DNA of 64,000 nt from an uncultured Bacteroidales bacterium (GTDB lineage Bacteria > Bacteroidota > Bacteroidia > Bacteroidales > FEN-979): assembly GCA_903887775.1 (NCBI GenBank), contig CAISRB010000015.1, forward strand, positions 62,001 through 126,000, written 5' to 3'. The notes below the pieces were generated by a model. That model ran no database searches, was not told the DNA's origin, and was given only the letters and a program-made list of their open reading frames with translations. The translations under genes were made by a program, and so were the position numbers. Shown piece after piece: positions 1 through 64,000 of this stretch; the stretch's first letter is position 1, and every line of letters begins with the position of its first letter.

Positions 1-1332
1 TCAGGGATCAAAGGCATGTTACCCGTGCTTGGGGTTTGCTACGGGGCCCAGTACCTTGTACATTCTTCCGGCGGCGAGGTTGCTCCCTCGAAAATAAGGG
101 AATACGGGAGGGCCAACCTGGGATATATTGACCAGACATGCCGCCTCGTAAAGGGTTTGTCAAACGGGACGCAGGTGTGGATGTCGCATGCCGACACCAT
201 TTTGAAGGCTCCTGCCTCCTTCAAGATCACGGGATCAACCTCGGATGTTGAATACGCGGCCTTCAGGGTCAAAGGAGAGGAAACCTACGGCATACAGTTT
301 CACCCTGAAGTATACCATACTCCTGAGGGACTGCATCTGCTCAAAAATTTTGTTGTGAATATCTGCGGATGTAAGCAGGACTGGACCCCCGAGTTGTTCG
401 TCGAATCTACGGTTAAAGAGCTCAGGGCGAAACTCGGGAACGATAAAGTAGTGCTGGGCCTTAGCGGGGGCGTCGATTCTTCGGTCACCGCGATGCTTCT
501 CAACAGGGCCATCAGCGATAATTTGTATTGCATATTTGTTGATAACGGCCTGCTGAGGAAAGACGAATTCAGCAAGGTCATCGAACGCTATAAAAAACTT
601 AAGCTGAACGTGATCGGGGTTGATGCCGCCAGCCAGTTCCTGGATGCGCTTAAGGGCGTTGCAGACCCTGAGAGAAAACGCAAGATCATAGGCAAAACCT
701 TCATTGATGTGTTCGATCAGGAAGCTCATAAGATCCAGGGTATCTCCTGGCTGGCCCAGGGGACCATTTATCCCGATGTGATCGAATCCCGTTCAGTGAA
801 AGGCCCTTCAGCTACCATCAAATCACATCATAATGTCGGTGGACTGCCTGAACACCTGAAACTGAAAATCGTTGAACCTTTGAGTTTCCTGTTCAAGGAC
901 GAGGTCCGCAAAGTCGGCCTGACCCTTGGCCTGGATCCCGAATTTATCAACCGTCACCCTTTCCCGGGTCCCGGACTTGCAGTGAGGATTATCGGAGACC
1001 TTACGCGTGAAAAGATACGCCTGCTGCAGGATGTGGATGATATTTATATTACCGGCCTGCGTAAATCAGACCTGTACCATAAAGTCTGGCAGGCTTTTGC
1101 CGTACTTCTGCCGGTACAGTCGGTAGGTGTGATGGGGGATGAGCGGACTTACGAAAATGTTGTAGCTTTACGTGCAGTGACTTCGACCGACGGGATGACT
1201 GCTGACTGGGCCCATCTTCCGCATGAGTTTCTGGCGAAGGTCAGCAACGATATCATTAATAAGGTTAAAGGAGTGAACAGGGTCGTTTACGATATTTCTT
1301 CGAAGCCGCCGGCAACAATAGAATGGGAATAG
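1..1332 (+). CDS. guaA: GMP synthase (glutamine-hydrolysing), 5' end missing
   Basis: Amidates XMP to GMP in the last step of cytosolic guanine nucleotide synthesis. The frame is open from base 1, so the N-terminus lies outside the window; 443 residues are visible of a usual length of about 510. The class I glutaminase domain shows its nucleophile in GVCYGAQ and the His/Glu pair in FHPEV. The ATP pyrophosphatase P-loop is SGGVDSS. The C-terminal dimerisation domain has [13 protein letters not shown] and ends KPPATIEWE, as the family does. The first in-frame ATG at 16 is internal and not the true start. Confidence 0.97.
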
Positions 1333-1423
1333 ACTTAAGCCATGAGCCATGAGAGATATGCTAAAGCGAATAATAATGAATAGCAATTTGGGATGTAATT
1401 ATTAAATCAAAGAGATTAACACA

Positions 1424-2923
1424 GTGAACAGGTCATTTTTATTCTTTCTCTTTGTTTTTGCAACCTTGAGTTCCCTTAGCCAGACTTACCAGGAACAACT
1501 CAAGGCCATTCATTCAAAAATAACCGAACAGAAGGACGGCAAGTCGTACTATGTTCATATGGTCAAAAAAGGGCAGACCCTGTATATGATCTCAAAATCA
1601 TACGGGGTTGAGGTGAATGATATCATTTCCGAAAATCCCATAGTCAGGGAAGGCCTGAAAGCCGATCAGAAACTCCTGATCCCTTTCCCGGGTCAGAAAA
1701 AGGAAGAACCCTCCAACTCCCAATCCCCAACCTCCAACTCCCAATCCCCAACCTCCAACACCCAACCCCCAACCCCCAACCCCCAATCCCCAACCCCCAA
1801 CCCCCAACCCCCAACCCCCAGGCCCTGCGGTGAGGATACGGCAACCGGCAGCATCACGTACAAAGTAGTTCTGATGCTGCCCCTTTATCTTGAAGAGGTT
1901 GAAGGCATGAATCCTGAGACCGCCACAAGTGAAGCAATTGATAACTGGAATTCCCTCAAATACCTGCCGTTCTATGAAGGGTTCAGGCTGGCAGTTGATT
2001 CACTTCAGAAACAGGGACTTCATCTTACTCTTTATGTATACGATGTGGGGAAAGATACTTTAAAGACCTTGCAGCTTCTGAAAAAAGCGGAGGTGAAATC
2101 AGCCGATCTTATCATCGGCCTGCTGTTCCAGAAGAACTTCCAGATCGTTGCAAAGTTCGCACATGATAATAAAATACCTATTGTTAACCCGGTCAGCGAA
2201 CGGCCCGAAATAACCAGGGATAACGAAATGGTTTTCAAGACTAACCCCTCCCGGGCTTTCCAGCTTGTAAGTCTTGCAGACTATATGCAGAAAAATATGT
2301 ACAGGGGGCAGATACTGATCATCAGGAACGGACAGTTCAAGGATAAGGATATTGCCGACAGGCTGAAGAAGGAATGCATCGAAAGGAATCTTAATGCGAC
2401 CCTGGTTGAGGGCCAGGACGTGGCCATCGGCAAGCTGTCGAAATCAAAGGAAAATGTGATTGTGGCGTTTGCCGACAATAATGTATATGCCCTCGATCTG
2501 ATGCGCAGGTTTTATGAGATCAGGAACGATTATCCCCTGAGCCTTGTCGGACTCCCCGATTGGGAAAAGATCGAAGGCCTTGAAACGGATTTTCTTAATG
2601 GTCTCAACACCCATCTGGTCTCTCAATCTTTCGTCGATTATTCCGATGAGGGCGTGAAAAAACTGCTGCCACGTTTTCAGGAACTTTTCAAAACAGATCC
2701 GGAACCATTAGCCTTCGAGGGCTTTGATGTAGGGTATTATTTCCTCTCAGCCCTGATGAAGTTCGGGAATCAGTTTCCCGGGTGCATAGTGAATTTCAGG
2801 CTTCGAACGTCTCAAACCAGTTTCGAGTTTGTGCGGTCAGGCAATAAGGCTGCAAATGGTTTCGAAAACCGCTGCTGGTCCGTTTACAAATATGAAAATT
2901 ATAAGTTACTGAGGGTGAATTAG
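1424..2923 (+). CDS. LysM domain / periplasmic-binding-protein-like fusion, secreted
   Basis: A 499-residue exported protein starting at GTG. A hydrophobic signal peptide covers residues 1-20 (cleavage probably near SLSQ). One LysM peptidoglycan-binding domain spans about 43-88 ([16 protein letters not shown]). A low-complexity Pro/Asn/Gln linker runs from about 96 to 133. The rest, about 145-499, resembles the type I periplasmic-binding/receptor-ligand fold ([21 protein letters not shown]). It probably sits in the periplasm anchored to the wall. The ligand cannot be read. It overlaps the stop of the convergent Usp gene by 4 bp. Domain calls are by motif reading; the binding-protein call is the less certain. 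Confidence 0.8.
1711..1820 (+). repeat. In-frame 21-bp minisatellite coding for a Pro/Asn/Gln linker
   Basis: About five copies of a 21-bp unit encode the heptad [SP]N[SPT]Q[SP]PT between the LysM and binding domains of the 1424-2923 gene. The unit length is a multiple of three, so copy-number change would lengthen or shorten the linker without shifting frame. The minus strand reads as runs of four or five G separated by TT, which could form G-quadruplexes. Confidence 0.85.
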
Positions 2924-3798
2924 CGTTTACCCAGGGGCAGTGCAAGCAAAGGCACATTGGTCGCAAAGAGGTTCTTCTTTGTAATATTCCTTGTAAATAC
3001 CATGTATACCAGGGAACGTTTATGAGGCTGGAAAGCGATGAGGTTAATCAGCTTTCCTTTAACAAACTGGTCAATGGTATCCTGGTTCTCACCCTCGATC
3101 TCAATGACGTTGAAATTTATCCTGCCTTCTGCGATTTCCTTTGAGAAACCCGACTGCAGGGCTTTCATCTTTACTTCGGCTTCAGCAACTTTCGCAGTAT
3201 GGCAAAAATGCACTGTATGTACCTGGTTATTGAAGGGGCTGAAAAGCTCAAGCAGGGTTGCGATCGAATGATTGTTGCCTTCCGAGAGGTCGGCGGCGAA
3301 CATAACGTTATCAAAGCGTTTAAAGCTTTTCATGATGGGAATGGTGAACACAGGGACCTTCACATGATCGATGATAAAGGTTGAGACCTTTCCCCATACG
3401 TTCAGGTTGTTGCCTTTGCCTGTAGTGCCCGTGACTATGATATCTGGCTTGAATTCATTATAGATTTCAAGGAGTTCATGCTCCACCTCGCCTCCGCTCA
3501 CATGGGTGCTGATGGTGACGTTTTCCAGGTTCTTCTCCCTGATCCGGATTTCAAGCTTTTCCTGAAGGTCCTTCATGCCGGCTTCCGCCTGCTTGAAGAT
3601 CTCCCTCATCAGCTGCTCATTGTACAGGGTAGCCATGTCGAGGGTATCAGGAAAACTGGTGTCGGTGAGAATGATCTGGTCGAAATAGGTATGGAACAGC
3701 TTCAGCTCCGCCCCATAGGTGGCTGCAAGTTCCAATGCATACTGGCATGTGATGTCGGTATGCTGCGAGAAATCAACGGGTACTAATATTTTTTTCAT
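2920..3798 (-). CDS. Tandem universal stress protein (UspA family)
   Basis: A 292-residue cytosolic protein with two Usp domains, about 1-145 and 155-292. The first has the family start MKKILVPVDFS and the nucleotide-binding loop GTTGKGNNLNVWGKVST. The second domain lacks a clear G-x2-G-x9-G loop, so only the N-terminal half is likely to bind ATP. The start codon lies 26 bp inside the end of the upstream glycosyltransferase gene, suggesting one transcript. The role is inferred as stress tolerance; the sequence gives no specific partner. Confidence 0.9.
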   Translation of the reverse strand: MKKILVPVDFSQHTDITCQYALELAATYGAELKLFHTYFDQIILTDTSFPDTLDMATLYNEQLMREIFKQAEAGMKDLQEKLEIRIREKNLENVTISTHVSGGEVEHELLEIYNEFKPDIIVTGTTGKGNNLNVWGKVSTFIIDHVKVPVFTIPIMKSFKRFDNVMFAADLSEGNNHSIATLLELFSPFNNQVHTVHFCHTAKVAEAEVKMKALQSGFSKEIAEGRINFNVIEIEGENQDTIDQFVKGKLINLIAFQPHKRSLVYMVFTRNITKKNLFATNVPLLALPLGKR

Positions 3799-4924
3799 GA
3801 CGTAAAAATAATAAATTCAAAAGCTCTTTGCAATTTTTTTTATTTGAGTAGGTCCCTTCAAGATGCATCAGCCTTGCATGTATCATCTCTTCTGTGAATT
3901 CCTCTCCGAAACAGTTCATGGCCTTTTCGCGCAGATCTTCCGGTTTGTTTGCAATAAGGCAAAGGGGTGCCAGGTTTGTGCCGGCAACCATATGTTCATT
4001 CACGAGGCAAAACCTGCCATTATACAGGGCGTTCAGCAGTTTCAACTTCAATCCTGTAGGTTGAAAGGTCACCATGATATGCAGATGGGCATCGCGTATC
4101 AGTTCAAACATTTTTTCTTCCGGAGGATTGGCAACGATACGGATGTTCTTTTTACTTCTTACCAGGGCAAGCAGCGTGGGGTCCGGATTCTGGCCTGCAA
4201 TAACCAGGTCGGGCATCGAAGATTCCCATACCTGATCAATCAGGTATTTTGCAGCCTGATCATTCTCGGGAACGCTCAGTTTGCCATGATATAATGCAAA
4301 ACTGCCGCTGCCTTCCTTCATGAAAATCCCGTCCTCCTTATGAAAGCTGGGCATATACCTGACATTCTTTTCCGGGAATAATTTCTTTAAATATTTCCTG
4401 TCCTCTTCCGAAACCACCAGCATGAAGTCGGCATATCTCAGGTATTTCTGGAAATGTTTGAGCCGGAGGCTTTCGATAAAAAAAAACGTCTTGTTTCTGA
4501 TCCCCCTGCCGGCTTTAAAAAGATGAAAATAATACTGATGTTCTATGTTGCTTTCACGGTAAATTTTCAGCCTTTTTGCAAACCGCCTGTCCTTGAGCAG
4601 ATAACAGGTGTGCAATCCTTCAAAGAGGATGGGATACTGGTCGTTTAAGAGATTTCTTTCGAGTTCTGCGGATATCCTGCTCCCGACAATATACGGTTTC
4701 AGGCTCAGCTGTGTTTTTATGCCGTTCTTTCTTGGGTAGTAATTCACGCTGAAGCAAAGTTCATCAAGCTTTTTTTCAGGTTTGCGGTTATGTTCGAAGC
4801 AATGAAGGTGGATCCTGACCCCGGCTTCACTCAGGGTTTTGATCTTATAATAAACATCGATCACCCCGCCGTAATCTGGGGGGAAGGGAATGTCAAAAGC
4901 TATGATATGAAGGTGCAGATCCAT
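3773..4924 (-). CDS. Glycosyltransferase, GT-B type
   Basis: A 383-residue probable cytosolic glycosyltransferase. The N-terminal half starts LHIIAFDIPFPPDYGGVIDVYYK, a first beta strand with the acceptor-side glycine loop typical of GT-B enzymes. The C-terminal half has FALYHGKLSVPENDQAA and a donor-side segment near LKLLNALYNGRFCLVN. The start overlaps the previous glycosyltransferase stop as ATGA, so the two are translationally coupled and probably act in the same surface polysaccharide or glycan pathway. Donor and acceptor are unknown. Confidence 0.82.
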   Translation of the reverse strand: MDLHLHIIAFDIPFPPDYGGVIDVYYKIKTLSEAGVRIHLHCFEHNRKPEKKLDELCFSVNYYPRKNGIKTQLSLKPYIVGSRISAELERNLLNDQYPILFEGLHTCYLLKDRRFAKRLKIYRESNIEHQYYFHLFKAGRGIRNKTFFFIESLRLKHFQKYLRYADFMLVVSEEDRKYLKKLFPEKNVRYMPSFHKEDGIFMKEGSGSFALYHGKLSVPENDQAAKYLIDQVWESSMPDLVIAGQNPDPTLLALVRSKKNIRIVANPPEEKMFELIRDAHLHIMVTFQPTGLKLKLLNALYNGRFCLVNEHMVAGTNLAPLCLIANKPEDLREKAMNCFGEEFTEEMIHARLMHLEGTYSNKKNCKELLNLLFLRHEKNISTR

Positions 4925-6060
4925 CAGCTTGCTTTGATTTCTTCGAGTACACTCAGCAGAATTTTCTCTTCATTCTCCCAGCAGAGATCTGCTGCGGCGC
5001 TGACAAGGTTTTGCCTGAAAAGCTCCATCCTCACGGTATTCATAAGCATCGTATCAATTTTATTGGCCAGGTACCGGGGATCGTGGTTTTCAATCGTTTC
5101 ACCGATAAAGTACTTATCCAGCACAGCTTTCATCTCGGGAAACGGAGAGACGAGCACCGGAACCCCGGCCTGGATGTAATCCATGAACTTATTTGGAAGC
5201 GCATAATGATAATTCAGGCTGACATCTTTTTCAATGGATAATCCAAGGTCGGCCATCAGGGTTATCGAAGGAAGTTCAGCGAACGGGATCTCCCCGGCAA
5301 AAATCACTTTTCCGCTGACCTTCTCGTCCTTTGCGAATTGTTTTACCTTTTCAACAACATCTCCTGTGCCTGCTATCAGCAGAATGGCATCGCTGCGTAT
5401 AAACTTCATCGCCTGTATTGCTTCCTCCAGTCCGCGGTCAACATTCACAGCACCCTGATAAATTATAACCTTCTGATCAGGTTTAATGCCATAGTCAGAT
5501 TTACCGGCAGGTTCATGCAATTCACGTTTGAACGGCACATTCCGTATCACGGTCACCCGGAGGTTATATTCCTGTGAGTAAAGCCCGGCCACGCTGCGGT
5601 TTACGGCAATGACCGCTTTAAGCCTGGGGAAAGTATGATCTTCGATAAATTTCCAGATCCTTGTTGTGAATTTGCGTCCCACGAGTTCAGGAACCCCGCG
5701 GAAATACTCGTGACAGTCGTGAAGCAGCTTAACCTTACGGCCAAAAAACCGCATCCACTTCAAAGCAGGATAACATCCCGCCAGGGTATCAAGGTCATTT
5801 GAAACTATAAGATCGGTTTTGTGTGTAAGCAGGAATAAAAACAAGCGGAAATTATAGTTGGCGTAAAACATGGGCCCCTTGTCGAAACTCAGTTTCATAC
5901 GGTGCATGCTGTATGAACGGGGAGCAAGTGGCAGGCTGTTTTTGCGTTTTCTGCCTATAAGAAGTACCTCGTACCCGGCTTTGCCTAGCGCGGTACAGGT
6001 TCTGTGAACCCTCTGGTCGGTGGTCAGGTCGTTGGTAACCGTGACAATGGCTTTTTGCAT
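4924..6060 (-). CDS. Glycosyltransferase family 4-like
   Basis: A 378-residue GT-B enzyme. Visible elements are the N-terminal AIVTVTNDLTTDQRVHRTC, the mid segment LLHDCHEYFRG, the phosphate-binding strand VIIYQGAVNVDRGLEEAI and the donor-binding segment LPNKFMDYIQAGVPVLVS. These fit GT4 enzymes that use nucleotide-activated sugars for surface polysaccharides. It is first in a minus-strand set with the GT at 3773-4924 (ATGA overlap) and the Usp gene. It diverges from murB, 54 bp away. Confidence 0.87.
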   Translation of the reverse strand: MQKAIVTVTNDLTTDQRVHRTCTALGKAGYEVLLIGRKRKNSLPLAPRSYSMHRMKLSFDKGPMFYANYNFRLFLFLLTHKTDLIVSNDLDTLAGCYPALKWMRFFGRKVKLLHDCHEYFRGVPELVGRKFTTRIWKFIEDHTFPRLKAVIAVNRSVAGLYSQEYNLRVTVIRNVPFKRELHEPAGKSDYGIKPDQKVIIYQGAVNVDRGLEEAIQAMKFIRSDAILLIAGTGDVVEKVKQFAKDEKVSGKVIFAGEIPFAELPSITLMADLGLSIEKDVSLNYHYALPNKFMDYIQAGVPVLVSPFPEMKAVLDKYFIGETIENHDPRYLANKIDTMLMNTVRMELFRQNLVSAAADLCWENEEKILLSVLEEIKAS

Positions 6061-6078
6061 CAGGTTGAAGGTTCCGTG

Positions 6079-6110
6079 TTTACTTTACAAAGTTAATTTA
6101 TTTACTTTTG
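6079..6110 (+). promoter_or_regulatory. Possible Bacteroidota housekeeping promoter of murB
   Basis: A perfect -7 element TACTTTTG (consensus TAnnTTTG) lies at 6103-6110, with a weak -33 element TTTA 20 bp upstream at 6079-6082. It is only 4 bp from the murB ATG, so transcripts from it would be almost leaderless. That makes the call tentative. Confidence 0.35.
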
Positions 6111-6114
6111 ATGC

Positions 6115-7128
6115 ATGCAAGTACTTGAGAACATCTCCCTGAAACCCTATAACACCTTCGGGATAAACGCCAGGGCAAAGTTTTTTGCCGAGCTGCATTC
6201 CGACAATGACATAGCCGCTTTTTTCAGTTCCCTCACACCTGAGAGGATGCCTTTTCTGATCCTTGGAGGCGGCAGCAATATTTTATTTACGAAAGACTTT
6301 GAAGGCAGTGTGGGTTGTATCCGCAGCAAAGGCATTGTGAAGCTGATGGAAGATGACAGTCATGTTTACCTTAAGATAGCTGCAGGGGAGGTGTGGGACG
6401 ATGTAGTGAAATATGCCGTGGACCATGGCTGGGGCGGGATAGAGAATCTTTCTCTCATTCCCGGAAATGCAGGGACAGGCCCGGTTCAGAATATCGGCGC
6501 TTATGGAGTTGAACTCAAAGATGTGATCTATTCGGTGGAAGTCGCCGATGTGATTGCCCGGCATTACCGGGCTTTCAGGCCGGCCGACTGTGAATTCGGA
6601 TACCGCAGCAGTATATTTAAAAAGAAGGCTAAGGACCGTTTTATTATCACGGGCATATGCCTTAAGCTTGATAAACAGCCCGTTCTGAAACTTGATTACG
6701 GCGATATCCGGCAGGAACTCAAAAATGCCGGGATCAACAGGCCTTCGATATCCGCAGTCAGGGATATCATCATAAAGATCCGCAGCCGAAAACTCCCCGA
6801 CCCGTCAATACTGGGCAATGCCGGCAGTTTTTTCATGAATCCTGTGATCTCTGCGGATGACTTCGCCCGTTTAATCAGGCAATTCCCTCTTATGCCTTCA
6901 TTCCGGAGCGGGGATGAGATAAAAATCCCCGGAGCCTGGCTCATCGAACAATGCGGTTTTAAAGGTAAACGCTTTGGCGATGCCGGTGTCCACGGGCAAC
7001 AACCCCTGGTCCTTGTGAACTATGGTTCTGCAACCGGCGCCGAGATCCTGGCCCTGGCCGAAAAAATAATCGGTTCAGTGAACAGGAAATTCGGGCTTAG
7101 GATGGAGAAAGAGGTGAATATCTTCTAG
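6115..7128 (+). CDS. murB: UDP-N-acetylenolpyruvoylglucosamine reductase
   Basis: A 337-residue FAD-dependent cytosolic enzyme that reduces UDP-GlcNAc-enolpyruvate to UDP-MurNAc in peptidoglycan synthesis. It starts with the family [12 protein letters not shown]. The FAD pyrophosphate site is LGGGSNILF, followed by [20 protein letters not shown]. The proton-donor serine lies in [10 protein letters not shown] and the C-terminal catalytic glutamate in MEKEVNIF. The GYRSSIFK insertion marks it as type I. It stands alone between divergent and convergent genes. Confidence 0.97.
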
Positions 7129-8039
7129 GACACTTTAAGCGCTCCGATAATATCGCGGGCTGAGGCTATATTGTGCCGATCGAGGTATTCGTTAATTCCC
7201 TCAATAATTTTAGGGGCTGCCATCGGATCGATGAAATTTGCGGTGCCAACCTGTATTACAGATGCTCCGGCCAGCATGAATTCTATTGCGTCTGTCGCGT
7301 TCATAATGCCGCCTAGGCCGACGATCGGAATATTCACTGCCTTGTATACCTGCCAAACCATTCGCAGGGCAACCGGTTTGATCGCGGGACCGGATAATCC
7401 GCCGGTCACGGTGGCTATTACAGGCCTTTGGGTTTCGGCATCTATTGCCATTCCCAGCAATGTGTTGATCAGCGTGATAACATCGGCGCCTCCATTTGTA
7501 ACAGCCTTTGCAATCTCTGTAATGCTGGTAACGTTTGGTGAAAGTTTCACCATCAGCACCTTCTTGTAAACGTCCCGGACAGCCCGGGTGACTTCCGTCG
7601 CAGTCTCAGGGACTGTTCCGAAAGCCATTCCTCCATGCTTTACATTAGGGCAGGAAATATTCAGTTCTATCGCAGGTATGTTTTCAAGTTCATTGATCCT
7701 TGCTGCAACTTCGACATATTCGCTGATAGTCGAACCTGAAACGTTGACAATGACCCGGGTATTGAAATCCTTGATCAGGGGGTAGATATGGCTGCAGAAA
7801 TGATCAATTCCTTTATTTTGAAGGCCGACAGAATTGAGCATCCCGGATGGTGTTTCAGCCATGCGGGGGTATTTGTTCCCGTCGCGGTTCGATCCGGTGA
7901 CGGCTTTTACAAAGATCCCGCCAAGCAGGCTGAGATCATAGAATTCCTTAAATTCCTCGCCATACCCGAAGCAGCCGGAAGCGGTTGTCACGGGGTTTTT
8001 GAACTGTATACCGGCGATATTTATATTCAGGTCTGCCAT
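7125..8039 (-). CDS. pyrD: Dihydroorotate dehydrogenase, class 1B catalytic subunit
   Basis: A 304-residue FMN enzyme oxidising dihydroorotate to orotate in pyrimidine synthesis. The active-site loop [12 protein letters not shown] carries the class 1 catalytic cysteine at residue 130. The FMN phosphate site is [15 protein letters not shown], followed by [12 protein letters not shown] class 1B enzyme needs the PyrK electron-transfer subunit, which is encoded just upstream at 8145-8915. The pair would pass electrons to NAD+, as expected in an anaerobe. The 4-bp overlap with murB is tail to tail. Confidence 0.96.
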
Positions 8040-8144
8040 TGCTTATCTAGTTTTCGCCTTTCACTCGCAATCTTGCACCGCTGCTACGGTGTCGCTGCGC
8101 TCCACCTGATGCAGCTTGTGCAAATTGCTTCACTCATTATCATT

Positions 8145-8915
8145 TCACCATCTAAGACGTGCAGCATCGAACACCGGCCCTTCCACACAAACCCTTTCAT
8201 TCCCCTTATCGGTCTGGGTGATGCAGCACAGGCAAACCCCATACCCGCAGGCCATGAAATTTTCAAGAGAAACTTCGCAGGCAGAGCCTTTTGCAGCTGC
8301 AAGCTTTGCAACAGCATGCATCATCGCATCTGGTCCGCAGCAATACATATGATCATAGGGGAAAGAGGATTGACTGAATACGGAATGTTGTGTCAAAAAT
8401 CCTTTTTCACCCATGCTGCCATCGTCGGTGCTCAGAAACACCCTGCCATATTTCGAATATTCATCAATCTGGGATACCTCATCCGCAGACCTGAATCCAA
8501 TAAGAAAATCGGGTCTTATGTTTTTTCTGTTCAGATAGTCTCCCATAAACATAAGGGGCGCAACGCCTGCGCCTCCTCCTACAAGAAGCACCTTGCCGGA
8601 AGAAGGAATTGAAAAAAAGTTTCCAAGGGGATAGACCAGGTTCAGTGTTTCTCCTGGTTTGAGCATTCCCATATGCCTTGTACCTTCACCCCTGACCTGT
8701 ACAAGCAAACTCAGTGTGTTCTTCGCGTAATCCACAAAGTGAATCGAAAAAGGTCTCCTCAGAAAAGTGGCCGGGGAATTATGTACAAGCACCTGAACGA
8801 ATTGCCCCGGAAATATCTCGGGCAGGGGCAGAGGGGACTGCAGTTCTAAAATAAAATGCCGTGAGTTAAGTCTGTTGTTGAATGCAACAATAAAATCATG
8901 TACAAACTTCTTCAT
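8145..8915 (-). CDS. pyrK: Dihydroorotate dehydrogenase electron-transfer subunit
   Basis: A 256-residue flavoprotein that carries electrons from PyrD to NAD+. It has the ferredoxin-reductase FAD motif RRPFSIH, the NAD site LLVGGGAGVAPLMF, and a C-terminal [2Fe-2S] cluster site with cysteines at 223, 228, 231 and 243 (CGYGVCLCC, then RVC). It precedes pyrD by a 105-bp gap, longer than is usual for this pair. That gap shows no clear ORF or terminator. Confidence 0.95.
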   Translation of the reverse strand: MKKFVHDFIVAFNNRLNSRHFILELQSPLPLPEIFPGQFVQVLVHNSPATFLRRPFSIHFVDYAKNTLSLLVQVRGEGTRHMGMLKPGETLNLVYPLGNFFSIPSSGKVLLVGGGAGVAPLMFMGDYLNRKNIRPDFLIGFRSADEVSQIDEYSKYGRVFLSTDDGSMGEKGFLTQHSVFSQSSFPYDHMYCCGPDAMMHAVAKLAAAKGSACEVSLENFMACGYGVCLCCITQTDKGNERVCVEGPVFDAARLRW

Positions 8916-8935
8916 CAGCCGACGAAATAAGCGTT

Positions 8936-9610
8936 TTAGTTCGAAAGCCTGGAGGCAGCCTCATGAATGACTTCGCCGTATTTTCTGAGGATGCGGTCCC
9001 ACTCCTTAAACAGCTCGTCGCTTTTTACGCTCACCTGGCCTGAATTGGCAACTTCACTAACCAGTTTGATCTTATATGACAGGGGATCAGTTGAGCCAAG
9101 CTTCACAATGATCCTGGTACGGATGGTCTTCTGCTTGAAGGTTTGAATAACCCATGCGGTACGCAGGTAACCTGTTGATTTATCAGTGACTTCGATGACA
9201 TCGAAATAAGTAGTGATGATCTGGCTCAGGAGTTTCCATGCCTCATCTTCCTTTTTATTGGTCTTGATTTCAATATCGACATTAGCAACATCGGTGGCTT
9301 CTGATGCATCATAGGCATCGTCTTTCTCCATCTGATAAAAATAGGTTTTGGGGGGAGGGCTGACGTTGGATTTGTTGCAAAATTCGATAAGCCCGGTAAG
9401 ATACCCGATTTTTTCAACTTTAATGTTTACACAGGCATACGATGGAATCGTTATTTCAAGCTGGCCTGAGCTGAGATTCTTTCCGTCTACAAATATCTTC
9501 GCATCCGGCTCGGATACTGTAAAGTGGACAACCTTTTTCCCGGCCGAAGCAGTAAGGCTGATTGCCATGATGGCCACGATCATCAGTGCGTTTTTTAATA
9601 AATTTCTCAT
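8936..9610 (-). CDS. Secreted protein of unknown function, PEGA-like N-terminus
   Basis: A 224-residue protein with a signal peptide (residues 1-23, hydrophobic MIVAIMAISLTASAG). The next 60 residues (FTVSEPDAKIFVDGK to VKIEKIGYLTG) resemble a PEGA-type beta-sandwich that displays a small extracellular repeat. The remainder is predicted mixed alpha/beta with no motif I recognise. Gaps to pyrK (20 bp) and DUF5606 (32 bp) allow a shared transcript. Function unknown. Confidence 0.6.
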   Translation of the reverse strand: MRNLLKNALMIVAIMAISLTASAGKKVVHFTVSEPDAKIFVDGKNLSSGQLEITIPSYACVNIKVEKIGYLTGLIEFCNKSNVSPPPKTYFYQMEKDDAYDASEATDVANVDIEIKTNKKEDEAWKLLSQIITTYFDVIEVTDKSTGYLRTAWVIQTFKQKTIRTRIIVKLGSTDPLSYKIKLVSEVANSGQVSVKSDELFKEWDRILRKYGEVIHEAASRLSN

Positions 9611-9642
9611 ATATTCTGTATTTTAAGATCCAATATTACAAA

Positions 9643-10122
9643 TTATTTTGTCTTCTTTTTCCTGTTGCTTTCAGAAACCGGCTTTTCAGTTTCTTCTTTT
9701 TGGGTCTCAGTTTCCGGTTTTTTTTCTTCTTCGGGCTCTGTGAAATCAAGCAGATTCTGTTCGAACAGCATGTTGTACCAGTTTACTATCTTCCGGATGT
9801 CGGAAACGTAAACCCTTTCCTTATCGAAATCGGGAATCATTTCCCCGAAAAATTTAAGCAGGGAATTGTTGTCTGATTTGGAGTCCACGGCCGGCTTCCC
9901 TTCAAGTTTTTCATGGAATGCTTTCAGGACGTCTTTCAGCGGACGGTCCTCGCCTGTTGTGAACACGCTGATCTCGGCAAGAGAGCTCATCTTTTCATGA
10001 CCAAAAGCAGGAAACCGCTTCTGATCCGACAGAGACTCTACGATCACAGCGTTCTTGCCCTGGGAAACAACCTTAAATAAACCGCTTTTTCCTGAGATAG
10101 AAACAATTTTTGTAAGATCCAT
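9643..10122 (-). CDS. DUF5606 family protein
   Basis: A 159-residue cytosolic protein. The conserved Bacteroidota start is MDLTKIVSISGKSGLFKVV, followed by an SH3-like strand set (NAVIVESLSDQKRF) and a helical segment. The last 30 residues are a charged, disordered Glu/Lys tail. DUF5606 has no assigned function. It has its own primary promoter and lies just downstream of gvpK, so it marks the end of the gas vesicle cluster rather than belonging to it. Confidence 0.8.
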   Translation of the reverse strand: MDLTKIVSISGKSGLFKVVSQGKNAVIVESLSDQKRFPAFGHEKMSSLAEISVFTTGEDRPLKDVLKAFHEKLEGKPAVDSKSDNNSLLKFFGEMIPDFDKERVYVSDIRKIVNWYNMLFEQNLLDFTEPEEEKKPETETQKEETEKPVSESNRKKKTK

Positions 10123-10138
10123 ATATCGATATTTTTGA

Positions 10139-10169
10139 CAAATATACGATGATATGGTCAGGTTTGCAA
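10139..10169 (-). promoter_or_regulatory. Bacteroidota primary promoter of the DUF5606 gene
   Basis: On the minus strand TTG (10169-10167), a 20-bp spacer and a perfect -7 box TATATTTG (10146-10139) match the Bacteroidota sigma factor consensus TTTG-N19-21-TAnnTTTG. It lies 16 bp upstream of the start codon and 40 bp after the gvpK stop. It separates housekeeping transcription from the gvp cluster. Confidence 0.6.
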
Positions 10170-10208
10170 TTTGTATAATAGGAGGTTGAAACGCTTTATA
10201 CCTGTTTC

Positions 10209-10553
10209 TTACATCAGGTCACCCAAAGGGCCAAGATTGATGTTCAGGTCACTGTCGGTGAGATTAAAATGTTTTTTCAGCTCTTCCATTTTTATCTCTA
10301 ATTTCATCAGGGTTTCGCCTAAGCGTTCGATCTCGGCATCTGTTAATGATCCCCCATCGACCCTGCGCATTGCCTGCTTTTCAACCAGTTTCCGGATGAG
10401 TTCAATTAACGTCAGCACCAGCTTGGCCAGCCCTGAATCTGCATTATCGGGATTAAGTTCAAGTTTCGATTTTTCCGTACTTGTAATTTCCCCGATCTCC
10501 TGTGAAAGTTCGTCGAGTGACCCGGTGTTAAACAGCAGTTTATTTTCACTCAT
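10209..10553 (-). CDS. gvpK: Gas vesicle protein GvpK
   Basis: A 114-residue minor assembly protein, essential for gas vesicle formation in systems tested elsewhere. It carries the family core GLAKLVLTLIELIRKLVEKQ, then RRVDGGSLTDAEIERLGETL and the terminal DLNINLGPLGDLM. The length is normal. It is the last gene of the cluster, 7 bp after a GvpF/L gene. The sequence is a near-textbook GvpK, so the assignment is secure. Confidence 0.97.
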   Translation of the reverse strand: MSENKLLFNTGSLDELSQEIGEITSTEKSKLELNPDNADSGLAKLVLTLIELIRKLVEKQAMRRVDGGSLTDAEIERLGETLMKLEIKMEELKKHFNLTDSDLNINLGPLGDLM

Positions 10554-10560
10554 TCTGTTC

Positions 10561-11316
10561 TTATTTTATAGTGATATCAATAAAACTGTATGGAGGCCAG
10601 GGACCGGTCAGTATGAAATCAAGCTCCGGATACTGCTTTTTGAAACCTTCAACCACTTTTATCAATTCAGCTTTCTTGTTTTTATCAAGAAGAAAAACGG
10701 CATCAATGATATTTTTTTCAGCTCCTGTTTTTCTGAATTTGTCGATGGAATTCAGCCGGGCAAGGGTTCCTTTGATCTCTGCAATAACGGAATCAACGTA
10801 GGCCATAAGCAATTCCTCGAGCCGGTGCTCTTTAAGTTTTTGATTCACATAATCCAGGTATACCGAATGTTTAATTTCCGGCGCGGGTTTGTCTATGAGT
10901 TTGGCAGAAGCCGCTGATTTTGCTTTCAGACCTGCCCTTACTTTTTCGGAATCACAAAATATCTTTAACCCGAATTCGAATTTGTCTTCAACTTTCTCCA
11001 GGTTCCGTAAAATCTCGTTCATGTTTTTCCCGAGCATATCGGCAATTTCCTGTGTTGATCCCATGACAGAGCCAAACCTCATGGGAAGGAGGGTGAACTT
11101 TTGTGCCAGGGTTTCTATCAGACCGGCATATCCGATTGCATCAGTCTGGCTGGCATTTAAACCTTCACTGTTAATATTGCTTACTACGACCGAAACCTCA
11201 TTAAATGGAACAGAATACAAGGGCATACCTGAGGTTCCTTTCATGCCGGTTAAGAGTGAATTTAGCGTTCCGGGAGCGTCTTTTACGGATACTATTGCAT
11301 AGATCAATAATTTCAT
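10561..11316 (-). CDS. Gas vesicle protein GvpF/GvpL, copy 1
   Basis: A 251-residue GvpF/L family protein, a group that binds GvpA and takes part in vesicle nucleation. It shows the N-terminal strand LLIYAIVSV, the core LLPMRFGSVMGS and the C-terminal LTGPWPPYSFIDI. It overlaps the preceding GvpA-family gene by 4 bp (ATGA), so translation is coupled. It is one of five divergent paralogues in this cluster. It cannot be assigned to F or L by eye. Confidence 0.93.
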   Translation of the reverse strand: MKLLIYAIVSVKDAPGTLNSLLTGMKGTSGMPLYSVPFNEVSVVVSNINSEGLNASQTDAIGYAGLIETLAQKFTLLPMRFGSVMGSTQEIADMLGKNMNEILRNLEKVEDKFEFGLKIFCDSEKVRAGLKAKSAASAKLIDKPAPEIKHSVYLDYVNQKLKEHRLEELLMAYVDSVIAEIKGTLARLNSIDKFRKTGAEKNIIDAVFLLDKNKKAELIKVVEGFKKQYPELDFILTGPWPPYSFIDITIK

Positions 11317-11525
11317 GCCTTTTCAGATGTTATATATCTTCCGGACTTTAGCTTCTCCATCGTTTCAACTGAGCTCAGCATCAGTTTTACCCCCAGGTAA
11401 ATCAAATCAACATCAGCCACAGATATGACAATGTCCCCGGTGAGGATAACCCCTTTGTTCAGAACCCTGTCGAGAAGCTCAAGGATAGTAACATCTTTTG
11501 ACCTGTCGATTATATTATCGTGCAT
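11313..11525 (-). CDS. GvpA/GvpJ/GvpM-family minor gas vesicle protein
   Basis: A 70-residue paralogue of the major shell protein. The core TILELLDRVLNKGVIL, GDIVISVADVDLIYLGVKL and MLSSVETM aligns with the helix-strand-strand-helix of GvpA. The strand positions carry the J/M-type GDIVISVADVDL rather than the A-type [10 protein letters not shown]. It probably builds or nucleates the conical tip. Its length fits GvpM or GvpS better than GvpJ. It starts at the stop of the GvpF/L gene at 11525. Confidence 0.88.
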   Translation of the reverse strand: MHDNIIDRSKDVTILELLDRVLNKGVILTGDIVISVADVDLIYLGVKLMLSSVETMEKLKSGRYITSEKA

Positions 11526-12319
11526 TACAATTTCTCTTTAATGGAGATAAAGCTGAATGGCGGCCAGGGCCCGGTAACCTCAATGTCAAAACCGACATTC
11601 ACACACTTTTTTTTAAGAGAAATGATACTGGCATTAAAGTCATTGGCCTTTACTCTTTGTATCAGGAAAGCAGCATTAAGTATCATGGTATCCTCCCTTC
11701 CGGTAAGTTCTTTAGGAAGCAGGTTGTTCAGTGTAGTGGCGTCGCTCAGCTGTTTAATTTCATTATAGTACTCCTGCCCGTAGGTTTTCGTAAGCCGGTT
11801 CAGTTCGTTCTCTATGAGTTCGGATTTCTTTCTTCTTAATAAAAACGCTTTTCCCGGTGAACTGGCCATGATCTGATTTTCCAGATCAGCTGCTTCAGTG
11901 CTCAATTCATCAATCTGTTCAATGAGCACGTTACGGTTGTAATAAATTTTAATCCCCCATTCTTCTTTGCCCCCGATAAGTTCAAATTTCTCAATCAGTG
12001 AATCGTAATAATCCCTGATAAACTTCTCCAGGCTATCCTGTGAATTATAAATAGTGCCAAAATTGAACGGAATTACATTGTAATCTTCCATAAGCAGGCT
12101 GATTGTCCTGATATGCTCTCTTGCATTGGTATCAAGCCAGCCTAAATCGGACAGGTTTTTTTTAAGATTTTCCTCTGAAAATTCACTGTTCGGAACCATT
12201 TTGACGACAGTGAATATACCCCGGGTGAGGATACATCTCAAACCTTCAAAATCAGGGTGTTTACCAAGTTCCGGTTGTCGGTCCGAGATACAGTAAACAT
12301 ATATCAGTTCATTGATCAT
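11525..12319 (-). CDS. Gas vesicle protein GvpF/GvpL, copy 2
   Basis: A 264-residue GvpF/L family protein. It begins INELIYVYCISD, has the core VIPFNFGTIYNS and the C-terminal VTGPWPPFSFISI. Between them is a long charged helical segment (about residues 125-190) typical of the family's coiled-coil domain. The end is most like copy 1 (GPWPPYSF), so these two may be a recent duplication. It is 27 bp downstream of the GvpO-like gene. Confidence 0.93.
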   Translation of the reverse strand: MINELIYVYCISDRQPELGKHPDFEGLRCILTRGIFTVVKMVPNSEFSEENLKKNLSDLGWLDTNAREHIRTISLLMEDYNVIPFNFGTIYNSQDSLEKFIRDYYDSLIEKFELIGGKEEWGIKIYYNRNVLIEQIDELSTEAADLENQIMASSPGKAFLLRRKKSELIENELNRLTKTYGQEYYNEIKQLSDATTLNNLLPKELTGREDTMILNAAFLIQRVKANDFNASIISLKKKCVNVGFDIEVTGPWPPFSFISIKEKL

Positions 12320-12346
12320 ACTGTTTGGCTTGTTTGTCAGATGAAA

Positions 12347-12619
12347 TTACTGGGATGAACTATCAATCCCTTCAAAGGAATTAAGCCGTTCAAAAGATAT
12401 GACCTCAAGTTTATCATCCATTTTTACCGAATAGAACAGCCTGATTTTTTTCGGTGGCAGATTCATTGATTTTAAAAAGGAATCATCTTCATATACTTCT
12501 GCGATTGAATTCCAGATTTCCTGGACCTTTTCAATTTTTATGACCGTCACATCATAACAGTTAATATTCTCTTTCAGGAACTTAACCACTGACTTTTTAA
12601 CCTCAATTATTTTATTCAT
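12347..12619 (-). CDS. Divergent GvpO-like protein
   Basis: A 90-residue protein. The pattern IWNSIAEVYEDDSFL, then IRLFYSVKMDDKLEVISFERL matches the layout of GvpO (W-x-hydrophobic-x-E-V-x-E, then Y-x-V-x-hydrophobic-D, then a Y/F-x-R close). The N-terminal 30 residues are a helix typical of the family. A clearer GvpO is encoded at 19578-19832, so this would be a second, diverged copy. Could instead be an unrelated small protein. It has an unusually strong ribosome binding site. Confidence 0.6.
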   Translation of the reverse strand: MNKIIEVKKSVVKFLKENINCYDVTVIKIEKVQEIWNSIAEVYEDDSFLKSMNLPPKKIRLFYSVKMDDKLEVISFERLNSFEGIDSSSQ

Positions 12620-12626
12620 TTCAGTT

Positions 12627-12634
12627 TCTCCTTT
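12627..12634 (-). promoter_or_regulatory. Strong Shine-Dalgarno of the GvpO-like gene
   Basis: AAAGGAGA lies 7 bp upstream of the ATG at 12619. Such strong sites are absent before most housekeeping genes here. Confidence 0.7.
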
Positions 12635-12667
12635 GTATTTATTTGATTGGAAGGGTAACGTTTGAAA

Positions 12668-12865
12668 TTACTTTTCTTCCCTTTTAGCCGCATTTTGTTT
12701 TTTCATATTATGCCCGCAACCAGGGCAAAATTTGTATTCAAACATAAACCTCCAGGACTCGCCGCATTCGGGGCAGGTAATATTAAGGGGCTGCCCGCAT
12801 TCAATACAAAATTTTTCATTCCCACCTGTTAATTTCCCGCATTTCGGACATGTAAATGCACTCAT
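12668..12865 (-). CDS. Double zinc-ribbon protein of the gas vesicle cluster
   Basis: A 65-residue cytosolic protein with four CxxC pairs in order: CPKC, CIEC, CPEC, CPGC. This gives two zinc ribbons with eight metal ligands. It ends in a basic tail. It is in the gvp operon between GvpG and the GvpO-like gene. A partner-binding or adaptor role is inferred only from the domain; no catalytic residues are present. Confidence 0.85.
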   Translation of the reverse strand: MSAFTCPKCGKLTGGNEKFCIECGQPLNITCPECGESWRFMFEYKFCPGCGHNMKKQNAAKREEK

Positions 12866-12869
12866 ATTT

Positions 12870-12875
12870 CCTCCT
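12870..12875 (-). promoter_or_regulatory. Strong Shine-Dalgarno of the zinc-ribbon gene
   Basis: AGGAGG, a full anti-16S match, lies 4 bp before the ATG at 12865. The spacing is short but usable. Confidence 0.7.
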
Positions 12876-12901
12876 TTTTAATTTTTTTCTTCATTCAATA
12901 C

Positions 12902-13144
12902 TTATCTCTGCTGCCCCTGCTTTTCCTTCCTGATAGTTTCAAGTAATTTAAGCAACTCATCTTCTTTACGGTCATATTCTTCCTCATCAATCTCATCCAT
13001 TTCAAATTTCAGCTGCAATGCCATCAGTCTTTCTTTTATCGACCCCTCATCCGACATTTCTTTTTCAATGACTTCATTGATTTTTTTTCCAAGAAAAACA
13101 ACTCCTTTCAGAGGCGCAAGCAATATATCATCAATTAAGAACAT
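12902..13144 (-). CDS. gvpG: Gas vesicle protein GvpG
   Basis: An 80-residue accessory assembly protein. It has the GvpG start MFLIDDILLAPLKGVVFLGK, the helix INEVIEKEM and the second half LMALQLKFEMDEIDEEEYDRKEDELL, all characteristic of the family. It is predicted to be mostly helical. It directly follows a GvpF/L gene (1 bp gap), the usual F/G or G/L adjacency. Confidence 0.94.
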   Translation of the reverse strand: MFLIDDILLAPLKGVVFLGKKINEVIEKEMSDEGSIKERLMALQLKFEMDEIDEEEYDRKEDELLKLLETIRKEKQGQQR

Positions 13145-13145
13145 G

Positions 13146-13928
13146 TTAAATGTCTTTCGTGTTAATTACGAGATTGACAAAATTATAGGGTGGTAAGGTC
13201 CCTACATATTTGAATGTCATCAAATTCCCATATTTTTCGTCCAGGTTATTGACAGCCTTGTCGAATTCAGGTTCAACTATGTTCTTTATGAGGAAGGCAG
13301 CATTGAGAATCATCAGTTCTCCGAAGCTTTCATTGACCTTTACATCACTGGAGAATGGTTTTAAAAAGTCGAGGATAATATCTTTGTAGTTGCCGGTTTC
13401 CTTCTTAAGGGCTTCAGCTACCATTTCGCCGATTTTCATGCGCTGGTAATGTGTTTTATCGGCCGGCAGGTTCATGAGTTTCCCCTTCAGGTTTTTTATG
13501 TTTTCGTACTTTTCCACAATGCTTTCATACATTGGCGCTTCATGGGCAAGTACTTTGAGCCCCAGTTCTTTTTTGCCGTCCATTTTGATAAGGAGATCCA
13601 TGAATTTTTTGTACTCCTTCTCCAGGATCCTCAGGATGCCTGCATCATCATTATGTTCGGAAATGGTAGAAAATCTAACCGGAAGAACAGAGAATTGTTT
13701 CATCACCTCTTCGAGAACTTTTTCGTGGGTGGTCATGTTTACTCTCCGGGCTTCATATTGAATAATAGGCGAATTGCTTACGATGGCACTGATATCTTTA
13801 TAATTGATACCATATACCTCGTCGGCTCGTTTTCCTATCCCTATTGGTCCGAATTTTATAGGGCCGGCATGCCTGATGATGCCATAAATGTACTTTCCTT
13901 CTTTTGGAATTTCCTGCTCGTCGCTCAT
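13146..13928 (-). CDS. Gas vesicle protein GvpF/GvpL, copy 3
   Basis: A 260-residue GvpF/L protein. It begins KYIYGIIRHAGPIKFGPIGIG, has the core VLPVRFSTISEH and ends YVGTLPPYNFVNL. The first motif is the commonest bacterial form of the family and is shared with copy 4. It has 22 bp between it and copy 4 upstream. Confidence 0.94.
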   Translation of the reverse strand: MSDEQEIPKEGKYIYGIIRHAGPIKFGPIGIGKRADEVYGINYKDISAIVSNSPIIQYEARRVNMTTHEKVLEEVMKQFSVLPVRFSTISEHNDDAGILRILEKEYKKFMDLLIKMDGKKELGLKVLAHEAPMYESIVEKYENIKNLKGKLMNLPADKTHYQRMKIGEMVAEALKKETGNYKDIILDFLKPFSSDVKVNESFGELMILNAAFLIKNIVEPEFDKAVNNLDEKYGNLMTFKYVGTLPPYNFVNLVINTKDI

Positions 13929-13950
13929 AATGAGTATTTCAATAAATATT

Positions 13951-14724
13951 TTATAATTCCCATTTTTCGGGAAAAATTTTCAGGTCGATAAAATTAAAGA
14001 TAGGCAACGGGGCTGTGTAAACAAAGTCGCTGCGATCCTTGTATTTGTTGCCAAGATCACTCATGATGTTATCAAATTCAACCTCCCTGCCGCTGTTTAC
14101 AAGGAATGCTGTATTCATAAACATTGCATCCCCGGTCGTTTTATTCAGTTTATATTCAAATACTGATTTACGAAATGCCTCAATGATATTTGCCGCCTCT
14201 TCAGCTTTCTTTTCGGCCAGAGCTTTCGTGACAAGATCTCCGGCTTCGGCAATTTTCAGGTTTATTTTTTCGGGGTTTTTCAGTTTTTCGATTTCGGCTC
14301 TCACTTTTCGAAGTTCAGCATGGTCTTTGTCGATTTCCTTGTATATCCCGGTCATATTTTTCCAGGTCCCTCTGACATTCAGCTCAACCTTGTTTTCAAA
14401 TTGCTTGAGCAATTCAATAAACTCGCTGTATCTCCGGTTCAGCAGGTTTCTTATCTCATCAGGAGTTGCCGCGATGGTACCAAACCTTATCGGTATCACA
14501 CTTCTGAACTCCTTCATCACTTCTTCGATCACTTTTTGATGAGCCAGCATGTTTTCGGGATTGACAACGAACCTGCTGAGCGGATGGTCACTTACCACCA
14601 TGCACAAACCATCAAAACCAATAGTGGAAACCAGGTCGCCGCGTCCCCCTACTCCGATAGGCCCCAGATTTATATCATAATTTGAGGCAATGATACAATA
14701 AATGTATTTTCCGTCGCGCTGCAT
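13951..14724 (-). CDS. Gas vesicle protein GvpF/GvpL, copy 4
   Basis: A 257-residue GvpF/L protein. The N-terminal GKYIYCIIASNYDINLGPIG, the core VIPIRFGTIAAT and the terminal YTAPLPIFNFIDL are all family hallmarks. It pairs most closely with copy 3. It is 1 bp downstream of the J-domain fusion gene. Confidence 0.94.
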   Translation of the reverse strand: MQRDGKYIYCIIASNYDINLGPIGVGGRGDLVSTIGFDGLCMVVSDHPLSRFVVNPENMLAHQKVIEEVMKEFRSVIPIRFGTIAATPDEIRNLLNRRYSEFIELLKQFENKVELNVRGTWKNMTGIYKEIDKDHAELRKVRAEIEKLKNPEKINLKIAEAGDLVTKALAEKKAEEAANIIEAFRKSVFEYKLNKTTGDAMFMNTAFLVNSGREVEFDNIMSDLGNKYKDRSDFVYTAPLPIFNFIDLKIFPEKWEL

Positions 14725-14725
14725 A

Positions 14726-15820
14726 TTATTCCTTTATTTTTACCAGAATCAGATGTTCAATCACCTTTTCCTTTACAAGGGAAAAAGAATCTTCCTTCGA
14801 AGATTGCCTCACTGCTGCTGAATAATCAAGCATCACATGGTAATCATTTTGAATCATGTTGAATTTTTCCGCATCAAAGTTGCCGTCACTGTTGTCGGGA
14901 TGGAATACTTTTGCTTTTTTCAGAAATGCTTTTTTAATTTCATTCTCAGAAGTCGTTTCATTCAACCCCAGTTCTTTTTTTGCCTGTTCCAGCTTCTCAG
15001 GGTTCAGTTCTTTAACTTCAAGGGTATAATAGCTGTAACATGGTAAAGGACCTACTAATTTAAAGTTCAATACACCGTTGTATTCGGCATCCAGCTGGTC
15101 AATTGCCTGTTCAAACTTTTTCTGTTTATTCCTGTTAAGAAGAAATGCCGAGTTAGTGATCATTTCATCATTCATTACCTCGTGGATCTTGATGTCGAGG
15201 CCATATGGCGATAACACGTCGAGGATTTTTAATTCAGTTGCTTTGTTTTTTTGATCTATTTTCTCCTTTAAAAATAACCCCATCTTGACCTGATCAATTT
15301 TGGTGATCACGCCATTGTCTTTCATAATATCTTTTTTAAGTTCCTTCACATCCTCAAGCTGAGCTATTCCTTTGAGTACATCGGCAAAATTTGCCCAGGT
15401 AACCACCATGTCGATTTCGGTCAGGTATTCGATTTTTTTCAACGTCTCAATAATTAAACCATAGCCGTTTGACAGGATTTTTATCACATCGTCCTTGGAA
15501 TCCACAATAGTGCCGAGTTTCATCGGGATAATCATCGTAAATCCCTTGTTCTGAAGTTCTTCAATCGTTTTTTGATGGTGAACAAGCAAATACCCCAGTG
15601 ATTCCCTGTCGAGATGTTCAATATGTGTACCATCACTTTCTGAAACTATCGCCGATATATTATTAAATGTTATGGCATAAACTCCTGAATTTTCAAGTAA
15701 TTGAAACTGAGTTGTTCCATAAAAATTCGGCACAACCCCGTAAATATATATTCTCTTTGCTGTGGTTCTTCCTACAGATTGACCGGGTGATTGAGTTGCT
15801 TTTTTCATTGTACTTTCCAT
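14726..15820 (-). CDS. GvpF/GvpL fused to a C-terminal J domain, copy 5
   Basis: A 364-residue fusion. Residues about 23-270 are a GvpF/L domain (IYIYGVVPNF, IIPMKLGTIVDS, LVGPLPCYSYYTL). Residues about 278-335 are a J domain: AKKELGLNETTSENEIKKAF, then the HPD triad at 307-309 and FNMIQNDYHVML. The HPD motif is what stimulates Hsp70 ATPase activity in DnaJ proteins. The protein should bring Hsp70 (DnaK) to GvpA or a nucleation complex. No DnaJ zinc finger or substrate domain is present, but one is encoded separately at 21679-21996. It has the weak SD GGATGG at normal distance. Confidence 0.9.
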   Translation of the reverse strand: MESTMKKATQSPGQSVGRTTAKRIYIYGVVPNFYGTTQFQLLENSGVYAITFNNISAIVSESDGTHIEHLDRESLGYLLVHHQKTIEELQNKGFTMIIPMKLGTIVDSKDDVIKILSNGYGLIIETLKKIEYLTEIDMVVTWANFADVLKGIAQLEDVKELKKDIMKDNGVITKIDQVKMGLFLKEKIDQKNKATELKILDVLSPYGLDIKIHEVMNDEMITNSAFLLNRNKQKKFEQAIDQLDAEYNGVLNFKLVGPLPCYSYYTLEVKELNPEKLEQAKKELGLNETTSENEIKKAFLKKAKVFHPDNSDGNFDAEKFNMIQNDYHVMLDYSAAVRQSSKEDSFSLVKEKVIEHLILVKIKE

Positions 15821-15823
15821 CCT

Positions 15824-17983
15824 TTATTTTTTCGTTGCGTTTTGTCTCAGCACAAGCCCTATTGCTTCTTCAAAATGATTCTCCTGGATGAGGATTTCGC
15901 CGGCCGGTTCAGAGGTCTTTCCACGATTTTGTTCGATCAGGCTGCGGATTGCGAGCATCGCAGCTTTGCGGCAGATGAATTCAATATCTGATCCTGTAAG
16001 GGTATCTGTTTTCTGGGCAAGCTTAGAAAGGTTTACTTTTTTGCCAAGTGGTTTATTCCGTGTATGGATATCGAATATTTTCTCCCTTGTTCTGACATCT
16101 GGTATTGGTAATTCAAATATCAGATCGAACCTGCCGCTTCTCAGCAAAGCGGGGTCAATCAGATCGATCCTGTTTGTTGCAGCCAGAACTATCACTCCTT
16201 TCAGGTCTTCAATACCGTCCATTTCTGTCAGGAACTGACCTATAACGCGCTCGATCACACCAGAACCTGAACTGTCGTTGTTGCGCCTGGGGGTGAGACT
16301 GTCTATTTCATCGAGGAACAAAATGCAGGGCGATGCCTGTTTTGCCATTCTGAAGAGTTCTCTTACACCTTTTTCCGATTCGCCTATGTAACGGCTAAGG
16401 ATCTGCGGGCCTTTGACAGAAATAAAGTTTACACCGCTTTCGCTTGCAAGGGCTTTTGCGAGATAAGTTTTGCCTGTACCCGGTTTACCGTGCAGGATAA
16501 TACCTTTAGGCGGGTTGGTGTCGGCTTTTTTGAACAGTTCAGCATATTTCAACGGCCATTCAACTGTTTCTTTCAAGGCTTCCTTGATTTCATCGAGGCC
16601 ACCGACATCATCCCATTTTACATCAGGCACTTCTACGAAAACCTCCCTGATGGCTGAAGGTTCTACTTCTTTCATGGCATCCTGGAAATTATCCATCGTC
16701 ACTTCCAGCGACATTAACAGTTCATATGGAATTTCGGCCATCTCGAAATCCACCTGGGGAAGTATCTTACGTAAAGCAGTCATGGCTGCTTCCCGGGCTA
16801 ATGCTTCGAGATCTGCGCCTACAAATCCATGGGTGATCTCAGCCAGTTTTTCAAGGTTTACATCGAGGGCCAGCGGAATGCCCCTGGTGTGTATGTGAAG
16901 AATTTCCAGCCTGCCTTTTTTATCCGGAATCGAAATTGAAATTTCACGGTCGAAGCGGCCGGGCCTTCTGAGCGCCGGATCAATGGAGTTGGGAATATTC
17001 GTCGCACCTATCACGATGACTTTACCACGTGATTCAAGTCCATCCATCAGTGACAACAGTTGGGCAACAACTCTTTTTTCGACCTGTTTTTCACCACCCA
17101 TATCCTCCCGCTTTGGTGCAATAGCATCAATTTCATCGATGAAAATGATGGCAGGAGCATGCTGTTGGGCCTCTTCAAAGATTTTCCTGATGCGCCCTTC
17201 ACTTTCTCCATAAAATTTCCCCATGATCTCGGGGCCGGATATGCTGATGAAATAAGCATCTGTTTCATGTGCCACGGCTCTGACGATGAGGGTTTTGCCG
17301 GTTCCCGGCGGGCCATAAAGAAAAACTCCCTTTGGTGGCTGAACCCCCAACCGTTCAAAGATCTCCGGATATTTTAACGGCAGCTCAATCATTTCCCTTA
17401 TCCGCTGGACCTGATTTTGAAGTCCCCCGATATCTTCATAGGAAACTTTGCTTTTCCGTTCTCCTTCCTGTTTTACCAGCTCAAGCTGAAATGTTGTAGT
17501 CGGGTGTATCAGCACGATGCCTTCAGGATTTACACCGGTCACGGTATAATCGACCGAGCGTGATCCAAACAGGTTGGCTCTGACTTTATCGCCTTTTGAC
17601 ACCGGGAGTCCATTGATAAGAGACCCGATATATTTTGCGTCATCGGTTTTAAATAATGAACCTGATTTTGTATCGGGTTTGAGCCTTATTTTTGCAGCCT
17701 GGCGGCAGGTCGTTTTAATGACCTTCACTTTTTCATCGATGCCAACCTGGGCATTTTCCCTTGTGATCCCGTCAATCTGTACAATACTTTTGTCCCTGTC
17801 ATCAGGATAACACGGCATTATTTTTACCGGTGTCAAACGTTTTCCTTCTATAACGATCACATCGCCACTCTCGAGACCCAGCAGCTTCATGTCCCTGGGA
17901 TCGATACGGGCGATAGCCCTTCCAACATCCTTAACAAGGGCTTCCTTTACCCTCAACACTATTTCATCTTTCGTTTTAGTCAT
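15824..17983 (-). CDS. CDC48/VCP-like two-ring AAA+ ATPase
   Basis: A 719-residue unfoldase-type ATPase. The N-domain covers about 1-175 (DPRDMKLLGLESGDVIVIEG double-psi barrel, then a four-stranded CDC48 domain 2). The D1 ring has Walker A GPPGTGKT at 224-231 and Walker B IIFIDEID at 279-286. The D2 ring has Walker A GKPGTGKT at 499-506 and Walker B ILFLDEID at 554-561. Both rings keep the SRH arginines (RRPGRFD, RSGRFD). The length is close to archaeal VAT and CDC48. It is 3 bp from the J-domain fusion, so it is part of the gvp operon. It probably extracts or remodels Gvp proteins or collapsed vesicles; this is inference. Confidence 0.95.
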   Translation of the reverse strand: MTKTKDEIVLRVKEALVKDVGRAIARIDPRDMKLLGLESGDVIVIEGKRLTPVKIMPCYPDDRDKSIVQIDGITRENAQVGIDEKVKVIKTTCRQAAKIRLKPDTKSGSLFKTDDAKYIGSLINGLPVSKGDKVRANLFGSRSVDYTVTGVNPEGIVLIHPTTTFQLELVKQEGERKSKVSYEDIGGLQNQVQRIREMIELPLKYPEIFERLGVQPPKGVFLYGPPGTGKTLIVRAVAHETDAYFISISGPEIMGKFYGESEGRIRKIFEEAQQHAPAIIFIDEIDAIAPKREDMGGEKQVEKRVVAQLLSLMDGLESRGKVIVIGATNIPNSIDPALRRPGRFDREISISIPDKKGRLEILHIHTRGIPLALDVNLEKLAEITHGFVGADLEALAREAAMTALRKILPQVDFEMAEIPYELLMSLEVTMDNFQDAMKEVEPSAIREVFVEVPDVKWDDVGGLDEIKEALKETVEWPLKYAELFKKADTNPPKGIILHGKPGTGKTYLAKALASESGVNFISVKGPQILSRYIGESEKGVRELFRMAKQASPCILFLDEIDSLTPRRNNDSSGSGVIERVIGQFLTEMDGIEDLKGVIVLAATNRIDLIDPALLRSGRFDLIFELPIPDVRTREKIFDIHTRNKPLGKKVNLSKLAQKTDTLTGSDIEFICRKAAMLAIRSLIEQNRGKTSEPAGEILIQENHFEEAIGLVLRQNATKK

Positions 17984-18029
17984 GGCTTAGTTATTGATTT
18001 CGCTTACAACTTCACATCGCAGCTTCATG

Positions 18030-18983
18030 TTACGATTCATAAATTTCAGTGAACAAGACTTTCTTTATTTTGCCGAGGGATTCAAGTCCTTTGATTTCTT
18101 CTGCAAACATTGGCACTTCAACCTTGTTTAGATTGCCAAATGATTCACCTATCTCCTGCAAATAACGTAACTGGCCGGCTTTTCTCCGTTGGCAATAATC
18201 ACAGCCCCCGGATGTCATTACATTGTTTACAATAATCTGCCGTGCATAGATTTCCGATTTGAGAAGATCGGACAGTAACCTGCCGGTTTCCATGATCGCC
18301 ATGGACTCAGGTATGCATACCGGGATAAATTCACATCTGGCCGTATCTTTTAATATGTTTTCTATCCGTTTTACTGTCTTTTTCAGGCTCATCAAAAAAG
18401 TGTCCACTTCGTCCTGTTTATAGGATCCCGAAAAACTAGTCACCATATAACGGTATTTCCATCTCATCCGGGCAGCCACCTTTATCCATTCATCTAGTAA
18501 TTTCGGAGATGAGATCAGCCGTAAAGCATGCCCTGTGGGGGCTGTATCGACCACGTATTTTTCATATTTCCCTTCTTCAATGAAATCGATGATGGTTTTA
18601 AAACTCATAACCTCATCAATACCAGGTATCGACAAGGTTAACAGCTCGTCAATGTCGTCGTTGTCAAGGCTTGTGGAGGTTTCAAGAAGCTTTTTCAACT
18701 CGGCCTTGTGCTCCTCTTTAAATCCGGAAAGCGCTTTGTCAGCAACTACTTCGATGGCCCACAACTTATGTGTGCCATCGGCTTTGGTCACTTTAAAACC
18801 AATTTCCTGTCCGAGACAATCCGATATTGAATGGGCCGGATCGGTAGAGATGAGCAAAGTATTGTACCGATCGGCCAGCGAGAGGGCTGTCGCGATGGCA
18901 CAACTGGTTTTTCCAACACCGCCTTTTCCGCCGAAAATAATAAGTTTCAGGTCGTTGTTCTCTAAGCCCGTGAGTGCCATCAC
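18030..18983 (-). CDS. ArsA/Get3-like ATPase of the gas vesicle cluster
   Basis: A 317-residue deviant-Walker P-loop ATPase. It has the signature GGKGGVGKTS (18-27), switch I region STDPAHS, the switch II motif DTAPTGH, and a CDYC pair that in Get3 binds the dimer zinc. Get3 homologues shield hydrophobic helices of tail-anchored clients; arsenite-pump ArsA is double length. No arsenic genes are nearby. The setting in a gvp operon suggests a chaperone for the very hydrophobic GvpA-family proteins. It starts 1 bp after the Hsp20-like gene stop. Confidence 0.88.
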   Translation of the reverse strand: MMALTGLENNDLKLIIFGGKGGVGKTSCAIATALSLADRYNTLLISTDPAHSISDCLGQEIGFKVTKADGTHKLWAIEVVADKALSGFKEEHKAELKKLLETSTSLDNDDIDELLTLSIPGIDEVMSFKTIIDFIEEGKYEKYVVDTAPTGHALRLISSPKLLDEWIKVAARMRWKYRYMVTSFSGSYKQDEVDTFLMSLKKTVKRIENILKDTARCEFIPVCIPESMAIMETGRLLSDLLKSEIYARQIIVNNVMTSGGCDYCQRRKAGQLRYLQEIGESFGNLNKVEVPMFAEEIKGLESLGKIKKVLFTEIYES

Positions 18984-18984
18984 T

Positions 18985-19503
18985 TTATTTTTTTATCCTG
19001 ATCTCAAGGATGCCATTTGTAAATTTATGCCGTAAATTCTGTTTGACGGCCTTAACCGGCAACAGCATTTCTTTTCTGTAACTCCTGTTTTTACTGACCG
19101 CCGAAATTTCAAGGATATCCTGCTTCAGCTCGATTTTAATTTCATTTTCCTCAATACCCGGCATTTCAGCAATGATCACGAGTTCGTTCTTTTCATTAAA
19201 AAGGTCGGTAATAGGCTCTCTCTCTTCATCCACTTTCGGCCCTTCAGGTGTTTTTTTAATGTTCCCAAACGTTTCCACTTTTGGACTGCCTCCCCCCGCT
19301 GTGTTTATGGTAAATCCATAAACCCCTTTCATGCCTTTTTTAATATGATCAAAATTGATCTCGCCTTCTTTTTTTATTCCTCCGTTTTCCTCGAGTTTCC
19401 CGGCAAGGTCAACCAGTTTTTCGATGCCTTTAAATAGGCCTCCAAGTCCGAAAAGGTCAAAATCGGCTTCCTCCCTTTTCTCTTTTTTATTTTCTTTTTC
19501 CAT
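18985..19503 (-). CDS. Hsp20-like gas vesicle protein (GvpH-like)
   Basis: A 172-residue protein. Residues about 1-90 are a charged, partly helical region (FDLFGLGGLFKGIEKLVDLA). Residues 95-172 form an alpha-crystallin-like domain: PITDLFNEKNELVIIAEMPG, IKIELKQDILEI and the terminal LRHKFTNGILEIRIKK. This is the layout of GvpH, the small-heat-shock-like protein of gas vesicle clusters. It is predicted to keep GvpA soluble. It is coupled to the ArsA-like gene. Confidence 0.87.
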   Translation of the reverse strand: MEKENKKEKREEADFDLFGLGGLFKGIEKLVDLAGKLEENGGIKKEGEINFDHIKKGMKGVYGFTINTAGGGSPKVETFGNIKKTPEGPKVDEEREPITDLFNEKNELVIIAEMPGIEENEIKIELKQDILEISAVSKNRSYRKEMLLPVKAVKQNLRHKFTNGILEIRIKK

Positions 19504-19577
19504 TTTTCAATCGGTTAAAGGTTTTTCTTATCAGGTTTCTCGTTCTAATATTCTGCGGAAGTCCCGCCTCATTGTTT

Positions 19578-19832
19578 TCAACAACTATCTTTTTCACAAC
19601 GTTTTCTCATTCTTACTCTCTCATAGCTGAGCATATTTCCCGAAGCATCTACACGGACCTCATAAATTCCAAGGAGATCGAGATTAGGCGATCCGGAAGG
19701 CTTTTCTGTGATTTCGATGGTAATGTGCCAAATTCCCTCATCTTTGATTATCCCAATTGCATTGGGGGAATTGAATCCGGTAAGTTGCACCAACTCATCC
19801 TTTGTAATTTCCACAAGATCTTTTATTTCCAT
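19578..19832 (-). CDS. gvpO: Gas vesicle protein GvpO
   Basis: An 84-residue GvpO. The pattern GIWHITIEITEKPSGSPNLD, then GIYEVRVDASGNMLSYERV matches the family (W-x-hydrophobic-x-hydrophobic-E, P-x-x-D/N-hydrophobic-L, Y-E-V-x-hydrophobic-D, Y-x-R). GvpO proteins are needed for vesicle assembly in haloarchaea, with effects on expression. It ends in two cysteines (CEKDSC). It is 25 bp downstream of the GvpJ gene. Confidence 0.88.
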   Translation of the reverse strand: MEIKDLVEITKDELVQLTGFNSPNAIGIIKDEGIWHITIEITEKPSGSPNLDLLGIYEVRVDASGNMLSYERVRMRKRCEKDSC

Positions 19833-19857
19833 TTTTCATTCAGAATAAAAGTTCACA

Positions 19858-20157
19858 CTATACTGTTTTATTGAGGGATTCGAGCTTTTCAAGACGTGCA
19901 TCGAGCGCCTCCTGTTGCTGCATCAACTCCTTTTCCCTGGCTTTTGAGGAGAGAAACGTATCTTCCTGCCACCAGTTGATCCCCATTTCCATGGCTTTAT
20001 CGACCGAAGCTACGAGCAACCTTATTTTAATGGTTAAAAGGTCAACATCTGCTATCTGTATTTTTATATCGCCTGCAATCACGATCCCTTTATCAAGCAC
20101 TCTTTCAAGGATATCGGCAAGGTTTGTCGCATTCAACGCATGAGTCATTTCGGCCAT
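19858..20157 (-). CDS. gvpJ: Gas vesicle protein GvpJ
   Basis: A GvpA paralogue of 99 residues from the ATG at 20157. The core is LADILERVLDKGIVI, GDIKIQIADVDLLTIKIRLL and VASVDKAMEMGINWW, followed by a C-terminal coiled coil (MQQQEALDARLEKLESL). That extension is typical of GvpJ. GvpJ is thought to form the vesicle tip. An upstream ATG at 20196 would give 112 residues but would overlap the previous gene by 28 bp. I prefer 20157 because homologues start just before the conserved core. Confidence 0.93.
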   Translation of the reverse strand: MAEMTHALNATNLADILERVLDKGIVIAGDIKIQIADVDLLTIKIRLLVASVDKAMEMGINWWQEDTFLSSKAREKELMQQQEALDARLEKLESLNKTV

Positions 20158-20168
20158 AATGCTGTATT

Positions 20169-20483
20169 TTAATAATCTATTGACATGGTTTTCCAATCAC
20201 TCTTCTCTTTCTTACCCGGCCTTTTCATCTTTGTACCGGGCTCAGGAGCATGCATCTCGCCTGCTTTTTCATCGTAGTAAGCCTGAATTTCCTTTAATCT
20301 GCCCTGGATGATCTCCATCCTTTGCACGATCCTTGTCTCTTCACTTTTCAGCCTGGATCGTTCTTTTTCGAGCATATACAATTTAATGAAGTCCGAATCC
20401 TCCTTATTGGGGATCCCCGATTTTACGACGCTCTGCATGCTTTTGATGCTCTGAAGCCCTTTTATCGCAGTTGAGATTGGCAT
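20169..20483 (-). CDS. Small coiled-coil protein of the gas vesicle cluster
   Basis: A 104-residue protein I cannot name. The middle (FIKLYMLEKERSRLKSEETR, then IVQRMEIIQGRLKEIQAYYD) is a continuous amphipathic coiled coil, and the last 30 residues are basic (KRPGKKEKSDWK). It lies between gvpN and gvpJ in the same direction, with 42 bp and 11 bp gaps. The position and coding character support a real gene. A structural or adaptor role in vesicle assembly is inference. Confidence 0.75.
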   Translation of the reverse strand: MPISTAIKGLQSIKSMQSVVKSGIPNKEDSDFIKLYMLEKERSRLKSEETRIVQRMEIIQGRLKEIQAYYDEKAGEMHAPEPGTKMKRPGKKEKSDWKTMSIDY

Positions 20484-20525
20484 ATTGTTGGATTTGAAGA
20501 TGTGAAAATTTATACTGACCGTTGC

Positions 20526-21446
20526 CTATTTTGAATATTTTTCGATGAGTTCATCCACGATGATTTTCACCTTTTCCTGGTTGGTTTTTGAACCAATGCG
20601 GCTTGTTTCGGATGTGAGAATATCCTGGCAAATTTTCCGGAATATATCTTTTGATTTAATTGGTGTGGTTTTTAAGGTTGCCAGTGTTTTAGCAATCATG
20701 ATGGAACCGCGGATCGTAGGATCAAATTCGGTTTTACCCGATTCACGCAGACCCCTGACAATTTTTACTATAATTTCAGTATCTTTCAGCGAAAGGTCGG
20801 ATTTAGCTTTCGTGATTTTTAATTCGGTTTCGTAATCAAAATGGTCTAAGTCCATCGTGACCATCCTGTCGCGCAGGGCATCCTGGGTCCGGTTGACCCC
20901 AGCATATTCCTCAGGGTTTGATGTAAAGATTGCACGAAATTCGGGATGCACCTTCATATAGTAATCTTCTTCCTTTGCGGCAGATGTACTCAGCATTCTT
21001 TCCTGCAGAATAGGCAGAAGGATGTTGTTTGCTTCAGGGCGTGAACGGGTAAATTCATCATAGATCAGGGTAAAGCCGTTTTTAACTGCAATAGTCAAAC
21101 GGTTGTTTACCCATTGTTTGCTCATGTCCTCCTCATATTTATGCACTGAATGAATAAACTTATCGTCCAGTTTTTTGTATTTATAACCTTGTTCGCTTCC
21201 GATGAGATCGGAAGTTTTGTACTCTGCATCACCATGAATAATAACTACGGGCCTACCGATCTTGCTTGCAAGATGCATGGCAACAGTCGTTTTTCCGGTC
21301 CCTGACGGGCCCCTGAAATGTACCGGGAATCCTGCTTTTACATATGTAAGACCGCGGTTTGTAATATCTTTTATATAATCGGTTTCGACAAAATTGGACA
21401 TGGGCCTTAGCTCAAGTACAGTGTTCATTTCATTGTTGTCGTTCAT
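20526..21446 (-). CDS. gvpN: Gas vesicle protein GvpN (MoxR-type AAA+ ATPase)
   Basis: A 306-residue AAA+ ATPase. Walker A is GPSGTGKT (46-53), Walker B is LIYDEF, and the family segment HFDYETELKI follows the arginine finger region RTQDALRDRMV. GvpN and GvpC interact in other bacteria, and GvpN promotes vesicle growth to full width. The start MNDNNEMNTVLELRPMSNFV matches GvpN N-termini. It is mid-operon, upstream of gvpJ. Confidence 0.95.
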   Translation of the reverse strand: MNDNNEMNTVLELRPMSNFVETDYIKDITNRGLTYVKAGFPVHFRGPSGTGKTTVAMHLASKIGRPVVIIHGDAEYKTSDLIGSEQGYKYKKLDDKFIHSVHKYEEDMSKQWVNNRLTIAVKNGFTLIYDEFTRSRPEANNILLPILQERMLSTSAAKEEDYYMKVHPEFRAIFTSNPEEYAGVNRTQDALRDRMVTMDLDHFDYETELKITKAKSDLSLKDTEIIVKIVRGLRESGKTEFDPTIRGSIMIAKTLATLKTTPIKSKDIFRKICQDILTSETSRIGSKTNQEKVKIIVDELIEKYSK

Positions 21447-21481
21447 GTAATGGGTGATTGAGTGAAATTGTAATTACTGAG

Positions 21482-21667
21482 TTATCTTTCAAATACTTGT
21501 TTGGGTAATTGTTCAAGTGTATGCTCCCAAAGGATTCTTGCTTCTTCGATTTCTTTTGTTATCTGTCCCTTTGCGAGTAAAAAAGCTTGTTTCCTGGCTT
21601 TAAATCGGGCTAGTGCATCTTGTCTTTTCTGCAAACTCTTTCTGATATTATTCCCGATTTCGTTCAT
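21482..21667 (-). CDS. 61-residue helical protein of the gas vesicle cluster
   Basis: A short, mostly helical basic protein (NNIRKSLQKRQDALARFKAR, then EIEEARILWEHTLEQLPKQV). I do not recognise a family. It is collinear, with an 11-bp gap to the zinc-finger gene and 35 bp to gvpN. Helix-forming heptads suggest a coiled coil. It has no Shine-Dalgarno. It is probably real but small enough that conservation must decide. Confidence 0.6.
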   Translation of the reverse strand: MNEIGNNIRKSLQKRQDALARFKARKQAFLLAKGQITKEIEEARILWEHTLEQLPKQVFER

Positions 21668-21678
21668 GGTCTTATGAT

Positions 21679-21996
21679 TTAATTTCCATAAAACCCTTTG
21701 CCTCCACAGCGGGTGCAGGGAAGTCCGTCAGTTGATTTGCCTGTTCCGTTGCACTGAAAACATATCGTTTGGCTCCCGCAGTTATAACGCCCCTTGCCTC
21801 CACACACGATGCAGGGAATCCTCGCTCCAAGCGGGTTCTTACCTGTCCCCGCGCAAAAAATACATTTTTTCAGTGGTTCCTCCAGTTCAACTTGTCCTGT
21901 GCCGTCACAAACCAGGCAATGTGCGATGGGAGAGAGTAAATCAAAGGGATCCTTGCCCGTGCCGCTACAGAATGCACATTTGATGATTTTTAACAT
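21679..21996 (-). CDS. DnaJ-type zinc-finger protein without J domain
   Basis: A 105-residue protein made almost wholly of six CxxCxGxG motifs: CAFCSGTG, CLVCDGTG, CIFCAGTG, CIVCGGKG, CFQCNGTG and CTRCGGKG. DnaJ has four such motifs forming two zinc sites that bind unfolded polypeptides. Six would give three sites. There is no J domain, G/F linker or C-terminal beta domain. With the J domain on the GvpF/L fusion (14726-15820) it may reconstitute DnaJ-like function in trans. It lies in the gvp operon. Confidence 0.88.
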   Translation of the reverse strand: MLKIIKCAFCSGTGKDPFDLLSPIAHCLVCDGTGQVELEEPLKKCIFCAGTGKNPLGARIPCIVCGGKGRYNCGSQTICFQCNGTGKSTDGLPCTRCGGKGFYGN

Positions 21997-22216
21997 GATG
22001 TTCCCGGTTTGAAAATTTCGAAAAGTAATTGGATGCGAGTGATGAGTAAAATTCTTTCAAAGCCAGGCCGTAATGAATAAACCACAATCTTATTTTTGTT
22101 GTAATCAGATTTCCACAATTGCAAACAAAATATATATTGCGATAGGTCCTTATCAACGGCCTGGCTTCTATTCCACAATTACAAAACAATACTGGTTCAG
22201 GTATCCTAAGTGTCAT
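21965..22216 (-). CDS. Possible small double-CxC protein in the gap before the zinc-finger gene
   Basis: An 83-residue open frame fills most of the 242-bp gap between the coiled-coil gene (22239) and the zinc-finger gene. Cysteines at 12, 14, 32 and 34 form two CNCG pairs separated by RTYRNIYFV, which resembles a GRF-type zinc knuckle. It overlaps the zinc-finger gene by 32 bp and has no properly spaced ribosome binding site. It could be a real zinc protein, a decayed gene or chance. Confidence 0.25.
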   Translation of the reverse strand: MTLRIPEPVLFCNCGIEARPLIRTYRNIYFVCNCGNLITTKIRLWFIHYGLALKEFYSSLASNYFSKFSNREHHVKNHQMCIL

Positions 22217-22238
22217 CTCCCGTGGACTTTTAACTCAT

Positions 22239-23543
22239 TTATTTTACCAGCTTTGGCTTTGGGTAATAAATGTTCTCAATTTTCAATACCTTTCCTTCAT
22301 CCAGAAGGTTTTTAGCAATAAATCCAAGCTTCATCCGTGTTTCACCGAGGGGCTGCTCCATCTCCGAGATTTTTGCTCCCTTCGGATGCTTGTTAATGAA
22401 ATCCAGAACTTTTTCTTTCAGTGTCTTTGGCTCTTCCTGTATTAAAGCGAACTTTGATTCTTCTTTAACAGGAGCTTTCTTTTCTTCCTTCACTGAAATT
22501 TTCTTCTCTTCTTTAACCGGGGCAACTCTGATTGTTTCAACCAGGCTTTCCTTAACTGCTTCAACCGGAACTTCTTTCTTTGCTTCTTTTTTTACTTCCT
22601 TTTTGACTTCTTTTTTTACTTCCTTTTTTTCAACTTTCCTGATCACTTCCTTTGGCTTTGAGATGATGCCGGTTTTCCTGATCTGGGCCATGGCATTTTG
22701 CATCTTGCTCCATTCCGACGAAGCCTGAACCCTGTTTTGCAGTAAGTCGTCAAGCATCCCTGCTGTTGAATTCTTAATGGTTTTTACTTCAGTACGAATA
22801 CCTTTTATCGAATTGTGAATACTTTTCATTAAACCATTATAGTCACCCAGTCTTTCTGTTTCTCCATTGTCGAGATCTTTTCTCAGTTTCTGGGCGGTCT
22901 TTTGATTTTCTTTGCTGATTTCAGCTAACCTTTTCTGAAATCCGTTCAGCAACGACCTGGTGTATTCAACTCTTTCGGCCAGATTTTTGCCCAGCTCTGA
23001 CCTGAGTTCATCCGACATTTCCTGGTGTTCTTTCTCGAACCTGTCGAGCATGTTGTTCGTATTCTTAAAAATGTCTGAAACTTCATCATTGATATTTTTA
23101 ATATCAGCATTGATGTTTTTCATAAGGGAATCAAATTCCTTGATCCTTGTTTTTTCATTATGCATTCTGTCGGATCGGCCTTTCGCAAAGGATTTGTTCA
23201 GTTCTTTCGCCATTTGTGTCCTGTCGCCTGCGAATTCATTCATCATATTGAAAGTGGATGTTTGAATCTGAAGCACTTCCTTCTGGATAGAAGAGATCGT
23301 GCGATGGATGCCGCCCATTAAGTCCTTATAGGTATTCAGGCGGTCCTTTTCTCCCTTCGCAAGGCTTTTTCTTAAGGCAGATGCGTTGGCATTTATCATG
23401 TTGGCCATTTCCTGGTGATCCTTGCGGAAACCATCGAGGGTATTCTGTACATCATTTACAAGCTCTTCATTGGCCTTAATACGTTGTTTGAATGAAGCGA
23501 GTAACTCTTCACTCAAATTTCTCATTTCTGATCCTAGTCCCAT
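22239..23543 (-). CDS. Repeat coiled-coil protein with C-terminal winged helix, GvpC candidate
   Basis: A 434-residue protein. Residues 1-290 are continuous helix with four copies of a motif starting at 61, 119, 184 and 224: L-x-K/N-G-x-x-D/E-R-x-x-x-Y-x-x-L-M-x-x-I (LAKGEKDRLNTYKDLMGGI is copy 1). Residues about 303-365 are low-complexity Lys/Glu/Val (KKEVKKEVKKE). Residues 373-428 look like a winged helix (VLDFINKHPKGAKISEMEQP). GvpC proteins are repeat helices that bind the outer shell and are encoded next to gvpA, as here. The winged helix is not expected in GvpC, so the call is by analogy. Confidence 0.75.
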   Translation of the reverse strand: MGLGSEMRNLSEELLASFKQRIKANEELVNDVQNTLDGFRKDHQEMANMINANASALRKSLAKGEKDRLNTYKDLMGGIHRTISSIQKEVLQIQTSTFNMMNEFAGDRTQMAKELNKSFAKGRSDRMHNEKTRIKEFDSLMKNINADIKNINDEVSDIFKNTNNMLDRFEKEHQEMSDELRSELGKNLAERVEYTRSLLNGFQKRLAEISKENQKTAQKLRKDLDNGETERLGDYNGLMKSIHNSIKGIRTEVKTIKNSTAGMLDDLLQNRVQASSEWSKMQNAMAQIRKTGIISKPKEVIRKVEKKEVKKEVKKEVKKEAKKEVPVEAVKESLVETIRVAPVKEEKKISVKEEKKAPVKEESKFALIQEEPKTLKEKVLDFINKHPKGAKISEMEQPLGETRMKLGFIAKNLLDEGKVLKIENIYYPKPKLVK

Positions 23544-23550
23544 TGTTTTG

Positions 23551-23556
23551 TCTCCT
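23551..23556 (-). promoter_or_regulatory. Strong Shine-Dalgarno of the repeat coiled-coil gene
   Basis: AGGAGA lies 7 bp upstream of the ATG at 23543, within the string AAAATAGGAGA that also precedes gvpA. Confidence 0.7.
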
Positions 23557-23560
23557 ATTT

Positions 23561-24223
23561 TTAATTAATGTTTGGGTACCTGTGTTTATTATTCCACTTG
23601 AACACTTGTCCTATGGGGTTGATTTCATTTAATATCTGGTCTTTAACCTTTTTTATATCCTGTACCAGAATATGGTCGCCTTTTTTAAGTAAGTTCTCAA
23701 GGCAGTCCATCATTCTGTTTTGCATTTGCTGATAATCCAAAAATGCCTGCAATACTTTTTCCTTCCTCATTTCATGCAGTTTTGAGATCTGAGAAAGTTG
23801 TTCTTTTATAATAGAAATATTTTCGCAGTTGTCCTTTGAAGTAATGTCTTTGATTTCCAGCAGGCTGTTTTTAAGTGATTGAGCCGTCATTTTCTGATCT
23901 TCAATAAAAGTCAGGAACTGGTTTTCGGCTTCTTTTTCCTTTTTATCAAGGGTTTCAAGAATTCCAGACATCATTGCATAATAATCTTTTTTTCTCAGGG
24001 ACCCTTTTTTGGCCAGAGTTTCGCAAAGCCTGGAGTTTAAATCGTCCCTTTCCTTTTTAAGATCGTTAATGGAATTATGAACATTATCGAAGAGGGAATG
24101 GGATGATTCTGTAATATTTTCCGAGGATTGGAAGGCAGCTTGAATTTTTTGAATCCTCGATTCATAGGAGGTTATAATGTTGTCGAAAAAACCATCAATA
24201 TTGATTTGAGAGTGGGTTCTCAT
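23561..24223 (-). CDS. Coiled-coil protein related to the 22239-23543 gene
   Basis: A 220-residue helical protein, soluble and without a signal peptide. Residues 70-88 (LAKKGSLRKKDYYAMMSGI) match the repeat motif of the next gene, and a weaker LLKKG copy lies near 183. Long coiled-coil heptads fill the rest. It is the first gene after gvpA and 17 bp before the 434-residue protein. The two probably share a role, perhaps on the vesicle surface. Family unknown. Confidence 0.72.
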   Translation of the reverse strand: MRTHSQINIDGFFDNIITSYESRIQKIQAAFQSSENITESSHSLFDNVHNSINDLKKERDDLNSRLCETLAKKGSLRKKDYYAMMSGILETLDKKEKEAENQFLTFIEDQKMTAQSLKNSLLEIKDITSKDNCENISIIKEQLSQISKLHEMRKEKVLQAFLDYQQMQNRMMDCLENLLKKGDHILVQDIKKVKDQILNEINPIGQVFKWNNKHRYPNIN

Positions 24224-24344
24224 ATTATTATCTGTTTATTGCGTTATTTATTCCGGGTTAAATGAGAAATTCTTGGTAACTCATGCTTTCTAATTTAAAA
24301 CCAGAAAGGATGTTTAGCAAGAATAATGTTTAACAGCATATGCC

Positions 24345-24551
24345 TTATGCGGCTTTTGCGGTTAATCCGATTGCTTCTGCATACTTCAGGTATGTTTCAA
24401 CAGAGGCAACGACTACTCTTGCTTCAATTGCAAGCAGTTCGATACCAACTAATGATACTCTTACCCATGCATCTACAACGACACCTTTGTCGAGGATACG
24501 GTCGATCACCTCTACGAGGCTGGATGAACCGATGGTCTTTTCTACTGCCAT
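24345..24551 (-). CDS. gvpA: Major gas vesicle structural protein GvpA
   Basis: A 68-residue shell protein that assembles into the ribbed, gas-filled wall. It shows the nearly invariant core [40 protein letters not shown] and [15 protein letters not shown]. These form the two helices and the strand-turn-strand of the rib. Length and ends are normal. It is the first gene of the minus-strand cluster, has a strong Shine-Dalgarno and sits behind a sigma-54-type promoter. The 121-bp gap after it could hold an attenuator that keeps gvpA transcript in excess; I see only a weak 6-bp stem at 24286-24308. Confidence 0.98.
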
Positions 24552-24559
24552 TTGTTTAA

Positions 24560-24565
24560 TCTCCT
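24560..24565 (-). promoter_or_regulatory. Strong Shine-Dalgarno of gvpA
   Basis: AGGAGA lies 8 bp upstream of the gvpA ATG, in the string AAAATAGGAGA shared with the 23543 gene. It fits high expression of the shell protein. Confidence 0.8.
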
Positions 24566-24627
24566 ATTTTTGTTTGTGTATACCGTGCTTTACGTGAGGG
24601 ACGGTTTACCTCTTATGCGGAAAGATT

Positions 24628-24644
24628 AAACAAAGGGCGGGCCA
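24628..24644 (-). promoter_or_regulatory. Sigma-54 (RpoN) promoter of the gas vesicle cluster
   Basis: The minus strand reads TGGCCCGCCCTTTGTTT against the consensus TGGCACG-N4-TTGCA/T. The GG dinucleotide at -24 and the G at -12 have the exact required 10-bp separation. The mismatches are A to C in the -24 box and C to T at -12. Transcription would start near 24618, giving a leader of about 67 nt before gvpA. An NtrC-type activator is encoded nearby at 26285-27676. Confidence 0.62.
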
Positions 24645-24786
24645 GAAAATCAGGGGATATATGAAATGGATTATTTTTTTGGGCTAATTGCCTGTAAGCG
24701 AATCACAAAAAAAATAATTTTCCGGGACTGGATTTTTTTATATCAGGTGCAGGAGCAGGGTCAGGTTGATAATCTGGTAAAAAAAA

Positions 24787-24800
24787 CGCGTACTAACGCG
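24787..24800. promoter_or_regulatory. Inverted repeat, candidate activator site upstream of gvpA
   Basis: CGCGTACTAACGCG has perfect 5-bp arms (CGCGT/ACGCG) around ACTA. It is about 145 bp upstream of the -24 box, a usual enhancer distance for sigma-54 activators. A related TGCGTGCA follows at 24805-24812. Binding by the 26285 regulator is inferred. Confidence 0.45.
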
Positions 24801-24947
24801 AAAATGCGTGCAGAAAACGGGGGAAGCGGTACTGTATTTTCACTGGCAGTCAGCGATAATAAATCCTGTTAATAAGCGTTAACAACTTACCTTTTACAGA
24901 CCGGCGTTTACTCCTTCTTTTTATTAATATTGCAATTCATAAAAAAT

Positions 24948-25604
24948 GTGAAGAAGCTCATTTATATACCTATTGTTCATAACCGGGCTGATTTAGGATC
25001 GCTTGGTTCTCAATTATCATTGGAAGGTGAACGTAAATACGGGGCCTCTGCCTGGCAGCACCATCTGGAAGAGGTTGATAGATCATGGGATGAGATTGAA
25101 ATTGCAATTTTTAAACAACTTAAAAAATCCTCATTTGATAAAATCAGAATATACCAGGACGGATTACCCGTTGTCAACGAAATCGGGATTAAAATTGTTA
25201 AAGATGCTGCTGAAAATGGGAGTAAGAACTATCTGATCATTGACAACCTGCTTACCAGGGGCGCAAAACTTGAAATCGCTGAGAACAAAGAGTTCTTATT
25301 AAAAGAGTATTACCTTCTGTCGGATATAAAAAAAGCGGAAACACCTGAAAAACAACTCGAAGCCTATCTTATATATGAGAAAATGTCCCGGGAATTGCTG
25401 AAAATGCGGGATGATTTTATTGCAAATCAAATAAATGAAACACTTCAGGATGGAGAAGTTGGAATTGCATTTTTTGGCGCTGCTCACACTGTGCTGAATA
25501 AATTAAAAAAAGATATAAAAGTAGCTGTAATTCAGATGTTTGTTGATGAAATATCTGTAAGTTTAGTTAACAAAAACGAGCATAGCCAAAAACCCGAAAA
25601 ATGA
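24948..25604 (+). CDS. Protein of unknown function divergent from gvpA
   Basis: A 218-residue cytosolic protein from the GTG at 24948 (KKLIYIPIVHNRADLGSLGS); a TTG at 24930 would add six residues. The order of segments is IYIPIVHN, KIRIYQDGLPVVNEIG, RGAKLEIAENKEFLLKEYYL and GIAFFGAAHTVLNKL. The conserved His, Asp and Glu positions hint at an enzyme, but I cannot name a family. It overlaps the next gene as ATGA. Lying between the gvp operon and its presumed regulators, it may belong to the same function. Confidence 0.8.
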   Translation: MKKLIYIPIVHNRADLGSLGSQLSLEGERKYGASAWQHHLEEVDRSWDEIEIAIFKQLKKSSFDKIRIYQDGLPVVNEIGIKIVKDAAENGSKNYLIIDNLLTRGAKLEIAENKEFLLKEYYLLSDIKKAETPEKQLEAYLIYEKMSRELLKMRDDFIANQINETLQDGEVGIAFFGAAHTVLNKLKKDIKVAVIQMFVDEISVSLVNKNEHSQKPEK

Positions 25605-26269
25605 AAGTACGAGGCATTCCACCGTTAACATCAACCGGAAGAAACAGAAGAGCGACACCTGCACCTCTCAATGGATTGGCGCATATGTCGCTGGGCAGGT
25701 ACATGTCGGAAATGGCCAGGCATCAGAGAAAAGAAGAAGCTGCTGAATCCTGGAGTGTTCCCAAATATTCAAGACCGGATGTCAACAGAAAACATTTAAA
25801 GCAAAAAACTGTGCCTGTTATCTATAGTATTGACCATAAGATAACATGCATAGTTAAAATGCATAATGATTATAATGAGGAAGGTGATTTTGCGATATCA
25901 CTTCGCTTTCATGGAATAAAATTCGCAAGTGAGATTGTCAGCACCTGTTTTGATGAAGCCCGGCATCGTTGTTTCCTGATACCTGTTTACTACAGCGATA
26001 AAGCAAAGGAATCATCTTTATTTTTAACGACCATAGGAGATATTTTTGAATTTGAAGTAGTCCTGGATATTAATGATTGCTGCGTCAGCGATTGTTTTCT
26101 GGGACATACTAAAAAGGCTATTTTGAAAAACGGAGAAAAAGAATTCTGCTTCAACCGCTTGTTCCGCGATGAAGCATATATCCCTGAATTATTACAAAAG
26201 TATGATCCCCTGAGTATGAATGCTATAATAAAAGATAGTAACGTCATCGTCACTTACAATAGAAAATAG
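25601..26269 (+). CDS. Protein of unknown function, coupled to the 24948 gene
   Basis: A 222-residue protein. The N-terminal 75 residues are basic and probably disordered (GIPPLTSTGRNRRATPAP). Residues 80-222 are predicted beta-rich (AISLRFHGIKFASEIVSTC, FLIPVYYSDKAKESSLFL) with four or more cysteines (CCVSDC). No signal peptide or membrane helix is seen. Start and upstream stop overlap as ATGA. It converges on the response-regulator gene with a 15-bp gap. Function unknown. Confidence 0.75.
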   Translation: MKVRGIPPLTSTGRNRRATPAPLNGLAHMSLGRYMSEMARHQRKEEAAESWSVPKYSRPDVNRKHLKQKTVPVIYSIDHKITCIVKMHNDYNEEGDFAISLRFHGIKFASEIVSTCFDEARHRCFLIPVYYSDKAKESSLFLTTIGDIFEFEVVLDINDCCVSDCFLGHTKKAILKNGEKEFCFNRLFRDEAYIPELLQKYDPLSMNAIIKDSNVIVTYNRK

Positions 26270-26284
26270 AATGGTGAAAAAGTG

Positions 26285-27676
26285 TTACTCTTCATCCTTA
26301 TCATTCGAGATATTGTATTTTTTCATTTTCCTGCTTAACGCGTCCCGGTGTATCCCAAGTGCATCAGAGGCTGCCTGCTGATTAAATCTGGACCTTTTAA
26401 GTGCTTTTTCTATCAGGCTGCGTTCATTAATTTTCAGGTTGAACGAATCTGTTTGGTCCTCCCGATTCGAATTTCGATGGATGGTGACAGGGAAGTCTTT
26501 TATTCCGAGCATGCTTCCTTTACATAAAATGATGGCCCTTTCAGTCATATTTCTCAATTCCCTGACATTGCCCGGGAAATCATATTTCAGGAGAGTGGTA
26601 AAGACCTCCCCGGCGACCCGGAGATTTGGTTTATTAAATCTCGTTGAATAGACTTCAACAAAATGGGCCAGCAGAGGCTTGATATCTTCAGGTCTTTCGC
26701 GGAGGGCAGGAATATGAATATGAAGGGTATTTAGCCGGTGAAGCAGGTCCAGCCTGAATTTCTTCTTCTCCACACCTTTATTAATATCATGGTTGGTTGC
26801 AGAAATGATCCTGAAATCTGTACGGATCTGGTTTGTATCGCCGACCCTGGTTATCACTTTCTCCTCAGTGGCGCGTAGAATCTTCGCCTGGAGGCTCAAC
26901 GGCATATCGGCGATTTCATCAAGAAACAAAGTGCCCTGGTCACATACTTCAAAGAAGCCCATTTTATCGGCAATGGCACCGGTAAAGGAACCCTTCTTAT
27001 GACCAAAGAATTCGCTTTCCAAAAGTGATTCCGTAATAGCGCTGCTGTTAACTGCACAAAAAATATGATCTTTCCGGGAGCTGGAATAATGAATTATTCT
27101 GGCTATGTTTTCTTTCCCGGTGCCGCTTTCACCGGTGATCAGCACATTAGCCTCGGGGTAATTGGCTGCAGTGATAGCTTGTTCAAATACCTCCAGAATC
27201 TGATGACTTACACCAATAAACTGCCGGTCGATCTTTTCTTCCAGTGTTTTTGAGATCAGTGAGTTCCTTTCTTCCATCCTCTTCAGTTTCCGGTGCAGCT
27301 GAAGGTATTTCTGGGTACGCTCAATGGCGATCTGAATGTCAATATACCTGAAAGGTTTACGTAAATAATCGAATGCACCGAGCCGCATGGCTTTGATTAC
27401 CGTATCCATGTCACCATGAGCCGAAATAATGATTACTTCCATGTTCGGGTACTGAGATTTAACCTCTTTCAGAATATCGAGGCCATTCACACCGGGCAAA
27501 CGAACGTCGAGAATCAGCAGGTCGATTTCATTTTTTTGCATAATCCTCTTCCCTTCCTCCGCCGTATTGGCCTCAAAAGATTCATAGTCTGAACCTTGAA
27601 AAAAACCACTCAATTCTTCCGTGAATTGCTTCTCATCATCAAGGATCAGGATTTTTATTTTATCTAATACAGCCAT
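26285..27676 (-). CDS. Sigma-54-dependent response regulator (NtrC family)
   Basis: A 463-residue transcription activator from the ATG at 27676. The receiver domain (1-120) has the acidic pair DDE and the phospho-acceptor Asp57 in LLILDVRLPG. The AAA+ domain has Walker A GESGTGKE, the sigma-54 contact loop as GSFTGA (usual form GAFTGA) and Walker B LFLDEIAD. A Fis-type HTH closes the protein (QQAASDALGIHRDALSRKMK). A longer frame to 27748 would overlap the kinase gene and lacks homology at its start. It forms a pair with the kinase and is the likely activator of the gvpA promoter. Confidence 0.93.
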   Translation of the reverse strand: MAVLDKIKILILDDEKQFTEELSGFFQGSDYESFEANTAEEGKRIMQKNEIDLLILDVRLPGVNGLDILKEVKSQYPNMEVIIISAHGDMDTVIKAMRLGAFDYLRKPFRYIDIQIAIERTQKYLQLHRKLKRMEERNSLISKTLEEKIDRQFIGVSHQILEVFEQAITAANYPEANVLITGESGTGKENIARIIHYSSSRKDHIFCAVNSSAITESLLESEFFGHKKGSFTGAIADKMGFFEVCDQGTLFLDEIADMPLSLQAKILRATEEKVITRVGDTNQIRTDFRIISATNHDINKGVEKKKFRLDLLHRLNTLHIHIPALRERPEDIKPLLAHFVEVYSTRFNKPNLRVAGEVFTTLLKYDFPGNVRELRNMTERAIILCKGSMLGIKDFPVTIHRNSNREDQTDSFNLKINERSLIEKALKRSRFNQQAASDALGIHRDALSRKMKKYNISNDKDEE

Positions 27677-27677
27677 T

Positions 27678-30356
27678 TTATTTTTTTGTTTGAATATCAA
27701 GAGCCAGTCTGATTTTCGTTCCATTCGGGCGTTCACTTGTGATATCAATGGTTCCGTCCATTTCCTTTATGATCTGATAACAAATCGATAATCCCAGTCC
27801 GGTCCCCTGTCCTTCATCTTTTGTCGTATAAAAAGGAAGCATTATATTATTGATATCGTCGTTGTTGATGCCAAAACCATTATCTGTCACTTCAACAATT
27901 ATCGAATGATCTTCCTTATAAGAGTTGATCCCGATGTTCATTTCAGAAAATTCAGGGAGTTTGTTTTTCTTCTCAAGAACAGCATCTTTGGCATTGACCA
28001 GCAGATTGACGATAACCTGCTCAAATTTATAAGTGTTACCAAATATCTGCGGAATTTGTTTACTTAGCTGAAGGTTCAGGTTTATACCGATGTGTTTAAA
28101 TTGTTCGGAAATCATTGAAACAGCATTTCTGATGCTTGAATTAATATCGAAGGCGGTTGGTACGTAATCGTCATGGCTTCTCGAAAACGCCCTGATGTGA
28201 TCTATTATATTTCTCATCCGGGTTATATTCTCGAAAATTTTATCGGATTTACTCTTAAGGAACTTGATATCGATAGTTTCTGTCCTGCTGGTCTCGAATA
28301 ACATTTTATCCATGACCATTGAAATAATATTTAAAGGCTGGTTGATTTCATGTGCAATACCTGATGCCATCTCTCCCAGGTTTGCCATACGGTCAGCATG
28401 GATCTGCTTTGCTTCCATTTTCTGGCGATGCGAAATATCGCGGATGATAATCATATATGATAAAGGTTCTCCATTCGGGTCCTGTATTAAAGTGACACTG
28501 ATTTCGGCAGCAAATAAAGATTGGTTTTTCTTTCTGATTTTTAATCCGATATTTTGCGCAAGACCTTCATTCATTGTCTTTTCAATTATTTCGGTGATCG
28601 TATTTTTTTCGTCAGATGTGACGAATCGGAAAAAATCTTTACCTACCAGGTCATCTCTGTTATCGGCGCCAAATAACTCAAGCCCGATCTCAGAGGCTTC
28701 AGTAATAATGCCTTTCATGTCGATTAATAAAATGCCATCGGGTGAAGCATTAAGCATTGTTTTGTATTTTTCTTCGCTTACTTTCATTGCCTGCTCTGCT
28801 ACCTTGCGTTCAGTGATGTTGCGGATAGTGTTCTGAATGCCAAGTACCATATCATTTACCCTGACCAGTTTAGCAGAGTGGGACACCCACCTTATTGCTC
28901 CCTGGTCATCAAGTATACGATATTCGAATTCCCGGAGATCCAGATCCTTTTGGAAGACTTGTTCCCAGACTGCCTGACACTTCTCTGCATCGTCGGGATA
29001 TATGATGTCGGGCATTTGTTTCCCCATAAATTTGTCGTTCGGATATCCTACAACATTTTCACACTGAGGGCTGACAAAATTAACAATGCCATTTGCATCT
29101 GTTATGATGGTTAGTTCGATGCTGTTATACACCACGGACCTGAACAATTCCTCACTTTTTTGCAGTGCGTCTTCGGATTGTCTGCGTTTCGTGATGTCGC
29201 TGAGGAAATTTAACGTGGCTGGTTTGCCTTGCCATACAATCAAAGCCGCATTGATTTCCACCCACTTGACAACACCATCACGGGTAACCATCCTGAAGGC
29301 ATACCGGGGGTGTACCACCTCGTTTGCGATCCGTCGCATATGATTATCAACAACCATAGCGCGATCATCGGGGTGGATGTATTGGGGAAATGGGCTATCA
29401 ATGAGGTCCTGTTCCGAATACCCTTCCAACAGGCTAACAGCCATATGATTGAGAAACTTGATCAGACCGTCTTGTGCGACTATAACTGATTCATGAGTGG
29501 TGTCTATCAGCAAGCGGTACTCCTTTTCGCTCTTCAGCAGCGATTCTTCCATCACTTTCTCCTCGGTGATATCTTTAGCAAAACCAAGAAATCGTGTTTC
29601 TGAAAGTCTCACAGCATCAACAGTCCACCAGCGTGCAGTTCCGTTTTTATGCCGAAACATCATATTTGCTTTTGATGCACCGGTTTTCACCACCTTTCTG
29701 AAGTGAGCCAGACCATCCTTTAGTGATTGTTGCGAAAGGATATCAGTAATCGACATAGTTAACAATTTCTCCTTCGAATATCCTGTTATCACGATTGCTG
29801 CTTCATTTACCTCGATGAATCTTCCGGTTTCATCTATAATAAAAACACCATCCGGGGCATTGTGAATGTAACTCCTGTATTTTGCCTCACTCTTTTTAAG
29901 GGCAGCATTTACCCTGATTAATTCATTGGCGGATTTTTTCAGCAGAGCTGCATCCTTGATTATAGTCTGTTTCTGAAGGGAAAGATCAATAAACACCTGT
30001 ATTTTATTCAGCAGGATATGGTTATTGACAGGTTTAACAATATAATCGACGGCCCCGAATTGATATCCTTCGACTACCTGCGCTTCAGTTACATGGCTGG
30101 CTGTCAGAAAAATGATGGGAACCTTTTCATCCTGTCGTTCTTCATTTATTTTCACTGCAAGTTCGTAGCCGCTCATACCCGGCATGCGAACGTCTATAAT
30201 TGCCACTGCCAGGTCAATCCCCCTGATTTTTTCAAGTGCCTCGTAACCGGAAAGAGCCTGTATGAGGTTTGCTTCCGTTTTCCCGAGTATGCTTTCAAGG
30301 AGAACCAGGTTTTCCTCCGAATCATCGACAATAAGCAGATTGGGCTGATGTTTCAT
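27678..30356 (-). CDS. Multi-PAS sensor histidine kinase with N-terminal receiver
   Basis: An 892-residue cytosolic kinase. An N-terminal receiver has Asp55 in VAIIDVRMPG. Four PAS domains follow; their starts include KYRSYIHNAPDGVFII, EYRLLIDTTHESVIVA, LFRSVVYNSIELTIIT and KYKTMLNASPDGILLI. The HisKA H-box is GIAHEINQPLN. The ATPase domain has VIVNLLVNAKDAV (N box), VTDNGFGI (G1) and GQGTGLGLSI (G2). There is no membrane segment, so the signal is internal, perhaps redox, oxygen or light through a PAS cofactor. Its stop is 1 bp before the regulator ATG. Confidence 0.93.
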   Translation of the reverse strand: MKHQPNLLIVDDSEENLVLLESILGKTEANLIQALSGYEALEKIRGIDLAVAIIDVRMPGMSGYELAVKINEERQDEKVPIIFLTASHVTEAQVVEGYQFGAVDYIVKPVNNHILLNKIQVFIDLSLQKQTIIKDAALLKKSANELIRVNAALKKSEAKYRSYIHNAPDGVFIIDETGRFIEVNEAAIVITGYSKEKLLTMSITDILSQQSLKDGLAHFRKVVKTGASKANMMFRHKNGTARWWTVDAVRLSETRFLGFAKDITEEKVMEESLLKSEKEYRLLIDTTHESVIVAQDGLIKFLNHMAVSLLEGYSEQDLIDSPFPQYIHPDDRAMVVDNHMRRIANEVVHPRYAFRMVTRDGVVKWVEINAALIVWQGKPATLNFLSDITKRRQSEDALQKSEELFRSVVYNSIELTIITDANGIVNFVSPQCENVVGYPNDKFMGKQMPDIIYPDDAEKCQAVWEQVFQKDLDLREFEYRILDDQGAIRWVSHSAKLVRVNDMVLGIQNTIRNITERKVAEQAMKVSEEKYKTMLNASPDGILLIDMKGIITEASEIGLELFGADNRDDLVGKDFFRFVTSDEKNTITEIIEKTMNEGLAQNIGLKIRKKNQSLFAAEISVTLIQDPNGEPLSYMIIIRDISHRQKMEAKQIHADRMANLGEMASGIAHEINQPLNIISMVMDKMLFETSRTETIDIKFLKSKSDKIFENITRMRNIIDHIRAFSRSHDDYVPTAFDINSSIRNAVSMISEQFKHIGINLNLQLSKQIPQIFGNTYKFEQVIVNLLVNAKDAVLEKKNKLPEFSEMNIGINSYKEDHSIIVEVTDNGFGINNDDINNIMLPFYTTKDEGQGTGLGLSICYQIIKEMDGTIDITSERPNGTKIRLALDIQTKK

Positions 30357-30364
30357 AAATCTTT

Positions 30365-30386
30365 CGAATTAGTTTTGTATAATTCG
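30365..30386. promoter_or_regulatory. Inverted repeat just upstream of the sensor kinase gene
   Basis: CGAATTA and TAATTCG, 7-bp arms with an 8-bp spacer, lie 9 bp upstream of the kinase ATG and 23 bp past the glycosyltransferase stop. There is no T-run on either side, so an operator or RNA stem at the ribosome entry site is more likely than a terminator. Confidence 0.35.
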
Positions 30387-30408
30387 GGGAATAACAACAA
30401 TATATTAC

Positions 30409-31278
30409 TCAGATTATTCTATAGTTTTTGTATTCCCCGATGCGCCAACCCGTCAGGTTTTCGATGCACTGAAGGACTTTCTTTACCTGTGAAAGCCTGT
30501 TTTTGCGGGGGTCAGGGTGAAAATCCCAGTTTTTTGATTCGATACGATTTTTCATAACCTGCGGATGACTACCCGTGAATTTCTTCAGGCCGCCAACAAC
30601 GGTATAATCGAATTCCTGTTTAACAGTAACATTATGTTTCAACCATTCATCATCATGCCAGTGTCGTTGGAATGATTCCTGCTTCGTTTGCTGTATGCCT
30701 GGTGATTTAACCCATCCATAATGGTAAATCCAAGCTTCCAGGGGCTTTACATTCAGTTTCCTTCCGTCTTTGCGAAAGCCCTGGGCGTCCTTGTATGATC
30801 TGATACCCGCTTGTTTTCTTATTATCCTCACTTCACGCCGGTACCAGTCCCGTGAACTGGCAGTATAATCATAAGACCCGAAGAAATGCAGGTAATTGAA
30901 CAACAGGCCTTCCACACGCTGATCATCCTTCCATTCTTCCATCGCAGACTGAATTACGGGCAGGTATCTCTCATGGACCACCTCATCCGCCTGAATATAA
31001 AAAGCCCAGTCACTATTGCCGGATACCGCATCCAGGGCTTTGTTGGTCTCCCCGGCAAGTACACTTCCTCCGGCCCTCAGGCTGTCGTCCCATAATGTAT
31101 CGATGATACGTATTTTTGAAGGATCAACAGAAGCAATGAGTTCGCGGGTATTGTCATCGGAATTCCCTGCAGCTACTACAAATTCGTCACAAAGAGGCAG
31201 AATGGAACGTATAGCTTCTGTAACGGGATAACCAAATTTTACTGCATTTCTTACAAAGGTGAACCCGCTGACTTTCAT
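30409..31278 (-). CDS. Glycosyltransferase, GT-A (family 2-like)
   Basis: A 289-residue cytosolic enzyme. It starts MKVSGFTFVRNAVKFGYPVT, with the nucleotide-sugar fold's first strand, FVVAAGNSDDNTRELI, and a metal-binding acid region at WAFYIQADEVVHERYL (QADE in place of the usual DxD). Such proteins add sugars to surface glycans. It starts 1 bp after the purB stop, so it may be cotranscribed. Acceptor unknown. Confidence 0.83.
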   Translation of the reverse strand: MKVSGFTFVRNAVKFGYPVTEAIRSILPLCDEFVVAAGNSDDNTRELIASVDPSKIRIIDTLWDDSLRAGGSVLAGETNKALDAVSGNSDWAFYIQADEVVHERYLPVIQSAMEEWKDDQRVEGLLFNYLHFFGSYDYTASSRDWYRREVRIIRKQAGIRSYKDAQGFRKDGRKLNVKPLEAWIYHYGWVKSPGIQQTKQESFQRHWHDDEWLKHNVTVKQEFDYTVVGGLKKFTGSHPQVMKNRIESKNWDFHPDPRKNRLSQVKKVLQCIENLTGWRIGEYKNYRII

Positions 31279-31279
31279 T

Positions 31280-32629
31280 TTAAATTGAGATAATACCGGT
31301 ATAATTCTCAGGGCTGATCTTCTTCAGCTCGCTTTTAACCTTTTTACTCACTTTCAGCTTGTCAATAAACTTGTGCAATACAGCCTGGCTGATATGTTCG
31401 TTACCCCTGGTAAGGTCTTTCAGGGCTTCATAGGGGTCAGGGTATTTTTCCCGTCTGAGGATGGTCTGTATTGCTTCCGAAACGACGGCCCAGTTGTTCT
31501 CAAGGTCATCGCGGAGTTTCTTCTCGTTAAGTATCAGTTTGTCCAGGCCTTTCAGAAGGGAGCTGAAGCCAATGACCGAATGAGCGAAAGGGATGCCAAT
31601 GTTCCTGATCACAGTCGAATCGGTAAGGTCTCTCTGGAGCCGGCTTATTGGCAGCTTAGACGAAAGGTGTTCAAAGATGGCATTGGCAAACCCAAGGTTC
31701 CCTTCGGAATTCTCGAAATCAATGGGATTGACTTTATGAGGCATCGTGGATGAACCGGTTTCGCCTTTCTTTATTTTCTGTTTGAAATATTCCATTGAGA
31801 TATATGCCCAGATGTCGCGGTCGAGATCAATAAGTATGGTGTTGATCCTTTTAAGGTTGTCGAAAAATGCCGCCAGGCTGTCATAATGCTCGATCTGAGT
31901 GGTTGTTTTCTGTCGTTTGAGGCCAAAGGTCTTATCAAGGAAGTTGTCGGCGAAGCTGTTCCAGTCTATTTTGGGGTAGGCTGCCTTATGGGCATTGAAA
32001 TTACCTGTAGCTCCTCCGAATTTCCCTTCGAACCTGAGCGATCCGAGTAAGGCTATCTGGGCTGCCAGCCTTTCGGCAAACACATAAAACTCCTTGCCAA
32101 CGGTAGTCGGGGAGGCAGGCTGCCCATGTGTATGAGCCATCATCGGAATGGTTTTCCATTCCTGGGAACGTGCATAAAGCACGTTGAAGATCTCTTCAAG
32201 CATTGGAAGGTAAACTTCTGCAAAGGCATCCCGTGTAGCCATGGGGAAAGCCGTGTTATTCACATCCTGGGAGGTCAGGCCGAAATGAATAAATCCGGTA
32301 TACTCCGAAAGCCCGAGCTTCTCAAATTTTTCTTTCAGGAAATATTCAATGGCTTTGACATCATGGTTGGTTTCCTTTTCAATCTCCTTGATCCTGATCA
32401 CATCAGCTTCGCTGAACTGTCCGGAGATCTGCCGCAATTTCGAGAAAACGTTCTTGCCGATGCCGCTGAGCTGGGGCAATGGTATTTTGCAAAGTGCGAT
32501 AAAATACTCGACCTCAGTTACAACACGGTATTGAATGATAGCAGCTTCAGAAAAGTATTCTGACAGTTTTTCGGTAACTTTCCTGTATCTTCCGTCAACA
32601 GGTGAAATTGCATAAAGGGAGGGGTCCAT
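31280..32629 (-). CDS. purB: Adenylosuccinate lyase
   Basis: A 449-residue fumarase-superfamily enzyme that acts twice in purine synthesis, cleaving SAICAR and adenylosuccinate. It has the signature loop GSSTMPHKVNPIDFENSEGN with the catalytic serine, the segments MAHTHGQPASPTTVGKE and IHFGLTSQDVNNTA, and the start LYAISPVDGRYR. The length is normal. Confidence 0.97.
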   Translation of the reverse strand: MDPSLYAISPVDGRYRKVTEKLSEYFSEAAIIQYRVVTEVEYFIALCKIPLPQLSGIGKNVFSKLRQISGQFSEADVIRIKEIEKETNHDVKAIEYFLKEKFEKLGLSEYTGFIHFGLTSQDVNNTAFPMATRDAFAEVYLPMLEEIFNVLYARSQEWKTIPMMAHTHGQPASPTTVGKEFYVFAERLAAQIALLGSLRFEGKFGGATGNFNAHKAAYPKIDWNSFADNFLDKTFGLKRQKTTTQIEHYDSLAAFFDNLKRINTILIDLDRDIWAYISMEYFKQKIKKGETGSSTMPHKVNPIDFENSEGNLGFANAIFEHLSSKLPISRLQRDLTDSTVIRNIGIPFAHSVIGFSSLLKGLDKLILNEKKLRDDLENNWAVVSEAIQTILRREKYPDPYEALKDLTRGNEHISQAVLHKFIDKLKVSKKVKSELKKISPENYTGIISI

Positions 32630-32697
32630 GATACAATGCGTTCAGGTTAATTATTATACGAAAGTACGAATTCTTAAGCAAATTTGATAATCTCTGT

Positions 32698-32705
32698 TAT
32701 CTTTG
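32698..32705 (+). promoter_or_regulatory. Bacteroidota -7 element upstream of the T9SS gene
   Basis: A perfect TAnnTTTG match (TATCTTTG) lies 22 bp before the TTG start at 32728. No good -33 TTTG is found at the right distance. Confidence 0.4.
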
Positions 32706-32727
32706 CGCTCGCAAAACCCCTAAACAC

Positions 32728-34794
32728 TTGAAAAAACTTTTCCCTCTTGTCCTGCTATGTTTGATAACATGCAGTTCTACAGACGCAATTGCACAAGCGA
32801 AGCAATACCTGTTGTTCGACCACTTCACAAATACCAGCTGTGGACCCTGCGCCTCCCAAAACCCTTACATGGAAGCTGTTCTGGCCGCTAACTTCGGGCG
32901 TTATCACCAGATCTCTTATCATACATGGTGGCCGGGATCAACTGATCCGTTCTACACGTATAATAAAAAAGACAACCATAAGCGTACAATTTATTATGGA
33001 GTCAGCGCAGTGCCTGATGTTTTTATGTCGGGCAGTACCGAACTCGGAAGCCCTACAGCCGTTACCCAGCAGCTGATAAACAACAACGCATACACATCAG
33101 CGCCTGTAAGGATCAGGGTAAAGGAGACTTCAAGCGGGCTTCAGAGAACCGCAAAGATCACGGTATATACTGTCGGAACACTGCCTGTTTCAACTAGTTA
33201 CAAGATTTTTGGATGCGTGAACGAAAAACATAAACATTATAACACCGCCCCGGGATCCAATGGGGAAAAGGATTTTTACAATGTGATGAGAAAATTGCTT
33301 CCCGATTCGCTGGGTCAGGCTTTCACCCCGGCCCCGGAAGGAGATTCAGTAACGGTAACCTATACCTATACCCTTGATTATGCTGCCTGGGACACTACCC
33401 AGATATATACGCTGGCTTTTTTAGTGAATTATACTTCAAAAAAGATCATTAATTCGGGATCCTCAATTGACCCTGAATGGGAACTGGTGCCTGTTGACGC
33501 AGGTTTTAAAAAAGCTGTACCCGGCAATCCCACGACATACCAGTACAAGGTGTTAAATCTCGGGGACCAGGCCGGGAACTTCCGGTTTAAAATGAGTACC
33601 ATCATCCCTAACGACTGGAGCGCCGATTTTGTGATCAACGGGAATCATTATAGTGACTCCGTTGATATTTCAATCCCGGGAAAAGCTGCCTGGGACCTTT
33701 ACGTGAATATCACGAACGGAGATGTGGCCGCGGTTGGAAACCATACTCTCAGCATGCAATCCCTGGATCATCCCGTGTTTGCCCCCAATGCACTTTCTGC
33801 CTATGTGATCTCGGGTGTAAACGAACTGGTGATTAACAATGACGGGGGATGGGGAGATGGAAGCTCACTGTCGGCCGCCTCTTTCCAGAATAATTATCTC
33901 CGGGGCCTGGGCTATGCAGGAGCTAACGCTTATGATGTCATAGACCTCACTTCGTTTAAACATGCATATGCGGCCAGCTGTCTGGGTGATGTACAGAATT
34001 ATTATTATAACGTTGGATGGTCATTCCCTGCACTTACCGATGATTTTGTTGCAATATTGACTTCCGAACTTAATGCCGGGAAAAGGTTGTTTATCTCCGG
34101 ACAGGATATCGGCTGGGATGTATATACCGGATCCGGCAGCGGCGGCCACTTCACTCTGGCTACGAAGGCATTCTACAACAACTTCCTTGGTGCTGCCTTC
34201 TCGGCCGACGGGGGTACCGCGAACAACCAGTATATAGCCAATCCCACCGACAGTGTTTTTGGTCAGATCCAGAATTCATCCGTGGTCAATGTATACGGCG
34301 GCAGCAATTTCTACCCTGATGAGATCACGCCCACAGGCCCGGGAAAAGAAATATTTTATTACAATGCAGCAAAAACCAGGATAGGGGGTGTAAGGGCAAT
34401 GAGCGGAGCCTGGAAGACTGTGTATCTTGCGGCCAGTCTCGAACAGGTCTCCGATTCGATGGTCCGTAAAAACATCATTAAGCAGGCGCATATCTGGTTT
34501 GCAGGTATTCCTTCAGGGATCAGGCCGGCCAATGAAGGGACGAAGAATTATCTTGCTCAGAATTACCCGAACCCTGCATCAGGAACAACGACCATACTGC
34601 TCGATAATATCAGTAAGGATATGAGCCTCGAGATAATAGACCCGCTTGGCCGGGTGGTTCAGACCGAAACTGTTTTCGAAGGTTCCCCGTTCATTATGGC
34701 CCCGGTTTCCTCACTTAACCCGGGGATCTATTTCTACCGCCTTGTCTCTGACGGAAGGGTGTTGGAAACAAAGCGTATGGTCGTCGTGCGCTAG
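32728..34794 (+). CDS. Secreted Omp28-like protein with type IX sorting domain
   Basis: A 688-residue surface or secreted protein with a TTG start. A signal peptide (residues 1-22) precedes a thioredoxin-fold, Omp28-like domain with the CxxC motif NTSCGPCASQNP. The middle (about 250-590) has beta-sandwich repeats. The C-terminal 80 residues are a T9SS type A sorting domain (NYPNPASGTTTILLDNISKD, GIYFYRL, ending KRMVVVR) that directs export by the type IX system. The CxxC suggests a disulphide or redox role; not proven. Confidence 0.88.
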   Translation: MKKLFPLVLLCLITCSSTDAIAQAKQYLLFDHFTNTSCGPCASQNPYMEAVLAANFGRYHQISYHTWWPGSTDPFYTYNKKDNHKRTIYYGVSAVPDVFMSGSTELGSPTAVTQQLINNNAYTSAPVRIRVKETSSGLQRTAKITVYTVGTLPVSTSYKIFGCVNEKHKHYNTAPGSNGEKDFYNVMRKLLPDSLGQAFTPAPEGDSVTVTYTYTLDYAAWDTTQIYTLAFLVNYTSKKIINSGSSIDPEWELVPVDAGFKKAVPGNPTTYQYKVLNLGDQAGNFRFKMSTIIPNDWSADFVINGNHYSDSVDISIPGKAAWDLYVNITNGDVAAVGNHTLSMQSLDHPVFAPNALSAYVISGVNELVINNDGGWGDGSSLSAASFQNNYLRGLGYAGANAYDVIDLTSFKHAYAASCLGDVQNYYYNVGWSFPALTDDFVAILTSELNAGKRLFISGQDIGWDVYTGSGSGGHFTLATKAFYNNFLGAAFSADGGTANNQYIANPTDSVFGQIQNSSVVNVYGGSNFYPDEITPTGPGKEIFYYNAAKTRIGGVRAMSGAWKTVYLAASLEQVSDSMVRKNIIKQAHIWFAGIPSGIRPANEGTKNYLAQNYPNPASGTTTILLDNISKDMSLEIIDPLGRVVQTETVFEGSPFIMAPVSSLNPGIYFYRLVSDGRVLETKRMVVVR

Positions 34795-36242
34795 CGGACG
34801 GTTGTCCCCGGCTTTACCGTTTGTAATATCCATGAAGCAATCAGCTCAAGAACCCCGGGCTGAATCGTTTCTTCTATATTCCCGTATTCTGACGGAGAGC
34901 CGGTTTTGGCAGTCTGAAAGAGATGATTGACCCCGTGGATTTCCTCGATTGTGTATTTGGAATTCCCTCCGAAAATAAGTGCTTTTTCGATGGCCGGCAG
35001 GTTGATCTTTGAATCTACCTGGAGGTCGAGGTCGCCGTTGATCGCGAGCACTGAGCAATGCACTTTCTTTAAATATAACTGCGGATCAAGTGTGAGGAAA
35101 GTCCGGAACCATGGAGAGATCACCGTTTTAATGGTTTGTTCCATTGATGCTACCGACATGGTGTCGGCACTGCCTTTTTTCCAGGATGCATCATTTTCTT
35201 TTTGCAGAAGTTTGCGGATGGCGGCGGAAGCTTTATCATTATCGGGGTTCTTCTTCACTATATCATAAATCTTCTGGTTAATTGTCTGTGCCTGCTGAAT
35301 GGATTTTTCATCTGCACTGTCGGCTTTCTGAATTTCAGCAGCCTGGGTGAGCAAGATCTTCTCACCTGTAACGCCGGTTCCGGCCATAAGAACAATAAAA
35401 TCCACATCCTTCCTCCCGGAAGAAACGACCGGGGCTATAAGACCTCCCTCGCTATGGCCGATCAGGCCAAGTTTGTTCGTGTCAATTTCGGGGCGGGTCT
35501 TCAGGAAGCCCAGTGCGGCTTCTGCATCAGCAGCAAAATCAAAGGTTGTTGAGGTTGAAAATTTACCCCCCGACTTCCCAACACCCCTGTCGTCGTAACG
35601 TAATACTGCTATGCCCCGGCGGGTGAGGTAATCTGACAGCAACAGGAAGGGCTTGTGACCAAGTAATTCTTCGTCCCTGTTCTGAGGCCCGGATCCTGTA
35701 ATAAGGACAACTGCAGGATATTTCTTCCCCTCTTTGGGCAACGTAAGAGTGCCTGCAAGCGAGATCCCTGCTTTTTCATTTCGGAAACTGATATCCTCCG
35801 ATACATAAGGAAAAGGAGGTATGGGTTCCTGGGGGCGGGCCCGCTTAAAAGCTTCCTGCTTATGCTCGAGGTTGAGAGGGATGTCGAGCCCGCTTTGTTT
35901 CCACCTGCCCTCCAGAACAGAATAGTCCGACGTAAATTTACCCTGGTAAAGGCCAGAGATCAGTTTTGACCTGACTATCATTGAATCAGCAGTGACCTTC
36001 ACGCTGCTTGTGGAAATGCCTTTGGCACCCTGGTCAGGACTGTCGAAGGTCACAATAAGGCTGTCAGACCCGTTCGTTTTGATATTCATAACCATCGTCA
36101 GTGAGATCCCCTGGATCTTCAGCATCCCTACCCATGAACCAACGAGACTGCTGTTCAAAGGTTTGTTCTGGGCCTGGGAATAATTGATCAGAAACAGCAG
36201 TAAACCTGCATACAGAAATAAACTAAGAAAAGTTTTTTTCAT
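34791..36242 (-). CDS. Secreted alpha/beta hydrolase
   Basis: A 483-residue exported hydrolase. Residues 1-24 are a signal peptide. An N-terminal lipocalin-like domain (about 25-135) precedes the hydrolase fold. The nucleophile elbow is GHSEGG, with the oxyanion region VVLITGSGPQNRDE, a probable acid in NGDLDLQV and the catalytic His in EIHGVNHLF. Substrate unknown; esterase or peptidase are both possible. It converges on the T9SS gene with a 4-bp overlap. Confidence 0.88.
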   Translation of the reverse strand: MKKTFLSLFLYAGLLLFLINYSQAQNKPLNSSLVGSWVGMLKIQGISLTMVMNIKTNGSDSLIVTFDSPDQGAKGISTSSVKVTADSMIVRSKLISGLYQGKFTSDYSVLEGRWKQSGLDIPLNLEHKQEAFKRARPQEPIPPFPYVSEDISFRNEKAGISLAGTLTLPKEGKKYPAVVLITGSGPQNRDEELLGHKPFLLLSDYLTRRGIAVLRYDDRGVGKSGGKFSTSTTFDFAADAEAALGFLKTRPEIDTNKLGLIGHSEGGLIAPVVSSGRKDVDFIVLMAGTGVTGEKILLTQAAEIQKADSADEKSIQQAQTINQKIYDIVKKNPDNDKASAAIRKLLQKENDASWKKGSADTMSVASMEQTIKTVISPWFRTFLTLDPQLYLKKVHCSVLAINGDLDLQVDSKINLPAIEKALIFGGNSKYTIEEIHGVNHLFQTAKTGSPSEYGNIEETIQPGVLELIASWILQTVKPGTTVR

Positions 36243-36245
36243 GTG

Positions 36246-37094
36246 TTATTGTTTTGGAATGATGTGCCTGGCGAATGAGTCGGAATAAGCCGAAAAGAAG
36301 CCAACGGCCCCGTTGCTGATATTGCCTTCGACATTGGCCGGGGGGCCTGAGAAGAAAGGGATCTGGATGCCGGCCTGCTGCACCTGCTGGATGAAATCAT
36401 AGTATTCCTTCGTGATTCCGCTCATCTGCACGATCACCGTGTCTCCCGGGTGCAGGGTTTCCCAAGGGTTACCGTTATTGATGTAAAAGGCCGTAAGTCC
36501 CCTGATATAACTACCGTTGAAATACTTGTCGTCGGAAGTGCTCCATTTTTGAATGGAGTCGGACATCAGTTTACCGTTACGGTAATATTTAAGAAGATAA
36601 AAATTCACTTCATCACCGGGTTCCTGGGCGAAGATCTTGATCTGCCAGTGGCCGTTCTTTCCGAGATTCGGATTGAATTCGGTTTGTATCGAATCCAGCC
36701 TTGCCACTTTCATGATCTTGCATGAAGATGTATATTCAGCAACGTTGCCGATTACTTCAGGGAGTTTAATATCCAGGCTGTAGGTTTTTCCTATCGTTCC
36801 CCTGAAATTACTGTCAAGGCTGTATACTCCCGGTTTATTTGGCAGCTCTTCCCTAAGAGTATCAAGGAATGAGCCGTCGGTAAGAGTGACAATGGCATGG
36901 CTCACCATGGGAGGGGGCTGGTTATAGAAATAACTTGCCGACTTACTCAGTGTGACCGATCTCTGCATGCTGTCGGTCGCAAGCCCCCCGTCAACCACAA
37001 GGCGTATATATGAATTATCCAGGTTCACATTGATCCTCTCGGTACATCCGGCGGCAAGCAAGAGGATGAGAAGGCTGAGAAGGAGCTTATTCAT
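36246..37094 (-). CDS. DUF4249 lipoprotein
   Basis: A 282-residue outer-membrane lipoprotein. The signal peptide ends in the lipobox LAAGC. The domain begins INVNLDNSYIRLVVDGGLAT, the DUF4249 pattern. Members are usually encoded next to a TonB receptor and may help it bind ligand, much as SusD does for SusC. It overlaps the TonB receptor gene by 8 bp and is translated after it. Confidence 0.85.
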   Translation of the reverse strand: MNKLLLSLLILLLAAGCTERINVNLDNSYIRLVVDGGLATDSMQRSVTLSKSASYFYNQPPPMVSHAIVTLTDGSFLDTLREELPNKPGVYSLDSNFRGTIGKTYSLDIKLPEVIGNVAEYTSSCKIMKVARLDSIQTEFNPNLGKNGHWQIKIFAQEPGDEVNFYLLKYYRNGKLMSDSIQKWSTSDDKYFNGSYIRGLTAFYINNGNPWETLHPGDTVIVQMSGITKEYYDFIQQVQQAGIQIPFFSGPPANVEGNISNGAVGFFSAYSDSFARHIIPKQ

Positions 37095-39438
37095 GGTTGA
37101 TGTGGAAATTAAAGGTTACAGAAGGAATGATCCCGAAAAGATAGATCTTTTCAGCATAGGTCGTATTGGGGTCTACATTGTCCTGTACAAAATTAATGGA
37201 CCATGTATTATGCCGGTCATAGGCATTGTAAACCGAGAAATTCAGGTCCCAGGTAAATTTGCGGTGAGGTTTTTCCTTTGATGCAAATGTCACTGACAGG
37301 TCGAGGCGGTGGTAATCAGGATAACGGTATGCATTCCGGTCGGAATAGATGGGGATTATCTTGCCTGCGATCGTGGCCCTGCCTGTCGGGAAAGTCACAG
37401 GCGCCCCGGTAGCGTATACCCAGTTGGCTGATACGCTCCAGCGCTTCGCTAACTGGAAATTCAGAACCACACTGATGTTGTTGGGCTTGTCGTATGGAGC
37501 AGGGTAGGGGTTTGCCTGTATTTCGGGGATCTGCCTGAAAGACCTCGAATAAGTGTAGCTTACCCAGCCGCTGACGATCTTTTCATTAAGCCGTACAAGA
37601 AATTCAATACCGTAGGAATACCCTTTTCCTGTTCTTACCTGGCCCTCCAGCGTATCAACCAGCAGCAGCTGTGCAAAATTCTTGAAGTCTATCACATTCT
37701 GCATCCACTTGTAATATACTTCGACTGAAGTCTCAATCGTATTTCTCCGGAAATTCCGGAAATAGCCTAATGCAACCTGGTCCCCGATCTGGGGTTTGAT
37801 GTTGGGACTGGCCGGGAACCATATATCGAGAGGCGTGCCTGCCGATGAGTTCTGGGCGAGTTGCAGATACTGGTAAGTACGGGCATAGCTTGTTTTTACA
37901 GAGGATTTCTCATTGAACTGATACATCAGCCCTATCCTTGGCTCGATGCCCCCGTATGTGTTATAAATTACCCCGGTCTTATAAACACTCGAATCTATAG
38001 CCACATGGGTGGGAGTATAGTGGTATACTGTTCCGGGACCAATATTCTGGAAAAGAGAGAGCCTGAGGCCGTAAGTTGCAACGAGGTGGGTGCCGAATTT
38101 TTGCTCGTTCGTGGCATATACGCCCGATTCAATGGAATAATTCTTTGGGACCTGGATTGTCGTGAAGACCGTTTCGCTGCCCGTTCCGCTGGCTTTCCCG
38201 GGATTTATCATATGGTAAGTCACCGCGCCTCCGATATGAAGGGTGTTGTTTGTATTCAGGTACCATGAGAAGTCGCCTTTTATTCCAAGGTCACGGAGAT
38301 CGGCGTTCCAGTCAAAACTGTTGGTTGCCCCGCTGGGAGTGCCAAGGAGATAACGGTAATCGCTGTATACCGCCGTGAAATTAAAGAACAGTTTCTTCGA
38401 GAATACATGATTCCATCTGAATGTCCCGGTGCCGTTACCCCAGCTCATCCTGGAAAACTGGTTGCTGAACACATCCCTTCCAAAGTAACCGGATAAAAAT
38501 ACCTGATTATTATCGTTGATAACATAATTTATTTTGGCGTTGATGTCATAGAAATACAGGCGGTTGTTCTGAAGAGCCTTATTGGATGAAAGAGGAAGAA
38601 AAAGATCGGCGTAAGTGCGTCTTCCGGAAACAATAAATGAACATCTTTCCTTTTTAATCGGGCCTTCAACTGTAAGTCTGCTGGCAATGATCCCGATACC
38701 ACCGTTAACCTCGAATCCTTTTGAATCGCCTTCGTCCATCCTTACATCAAGAACGGAAGCGAGCCTGCCTCCGTAATTTGCCGGTATGTCTCCTTTATAT
38801 AATTTGACATCCTTCACGGCATCGTTGTTGAATACCGAGAAAAATCCCATGAGATGGGATGCATTGTATACCGTTGCTTCATCCAGCAAAATCAGGTTCT
38901 GGTCGGGCGCCCCTCCCCTTACGCTGTACCCGCTCGAGCCTTCACTCACGCTTTGAACTCCCGGGAGCAGCTGAATAGCCTTGATCACGTCGACTTCCCC
39001 CATAAGTGCAGGGATCTTCTGGATGGTATGGATATCCATTTTGAAAACACTCATTTCCGGTTTGACTACATTCTGGTCGGTCCGGTCACTTTTAACCACC
39101 ACCTCCTGCAACTCTTTCTGCTCGGTCGAAAGTTCGATCTTAAGGCTGAAGTCTTTATCAAGTTTTATTTCCCGGCTGTAAGATGTATAGCCGATAAATG
39201 AAAAGACCAGGTTGTATGTCCCCTGAGGCAAAGTGAGCGAAAACCTTCCGTACTGGTCGGTAGTGGTCCCGGTCTTCATTTCCTTGATGTATACAGTAGC
39301 CCCTACGAGTGACTCCCCGTCGTTTTTATCGCTGACTTTTCCAATGACAGTATATTTTTTAGCGTTCTCAGGCAGGGAGTAAACGTGAAAAGCAGTCAGC
39401 AAACAAAAGAGAGTAAAACAGGTTTTTAAAAACTTCAT
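37087..39438 (-). CDS. TonB-dependent receptor with CarboxypepD-regulatory-like N-terminus
   Basis: A 783-residue outer-membrane receptor. A signal peptide (1-21) is followed by a beta-sandwich domain (about 29-110; VIGKVSDKNDGESLVGATVY). The plug spans about 115-240 (VIKAIQLLPGVQSVSEGSSG, YSVRGGAPDQNLILLDEATV). The barrel ends in a terminal hydrophobic strand (GIIPSVTFNFHINHE). It takes up an unknown ligand with the DUF4249 partner encoded next to it. Confidence 0.93.
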   Translation of the reverse strand: MKFLKTCFTLFCLLTAFHVYSLPENAKKYTVIGKVSDKNDGESLVGATVYIKEMKTGTTTDQYGRFSLTLPQGTYNLVFSFIGYTSYSREIKLDKDFSLKIELSTEQKELQEVVVKSDRTDQNVVKPEMSVFKMDIHTIQKIPALMGEVDVIKAIQLLPGVQSVSEGSSGYSVRGGAPDQNLILLDEATVYNASHLMGFFSVFNNDAVKDVKLYKGDIPANYGGRLASVLDVRMDEGDSKGFEVNGGIGIIASRLTVEGPIKKERCSFIVSGRRTYADLFLPLSSNKALQNNRLYFYDINAKINYVINDNNQVFLSGYFGRDVFSNQFSRMSWGNGTGTFRWNHVFSKKLFFNFTAVYSDYRYLLGTPSGATNSFDWNADLRDLGIKGDFSWYLNTNNTLHIGGAVTYHMINPGKASGTGSETVFTTIQVPKNYSIESGVYATNEQKFGTHLVATYGLRLSLFQNIGPGTVYHYTPTHVAIDSSVYKTGVIYNTYGGIEPRIGLMYQFNEKSSVKTSYARTYQYLQLAQNSSAGTPLDIWFPASPNIKPQIGDQVALGYFRNFRRNTIETSVEVYYKWMQNVIDFKNFAQLLLVDTLEGQVRTGKGYSYGIEFLVRLNEKIVSGWVSYTYSRSFRQIPEIQANPYPAPYDKPNNISVVLNFQLAKRWSVSANWVYATGAPVTFPTGRATIAGKIIPIYSDRNAYRYPDYHRLDLSVTFASKEKPHRKFTWDLNFSVYNAYDRHNTWSINFVQDNVDPNTTYAEKIYLFGIIPSVTFNFHINHE

Positions 39439-39452
39439 GGATCGCGGAAAAA

Positions 39453-40031
39453 TTATGGTCTTATAACGTCGAATTCCCCGTTTTGGTATAGTTTAATGAT
39501 GCGGGAGGGCCTTACCGCGGAAATCACATTATGATATGCCATGACAGTATAATCAGCCTGTTCGTGAATAGAGGGGTCAATGTCATCGAAACTGTGAGGG
39601 TTGGCCCCGCCTGAAATGTTGGCTGAAGTTGAGACAATGGGCCGCCCGAATTCCCTGATGAGCTCCCTGCAGAACTCATGATTTACAATCCGTATTGCCA
39701 CCGAGCCGTCCTCGCCGAGAACGTTAGGGGCCAGATTCCTGCCTTCAGGATAAATTATGGTAAGGGGAGAAGTGATGTTCTTTAAAAGATCCCAGGTGAT
39801 CAGAGGGATGTCATGAACGTACAGAGACAGCTTATCAGCATTGTCGAGAAGGATGATCTGGGATTTACTGTCAATGCGCTTTTTGATCGAGTAGATCTTT
39901 TTTACAGCCTCCGGGTTTGTTGCATCGCAGCCAATACCCCATATGGTGTCGGTAGGGTAAACTATGATGCCACCTGAATTCAATGCATCCAGGCAGGCCA
40001 TGACTTCCTTCTTGAGCAAATCGCTGATCAC
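39453..40031 (-). CDS. Sua5/YciO/YrdC-type threonylcarbamoyl-AMP synthase
   Basis: A 192-residue enzyme from the GTG at 40031. It makes threonylcarbamoyl-AMP for the t6A37 tRNA modification. It has the signature GGIIVYPTDTIWGIGCDATN, the KxR element KKRIDSKSQIILL, and STSANISGGANPHSFDDI. An upstream ATG at 40169 would run 107 bp into the GT9 gene, and the added residues do not look like the family, so I reject it. YciO-type functions cannot be told apart by eye. Confidence 0.9.
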   Translation of the reverse strand: MISDLLKKEVMACLDALNSGGIIVYPTDTIWGIGCDATNPEAVKKIYSIKKRIDSKSQIILLDNADKLSLYVHDIPLITWDLLKNITSPLTIIYPEGRNLAPNVLGEDGSVAIRIVNHEFCRELIREFGRPIVSTSANISGGANPHSFDDIDPSIHEQADYTVMAYHNVISAVRPSRIIKLYQNGEFDVIRP

Positions 40032-40062
40032 AATGATTAATGATAAAGAAGTACAAAGATAC

Positions 40063-41085
40063 CTAATTTTCCTGAGTTTGGCCGGGCAGAGATGGAAATT
40101 GGCCAGGACTGATCGTGACAGCACATTCAAAATGCTGAAGCGGGCATTCCTTTCTGCCATGCAAGCCACAGGGGCGGCATTTCAGCTCTTTGCGGCTCTG
40201 AACGATCCAGTGCTTATCTGACAATGGCCCGAAACCAAAGCCGGGGACCGTGCTGCAGTATACGACCGAAACCGGGGCATTTACCGCCGACGCAAGGTGC
40301 ATGGGAGCGGAGTCGTTCGTGTAATTCATCTGTGCATCCCGCATGAGAGCTGCTGATTCAAGGAAACTCAGGCCTCCGGCAAGGATTTCTATGTTTTCCC
40401 TTCCTGATCCCATCCTGATCGCTTCGCAAAGTTTCAGATCGGCGGAGGATCCAAGAAGGTAAATTTGAATTTCAGAAGGCAGGGTTTGAATCAGTTCAGC
40501 CCATTTGTTTGCAGGGTATTGCTTCGTAAACCATAAGGATGCAGGTGCAATGGTTACATAGGAAGCGGTTTTGAAAGGCAGGACCACAGCTTCATCGGAA
40601 GGGGAGGGGTATAGTTTTGGCTTCAGTAAGCTGCCGGATTCATCGAATCTTTCCCCCGACGGCATAAGCTGCATGATGAGTGAGTTGTTTCGCTCAACTT
40701 CATGAATGCCCTGGCCTATATGATGCCGGATCCGTTTTGTAAAAAGAAATGAAAAAGGGTTCTTGCTGAAACCAACTGTGGTAAGGGCGCCTGAGAAAGC
40801 GGTGAGCAAACCGGTGAGCGCAAAACGCTGAACATTTATGATCAGGTCGTATTTCTTTCTCCTGATCTTTGCTGCAATTCTCAGGTAGTCGCGGTACTTC
40901 CTGGTTTTATCCCACAGCATGATGTCGTTAAGAAAAGGGTGTTCCCTGAATAAACCTTCGAAGCCCTTTTTTATAAGAATATCAATTTCTGCGGATGGGT
41001 ACGCGTGGTGTAAACTTTCGAGCAGGGGAGTGGCAAGGATCACATCGCCGATGGAAGCAGTCTGGATTACGAGTATCTTCATCAC
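40063..41085 (-). CDS. Glycosyltransferase family 9 (heptosyltransferase-like)
   Basis: A 340-residue cytosolic GT-B enzyme for lipopolysaccharide core or a related glycan. It begins MKILVIQTASIGDVILATPL, the GT9 signature. The segment WFTKQYPANKWAELIQTL and the donor site YTNDSAPMHLASAVNAPV are typical. It ends with a cysteine-rich stretch (CRPCGLHGRKECPLQHFEC) also seen in this family. It overlaps the dapD stop by 4 bp. Confidence 0.93.
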   Translation of the reverse strand: MMKILVIQTASIGDVILATPLLESLHHAYPSAEIDILIKKGFEGLFREHPFLNDIMLWDKTRKYRDYLRIAAKIRRKKYDLIINVQRFALTGLLTAFSGALTTVGFSKNPFSFLFTKRIRHHIGQGIHEVERNNSLIMQLMPSGERFDESGSLLKPKLYPSPSDEAVVLPFKTASYVTIAPASLWFTKQYPANKWAELIQTLPSEIQIYLLGSSADLKLCEAIRMGSGRENIEILAGGLSFLESAALMRDAQMNYTNDSAPMHLASAVNAPVSVVYCSTVPGFGFGPLSDKHWIVQSRKELKCRPCGLHGRKECPLQHFECAVTISPGQFPSLPGQTQEN

Positions 41086-41900
41086 ACACTTACATTATAT
41101 TCCCGTAATGCCTGATTCAGTGAAGTTTTCAGGTTCGTCGATGTCTTGCGCTGACCGATGATCAGCGCACAGCTGACCTGGTATTTGCCTGCAGGAAACT
41201 CTTTTTCAAAACTGCCCGGAATAACTACAGACCTTGGAGGAACTGTTCCCTTGTATTCAACAGGCTGACTGCCGGAGACATCGATGATGCGCGTCGAAGA
41301 AGTCAGCACGACATTGGCGCCCAGTACGGCTTCTTTACCTACCCGTACTCCTTCTACAATGATACACCTTGAACCGATAAAACAACCGTCCTCTATAATT
41401 ACCGGTGCAGCCTGGATGGGTTCCAGCACACCTCCAAGCCCGACTCCTCCGCTGAGATGAACATTCTTCCCGACCTGGGCGCAGGATCCAACGGTGGCCC
41501 ATGTATCGACCATGCTGCCATGGTCGATATAAGCCCCTATGTTAATATAAGACGGCATAAGGATCACGCCTTCGGCAATGAAAGAGCCAAAGCGCGCAAC
41601 GGCATGCGGAACCACCCTCACACCTAAGGCTTTAAATCCTTTTTTCAGTGGAATCTTATCGTAGAATTCAAGAGGGCCCGCATTGAAGACTTCCATATCC
41701 TGTATCAGAAAATACAGGATGATGGCTTTTTTAATCCATTCGTTGATGATCCATCCCTCTGCGACGGGTTCTGCAATACGGAGCTTCCCTTTGTCGAGCA
41801 GGCTGATCACATCCCGTATTGCTTTCTGTGTTTCAGGCTTGCCCAGGAGCTCCCTGTTTTCCCAGGAAGATTCTATTGTTGAACGATGCAGACCGGTCAT
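41082..41900 (-). CDS. dapD: Tetrahydrodipicolinate N-succinyltransferase
   Basis: A 272-residue enzyme of lysine and diaminopimelate synthesis, adding a succinyl group from succinyl-CoA. It shows the N-terminal helical part (GKLRIAEPVAEGWIINEWIK) and a left-handed beta helix with hexapeptides (YINIGAYIDHGSMVDTWATV, GVLEPIQAAPVIIEDGCFIG). The conserved KYQVSCALIIG and ASFE-like GSFEKEFP are present. The gene is followed by GT9 (4-bp overlap). Confidence 0.95.
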   Translation of the reverse strand: MTGLHRSTIESSWENRELLGKPETQKAIRDVISLLDKGKLRIAEPVAEGWIINEWIKKAIILYFLIQDMEVFNAGPLEFYDKIPLKKGFKALGVRVVPHAVARFGSFIAEGVILMPSYINIGAYIDHGSMVDTWATVGSCAQVGKNVHLSGGVGLGGVLEPIQAAPVIIEDGCFIGSRCIIVEGVRVGKEAVLGANVVLTSSTRIIDVSGSQPVEYKGTVPPRSVVIPGSFEKEFPAGKYQVSCALIIGQRKTSTNLKTSLNQALREYNVSV

Positions 41901-42021
41901 TTAATGAATTTTTGGAATTCAAATGTACGAAATTTAGGGTTTTAGGCGATGAGCCATGAGAATACAATTTTCATCAATCATCAACCCTGCCACCGCTCTA
42001 CGCTATCTTTTAAAAAAATCG

Positions 42022-42029
42022 TACTTTTG
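42022..42029 (+). promoter_or_regulatory. Bacteroidota -7 element upstream of ruvX
   Basis: TACTTTTG is a perfect TAnnTTTG, 15 bp before the ruvX ATG. It also argues for the ATG at 42045 over the upstream one at 41949. A -33 element is not evident. Confidence 0.45.
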
Positions 42030-42044
42030 CAAAACGATACCGAC

Positions 42045-42482
42045 ATGGGAAGGATACTTGCAATAGATTATGGTCAAAAGCGAAGCGGGATAGCAGTTTC
42101 TGATGAACTCAGGCTGATAGCCACAGCTTTGGGTACAGTTCCCACAATGGAGGTCCTGCGCTTTCTTAAGGACTATGTCGTCAGTAACCCGGTCGAGTGT
42201 TTCGTGGTCGGTGAACCAAAACATATGGACAATTCCCCTTCGGAATCGGCCCGTTTTATTGAGCCTTTCGTAAAGCAACTTATCCGGGCTTTTCCAGGGA
42301 TAAGGGTTGAAAGGATGGATGAACGCTTTACTTCACTGATTGCCGGCAGGACCATACTTGAATCAGGAATAAAAAAAATGGCCCGGCGCAATAAAAACCT
42401 GGTTGATACGGTGAGTGCTACAATAATCCTGCAATCTTTCATGGAATCTGAACGAATGAAAAAAGAGCATAGTAATTCATGA
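42045..42482 (+). CDS. ruvX: Holliday-junction-resolvase-like RuvX/YqgF
   Basis: A 145-residue RNase H-fold nuclease, acting on Holliday junctions or pre-16S rRNA. It starts at MGRILAIDYGQKRSGIAVSD, with the first catalytic Asp in AIDYG and others in VVGEPKHMDNSPSE and LVDTVSATIIL. An in-frame ATG at 41949 would add 32 unrelated residues. It overlaps def by 4 bp, so it is coupled. A good -7 box TACTTTTG lies at 42022-42029. Confidence 0.92.
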   Translation: MGRILAIDYGQKRSGIAVSDELRLIATALGTVPTMEVLRFLKDYVVSNPVECFVVGEPKHMDNSPSESARFIEPFVKQLIRAFPGIRVERMDERFTSLIAGRTILESGIKKMARRNKNLVDTVSATIILQSFMESERMKKEHSNS

Positions 42483-43051
42483 TACTACCTGTTTTGGCAT
42501 ACGGAAATCCCGTTTTAAAGAAAAAGGCCCAGAAAATCGATCCTGATTACCCTGAGCTGAAACAATTTATCAGCGATCTTTGGGAAACCATGTATCAGGC
42601 CGATGGGGTCGGACTGGCTGCTCCCCAGGTGAACTGCTCGATCCGCATATTTGCTATTGACGCATCGGCTTTCGTGAAAGATCATCCGGAAGTAGAGGGC
42701 TTTAAGAAACTCTTCATCAATGCTGAAATTTATAAGGAAGAAGGAGAAGAATGGATATTTAACGAGGGATGCCTGAGTTTTCCGGGGATGAGGGAAGATG
42801 TCTCACGTAAACCTGTGATATGGATCCGCTGGGTTGATGAGGACTTTCAGCCGCATGACGAGAAATTCGAAGGCATTCTGGGGAGGGTTATCCAGCACGA
42901 ATATGATCATATTGAAGGAATATTGATGGTCGACAGGATAAACTCCCTTAAAAGAGTCCTGCTGAACCGGAGGCTTAATGATATTTCAAAAGGGGATGTT
43001 GATGTTTCTTATAAAATGCTCTTCCCCCACATTAAAAAGCGAAAGAAATAG
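42479..43051 (+). CDS. def: Peptide deformylase
   Basis: A 190-residue metalloenzyme that removes the formyl group from nascent proteins. All three family motifs are present: GVGLAAPQV (GxGLAAPQ), EGCLSFPG (EGCLS, with the metal-binding Cys) and QHEYDHIEG (QHExDH, two metal-binding His and the catalytic Glu). The start MILPVLAYGNPVLKKKAQKI is typical. It overlaps ruvX (ATGA). Confidence 0.97.
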   Translation: MILPVLAYGNPVLKKKAQKIDPDYPELKQFISDLWETMYQADGVGLAAPQVNCSIRIFAIDASAFVKDHPEVEGFKKLFINAEIYKEEGEEWIFNEGCLSFPGMREDVSRKPVIWIRWVDEDFQPHDEKFEGILGRVIQHEYDHIEGILMVDRINSLKRVLLNRRLNDISKGDVDVSYKMLFPHIKKRKK

Positions 43052-43059
43052 CTGATTGT

Positions 43060-43626
43060 ATGAAAATAAAAACCTTTTTATTGCCCTTTGTACTTGTTAT
43101 CCTGATTTCATGCGGCCCATCAAGAAATAAAGAAGCCGCGAGGATTCACGAGATGGAAACCCGGCTTTTTTCTCCAAAGGCGAATTCGATGGACAACAAA
43201 TCTGCCGACAGCCTGCTGCTATTGTATTCTGCTTTCATTAAAGATTTCCCTGCCGACTCCCTGACCCAAAATTATATTTTCAAAGCCGGAAATCTTTATA
43301 TGAACCGCGGGAACGGGAAACCGGCCATTGAAATGTTTGACCTATACAGAGCCAATTACCCTAACGACGCGAAATCGGCGATCTGCCTGTTCTTTAAAGC
43401 GTATATTTATGAGAATATCCTGCAGAATTTCGATAAAGCCCAGGAATTATACATTCAGTTTATTGAAAAATACCCACATCATGATTTTGCAGATGACGCC
43501 CAGATGGCATTGAACAACCTTGGCAAATCGCCCGACCAGATGGTGAAGGAGTTTGAACTGAAGAAAAAAGCCGACAGCGCAAGAGTTGCTGATTCGCTGA
43601 AAAAGACACAAAAAAAGAAAAAGTAA
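43060..43626 (+). CDS. Lipoprotein with TPR-like repeats
   Basis: A 188-residue lipoprotein with the lipobox VILISC at the end of the signal peptide. The remainder has three to four helix pairs in the TPR pattern (NYIFKAGNLYMNRGNGKPAI, SAICLFFKAYIYENILQNFD, YIQFIEKYPHHDFADDAQMA) like those in YbgF/BamD-type proteins. The C-terminus is strongly basic (KKTQKKKK). It probably scaffolds envelope proteins; partner unknown. It is 8 bp after def. Confidence 0.82.
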   Translation: MKIKTFLLPFVLVILISCGPSRNKEAARIHEMETRLFSPKANSMDNKSADSLLLLYSAFIKDFPADSLTQNYIFKAGNLYMNRGNGKPAIEMFDLYRANYPNDAKSAICLFFKAYIYENILQNFDKAQELYIQFIEKYPHHDFADDAQMALNNLGKSPDQMVKEFELKKKADSARVADSLKKTQKKKK

Positions 43627-43629
43627 TAC

Positions 43630-44427
43630 TTATTTGCTGAAGCTGGCCACCAGGAATCCTGATAATTCTGCAGGGCTTACCCTTTCAATAAGTTTCCCTT
43701 CAACACTATAGGAAATTGTTCCCCTTTCCTCTGAAATTACAATCGCAATCGCATCTGATTTTTCGGTGAGCCCTATGGCCGCCCTGTGCCTCAGGCCGTA
43801 CCAGGAGGGGATGCTGCTTCGTTTTGAAACGGGTAGAATACAGCGTGCCGCCAGTATGGTGTCACCTGAAATTAACACGGCCCCGTCGTGAAGCGGGCTG
43901 TTCCTGAAGAAAATGGTTTCAAGCATAAGTTCAGATATCCTTGAACCGACCATCTGACCCGTCTCCACGAAGGTACCAAGCTGGCTTTCTCTGGCAATTA
44001 CGATGAGCGCGCCGGTTTTGGTCTCAGCCATTTTCTGGCAGGCCATTACGACGGCATCTATATGTTCAGCAAAGGGGTCGTTGACCTTGAATTTCCAGAA
44101 GATGAATCTGCGCCTGGGGTGATGGATTATACGTGTATTCCCCATCATCAGCAGGAATTGCCGGATCTCCGGCTGGAAAACCACTATTAAAGAGATAACC
44201 CCGACACTGATGAACTGCCCGAGGATCTCACTCAGAAGCTGCATCTCGAATGCCTTGACAACCTTCCAGATAATATAAATGGAAATGATGCCTATGAAGA
44301 TCCTGATAGCGGCTGTTCCTTTCACCAGGGTGTAAACTTCGTACAGAAGTACTGCAAACAGTATGATATCGATGAGGTCGACTATCCTGAAATTAAATAA
44401 TCCGCTTATGTTTAATAAATGGAACAT
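43630..44427 (-). CDS. Diadenylate cyclase, CdaA/DacA type
   Basis: A 265-residue membrane enzyme making cyclic di-AMP from two ATP. Three hydrophobic helices lie in residues 1-95 (IDLIDIILFAVLLYEVY, IRIFIGIISIYIIW, FISVGVISLIVVF). The DAC domain has the two catalytic motifs DGA (SPLHDGAVLISGD) and RHR (LRHRAAIGLTEKSDA). c-di-AMP controls osmolyte balance and wall homeostasis. It lies 12 bp after the folP gene. Confidence 0.95.
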   Translation of the reverse strand: MFHLLNISGLFNFRIVDLIDIILFAVLLYEVYTLVKGTAAIRIFIGIISIYIIWKVVKAFEMQLLSEILGQFISVGVISLIVVFQPEIRQFLLMMGNTRIIHHPRRRFIFWKFKVNDPFAEHIDAVVMACQKMAETKTGALIVIARESQLGTFVETGQMVGSRISELMLETIFFRNSPLHDGAVLISGDTILAARCILPVSKRSSIPSWYGLRHRAAIGLTEKSDAIAIVISEERGTISYSVEGKLIERVSPAELSGFLVASFSK

Positions 44428-44439
44428 TGGGTTAAGTGT

Positions 44440-45282
44440 TTACTGGCCGTTTGAATATTGTTTACAAGTCTCAATCAGTTTTATCGCCTCCATCGCTTCT
44501 TTTACATCATGGGCCCTGAGGATGCTGATCCCTTTCATCAATGCAATTGTCTGAAGCACGGTTGTCCCTGTCAGTGCATCTTCCGGGCCTGTGAGAAGGG
44601 CCTTGTAGATCATTGATTTTCTTGAAAGTCCAACCATGACAGGCACCTTCAGAGACTGCAAGGTATCAAGACATGAAAGAAGCCTGTAGTTATGTTCAGT
44701 GGTTTTTCCAAACCCGAAGCCGGGATCAATGATGATTTCCCGGATTCCCTCCGACCTTGCTTTGCCGGCTTGTTTTTCAAAAAAATAGGTAACCTCGGCT
44801 AAGACATCCGAATAGGCTGGTTTATCCTGCATATCAGAAGGATCACCTTTCATATGCATAATGACATATGGTACTTTGAGGGCTGCAATGGTTCCCATCA
44901 TGCTGGTTTCATATCTTCCCCCATAAATATCGTTGACCATACCGGCCCCATGCTCGACTGCAGCCCTGGCAATCAGCGGTCTGAATGTGTCGACGGAAAT
45001 TATTGCCGAAGGAAATGTTTTACTGATGGCTTTGACAGAAGGAAGAATCCGTTCCATCTCACTCGTCTGGCAAACTTCACCGGCTCCCGGGCGGGTTGAG
45101 ACAGCACCAATATCAATGACGGAAGCACCTTCGGTCAGCATCCGTTCAACCTGCTTCAGCTGTGAGTCAATCGAAAGAAACCTCCCTCCGTCGAAAAATG
45201 AATCGGGTGTAATATTAAGTATGCCCATTACGGCCGGTACCGACAGATCCAGAATTTTTCCGTTGCAGTTGAGCCTGAACAT
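44440..45282 (-). CDS. folP: Dihydropteroate synthase
   Basis: A 280-residue enzyme of folate synthesis joining p-aminobenzoate to the pterin diphosphate. It has the phosphate loop MGILNITPDSFFDGGRF, the pterin site SVDTFRPLIARAAVEHGAGM and VNDIYGG, and IIIDPGFGFGKTTEHNYRLL. Start chosen at the ATG at 45282 (MFRLNCNGKILDLS); an upstream ATG at 45366 would add 28 residues foreign to the family. It diverges from the DUF1599 gene. Confidence 0.95.
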   Translation of the reverse strand: MFRLNCNGKILDLSVPAVMGILNITPDSFFDGGRFLSIDSQLKQVERMLTEGASVIDIGAVSTRPGAGEVCQTSEMERILPSVKAISKTFPSAIISVDTFRPLIARAAVEHGAGMVNDIYGGRYETSMMGTIAALKVPYVIMHMKGDPSDMQDKPAYSDVLAEVTYFFEKQAGKARSEGIREIIIDPGFGFGKTTEHNYRLLSCLDTLQSLKVPVMVGLSRKSMIYKALLTGPEDALTGTTVLQTIALMKGISILRAHDVKEAMEAIKLIETCKQYSNGQ

Positions 45283-45536
45283 TTTTTTCAGCAAAGGTAG
45301 TAAATCATGGGTGACGGTAGAAAAGCGTTCGCCGAAGGCGGACACTGTTCGGTATCCGTTGATCAATATTCAAAATTCCTGCCGCTGTTTACTAATATTC
45401 ATAATTCACGCCATCCTCTTATCACTGCTTTTACTATTTTTTTGTACTTTAGGCCTCGCAAACCTGAGGCCGGGAACCTGGATACCTCATCATTACAGGG
45501 GATCGAAGGGGCGAGGAAAACCTCATCAGCAAACAC

Positions 45537-46091
45537 ATGAGCGGAAATCAGAATACAGAAAAGGAATTTGAACATTGTATCAGCCTTTGCCGCGATATTT
45601 TCCTGACGAAAATGAAGGATTACGGCACTGCATGGCGCATTCTTCGGACCACTTCGATAACAGACCAGATCTATATCAAAGCCCAGAGAATCCGGAGCAT
45701 TGACGATAAGGGAGTGCGGAAAATCGAAGAGGGGGTTAAACCGGAATACATCGGAATTATAAATTATTCGGTGATCGCTCTGATCCAGCTTGAGCTTGGC
45801 ACAGGTGAGAACCTTGAACTTGCGCCGGAGGCCGGTGAACGGCTTTACAATAAATATATTTACGCTGCCCGTGACCTTATGCTCGACAAGAATCATGATT
45901 ATGGTGAAGCATGGCGGAAAATGAGGATCAGTTCACTCACAGACATCATCCTGATGAAATTGTTGCGAATCAAGCAGATCGAGGATAACCAGGGGAAGAC
46001 ATTTATCTCCGAAGGCCTTGATGCTAACTTTTATGATATTATCAATTATGCGATTTTCGCACTTATAAGATTAGAGTATGAAAGCTCTTAG
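45537..46091 (+). CDS. DUF1599 protein, tandem repeat
   Basis: A 184-residue cytosolic protein of two similar halves. The first is KMKDYGTAWRILRTTSITDQ, then RIRSIDDKGVRKIEEGV and YIGIINYSVIALIQLE. The second is KNHDYGEAWRKMRISSLTDI, then RIKQIEDNQGKTFISEGL and FYDIINYAIFALIRLE. This DUF1599 duplication is found next to folP and tpiA across Bacteroidota. Function unknown; a nucleotide-binding role has been suggested for similar folds. It overlaps the next gene by 14 bp. Confidence 0.9.
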   Translation: MSGNQNTEKEFEHCISLCRDIFLTKMKDYGTAWRILRTTSITDQIYIKAQRIRSIDDKGVRKIEEGVKPEYIGIINYSVIALIQLELGTGENLELAPEAGERLYNKYIYAARDLMLDKNHDYGEAWRKMRISSLTDIILMKLLRIKQIEDNQGKTFISEGLDANFYDIINYAIFALIRLEYESS

Positions 46092-47184
46092 AACTTGCTT
46101 CCGCCTGCTTGTCGGACTGGTATTTGTTTTCAGTGGTTTCGTTAAGGGAGTTGATCCCATGGGGACTGCTTTTCGTATAGAAGATTACTTTATTGCCTTT
46201 GGCCTGCCCTGGGCCGGGCAGTTCGCTCTGGGTCTTTCGATCATCCTTTGCATGCTCGAATTCATTACAGGAATCAGCCTTTTATTTAACCTTTGGATAA
46301 AGAAGACCGCCTGGCTGCTCCTTCTGATGATGACATACTTTACCATACTCACATTCATCGATGCCATCTGGAACCTGGTACCCGATTGCGGCTGTTTCGG
46401 CGATGCGGTTAAGTTGACCAATACCCAGACCTTTATAAAGAACCTTGTAATGATGCTTTTCGTGGTACCTGTTTTCATGTGGAGGAATAAATACCGTTCG
46501 GCCCTGAACGTGAAACTGGATATCATGCTCCTTTTCCTGACCATGTTTGCATTCGCCGGGATGTCAGTCTATAGTGCAAGACATCTTCCTCTTATCGATT
46601 TCATGGCCTGGAGGAAAGGGAATAAAGTGAATAAAACCGAGAACCTCCCGGTTAAGTTTTATGTGACATACAGAAACAAAAAGACGGGCGAAAAAAAGGA
46701 ATATCTTGCTTCGAATTATCCCTGGAATGACTCTGAATGGATGTCCCAATGGGTTTTTGACAGCCAGAGAGTGGATGACCCCAATACAGGGAAGGCTGCA
46801 ACACTGCTGGTTGAAGATATGCAGGGAAATGACGTTACAGCCTCCATTATACAGAATCCCGATTACCAGTTCCTTCTGGTGGTATATAATCTGAAGGAAA
46901 CCAACAAAGAAGCCTTTCTTCGCATCCTTCCCTTCTTTAAAAAAGCCAGGACAGAAGGTATGCCCTTTATATGCATAACTACCGCAATGCCTGCGGAGAT
47001 CCGTAAATTCCGCCTGACCCATGGTACAGCTTTCGATTTTTATAATGCCGATGATGTGATCCTGAAAACGATGGTCAGGTCAAACCCGGGTTTGATCCTG
47101 CTTAAAGACGGCGTAGTTATCGACAAATGGGCTTTCAGGGATTTTCCTCCCTGGAATGAGGTCAGTGATAAATATTTTAAATGA
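46078..47184 (+). CDS. DoxX-like membrane protein with thioredoxin-like domain (BT_3928 family)
   Basis: A 368-residue inner-membrane protein. Four helices in residues 1-165 form a DoxX/MauE-like domain (LLVGLVFVFSGFVKGVDPMG), with the CxC pair PDCGCFGD between helices. Residues about 255-365 are thioredoxin-like (QFLLVVYNLKE, NPGLILLKDGVVIDKW) without an obvious CxxC. The pairing suggests electron or disulphide transfer across the membrane. It overlaps the ABC permease gene as ATGA. Confidence 0.86.
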   Translation: MKALRTCFRLLVGLVFVFSGFVKGVDPMGTAFRIEDYFIAFGLPWAGQFALGLSIILCMLEFITGISLLFNLWIKKTAWLLLLMMTYFTILTFIDAIWNLVPDCGCFGDAVKLTNTQTFIKNLVMMLFVVPVFMWRNKYRSALNVKLDIMLLFLTMFAFAGMSVYSARHLPLIDFMAWRKGNKVNKTENLPVKFYVTYRNKKTGEKKEYLASNYPWNDSEWMSQWVFDSQRVDDPNTGKAATLLVEDMQGNDVTASIIQNPDYQFLLVVYNLKETNKEAFLRILPFFKKARTEGMPFICITTAMPAEIRKFRLTHGTAFDFYNADDVILKTMVRSNPGLILLKDGVVIDKWAFRDFPPWNEVSDKYFK

Positions 47185-48263
47185 TACAGTTTATCCTTCA
47201 GCGGATTGGCTATGGGATCCTTGTCCTTTTCGGGGTTATTGTCGTTATCTTTTTCCTGTTTAATATTTTACCCGGGGACCCTGCCCGTATGATGCTGGGT
47301 CAAAGGGCCGACAGCGCTTCTGTTGCAGCCGTAAAAAAGGAACTGGGAACCGATAAACCACTCTATGTTCAGTTTGCAGCTTACCTTAACGACCTCAGTC
47401 CATTGTCATTCCATACGATAAATAATGCCGGAGGCAGTTTCAGATATGATTCGGTCAAATACGGGACCCCGTTTTTTGCATACACCGCCGGGAATTTTAT
47501 GATGGCAGCTAAATTTCCCTGCCTCAGGCAGAGTTATCAGACCCGGAGAAACGTCAGTGAGCTGCTTTTCGAAAGTTTTATTAATACATTCATACTGGCT
47601 TTTGTGGCCATGATCTTTGCCCTTCTTGCCGGAATTGGTATAGGAGTGCTTTGCGCTCTCTATAAAAATTCCTTTATCGACAGGCTGTCGCTTGTGTTTT
47701 CAGTTCTGGGCATGTCGCTGCCTTCCTTTTTTGCTGCCATCCTGAATGCCTGGATATTTGCTTTTGTCCTGGCCCATTTTACTCACCTGAATATGGCAGG
47801 CAGCCTGTATTCTGTCGATGACCTTGGCAGAGGGGAATATCTCGACCTTAAGAACCTTATCCTCCCGGCATTTACACTTGGCATCAGGCCGCTTGCAATC
47901 ATCGTGGAGCTTACACGAAATTCACTCCTCGAAGTGTTGTCCCAGGATTACATCCGTACGGCAAGAGCCAAAGGTCTCGGCCCCCGCAGGATACTTCTAA
48001 GGCATGCCCTTAAAAATGCGCTGAACCCTGTTGTTACAGCGGCCACAGGCTGGCTCGCATCATTACTTGCAGGAGCTGTTTTCGTGGAATATATTTTTGA
48101 CTGGAAAGGTATCGGGCTCGTGATCGTGAACGCATTGGATAAATATGACTTCCCCGTGATCATGGGCGCAGTGTTATTCATTTCGGTAATACTTATCCTG
48201 ATAAATATTTTTGCAGATATTTTGTATGGTATCATTGATCCGAGGGTAAGATTGAGTGGGTGA
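47181..48263 (+). CDS. ABC transporter permease, OppB/DppB type
   Basis: A 360-residue membrane permease. The N-terminal helix and LPGDPARMMLGQRAD are typical of the dipeptide/oligopeptide permease B family. The EAA loop that meets the ATPase is near VLSQDYIRTARAKGLGPRRI (the EAA-x3-G signature is varied). About six membrane segments are seen. No ATPase, second permease or binding-protein gene is nearby, so its partners must be elsewhere or it works with other Opp subunits. Confidence 0.9.
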   Translation: MIQFILQRIGYGILVLFGVIVVIFFLFNILPGDPARMMLGQRADSASVAAVKKELGTDKPLYVQFAAYLNDLSPLSFHTINNAGGSFRYDSVKYGTPFFAYTAGNFMMAAKFPCLRQSYQTRRNVSELLFESFINTFILAFVAMIFALLAGIGIGVLCALYKNSFIDRLSLVFSVLGMSLPSFFAAILNAWIFAFVLAHFTHLNMAGSLYSVDDLGRGEYLDLKNLILPAFTLGIRPLAIIVELTRNSLLEVLSQDYIRTARAKGLGPRRILLRHALKNALNPVVTAATGWLASLLAGAVFVEYIFDWKGIGLVIVNALDKYDFPVIMGAVLFISVILILINIFADILYGIIDPRVRLSG

Positions 48264-48290
48264 CGAAATGAATATCGTTCGGCCAGGCCG

Positions 48291-48486
48291 TAATGAACGC
48301 CATAATGCCATAACGCCATAACGCAGTAACGCAATAACGCAATAACGCAATAACGCAATAACGCAATAACGCAATAACGCCATAACGCCATAACGCCATA
48401 ACGCAAAACGCCAAAACGCCATAACGCCATAACGCAAAACGCAATAACGCAATAACGCCATAACGCAGTAACGCCATAACACAAAA
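48291..48486. repeat. Array of 9-bp units (ACGCMATAA) upstream of tpiA
   Basis: About 20 head-to-tail units of mostly 9 bp (ACGCAATAA, ACGCCATAA, ACGCAGTAA, with shorter 8-bp forms) fill the entire gap between the permease and tpiA. There are no spacers. The same words recur near 63785-63860, upstream of another gene. The array has stop-free frames on the minus strand, which are not genes. The array length is likely to vary between strains. Confidence 0.9.
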
Positions 48487-48496
48487 CGTGAAATAT

Positions 48497-49255
48497 ATGA
48501 GAAAAAAAATTGTTGCAGGTAACTGGAAGATGAATAAAACCTTCCTGGAAGCTGAAGAACTGATCGCCCAGGTGGCAGAAGCACTGGAAAACCGTAAACT
48601 CAAAGATAAGATTGTCGTGCTTTGCCCGCCATTCCTTTTCCTGGAGCTGGCTACGGACATTGCCGTAGAATCAAACTTCTCGGTAGGAGCCCAGAATGTA
48701 TATCCGGACGATCGCGGGGCTTTCACCGGTGAGATAAGCCCTCCCATGCTTGAATCCATGGAGGTTGAATACTGCATCATCGGCCATTCTGAAAGAAGGA
48801 AGTATTTTAATGAAAGCCATGAGTTCCTGGCCCGCAAGCTGGATGCGCTTTTGAAACATAATATAAAACCTGTTTTTTGCTGCGGTGAACTTTTGCCTGA
48901 GCGCAAAGCGAAAAAACACTTCAAGGTCGTTGAAAAACAGCTGAACGAATCACTCTTTCATCTGAATAAGGAAGAAATGTCGGAAGTGGTTATTGCCTAT
49001 GAACCGGTATGGGCCATTGGTACCGGGGTAAATGCAACATCAGAGCAGGCTCAGGAGATGCATGCGTTTATTCGCGGGTTGATCGCAAAAAAATATTCAA
49101 AAAAATTATCGGGGGAGATCACGATATTATACGGGGGGAGTTGCAATTCCAAAAATGCTAAGGAACTCTTCAGCAACCCGGATGTTGACGGCGGACTGAT
49201 CGGAGGAGCTTCCTTAAAAGCAGAGGAATTTATTGCAATCTTTGATGCACTCTGA
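48497..49255 (+). CDS. tpiA: Triosephosphate isomerase
   Basis: A 252-residue TIM-barrel enzyme of glycolysis. It shows the substrate-binding lysine in GNWKMN, the catalytic His in IIGHSERR, the catalytic Glu in AYEPVWAIGTG and the phosphate loop GGSCNSKNA. Start chosen at ATG 48497 (MRKKIVAGNWKMN); a GTG at 48488 would add three residues. It lies directly after the 9-bp repeat array and overlaps prmA by 1 bp. Confidence 0.97.
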   Translation: MRKKIVAGNWKMNKTFLEAEELIAQVAEALENRKLKDKIVVLCPPFLFLELATDIAVESNFSVGAQNVYPDDRGAFTGEISPPMLESMEVEYCIIGHSERRKYFNESHEFLARKLDALLKHNIKPVFCCGELLPERKAKKHFKVVEKQLNESLFHLNKEEMSEVVIAYEPVWAIGTGVNATSEQAQEMHAFIRGLIAKKYSKKLSGEITILYGGSCNSKNAKELFSNPDVDGGLIGGASLKAEEFIAIFDAL

Positions 49256-50085
49256 TGGAATATATAGAGGTCAACATTAACGGACTTTCAGGAGAAGATG
49301 CGGAGATCCTGACCGCCGGGATGAGTGAACTCGGATTCGAAAGCTTTTTGGAAGAAACAGCTGGAATTTTTTCAGCATATATCCCTATTGACTTCTTCGA
49401 CGTCAGGAAGGTTTCAGATTTTCTCGACGAACAGGCAATGAACCTTGGTTTTAGCTATAAGATCGGGAACATACCGGAACAGAACTGGAATGCTGCCTGG
49501 GAATCGGCCTACCAGCCGGTGAAAATCGGCAAGTGTTTTATCCGGGCCCCCTTTCATGAACCTGATCCTGCAGCAGGAATAGATCTCGTGATAGAACCTA
49601 AAATGTCTTTCGGTACTGCCCATCATGAAACAACCCACCTGATGATCAAGGCATTGCTTCAGATCAGGTTTGAAGGCAGTTCGGTGCTTGACATTGGGAC
49701 GGGTACAGGGATCCTGGGCATTATTGCACTGAAGCTCGGAGCGAAACATGTAGTGGCCATTGATAATGATGAATGGTCATTTCTCAATGCAAAGGAAAAT
49801 GCCGCCCGGAATAATGTCCCGGGAATGATTGTGATTAAGGGTAGTGCCGCAGACATCCCTTCGGGGAAATTCGGATACATCCTGGCCAACATCAACCGCA
49901 ATGTCCTCTTACACGATATCCCTGTGTATCACAACTCCCTTGAAAACGGGGGATCACTTATTTTAAGTGGTTTTTATGAAGACGACCTGGATGTAATCCG
50001 TGAAATGGTTACAGCCATGGGGATGATGCAGGACCGGGTGGAGACGTTGAATCACTGGGTGGCAGTAACGTTTAAAAAATGTTAA
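49255..50085 (+). CDS. prmA: Ribosomal protein L11 methyltransferase
   Basis: A 276-residue SAM-dependent enzyme trimethylating ribosomal protein L11. The N-terminal L11-binding domain (about 1-90) is followed by the family segment MSFGTAHHETTHLM, the SAM motif VLDIGTGTGILGII, the second acidic residue in VVAIDNDEWS and ILANINRNVLL. It is coupled to tpiA (start on the stop codon) and overlaps the next gene by 7 bp. Confidence 0.95.
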   Translation: MEYIEVNINGLSGEDAEILTAGMSELGFESFLEETAGIFSAYIPIDFFDVRKVSDFLDEQAMNLGFSYKIGNIPEQNWNAAWESAYQPVKIGKCFIRAPFHEPDPAAGIDLVIEPKMSFGTAHHETTHLMIKALLQIRFEGSSVLDIGTGTGILGIIALKLGAKHVVAIDNDEWSFLNAKENAARNNVPGMIVIKGSAADIPSGKFGYILANINRNVLLHDIPVYHNSLENGGSLILSGFYEDDLDVIREMVTAMGMMQDRVETLNHWVAVTFKKC

Positions 50086-53000
50086 GACTCAGACCTTCTT
50101 TTATTGCATTTATTTCAATAAGCCTGTTTTTGCTATCTTTTGATGCCTTTTCGCAAAACCAGAGAACTACCCGCTTTACAGGCGATTCAACGAAGTTTAT
50201 CGGTGAACTGAACGGCCTGTTATTCGGGCTTTCAGATAACGATCAGAAACTGCTTAAGCCCATCATGACAGGTTTTGTTCAGAAATGGAATGAGGAGACC
50301 TTTGATCCTGCAAAGAAGAAATTTATTTATTCCCTCTGTAATGAAATGCTTAAAAAGAAGATCCGGATCTTCCCTGATTTCTTTAACTATATAAATGCCC
50401 TGAATGTGTTTGTGGATTCTCATCAGAAGGAATCGAACTTCAGACCCTGGTCCGACATCCTGAAACACCTGATCTCGGAAAAGAATTCAAGGAATTTCAG
50501 CGCATTCCTGGATTTCACGACCACCATGTTCGGAGAGGGCCTGATATATAAATCACAGACCACAAGATGGAAAGTTCACCCGGCCGTTTTCACGATGAAA
50601 ATTGATTCGGTTCCTGTAATCGAATTTGAAAAGGCTGATTTAATCTGTGAAGTCAACAGGGATTCGATGGTTATCTACGGCACCTATGGAGCCTATTACC
50701 CGCTTTCGTTCAGGTGGATGGGGCATGGGGGCAGGGTTGACTGGCAAAGAGCAGGAATTAAACCAAATCAGGTTTTTGCTGACCTGGACCGTTACCAGGT
50801 ACAGTTGAGGTTTTCGATGGTTACCGCCGATTCAGTTCATTTCTTCAACAGGAAATATTTCTCATCACCAATCCCTGGCAGGCTTACTGATAAGGTGTTG
50901 GTGGATGTGAATGAGCTTAAGGCATCCTATCCGAGGTTTAATTCATACGATAAGGAGATCAGCATCAGGAACCTATTCAAAGACATCGATTATATGGGAG
51001 GTTTCGCAATGGAAGGAAGCAGGATTTTGGGCTCCGGGCTGCATAATCGGGATGCAAGGGTCGTTGTCACAAAAGGAGGGGAGAATTTCATGGAGATCCG
51101 TGCTCCTGTTTTTGTGATCCGTCCTGAAAAGATCAATGCGGCCTCAGCCTCTGTATCGATATACCATGAAACGGATTCAATTTATCATTCCGGGCTTGAA
51201 ATGAAATATTCTGACAGCCTCAGGGAGCTTTCTTTCAGCAGGGATGTGCGGATGAAATCCATTACACCCTGGTTCGATTCATGGCATAAAATAGAGATCT
51301 ATTGCGAACAGCTTCAATGGAAGATGGACACTGCAAAGCTGAGTTTTAAAATGATGCCGGGACCAAACAAACAAAGTAATGCAATTTTTGAATCAACAAA
51401 CTACTATTCGCGCGACCGCTATGACCGCCTTCAGGGAATCGATGAGATCAATATTCTTAATGTCATTAAAGAGTTTACTGATAAAAAGCATTCGAGGGAA
51501 ATAAACCTGGAGGACCTTACAAGATATATGTCGAAACCCCAGGAACAGGTGGAGGTTCACTTACTGAACCTGGCCGACAGGGGATTCCTGGTATACGACG
51601 AGGAAGAAAAAGTGGCAAGGGTTAAAGATAAACTATACAACTACGTAAAGGCCAGGGATGGCAAAACAGATTATGACGAGATTTTCTTCAATTCAAACAT
51701 TTCAAATTCGAGCAATGCCATTTTGGATCTGAATAATTTTGACCTGAAAATCCAGGGTGTTAAAAGTGTTTTTATCAGCGACTCACAGCATGTGGCAATC
51801 TACCCTAAGGGAGAAGAACTTCTGGTGCGAAAAGATATGGATGTTCTTTTTCATGGAAAAATCGAAGCCGGGCTTTTTGATTTTTATGGACGGGATTGCT
51901 CCTTTGAGTACAACAAATTCAGGCTCAACCTGCCCACTGTAGATTCGATGGTGTTTTATGTGCGGAGCAAAACCTGGGATCCCAAAAGCGGCAGGTTCCC
52001 GCTGGTTAAAGTCAAAACCTGTATCCGCAACCTCAGCGGGGACCTGGAGATTGATATGCCCGACAATAAAGCGGGTCTCAAAGCTCTCAAAGAGTACCCG
52101 ATCTTCAACAATAAAAATATGTCCCAGGTCTTTTGGGATAAAAAAAGTATACATAAAGGGGTATATACGAAGGATAAATTTTTCTTCGATGTGGATCCCT
52201 TTACAATCAGGAGCCTTGATGTGGTGCATACCGACAGCCTGAATTTCGGCGGGACGCTGACATCAGCAGGAATTTTCCCAAAGATAGTTCAGCCTCTCTG
52301 CGTTCGCCCCGATTATTCCCTGGGTTTTGAAAAGTATACGGAACCGGGTGGTCTGCCAGTGTACGGAGGTAAGGGTACTTTCATTTCGAAAATCGACCTC
52401 AGCGAACTGGGCCTTCGCGGGGATGGGACTTTATTGTTCCTGAATTCAACCTCACATTCAGGATCCATCCTTTTCCTGCCCGATTCCCTCAGGTCTTTTG
52501 TAAAGAGTTTTTTGATGTCAGAGCAGCTTGCAGATGTCGAGTACCCGGCTGTCACAGCTGATTCGGTGGATCAGTTCTGGATGCCATACAAGGATTCGAT
52601 GGTGGTAACTACCATTAAAAAGGAGATGCATATGTACAACGACCAGTCGACCTTCGGCGGCACACTTGCACTTACTCCGGGAAAACTATCCGGTAACGGT
52701 ACGGTTAAGATCAAAGATGCTGAGATGGATTCAAAAGGGTTCACTTTCAAGCGAAGGACTTTCAATGCCCTGATAGCGAATTTCAGGATCAAATCATACG
52801 ACCTGAACGCCCTGAGCATCTCTACAAAGAACTACCAGACCCATTTCGATTTCGACCTTCGCAAAGGGGAATTCCGGTCCAATGTGGGCATTTCAAAAGT
52901 TGAGTTCCCGCTGAATAAATATGTTTGTTCGATGGACCGTTTCGAATGGATGATCGACAATGAGGAGATCAGCCTGTCGAACGAGCAAAGCAGGAAGGCC

Positions 53001-54584
53001 ATTCCCGATTCTCTCAGCCTTGCTCAGCTGATCGATATAGGGTATACTGGTTCCGAGTTCATTTCTGTACATCCCCTTCAGGACTCCCTGAAATTCTTTG
53101 CCGCCCGTGCCAAGTACAATCTAAGGACTAATGTTCTCAATGCCGAGGATGTCAGGATTATCAAGGTTGCTGATGCAGCCGTCTTCCCTGATTCAGGAAG
53201 TGTAAGAATACTAAGGGATGCACAGATGCAGCCACTGAAGCATGCCATCATTATTGCCAGCACAAAATCGAAATACCACCAGTTTTACCAGGCGGAGGTG
53301 TCAGTCGCTTCAAGGAAAAGATATACCGGCAGTGGTATGCTCGATTATACAGACCGCGACGGCAAACCTGAAAAGATTGAGTTCTCGAACATACGAGTTG
53401 ATTCCAGCGGGCAGACTGTTGCCAATGGGGTGGTCCCTGATTCCAGCTTGCTTATGCTCAGTCCCGAGTTTCAGTTCAGGGGAGATGTAACGGTAAGTGC
53501 CGCAAAAAAGGATCTGAATTTTGACGGGGGCTTCCGTGCCGTATCAGATTGCTTCCGTAAGATCAAACCGGAATGGGTAAAATTCAAAGCAGATATTAAT
53601 CCGCAGAAAATTATGATTCCGGTTACCCCGGGCCTCTCGAATATGCTTGGCGAGAAAGTGTCTCTTAGCCTGGCATTCTCAACTGCCTCAGCATCCATTT
53701 ACCCGGCTTTTTTTGTACGAAAGAACAGTTTTAGTGATTCTTCAATGGTGAATGCACTGGGAATGATGACTTATAATGTACCGGCCACTGAATTCAGGAT
53801 TGCCGACACAGCCAAACTCATGAACCTTTCACTTCCGGGGAATTTCATTTCCTTTAACCAGACTCTTTGCAGGCTGAGAGGCGAAGGCAAACTCATGCTG
53901 GGAGTAAACGGAGGGCCACTGGATCTTGAAGAATACGGAACCATTGACCACTATCTTCTTAATGACTCAACCCATGCTCATATTGCGCTGGCAATGGATT
54001 TCCCTTTCCCGGAAGATGCAATGCAGAAAATATGTGCTCAGCTTCTGAGTACAAACCTGAACGGCCTGACCATAGATCAAACCCCGTTTAATTCTGCGTT
54101 GGAGTTTATACTTGGGCCTAAAGAAATGGAACGCTTCAGGAATGAGCTTTCGCTTACCGGACGTCTTCACAAGTTACCGGATCAGCTTACAAGAACCATT
54201 TTCTTTGGCGATATCCATCTTCACTGGGACAGCACCTCCGGTTCCTGGAGATCATCAGGCCCCATTGGTATAGCAACCATCGGGAAGAACCAGGTGTACC
54301 GGTATGTAAACGGCATAATGGAGTTCGTAAAAAAAAGGAACGGGGACGAGTTCACGGTGTATTTTCAGCTTAGCGGGACGGACTGGTACTTTTTCAATTA
54401 CAGGAACAATATTCTTCAGGCTCTTTCGTCCGATATTGATTTTAATGATCTGATCATCAACGCCCGTAAAGTAAAATCTGAACAGAAGAACGCCGATAAA
54501 AAGGCCAGGGGCTTCAGCTATACTATTTCCACTGAAAGGAAAAAGCGGGATTTTTTACGGAAGTTTGAGAAACAGGATGAATAA
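50079..54584 (+). CDS. Very large secreted protein of unknown function
   Basis: A 1501-residue protein with a signal peptide (residues 1-26, hydrophobic IAFISISLFLLSFDAFSQ). Most of it is predicted beta-rich, with repeated short segments such as GMLDYTDRDGKPEKIEFSNI and GTLALTPGKLSGNGTVKIKD that resemble layered sheets. There is a helical region about 440-540 (LEDLTRYMSKPQEQVEVHLL). It has no T9SS tail and ends in a charged helix (ERKKRDFLRKFEKQDE). It probably sits in the periplasm or outer membrane. I know no function. Confidence 0.8.
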   Translation: MLRLRPSFIAFISISLFLLSFDAFSQNQRTTRFTGDSTKFIGELNGLLFGLSDNDQKLLKPIMTGFVQKWNEETFDPAKKKFIYSLCNEMLKKKIRIFPDFFNYINALNVFVDSHQKESNFRPWSDILKHLISEKNSRNFSAFLDFTTTMFGEGLIYKSQTTRWKVHPAVFTMKIDSVPVIEFEKADLICEVNRDSMVIYGTYGAYYPLSFRWMGHGGRVDWQRAGIKPNQVFADLDRYQVQLRFSMVTADSVHFFNRKYFSSPIPGRLTDKVLVDVNELKASYPRFNSYDKEISIRNLFKDIDYMGGFAMEGSRILGSGLHNRDARVVVTKGGENFMEIRAPVFVIRPEKINAASASVSIYHETDSIYHSGLEMKYSDSLRELSFSRDVRMKSITPWFDSWHKIEIYCEQLQWKMDTAKLSFKMMPGPNKQSNAIFESTNYYSRDRYDRLQGIDEINILNVIKEFTDKKHSREINLEDLTRYMSKPQEQVEVHLLNLADRGFLVYDEEEKVARVKDKLYNYVKARDGKTDYDEIFFNSNISNSSNAILDLNNFDLKIQGVKSVFISDSQHVAIYPKGEELLVRKDMDVLFHGKIEAGLFDFYGRDCSFEYNKFRLNLPTVDSMVFYVRSKTWDPKSGRFPLVKVKTCIRNLSGDLEIDMPDNKAGLKALKEYPIFNNKNMSQVFWDKKSIHKGVYTKDKFFFDVDPFTIRSLDVVHTDSLNFGGTLTSAGIFPKIVQPLCVRPDYSLGFEKYTEPGGLPVYGGKGTFISKIDLSELGLRGDGTLLFLNSTSHSGSILFLPDSLRSFVKSFLMSEQLADVEYPAVTADSVDQFWMPYKDSMVVTTIKKEMHMYNDQSTFGGTLALTPGKLSGNGTVKIKDAEMDSKGFTFKRRTFNALIANFRIKSYDLNALSISTKNYQTHFDFDLRKGEFRSNVGISKVEFPLNKYVCSMDRFEWMIDNEEISLSNEQSRKAIPDSLSLAQLIDIGYTGSEFISVHPLQDSLKFFAARAKYNLRTNVLNAEDVRIIKVADAAVFPDSGSVRILRDAQMQPLKHAIIIASTKSKYHQFYQAEVSVASRKRYTGSGMLDYTDRDGKPEKIEFSNIRVDSSGQTVANGVVPDSSLLMLSPEFQFRGDVTVSAAKKDLNFDGGFRAVSDCFRKIKPEWVKFKADINPQKIMIPVTPGLSNMLGEKVSLSLAFSTASASIYPAFFVRKNSFSDSSMVNALGMMTYNVPATEFRIADTAKLMNLSLPGNFISFNQTLCRLRGEGKLMLGVNGGPLDLEEYGTIDHYLLNDSTHAHIALAMDFPFPEDAMQKICAQLLSTNLNGLTIDQTPFNSALEFILGPKEMERFRNELSLTGRLHKLPDQLTRTIFFGDIHLHWDSTSGSWRSSGPIGIATIGKNQVYRYVNGIMEFVKKRNGDEFTVYFQLSGTDWYFFNYRNNILQALSSDIDFNDLIINARKVKSEQKNADKKARGFSYTISTERKKRDFLRKFEKQDE

Positions 54585-54598
54585 TTAACTTTGCTCTT

Positions 54599-55231
54599 AT
54601 GATATTGATCATTATCCAGATTCTGCTTGCTTACTTTATTGGCTCCATACCTTCAGCGGTTTGGGTAGGCAAAGCGCTGTATGGTATCGATATAAGGCAG
54701 CATGGAAGCGGAAATGCAGGTGCCACAAACGTGATCCGCGTCCTTGGATATAAAGCCGGTATCCCGGTCCTGCTGTTTGATGTATTCAAAGGCTGGCTTG
54801 CTGTCTTTATGATCAGTTTTTTCCCTCATGAAGGGATGACCCAATACCAAATCATATGGGTCGAAATAGGAGCAGCTGTTGCAGCTGCAATGGGACATGT
54901 TTTTCCGGTGCTGGCAGGTTTCAGGGGAGGAAAAGGAGTGGGAACAATGGCCGGGGTCGGGATTGCACTTTACCCGCTTCCGCTTCTGATCGTCCTGGGA
55001 ATTTTTATTGCGATACTTGTAATCACCCGCTATGTTTCGTTGTCTTCATGCATTGCAGCCTCGGCCTTCCCCTTTATCGTGGTTTTTATAAGCCGGGAGC
55101 ATCACCCCGGACTGATTATCCTGTCTGTATTTGTAGCGGTTTTCGTTTTATTTACCCACCGTTCGAACATCATGCGCCTGCTGAAAGGACAGGAGAACAA
55201 ATTCAATTTTGCAGGTGGTGGTAAAAAATGA
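54599..55231 (+). CDS. plsY: Acyl-phosphate glycerol-3-phosphate acyltransferase
   Basis: A 210-residue inner-membrane enzyme that transfers acyl groups to glycerol-3-phosphate, the first step of phospholipid synthesis. All three PlsY motifs are present: SIPSAVWVGK, GSGNAGATNVIRVLG and FRGGKGVGT. Five membrane helices are seen. The length is typical. It is followed by dnaN with an 81-bp gap carrying a promoter. Confidence 0.95.
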   Translation: MILIIIQILLAYFIGSIPSAVWVGKALYGIDIRQHGSGNAGATNVIRVLGYKAGIPVLLFDVFKGWLAVFMISFFPHEGMTQYQIIWVEIGAAVAAAMGHVFPVLAGFRGGKGVGTMAGVGIALYPLPLLIVLGIFIAILVITRYVSLSSCIAASAFPFIVVFISREHHPGLIILSVFVAVFVLFTHRSNIMRLLKGQENKFNFAGGGKK

Positions 55232-55251
55232 CAATTTGTGCCTCTCACTTC

Positions 55252-55283
55252 TTGGCTTTAATGATTAAAAACTGTTATATTTA
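55252..55283 (+). promoter_or_regulatory. Bacteroidota primary promoter of dnaN
   Basis: TTG (55252-55254), a 21-bp spacer and the -7 box TATATTTA (55276-55283, one mismatch to TAnnTTTG). It gives a leader of about 20 nt before dnaN. Confidence 0.45.
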
Positions 55284-55312
55284 CACCCTAATTTAACCAA
55301 AAAGAAAGTCAT

Positions 55313-56437
55313 ATGAAATTCATCATTTCCAGTTCCTTGTTGTTAAAAAACCTGCAGGCTGTCATTGGCGTAATCAACAGCAACAACACCTTGCCTATTC
55401 TTGATGATTTTTTATTTGATCTTAAAGAAGATATACTTACCGTTACGACCTCTGATCTCGAGACTACGATGAATGTGACGGTGAAACCTGATAAATCGGA
55501 GGCCGACGGGTCTATAGCTATTCCCGCGAAGATACTTGTCGAAACTCTTAAAACCCTTCCCGATATTCCGGTTTCCTTTTCAATTGATCTGGGAACACTG
55601 CTTGTTGAGATATCGGCTGGGGAAGGAAAATACAAACTTAGCGGCCACCGGAGTGACGAATATCCCCGTACCCCTCCGCTGGAAGCGCCTACTTCCATTA
55701 CCATTCCTTCGGGTGTGCTGTCAAAGGCTATTACGAAAACGATTTTTGCAACGGGCAACGATGAACTCAGGCTTGTTCTTTCAGGCATATTCTGCCAGCT
55801 TTCTCCGGATGATATCATTTTTGTTGCTACAGATGCCCATAAACTCGTGAGATATACACGAAAGGATGCGAAGGCTGAAACTTCCGCTTCTTTCATACTT
55901 CCCAAAAAACCACTTACCCTCCTTAAGAACATTCTCTCTGCACTGGATACCGATGTGATAGTGGAATACAACCGGACCAACGCTTTCTTTTCTTTCTCTA
56001 ACATCAGCCTGATCTGCCGCCTTATCGACGGTAAATACCCCAATTATGAAGCCGTTATCCCTAAAGATAATCCCAACCATATGGTAATCGACAGGGTGGC
56101 GCTGCTAAACTCGATCAAACGTGTTTCTATCTATGCTAACCAGTCGACCCACCAGGTAAGATTCAAGATCACGGGAAAAGAACTTCTTCTGTCAGCCGAG
56201 GATATCGATTTCTCGAATGAAGGCAGGGAAAGACTCACCTGTTCCTATGATGGCGAGGACCTTGAAATCGGCTTCAATTCAAAATTTCTGCTTGAAATGC
56301 TCGGGAATATAGATACCGCTGAGGTGAGAATGGAAATGTCGGGCCCAAACAGAGCCGGTCTTCTTCTTCCAGCCAATGTTGAGAATAAGGATGAAGACAT
56401 TCTTATGCTGGTGATGCCGGTTATGCTGAATAAATAA
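55313..56437 (+). CDS. dnaN: DNA polymerase III sliding clamp (beta subunit)
   Basis: A 374-residue clamp that ties polymerase to DNA. Three clamp domains are evident: 1-120 (KFIISSSLLLKNLQAVIGVI), 130-245 (GIFCQLSPDDIIFVATDAHK) and 255-374 (SNEGRERLTCSYDGEDLEIG). The C-terminus LMLVMPVMLNK fits the family MPM(R/K)L-type end. The length is normal. Confidence 0.97.
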   Translation: MKFIISSSLLLKNLQAVIGVINSNNTLPILDDFLFDLKEDILTVTTSDLETTMNVTVKPDKSEADGSIAIPAKILVETLKTLPDIPVSFSIDLGTLLVEISAGEGKYKLSGHRSDEYPRTPPLEAPTSITIPSGVLSKAITKTIFATGNDELRLVLSGIFCQLSPDDIIFVATDAHKLVRYTRKDAKAETSASFILPKKPLTLLKNILSALDTDVIVEYNRTNAFFSFSNISLICRLIDGKYPNYEAVIPKDNPNHMVIDRVALLNSIKRVSIYANQSTHQVRFKITGKELLLSAEDIDFSNEGRERLTCSYDGEDLEIGFNSKFLLEMLGNIDTAEVRMEMSGPNRAGLLLPANVENKDEDILMLVMPVMLNK

Positions 56438-56453
56438 TCGGTTGATGTATGAT

Positions 56454-56487
56454 AAAAAAAAAGCCACCCGGGCAAGGTGGCTTTTTT
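56454..56487. terminator. Bidirectional terminator between dnaN and the cold-shock gene
   Basis: GCCACC (56463-56468) pairs with GGTGGC (56476-56481) around a CGGGCAA loop. An A-run precedes and a T-run follows the stem, so it can end transcription both from dnaN and from the convergent cold-shock gene. Confidence 0.88.
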
Positions 56488-56509
56488 ATGCACTCAAAGT
56501 ATGTGAGGA

Positions 56510-56701
56510 TTATCCCCTCTTCACATTGATTGCCTTTTTCCCTCGTTTATCTTCTGTAACATCAAAAGAAACAACGTCGTCCTGCTTGATTTTATCGATC
56601 AAACCGCTGACGTGCACGAAAATTTCCTGCTGGTTGGAATCATCAACGATGAAACCAAAACCTTTTCTTTCATTGAAGAATTTAACTTTACCTGTAGACA
56701 T
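56510..56701 (-). CDS. Cold-shock domain protein
   Basis: A 63-residue OB-fold RNA chaperone. Both RNA-binding motifs are present: RNP1 as KGFGFIVDD and RNP2 as EIFVHVS. The start MSTGKVKFFNERKG is typical, with two bases of the usual set (KVKFFNE). Likely regulated at RNA level through its leader of about 25-30 nt and by its own promoter. Confidence 0.96.
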   Translation of the reverse strand: MSTGKVKFFNERKGFGFIVDDSNQQEIFVHVSGLIDKIKQDDVVSFDVTEDKRGKKAINVKRG

Positions 56702-56728
56702 AATAACAAATTTTAATTAATTAATCGG

Positions 56729-56762
56729 CAAAGGTACACAAATATTTTTTTAAATTTACAAA
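56729..56762 (-). promoter_or_regulatory. Bacteroidota primary promoter of the cold-shock gene
   Basis: On the minus strand TTTG (56762-56759), a 22-bp spacer and a perfect -7 box TACCTTTG (56736-56729) lie 27 bp before the start codon. Confidence 0.55.
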
Positions 56763-56772
56763 AAACATTTTT

Positions 56773-58227
56773 ATGAAAGAGATCAGTCTGGATCTGGGTA
56801 ATCTTAATGAAGTATTCCCCGATAATTTCACACAGGAACAAATAGCAAAAGGCAAGACCTTATTCCTGAAAAAACTGGCCGAAGAAGCACATGGTTTTTA
56901 TTCAGGCAAGATACAAACAGTGCCCAAAGCGCCTGTTGTGGGGTTTAACTGGTTCAATGTCTGGTATACCCCCGGTGTATCCAAAGTTTCAACGGATATC
57001 AGGGACAGGAACGATTCTTCTTTCGAGCTGACAAACAGGGGAAACCTGGTTGCCGTAGTGAGCGACTCAACCCGTGTACTGGGTGACGGGGACTGCACTC
57101 CTTCGGGTGGCCTGGGCGTTATGGAAGGAAAGGCTTTCCTGATGAAATACCTTGGTGGTGTGGATGGGGTAGCTTTATGCATAGACAGTAAAGACGAAAA
57201 CGGCAAGAACGACCCGGAAAAGATCATCCAGTTTGTCAAAATGGTGCAGCATAGCTTTGGCGCCGTGAACCTCGAAGATATTTCACAACCCAACTGCTTC
57301 AGGGTGCTGGATGTTTTGCGGGAGGAATGCGATATCCCGGTATGGCATGATGATGCGCAGGGAACGGCCTGTGTCACGCTGGCCGGTTTGATCAATGCCC
57401 TGAAGCTGGCTCAGAAAAGGATAGGCGATGTGAGGATTGTACTCCACGGTGCAGGCGCTTCCAATACCACCATTGCACGCTTACTCATTACCGATGGTGC
57501 CGATCCCTCGAAAATGGTGATATTCGATACAAAAGGCTCCCTGCATAATGGCCGGAAAGATATCGAAGCCGATAAACGGTTTTATCGCAAATGGGAACTT
57601 TGCCAGACTACAAATCCCGGTAAGATCCCTACTATGGAAGAAGCCATGAAAGGTGCCGATGTGCTGATCTCCCTTTCCACTCCCGGTCCTGATGTGATCA
57701 AGAGGCCATGGATCCGCAGTATGGCCCCGAAATCAATTGTATTTGCATGTGCAAACCCGGTACCGGAGATTTATCCTTATGCTGCCAGGGAAGAAGGTGC
57801 GTTCATAGTTGCAACCGGGCGCGGCGATTTCCCGAACCAGGTAAATAACTCCATAGGATTTCCGGGCATACTTAAAGGCGCTTTGCTGGTCAGGGCCCGC
57901 AAGATAACGGATACGATGGCGATCAGGGCTGCCCACTCCCTGGCAGATTACGCTGAAAAGAGGGGGATAAATCCTGAAAATATCGTTCCTAACATGGAAG
58001 AGGCTGCAGTGTTTCCGCATGAAGCAGCTGATGTAGCCATGCAGGCCATTGCCGACGGGGTTGCCCGTATTGTCATGACCCGTGAGGAAGCGTTTCAGAA
58101 AGCAAGTAAGGATATTGAATATTCACGAAGCCTGACGCGTTCCCTGATGGACCATGGCTTTATCAAAAACCCTCCCCTGGATATGATCAAAAGGGCGCTG
58201 GACTGGGCAGTGGAGCAGGTGAAATAA
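56773..58227 (+). CDS. Malic enzyme (oxaloacetate-decarboxylating)
   Basis: A 484-residue enzyme converting malate to pyruvate with NAD(P) reduction. It shows the N-terminal malic domain (WYTPGVSKVSTDIRDR, NLVAVVSDSTRVLGDGDCTP, GKAFLMKYLGGVDGVALCID) with Asp/Glu metal ligands (NLEDISQPNCF) and the NAD(P)-binding domain (VLHGAGASNTTIARLL). An active-site lysine is in MEGKAFL. The cofactor preference is not clear from the fold. It stands alone and ends in a strong terminator. Confidence 0.94.
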   Translation: MKEISLDLGNLNEVFPDNFTQEQIAKGKTLFLKKLAEEAHGFYSGKIQTVPKAPVVGFNWFNVWYTPGVSKVSTDIRDRNDSSFELTNRGNLVAVVSDSTRVLGDGDCTPSGGLGVMEGKAFLMKYLGGVDGVALCIDSKDENGKNDPEKIIQFVKMVQHSFGAVNLEDISQPNCFRVLDVLREECDIPVWHDDAQGTACVTLAGLINALKLAQKRIGDVRIVLHGAGASNTTIARLLITDGADPSKMVIFDTKGSLHNGRKDIEADKRFYRKWELCQTTNPGKIPTMEEAMKGADVLISLSTPGPDVIKRPWIRSMAPKSIVFACANPVPEIYPYAAREEGAFIVATGRGDFPNQVNNSIGFPGILKGALLVRARKITDTMAIRAAHSLADYAEKRGINPENIVPNMEEAAVFPHEAADVAMQAIADGVARIVMTREEAFQKASKDIEYSRSLTRSLMDHGFIKNPPLDMIKRALDWAVEQVK

Positions 58228-58232
58228 AGATA

Positions 58233-58268
58233 TTGAAGAACCTCGCCGCTTATGGCGAGGTTCTTCAA
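58233..58268 (+). terminator. Rho-independent-like hairpin after the malic enzyme gene
   Basis: A perfect 15-bp stem (TTGAAGAACCTCGCC with its complement) closes on the loop GCTTAT just after the stop codon. There is no long T-run after it, so it may act as an mRNA-stabilising stem as well as a terminator. Confidence 0.7.
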
Positions 58269-58377
58269 TCCCATAGGAATTTGAATTTTTGCCTGCTAAC
58301 TCCGCCGCAAGCAGAGGGGTTCTTCATCCGATAGGAATTTGAATTTTTGCCCTCTAACTCCGCCGTAAGCAGAGGGG
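58268..58377. repeat. Two direct repeats of 52 bp, period 58 bp, each with an internal stem
   Basis: Copies at 58268-58319 and 58326-58377 differ at a few positions. Each starts ATCC, has ATAGGAATTTGAATTTTTGC and ends in AGAGGGG. The second copy can fold CCCTCT with AGAGGG, and the first folds CTGCT with AGCAG, so the loop side has changed while the stem is kept. They lie in the 183-bp gap after the terminator. Confidence 0.85.
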
Positions 58378-58410
58378 AATGCGCTCGCGGGGATTCAGCG
58401 TTTGCCGCTC

Positions 58411-60681
58411 TCAGGGTTTCCTGAATACCAGCAGCCTCGTCCCATGAGGAGGTACACTCATTTCAAAATGAGTTTGTACAAGCCCCAGATCAGTCTGAGG
58501 CCATACATCGCGCATCATCCACTTACCTTTCATAAGCAAATCGTCGAGGTTTACATTCACCGGAAGCTGGTTTTCTGTCAGATTAAACAAACCAACGGCT
58601 TTTGAGCCATCTTCAAGGTCTCTCACCCATATCTGGTATTCATCGTTTTTCGAAACCTTCTTTGCCTGTTTGCCCAACGGGTCCTGGTTGATGGCAAGTA
58701 CCTCATCATTGGTAAGGAGGCTGAGAGTGAAAGCATCGAGCTGTGTAAGATCGCAGCCTATCAGCAATGGAGCGGCCAGCAGGGACCATAAGGTCACATG
58801 CGTATACTGTTCATTTGGAGTAAGTCTTGTGTAATGCAGTTTTGGCCCCCAGCCGACCCAGCCAACGACCAGCATGTCAGGATCATTCCACCTGCCGGGA
58901 GCCGAAAAGGGGGAACATTTGCTTTGTGTGAATCCTATGCCGGAAAGACTTTCCCAGCTGTCCTCGATGTCACCGGTAGTCCTCCAGGAGTTCCCATCCA
59001 CTTCGTTACCCCAGGTCCACACATCACCCATCCCATACTGGCACAGGCTGAAATGTATATCCCGGTTAACCTTACGGATGTATTTGCGCATTTCCCTGTA
59101 TGGGGCCTTCAGCTGGTTCTCATTGGGATTCGGCGCAATACCGCCGTATGAACACCAGTCATATTTCAGGTAGTCAATTCCCCAGTCGGCATAATTCCTG
59201 GCATCCTTTTCCTCGAAGTTATAACTGCCTTCATACCCACCACAGGTTTTAGGGCCGGGAGATGAATAAATTCCCACCTTAAGCCCGAGCGAGTGGATAT
59301 AAGTGCACATCGTTTTCATATCGGGGAACTTCGAATTCGGGATGATGTTCCCGTTCTTGTCGTGAGTGTCTTCCCAACCGTCATCTATATTGATATAGGT
59401 CCAGCCATGGTTGATCAGGCCGCTTGAAATAAAAGCCTCTCCGGCCTGCCGCACTTTTTTATCGCTCACACTGAGGCCCCATACGTTCCAGCTGTTCCAT
59501 CCCATCGGAGGAGTGAGGGAAATCAGATCTCCGCATTTTATTGTAAAATCGCGTTCTGCAGCTCCAAAGCTGTTGGTAACCTTAAGCCTTACCTTATATT
59601 CCCCTTTTTTCGAAATATAACCCGTGATAAGCCCATCGCCTGCGCGCAAATGAAGGCCTTCAGGAAGCGACTCTGCACTGTATGTGAGCGGAGGCTGTCC
59701 GGTCGCTGCAACCTTGTACAGGAAAGGCGACCATGGCCTGATTCCAAACACTTTAGCGCCATTGATCCTTGGAGATTTACATGGTTTCGGGGTTAAAATA
59801 TATGGCATTTCAAGAGATTCCCTGACCTCCTTACCTGAAGCATTCTCCCTGAAAGTAAAATAAATGATAGCCGGCACCGACAGATCCTTTTTGATATTAA
59901 CTGTAAAAACTGTGCTGATATTCGGCGCCATGTCAAGCAGGGTTTCCTCCCTGAAGAGTTGGTTGCCGTTATCACAACGGATAGCTTTTATAGTCAGCTT
60001 TCCGCGGAAGTCTTCTTTTAAAGAGATATTGGAAATTGCAAACTGCTTGCTGATCAGGGTATCCCCGTCAAATTTGAACCCGCTCTGATTAAAATCGAAC
60101 TTTATATGGTCTGGAAGGTCAGCCATGCTGATCTCGAAAGGTTTTGAGAACATCCCTCCGGCGCCACCCTGGTCGTAAGCCCTTACAGCTATCACATTTT
60201 CCTGGTCCCAATGTATCCGGGGATCATTGGCAGCCAGGATATATCGCCTTTCTGTATCCCACTGGCTTTGCCCCTTGAAGAAATCCGGCCTGGCTTCCGT
60301 TTTTTGCGGTATGGTCTTTCCATTCTCACCAATCAGCTCATCATTCAGGAAAACTTGGTCATAATCGTCAATCCTGCCAAGCCTGATCTGAAGACTGTCT
60401 TTGATAAATGCATCATTGATGAGCCTTTTCGGAATTGCTACCCTTATCCTGTACCATGCAAAGCCGTCAAGGTTTTTATACCCCTGGTGTTCCCAAATAT
60501 CAGTGGGATTTATCAGTTCCCATTTGGAATCGTCAAATGAGGCCGCAATCCAGGCAGGGTCATCCCCGCTATGGAATTTCCAGGGCACAGATAAGTCGAT
60601 TTTATTGTCAGAAGCAGGCCTGTGGCAGGCCATAAGGAGCAGCAGACTTGCTGAGAATAAACAGATTGTGAATTTCTTCAT
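58411..60681 (-). CDS. Glycoside hydrolase family 27-like lipoprotein (alpha-galactosidase type)
   Basis: A 756-residue outer-membrane lipoprotein, lipobox LLMAC. Residues about 25-180 are a galactose-binding-like jelly roll (HQGYKNLDGFAWYRIRVAIP). A second beta domain with an Ig-like strand set follows (about 300-390). The GH27 barrel begins TPPMGWNSWN, with the nucleophile Asp in YLKYDWCSYGG and the acid/base Asp in GRWNDPDMLVVG. Alpha-galactosidase or alpha-N-acetylgalactosaminidase activity is likely; the substrate is inferred. Confidence 0.9.
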   Translation of the reverse strand: MKKFTICLFSASLLLLMACHRPASDNKIDLSVPWKFHSGDDPAWIAASFDDSKWELINPTDIWEHQGYKNLDGFAWYRIRVAIPKRLINDAFIKDSLQIRLGRIDDYDQVFLNDELIGENGKTIPQKTEARPDFFKGQSQWDTERRYILAANDPRIHWDQENVIAVRAYDQGGAGGMFSKPFEISMADLPDHIKFDFNQSGFKFDGDTLISKQFAISNISLKEDFRGKLTIKAIRCDNGNQLFREETLLDMAPNISTVFTVNIKKDLSVPAIIYFTFRENASGKEVRESLEMPYILTPKPCKSPRINGAKVFGIRPWSPFLYKVAATGQPPLTYSAESLPEGLHLRAGDGLITGYISKKGEYKVRLKVTNSFGAAERDFTIKCGDLISLTPPMGWNSWNVWGLSVSDKKVRQAGEAFISSGLINHGWTYINIDDGWEDTHDKNGNIIPNSKFPDMKTMCTYIHSLGLKVGIYSSPGPKTCGGYEGSYNFEEKDARNYADWGIDYLKYDWCSYGGIAPNPNENQLKAPYREMRKYIRKVNRDIHFSLCQYGMGDVWTWGNEVDGNSWRTTGDIEDSWESLSGIGFTQSKCSPFSAPGRWNDPDMLVVGWVGWGPKLHYTRLTPNEQYTHVTLWSLLAAPLLIGCDLTQLDAFTLSLLTNDEVLAINQDPLGKQAKKVSKNDEYQIWVRDLEDGSKAVGLFNLTENQLPVNVNLDDLLMKGKWMMRDVWPQTDLGLVQTHFEMSVPPHGTRLLVFRKP

Positions 60682-60770
60682 GACAGCTGAATTTTAATAG
60701 GATAAGACGATAATGTTTCTCAAATATAGAGAAATTCTTATTTAATCATCAGAATGATCCTTGTATTTGT

Positions 60771-60778
60771 TAATTTTG
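60771..60778 (+). promoter_or_regulatory. Bacteroidota -7 element upstream of the HYC_CC_PP gene
   Basis: TAATTTTG is a perfect TAnnTTTG. A start from it would lie near 60785, inside the longer open frame, which supports the ATG at 60815 as the translation start. Confidence 0.45.
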
Positions 60779-60814
60779 CAGGCAATTATCTGGGTTAAGA
60801 TTTTTTATCTGCGG

Positions 60815-61291
60815 ATGAAGACGATGTTCAGAAATACAGTTTCTGTTTTGCTCCTTCTGCCTCTGTTGGCAGGGGTCTTGGGTATTTCAGCAAGGGAGCA
60901 TCGTTGTTTGTCAAGTAAGAAGGTCAGCATAAGATTCTTCCCGGAGTTTCGAAACCAGGTCAGCGGATGCTGCTGTTCTGCAGTTACACCGTCGGCATCT
61001 GCGGCTGAAGAATCAGGCAGCGCCAACATCGATTCACCAGAATGCTGCAAAACCATACGGTTATATTTTAAGGCTGACTTTCAGACAACCGGGACCAGGG
61101 ATAAAGTTAACCTGACAGTTTCTCAGCTTGTTACTGATGTTTTATTCCCTTTCGATATCAGGATTCAGAAACCCCTTGTTTTAAAAAATCTTGATTTTTA
61201 TACTGATACAGGCCCCCCGCTTACCGGCCAGGAAAGGGTTATCAGCTTTCACCAATCCAAAATCCCCTGTCCGCTGATTTCTTTCAGTTAG
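60815..61291 (+). CDS. HYC_CC_PP family protein
   Basis: A 158-residue exported protein. A signal peptide (about 1-25) is followed by EHRCLSSKKVSIRFF, a CCC cluster, then ECCKTIRLYFKADF and the PPLTGQERVISFHQSKIP end. The H-x-C, CC and PP pattern gives the family name. The cysteine clusters suggest metal binding. Members usually lie next to a TonB receptor, as here, and probably serve metal handling. An ATG at 60761 would add 18 residues and is not used by homologues as far as I can tell. Confidence 0.78.
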   Translation: MKTMFRNTVSVLLLLPLLAGVLGISAREHRCLSSKKVSIRFFPEFRNQVSGCCCSAVTPSASAAEESGSANIDSPECCKTIRLYFKADFQTTGTRDKVNLTVSQLVTDVLFPFDIRIQKPLVLKNLDFYTDTGPPLTGQERVISFHQSKIPCPLISFS

Positions 61292-61394
61292 GACCATCAG
61301 GGTATATCCGTCCATCTTCTTTCTTTTGATCACCAGCCTGCCCCGAGTCCCCGGATCATTCATTTTTTAAATTTTACAAATCTTCATTACTTCA

Positions 61395-63737
61395 ATGAGA
61401 TCTCTTGTTAGATTTTTAATACTTCCCCTGTGTGTATTTGTTGATATTCCGGCTGCCCTGCCTCAGGCCGTGTCGGGTTACATTTATGAGAAACCAACCG
61501 GCGGCAAAGAGAGTGCCCTTACAGGAGTAAATGTATACTGGGCAGGGACGACAAAAGGCACCTTCACGGATGAGAACGGAAAGTTTCGTCTTGCAAGGGC
61601 GGGCAGCAGTAACCCCAGGCTTGTTGTTAGCCTGTTGGGCTATGAACGGGATACAATTTTGGTTTTGAAAGACAAGTCAAAACTTGAAATCGAAATGCAG
61701 CCGGGCGATCGTCAGCTGTCGGAGGTTGAAATCAAAAGCAGGCAGGATAATTCCTATGTCTCAAAGATGAAGACCCAGGCCACTACTGTCATCAATGTGG
61801 GAGAGCTGCAAAGGGCAGCCTGCTGCAACCTGGCAGAAAGTTTTGAAACAAATGCCTCGGTGGATGTATCATACAGTGATGCGGTTTCAGGTGCCCGGCA
61901 GATCCAGCTTCTTGGACTGAGCGGGATCTACAGCCAGATCATGGCCGAAAACGTGCCGCTTATACGAGGGTTGGCAACACCCTACGGGCTGAATTATGTA
62001 CCGGGCCCATGGATGGAATCGATACAGGTTGCAAAAGGCACTTCATCCGTAGTGCAGGGTTATGAATCGATTACCGGCCAGATCAATGTGGAATATAAAA
62101 AACCGGAGAACAGTGAGAAGTTTTATTTGAATTTATACGGTAACAGCAATCTCAGGTTTGAAGCAAATGCCAACGGCTCTGTTAAGATCACCGATAAACT
62201 GAGTACATCATTGCTGGTACATGCTGATGATTTCAGGCATAAATTCGACAGGAATGATGATGGGTTTATGGACCTTCCGAAGCTTACCAATGTTAACCTC
62301 TTTAACCGCTGGGATTATATCAATCCCGGGAAATGGGTCTCACGTTTGGGAATCAAATATCTTTATGAGGAACGGAATGGCGGGCAGATGGCCTTTGAAA
62401 AAAACAGCTGGAATACTGATACAACAGGTATTACGAATGATTCAAAGAAGTACGGGATAGGTGTGAAAACAAACCGCTTCGAAACATTCTGGAAAAACGG
62501 GGTTTTCTTTAAAGGCGCGGCACAGTCAAGCCTTGGCCTCATCCTTTCGTTCATCAATCACGAGCAGGATGCCTTCTATGGGATCAACCTTTATCATGGG
62601 CATGAGCAGAATTTTAATGCGAACCTGATCTATACCGCGCAGTTTAACGGGGACAAGCATAAGATTTCGGCCGGAGGTAGCTACTTCATTGACGGCTACT
62701 CTGAGAACTTCGTCCAGACGAGGCTTGCATACAAGTATCAGTATCTTCCCGATACAGTGACTCCGACTGATGCCGACAAGTTTACCCTGGTCAATGATTC
62801 TGTTTATACTTATGTGATGGACCGATCGGAATGGGCGGCAGGCGGGTTTATGGAGTATACTTTCAGCCTCAAAGATAAATTCACACTGATCGCTGGTATA
62901 AGAGGCGATTATAACAGCCGTTGGGGCTTCCTCTTCACACCCAGGCTGCATCTCAGGGTTACATTGGCAAAGGGCCTTGCACTTCGCGGCTCTATGGGCA
63001 AAGGTTATCGCTCGCCCAACCTTCTGGCCGAAAATTCACCCATGCTGATCAGCCAGAGGGTTTTATATTTCTCACCGGGCCTGGGCAACGAAGAAGCCTG
63101 GAATTTCGGGCTCAGCCTGACATGGGATTTTAACCTGTTTAACCGCAAGGCAGAATTAAGTATAGAAGCATACAGAACAAGCTTTGTGAAGCAGGTTGTG
63201 GTTGACCAGGATAGCTTGCCAACCTCTGTGTTTTTTTACAATCTTAACGGAAAATCATATGCCAATGTAGCACAGGCGCAGTTCAGTTTTCAGCCTGCCA
63301 AACGATTTACAGTTCTTGCTGCTTTCAGATATAATGATGTGAAAGTAACCGAGGGAAATCAGCTCCGGCAAAAAGCCCTCGTTAACCAGTACAAGGCGTT
63401 GCTTACATTGTCTTACGCAACCCGGTTCGACAAATGGAAGTTCGATCTCACAGGCCAGCTTAACGGTCCATCGCGCATCCCTGACACAAAAAAAATGCCT
63501 GCAGCTCTTCAGCTTCCTGAGAAATCCCTGGTCTGGTTCAATATGCTTGCCCAGGTAAGCAGAAAATTCAGGAACTTTGAAATTTATCTGGGAGGAGAAA
63601 ATTTGCTGAATGTAAGGCAGAAGGATCCGATTGTGGAATATTTTAAACCCTGGCATACACATTTTGACGCCTCGATGGCCTGGGGGCCGGTAACAGGCGC
63701 ATCGGTATATGCAGGGATCAGGCTTACGATAAAATAA
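61395..63737 (+). CDS. TonB-dependent receptor with plug Cys-Cys, metal-uptake type
   Basis: A 780-residue outer-membrane receptor. A signal peptide (1-24) and a carboxypeptidase-regulatory-like domain (about 25-110; SGYIYEKPTGGKESALTGVN) precede the plug (INVGELQRAACCNLAESFET, then GLSGIYSQIMAENVPLIRGL) and the barrel, which ends GASVYAGIRLTIK. The AACCNLAESF segment with paired cysteines is characteristic of receptors found with HYC_CC_PP and HMA proteins. Copper or another soft metal is the likely substrate; this is inferred. Confidence 0.92.
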   Translation: MRSLVRFLILPLCVFVDIPAALPQAVSGYIYEKPTGGKESALTGVNVYWAGTTKGTFTDENGKFRLARAGSSNPRLVVSLLGYERDTILVLKDKSKLEIEMQPGDRQLSEVEIKSRQDNSYVSKMKTQATTVINVGELQRAACCNLAESFETNASVDVSYSDAVSGARQIQLLGLSGIYSQIMAENVPLIRGLATPYGLNYVPGPWMESIQVAKGTSSVVQGYESITGQINVEYKKPENSEKFYLNLYGNSNLRFEANANGSVKITDKLSTSLLVHADDFRHKFDRNDDGFMDLPKLTNVNLFNRWDYINPGKWVSRLGIKYLYEERNGGQMAFEKNSWNTDTTGITNDSKKYGIGVKTNRFETFWKNGVFFKGAAQSSLGLILSFINHEQDAFYGINLYHGHEQNFNANLIYTAQFNGDKHKISAGGSYFIDGYSENFVQTRLAYKYQYLPDTVTPTDADKFTLVNDSVYTYVMDRSEWAAGGFMEYTFSLKDKFTLIAGIRGDYNSRWGFLFTPRLHLRVTLAKGLALRGSMGKGYRSPNLLAENSPMLISQRVLYFSPGLGNEEAWNFGLSLTWDFNLFNRKAELSIEAYRTSFVKQVVVDQDSLPTSVFFYNLNGKSYANVAQAQFSFQPAKRFTVLAAFRYNDVKVTEGNQLRQKALVNQYKALLTLSYATRFDKWKFDLTGQLNGPSRIPDTKKMPAALQLPEKSLVWFNMLAQVSRKFRNFEIYLGGENLLNVRQKDPIVEYFKPWHTHFDASMAWGPVTGASVYAGIRLTIK

Positions 63738-63784
63738 TGAAAGGAATATCGAATATCGAACAACGAATGTTGAATTTTGAATAC

Positions 63785-63860
63785 AATAACGCTATAACGA
63801 TGTACAATGTACAATGTACAAATTGACAAATACAATAACGCAATAACGCCTTAACACCAT
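63785..63860. repeat. Mixed short repeats, TGTACAATG and ACGCAATAA words
   Basis: Three head-to-tail TGTACAATG-type units near 63800-63821, followed by ACGCAATAA-type units like those upstream of tpiA. They fill most of the gap before the next gene. Confidence 0.75.
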
Positions 63861-63879
63861 AACAATTAATAATTAACCT

Positions 63880-64000
63880 ATGAAAACAAAAATCGTAATT
63901 CTAAGCAGTTTATTATTGTTTGCAATATTGCTGCTATCGGCTAAGGCTTTCAGCCAGGATAAAAAAGTCGCAACAATCAAGATCAAGACCTCTGCTGTTT
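63880..64000 (+). CDS. Exported heavy-metal-associated (HMA) domain protein, 3' end missing
   Basis: The frame runs off the window; 40 residues are visible. A signal peptide (MKTKIVILSSLLLFAILLLS, then AKAFSQ) precedes DKKVATIKIKTSAV, which is the first strand of an HMA ferredoxin-like fold, just before the expected CxxC metal site. The window ends before that site. Position after the TonB receptor supports the assignment. Confidence 0.65.
   Translation, partial: MKTKIVILSSLLLFAILLLSAKAFSQDKKVATIKIKTSAV

Follow-up and report, generated by a model that had tools for sequence, protein, structure and literature searches.

In haloarchaea, split-GFP data identify GvpF as the only accessory protein that binds GvpA, and GvpF may keep GvpA soluble prior to assembly (PMC7688916). 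The GvpF protein of Bacillus megaterium has been proposed to be a GvpA chaperone (PMC11445434). J proteins bring Hsp70 to chosen clients via their HPD motif (PMC8054193; PMC9596805), and this motif is essential to the stimulation of Hsp70 (PMC8054193). Hsc20/HscB is the dedicated J protein of the FeS scaffold and serves one client together with Hsp70 (PMC9596805). In yeast, J proteins promote the transfer of hydrophobic clients by Hsp70 to Sgt2 en route to Get3 (PMC8054193).

We describe a protein, FL1J, that joins a GvpF/L domain and a J domain in one chain. It is encoded in the window, that is, the whole stretch of 64,000 nucleotides analyzed here, which comes from an uncultured Bacteroidales bacterium (genome of 3.83 Mb in 33 contigs, 98% complete). 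The gene and its parts are as follows:

14726..15820, minus strand: FL1J, GvpF/L protein with a C-terminal J domain, 364 amino acids (open reading frame, Pfam, AF2)
15029..15751, minus strand: GvpL_GvpF domain, residues 24–264 (Pfam PF06386, E 2e-41)
14825..14971, minus strand: DnaJ (J) domain, Pfam residues 284–332, folded unit about 274–340 (PF00226)
14894..14902, minus strand: HPD triad, residues 307–309
14729..14800, minus strand: conserved C-terminal tail, residues 341–364, last letters LILVKIKE (alignments)

The frame on the plus strand across 14726–15820 is interrupted by stops. With the GvpF proteins of Anabaena (6l5d) and Microcystis (4qsg), FL1J shares the fold over approximately 245 residues, membership in PF06386, and the type of operon. 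However, the solved GvpF chains measure 237–244 residues, and proteins of the FL1J subfamily are extended by a J domain and mostly also by a conserved tail. The J domain of HscB is N-terminal. Unlike HscB, FL1J carries its J domain C-terminally on a gas-vesicle factor, and the two proteins are alike in the proposed sense of a J protein dedicated to one client. The helix II–HPD–helix III core is common to FL1J and the DnaJ and CbpA proteins of Escherichia coli, but FL1J is without a matched zinc finger or DnaJ C-terminal domain. As in the yeast GET system (J protein, Hsp70, Sgt2, and Get3; PMC8054193), a J protein is associated with a Get3-like ATPase, here a single-domain protein encoded in the same operon. 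Yeast GET acts on small hydrophobic clients bound for the membrane, whereas the target here would be a protein shell.

Domain Architecture and Predicted Fold of FL1J

Both domains score above their curated Pfam cut-offs. The GvpL_GvpF match reaches 143.1 bits (cut-off 23.6) and covers positions 2–243 of the 245 in the profile, and the DnaJ match reaches 38.0 bits (cut-off 27.8; E 1.7e-9). The best GvpF/L model in NCBIfam is GvpFCyan at 69.3 bits, far under its cut-off of 350, and the GvpL model is unmatched. A fusion of a GvpF/L domain to a J domain with HPD at residues 307–309 had been proposed in the initial annotation of this DNA. The profile matches at residues 24–264 and 284–332 bear this out, and in the AF2 models the HPD loop is predicted to lie between helices II and III of a J fold.

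The full-length AF2 model, built on 23 sequences, has a mean pLDDT of 87.9 and places helices at residues 274–284, 292–306, and 317–340, with the HPD loop between the last two. In Foldseek searches its body matches the GvpF crystal structures 6l5d and 4qsg with E values from 4e-14 to 2.5e-13 (6l5d_B: E 4e-14, TMt 0.76), and J domains appear in lower rows with probability 1.00 and E values of at least 0.07. The C-terminal 92 residues were also folded in isolation, on 20 sequences. Among the best 50 of 98 Foldseek matches to this model, approximately 40 are J-domain proteins by title, including two (ERdj5) that we take to be J proteins. The E values of the isolated C-terminus begin at 0.035 and none is below 0.001, because the J domain is small. 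The J domain 5nro_B, which was solved bound to DnaK, superposes with an rmsd of 1.7 over 52 columns (probability 0.98, E 0.61) and also matches FL1J by sequence (E 2.6e-6). In the PDB sequence search, the closest matches to the J part are E. coli DnaJ structures, with E values from 1e-6 to 3e-6.

Some positions in helix II and in the loop of the FL1J J domain depart from E. coli DnaJ, and helix IV is unrecognizable. Neither a zinc finger nor a DnaJ C-terminal domain has a Pfam match in FL1J at E 0.01, and FL1J is therefore assigned to class C. A strand at residues 358–363 is present in the full-length model and absent from the model of the C-terminus alone, from which we infer that the conserved tail would fold back and pack against the GvpF/L body. 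The tail motif is missing from the Octadecabacter member described below. Judged by its letters alone, the tail might be taken for a peptide that binds DnaK or for an IXI motif that binds Hsp20, neither of which we claim.

The Gas-Vesicle Cluster

FL1J belongs to a gas-vesicle cluster that forms a long run of minus-strand genes from 24551 down to approximately 9643 and encodes GvpN, GvpO, Hsp20, a Get3/ArsA-type ATPase, a CDC48-type ATPase, and five GvpF/L proteins. In the order of transcription, its nameable genes besides FL1J are:

24345..24551, minus strand: GvpA-like shell protein, first gene of the cluster (named from its sequence, with no profile; kin head related clusters)
20526..21446, minus strand: GvpN AAA ATPase (TIGR02640, 346 bits)
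19578..19832, minus strand: GvpO (Pfam PF05800, 38.9 bits)
18985..19503, minus strand: Hsp20 family protein (Pfam PF00011, 29.1 bits)
18030..18983, minus strand: Get3/ArsA-type ATPase, single-domain, 317 amino acids, with CxxC (TIGR00345, 248 bits; PDB matches to Get3 and ArsA)
15824..17983, minus strand: CDC48-type AAA ATPase, directly upstream of FL1J (TIGR01243, 928 bits)
13951..14724, minus strand: GvpF/L copy 2 (FL2), without J domain (Pfam)
13146..13928, minus strand: GvpF/L copy 3 (FL3), without J domain (Pfam)
11525..12319, minus strand: GvpF/L copy 4 (FL4), without J domain (Pfam; best NCBIfam match GvpL)
10561..11316, minus strand: GvpF/L copy 5 (FL5), without J domain (Pfam; best NCBIfam match GvpL)

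The gap between cdc48 and FL1J is three bases, and the end of FL1J lies one base from the next GvpF/L gene. FL2–FL5 are 251–264 amino acids long with GvpL_GvpF as their sole Pfam match, and a search of the genome finds five F/L proteins. FL1J is thus the only copy with a J extension, as had been noted from the sequence. In NCBIfam, copies 1–3 are closest to the cyanobacterial GvpF model and copies 4 and 5 to the GvpL model, all under the curated cut-offs. The genome encodes one full-length DnaK, with two further HSP70 matches that are short and weak, and three J proteins besides FL1J. Thus, the partner of FL1J would be the general DnaK.

Several other genes in and around the cluster merit description. 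Two coiled-coil-like proteins (22239–24223, minus strand) follow the GvpA-like gene and have no Pfam match above cut-off. Their position is kept in many related clusters, and they are possible counterparts of GvpC. A sigma-54-type response regulator and a PAS-rich sensor kinase, as judged by sequence, adjoin the cluster (26285–30356, minus strand) and could possibly regulate it. A small protein with repeated CXXCXGXG motifs (21679–21996, minus strand) resembles the zinc finger of DnaJ as a separate protein (PF00684, scoring at the cut-off) and occurs in many, though not all, J-type clusters. We considered a split DnaJ, in which this protein supplies the zinc finger that FL1J lacks, and dropped it as a general claim. 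The green sulfur clusters L085–L089 and L101 showed no such protein, nor did L083, L114, and L115, and L084 has none as a gvp gene. The zinc protein is therefore not tied to the J fusion.

The place of FL1J beside cdc48 is fixed in Bacteroidota. Across 42 fusion loci, which encode 41 distinct full-length or nearly full-length proteins (one is shared by two genomes), cdc48 is the nearest nameable upstream gene at 37, of which 35 follow from a distance rule and two, L087 and L116, from gene order (the gap in L116 is wider). Among the other five, L020/L100 begins at a contig end and is not judgeable, and L096, L110, L124, and L131 show no cdc48. Genes for Hsp20 and the Get3/ArsA-type ATPase lie upstream of cdc48 at 28 loci, the window included, and at most of the remaining loci the available stretch is too short to reach them. 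In the J-type clusters that reach that far, the Get3/ArsA-type ATPase is a single-domain protein (open frames of 312–357), whereas a survey describes gvp-linked ArsA as a two-domain protein of approximately 600 amino acids (PMC2963123). The J-less cluster L093 encodes a 634-amino-acid ArsA of the two-domain type. A zinc-type Get3 is not a universal trait of these clusters: by an eye count in which the FL1J-less L120 is included and L093, L125, and the fragment at L085 are not, CxxC is present in 16 of 26 Get3-like open reading frames.

Distribution of the Fusion

The initial annotation treated the J fusion as peculiar to one protein. Instead, FL1J represents a conserved subfamily found in Bacteroidales, in green sulfur bacteria, in another class of Bacteroidota, and on one Octadecabacter plasmid. 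A homolog with both domains is present in 15 of 61 genomes (the source genome and 60 relatives). The fusions of the relatives are 47–76% identical to FL1J, and the copy in G004 is cut off past HPD, where its contig stops. When genomes were drawn evenly from the order, GvpF/L was found in 14 of 393, and 12 of these 14 carry a J-fused copy with HPD. The exceptions are G487, with two F/L copies only, and G049, whose cluster is without copies 1 and 2. In the G049 cluster (L120; genome 79% complete), hsp20, arsA, and cdc48 are followed directly by GvpF/L copy 3, and FL1J and FL2 were not found there. FL1J may be dispensable in this genome, unless the assembly is at fault.

An even draw from the phylum contained GvpF/L in 57 of 395 genomes. 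By sequence, at least 18 of these 57 hold an intact J-fused copy, and G120 holds one with a decayed J part. There is no J fusion in the stretches read of 11 further genomes (L090–L095, L097–L099, L102, L125, and L126, with L091 and L092 from one genome), and the remaining 27 lie outside that reading. The FMO protein, which is typical of green sulfur bacteria, was found in 10 of 16 phylum-sample genomes searched. Six of these ten carry an intact J fusion (G135, G143, G104, G225, G205, and G147), G120 has the decayed copy, and G139, G197, and G340 are without a J-fused copy in the stretches read. FMO had no match in the J-fused genomes G351 and G079. From the class to which G079 belongs, 294 genomes were drawn, and five of them carry a J-fused copy (G079, G887, G927, G849, and G966). 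In all, 94 genomes of this class match, most of them over the J part only, and these J-only matches look like ordinary DnaJ proteins. A scan of named genomes, by a method that reaches close relatives only, yielded 18 loci. Nine are fusions, all titled Bacteroidales or Bacteroidetes, and nine match in the J domain only. The same J-fused protein is encoded at L044 (uncultured Bacteroidales bacterium) and in G002, a genome of the same genus as the source genome.

The search outside Bacteroidota was thin and comprised plasmids and three genomes, with GvpF/L in none of the three. Six plasmid records match, one of them over at least 80% of the query. This is the complete plasmid pOA238_160 of Octadecabacter arcticus (locus L110), whose protein WP_015497776.1 is annotated simply as a GvpL/GvpF family gas vesicle protein. 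Its J-fused gvp cluster (6849–18216 of L110) lies between integrase and transposase genes, which suggests that the cluster is mobile. The members in the wider samples and in Octadecabacter rule out a fusion particular to the source genome or to Bacteroidales. Many gvp clusters are without the J fusion, and therefore recruitment of Hsp70 by fusion is not a general need.

Four loci of the phylum sample have long frames of 581–1354 amino acids with GvpF/L towards or at the C-terminal end (L097, 4153–6297; L098, 1855–5919; L099, 3452–5197; L102, 3984–6653). These frames have no second Pfam match at E 0.01.

Ancestry, Conservation, and Apparent Decay of the J Domain

We built two trees from GvpF/L domains. 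In the tree of 86 domains with the J part cut off, the decayed L096 joins the 14 J-fused rows in a single clade (100/96), and Octadecabacter falls inside it. The second tree has 63 rows and takes in more distant loci; its 12 J-fused and two decayed rows again form one clade (97/79) that includes the divergent L131, and the inner fork that leaves out L131 receives 99/92. In both trees the J-fused clade groups with FL2 and FL3, apart from FL4 and FL5. That the J-fused copies form one clade is most simply explained by one old fusion, and the J domain would thus have been gained once, long ago.

An intact HPD triad is retained by 48 of the 50 distinct members (56 of 58 open reading frame pieces, which become 47 of 49 after removal of nine repeat pieces, plus L131). 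In an alignment of 23 fusions with identities down to 31% relative to the window protein, HPD is unvaried, as are other columns including L284, A298, and F320; conservation does not extend to the loop that follows HPD. Pfam was run on 22 family members, and its DnaJ cut-off is passed by 20 of them, with scores from 28.0 bits (L085 and the Octadecabacter protein of L110, barely over the 27.8 required) to 51.4 bits (L114). A small custom J model missed L113, L128, and L130, all three of which are detected by Pfam DnaJ. The two failures, L096 (no match) and L124 (16.1 bits), are the two members without HPD.

Both of these members look, from their sequences, like decaying copies. L096 is a truncated copy with YPD in place of HPD, and its genome has no other F/L of near-full length. 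L124 (G033:C109) has LPE, lies beside broken-up coiled-coil genes with no second F/L on the stretch, and comes from a genome that also carries the HPD-bearing copy L009. Its J frame is still open and not clearly relaxed (pN/pS of 0.33 and 0.31 against L008 and L009). Over 13 pairs, pN/pS is 0.15–0.42 in the J part and 0.13–0.39 in the F/L part and is higher in the J part in 6 of 13, values to be read with synonymous change near saturation in many pairs, with rows shared between pairs, and with a 14th, near-identical pair uninformative. These ratios indicate that the J part is constrained to the same order as the GvpF/L part.

Proposed Function of FL1J

The initial annotation held that DnaK is brought directly to the vesicle nucleation complex. 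Given that the J domain is real, old, and selected with its HPD, by far the most probable explanation of its presence is an Hsp70 partner, and this part of the claim gains weight. GvpA as a possible client gains indirect support from the grouping of FL1J with FL2 and FL3, apart from the GvpL-like FL4 and FL5, and from the part that GvpF plays with GvpA in other organisms. Nucleation as the step served is favored over neither the handling of soluble GvpA nor quality control, and the genes beside FL1J (cdc48, arsA, and hsp20) suggest protein handling no less than nucleation. Since GvpF binds GvpA in haloarchaea and J domains recruit Hsp70, the most fitting view of FL1J is that of a class C J protein dedicated to a shell-type client. 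We therefore propose, with a probability of roughly 0.58, that a GvpF-type client-binding assembly factor has turned into a dedicated class C J protein that loads a shell-type client onto DnaK.

Under this proposal the GvpF/L body of FL1J would bind a hydrophobic shell-type protein, either GvpA or its relatives GvpJ and GvpM, before assembly. The J domain, probably kept near the body by the conserved C-terminal strand, would dock on DnaK and trigger ATP hydrolysis, which would load the client onto DnaK. DnaK would then hold the client soluble until its release, either to the growing vesicle or to the other ATPases of the operon. The binding and stimulation of DnaK, the identity of the client, the step served, and the function of the tail are what we infer here. 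The mechanism seems likely for FL1J, in which a gas-vesicle factor supplies the client-binding part of a J-domain protein.

FL1J might instead act in quality control, with CDC48 and Hsp20, by bringing DnaK to misassembled or aggregated shell protein for its disaggregation or removal. CDC48-type ATPases are unfoldases, and the adjoining cdc48 at 37 of 42 loci, together with the hsp20–arsA–cdc48 order at most loci that reach that far, agrees with such a role. Nevertheless, the J-fused loci L110 and L131 show no cdc48 (the L131 contig measures 4.8 kb), and GvpF probably binds GvpA at an early stage, ahead of its entry into the wall (PMC7688916), and on balance we regard this role as unlikely. The J fold could also have become a structural adaptor or dimerization module in the vesicle complex that does no work with DnaK. 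J-like modules without Hsp70 work exist, and both the unconserved loop after HPD and the open J part of L124 despite its loss of HPD are compatible with one here. But HPD, whose known role is contact with Hsp70, persists in nearly all members even at 31% identity, and its losses are confined to two decayed-looking copies. We accordingly give the adaptor little credence. That a sequencing error joined adjacent genes, or that HPD arose by chance, has next to no probability. Such an artifact is refuted by the same architecture at 42 loci in many assemblies, by the complete Octadecabacter plasmid, and by the single clade that the fusions form.

An extension of the proposed loading of DnaK by FL1J is a relay for a protein shell resembling the GET pathway. 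Shell protein would pass from FL1J to DnaK and on to the Get3-like ATPase, and CDC48 and GvpN would power its insertion or proofreading. The J protein has a Get3-like ATPase and CDC48 as neighbors, and this setting, taken with the J-promoted handover in yeast, permits such a reading, which we hold to be improbable. If it were true, gas vesicles in Bacteroidota and in green sulfur bacteria would grow by a handover from Hsp70 to Get3 like that of tail-anchored membrane proteins.

Significance

Among the matches listed in searches of the titles and abstracts of open-licence literature, a scope that leaves subscription papers and preprints outside, none joins GvpF/L with a J domain and none links gas vesicles with Get3. 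By term search, DnaJ is absent from the main text of a paper on gas-vacuolate green sulfur genomes that describes the gvp cluster (PMC10158934), and DnaK/Hsp70 is unnamed in that of a recent systematic study of Gvp interactions (PMC11445434). FL1J offers a natural part for the production of gas vesicles in other hosts. There, gas vesicles serve as acoustic reporters. Because the J domain sits inside a GvpF-type factor and has been kept across lineages, a role of Hsp70 can be tested with a single point mutation. Our findings suggest that Hsp70 takes part in building gas vesicles and bear on the means by which GvpA, a very hydrophobic protein, is kept soluble in the cell and fed into the shell.
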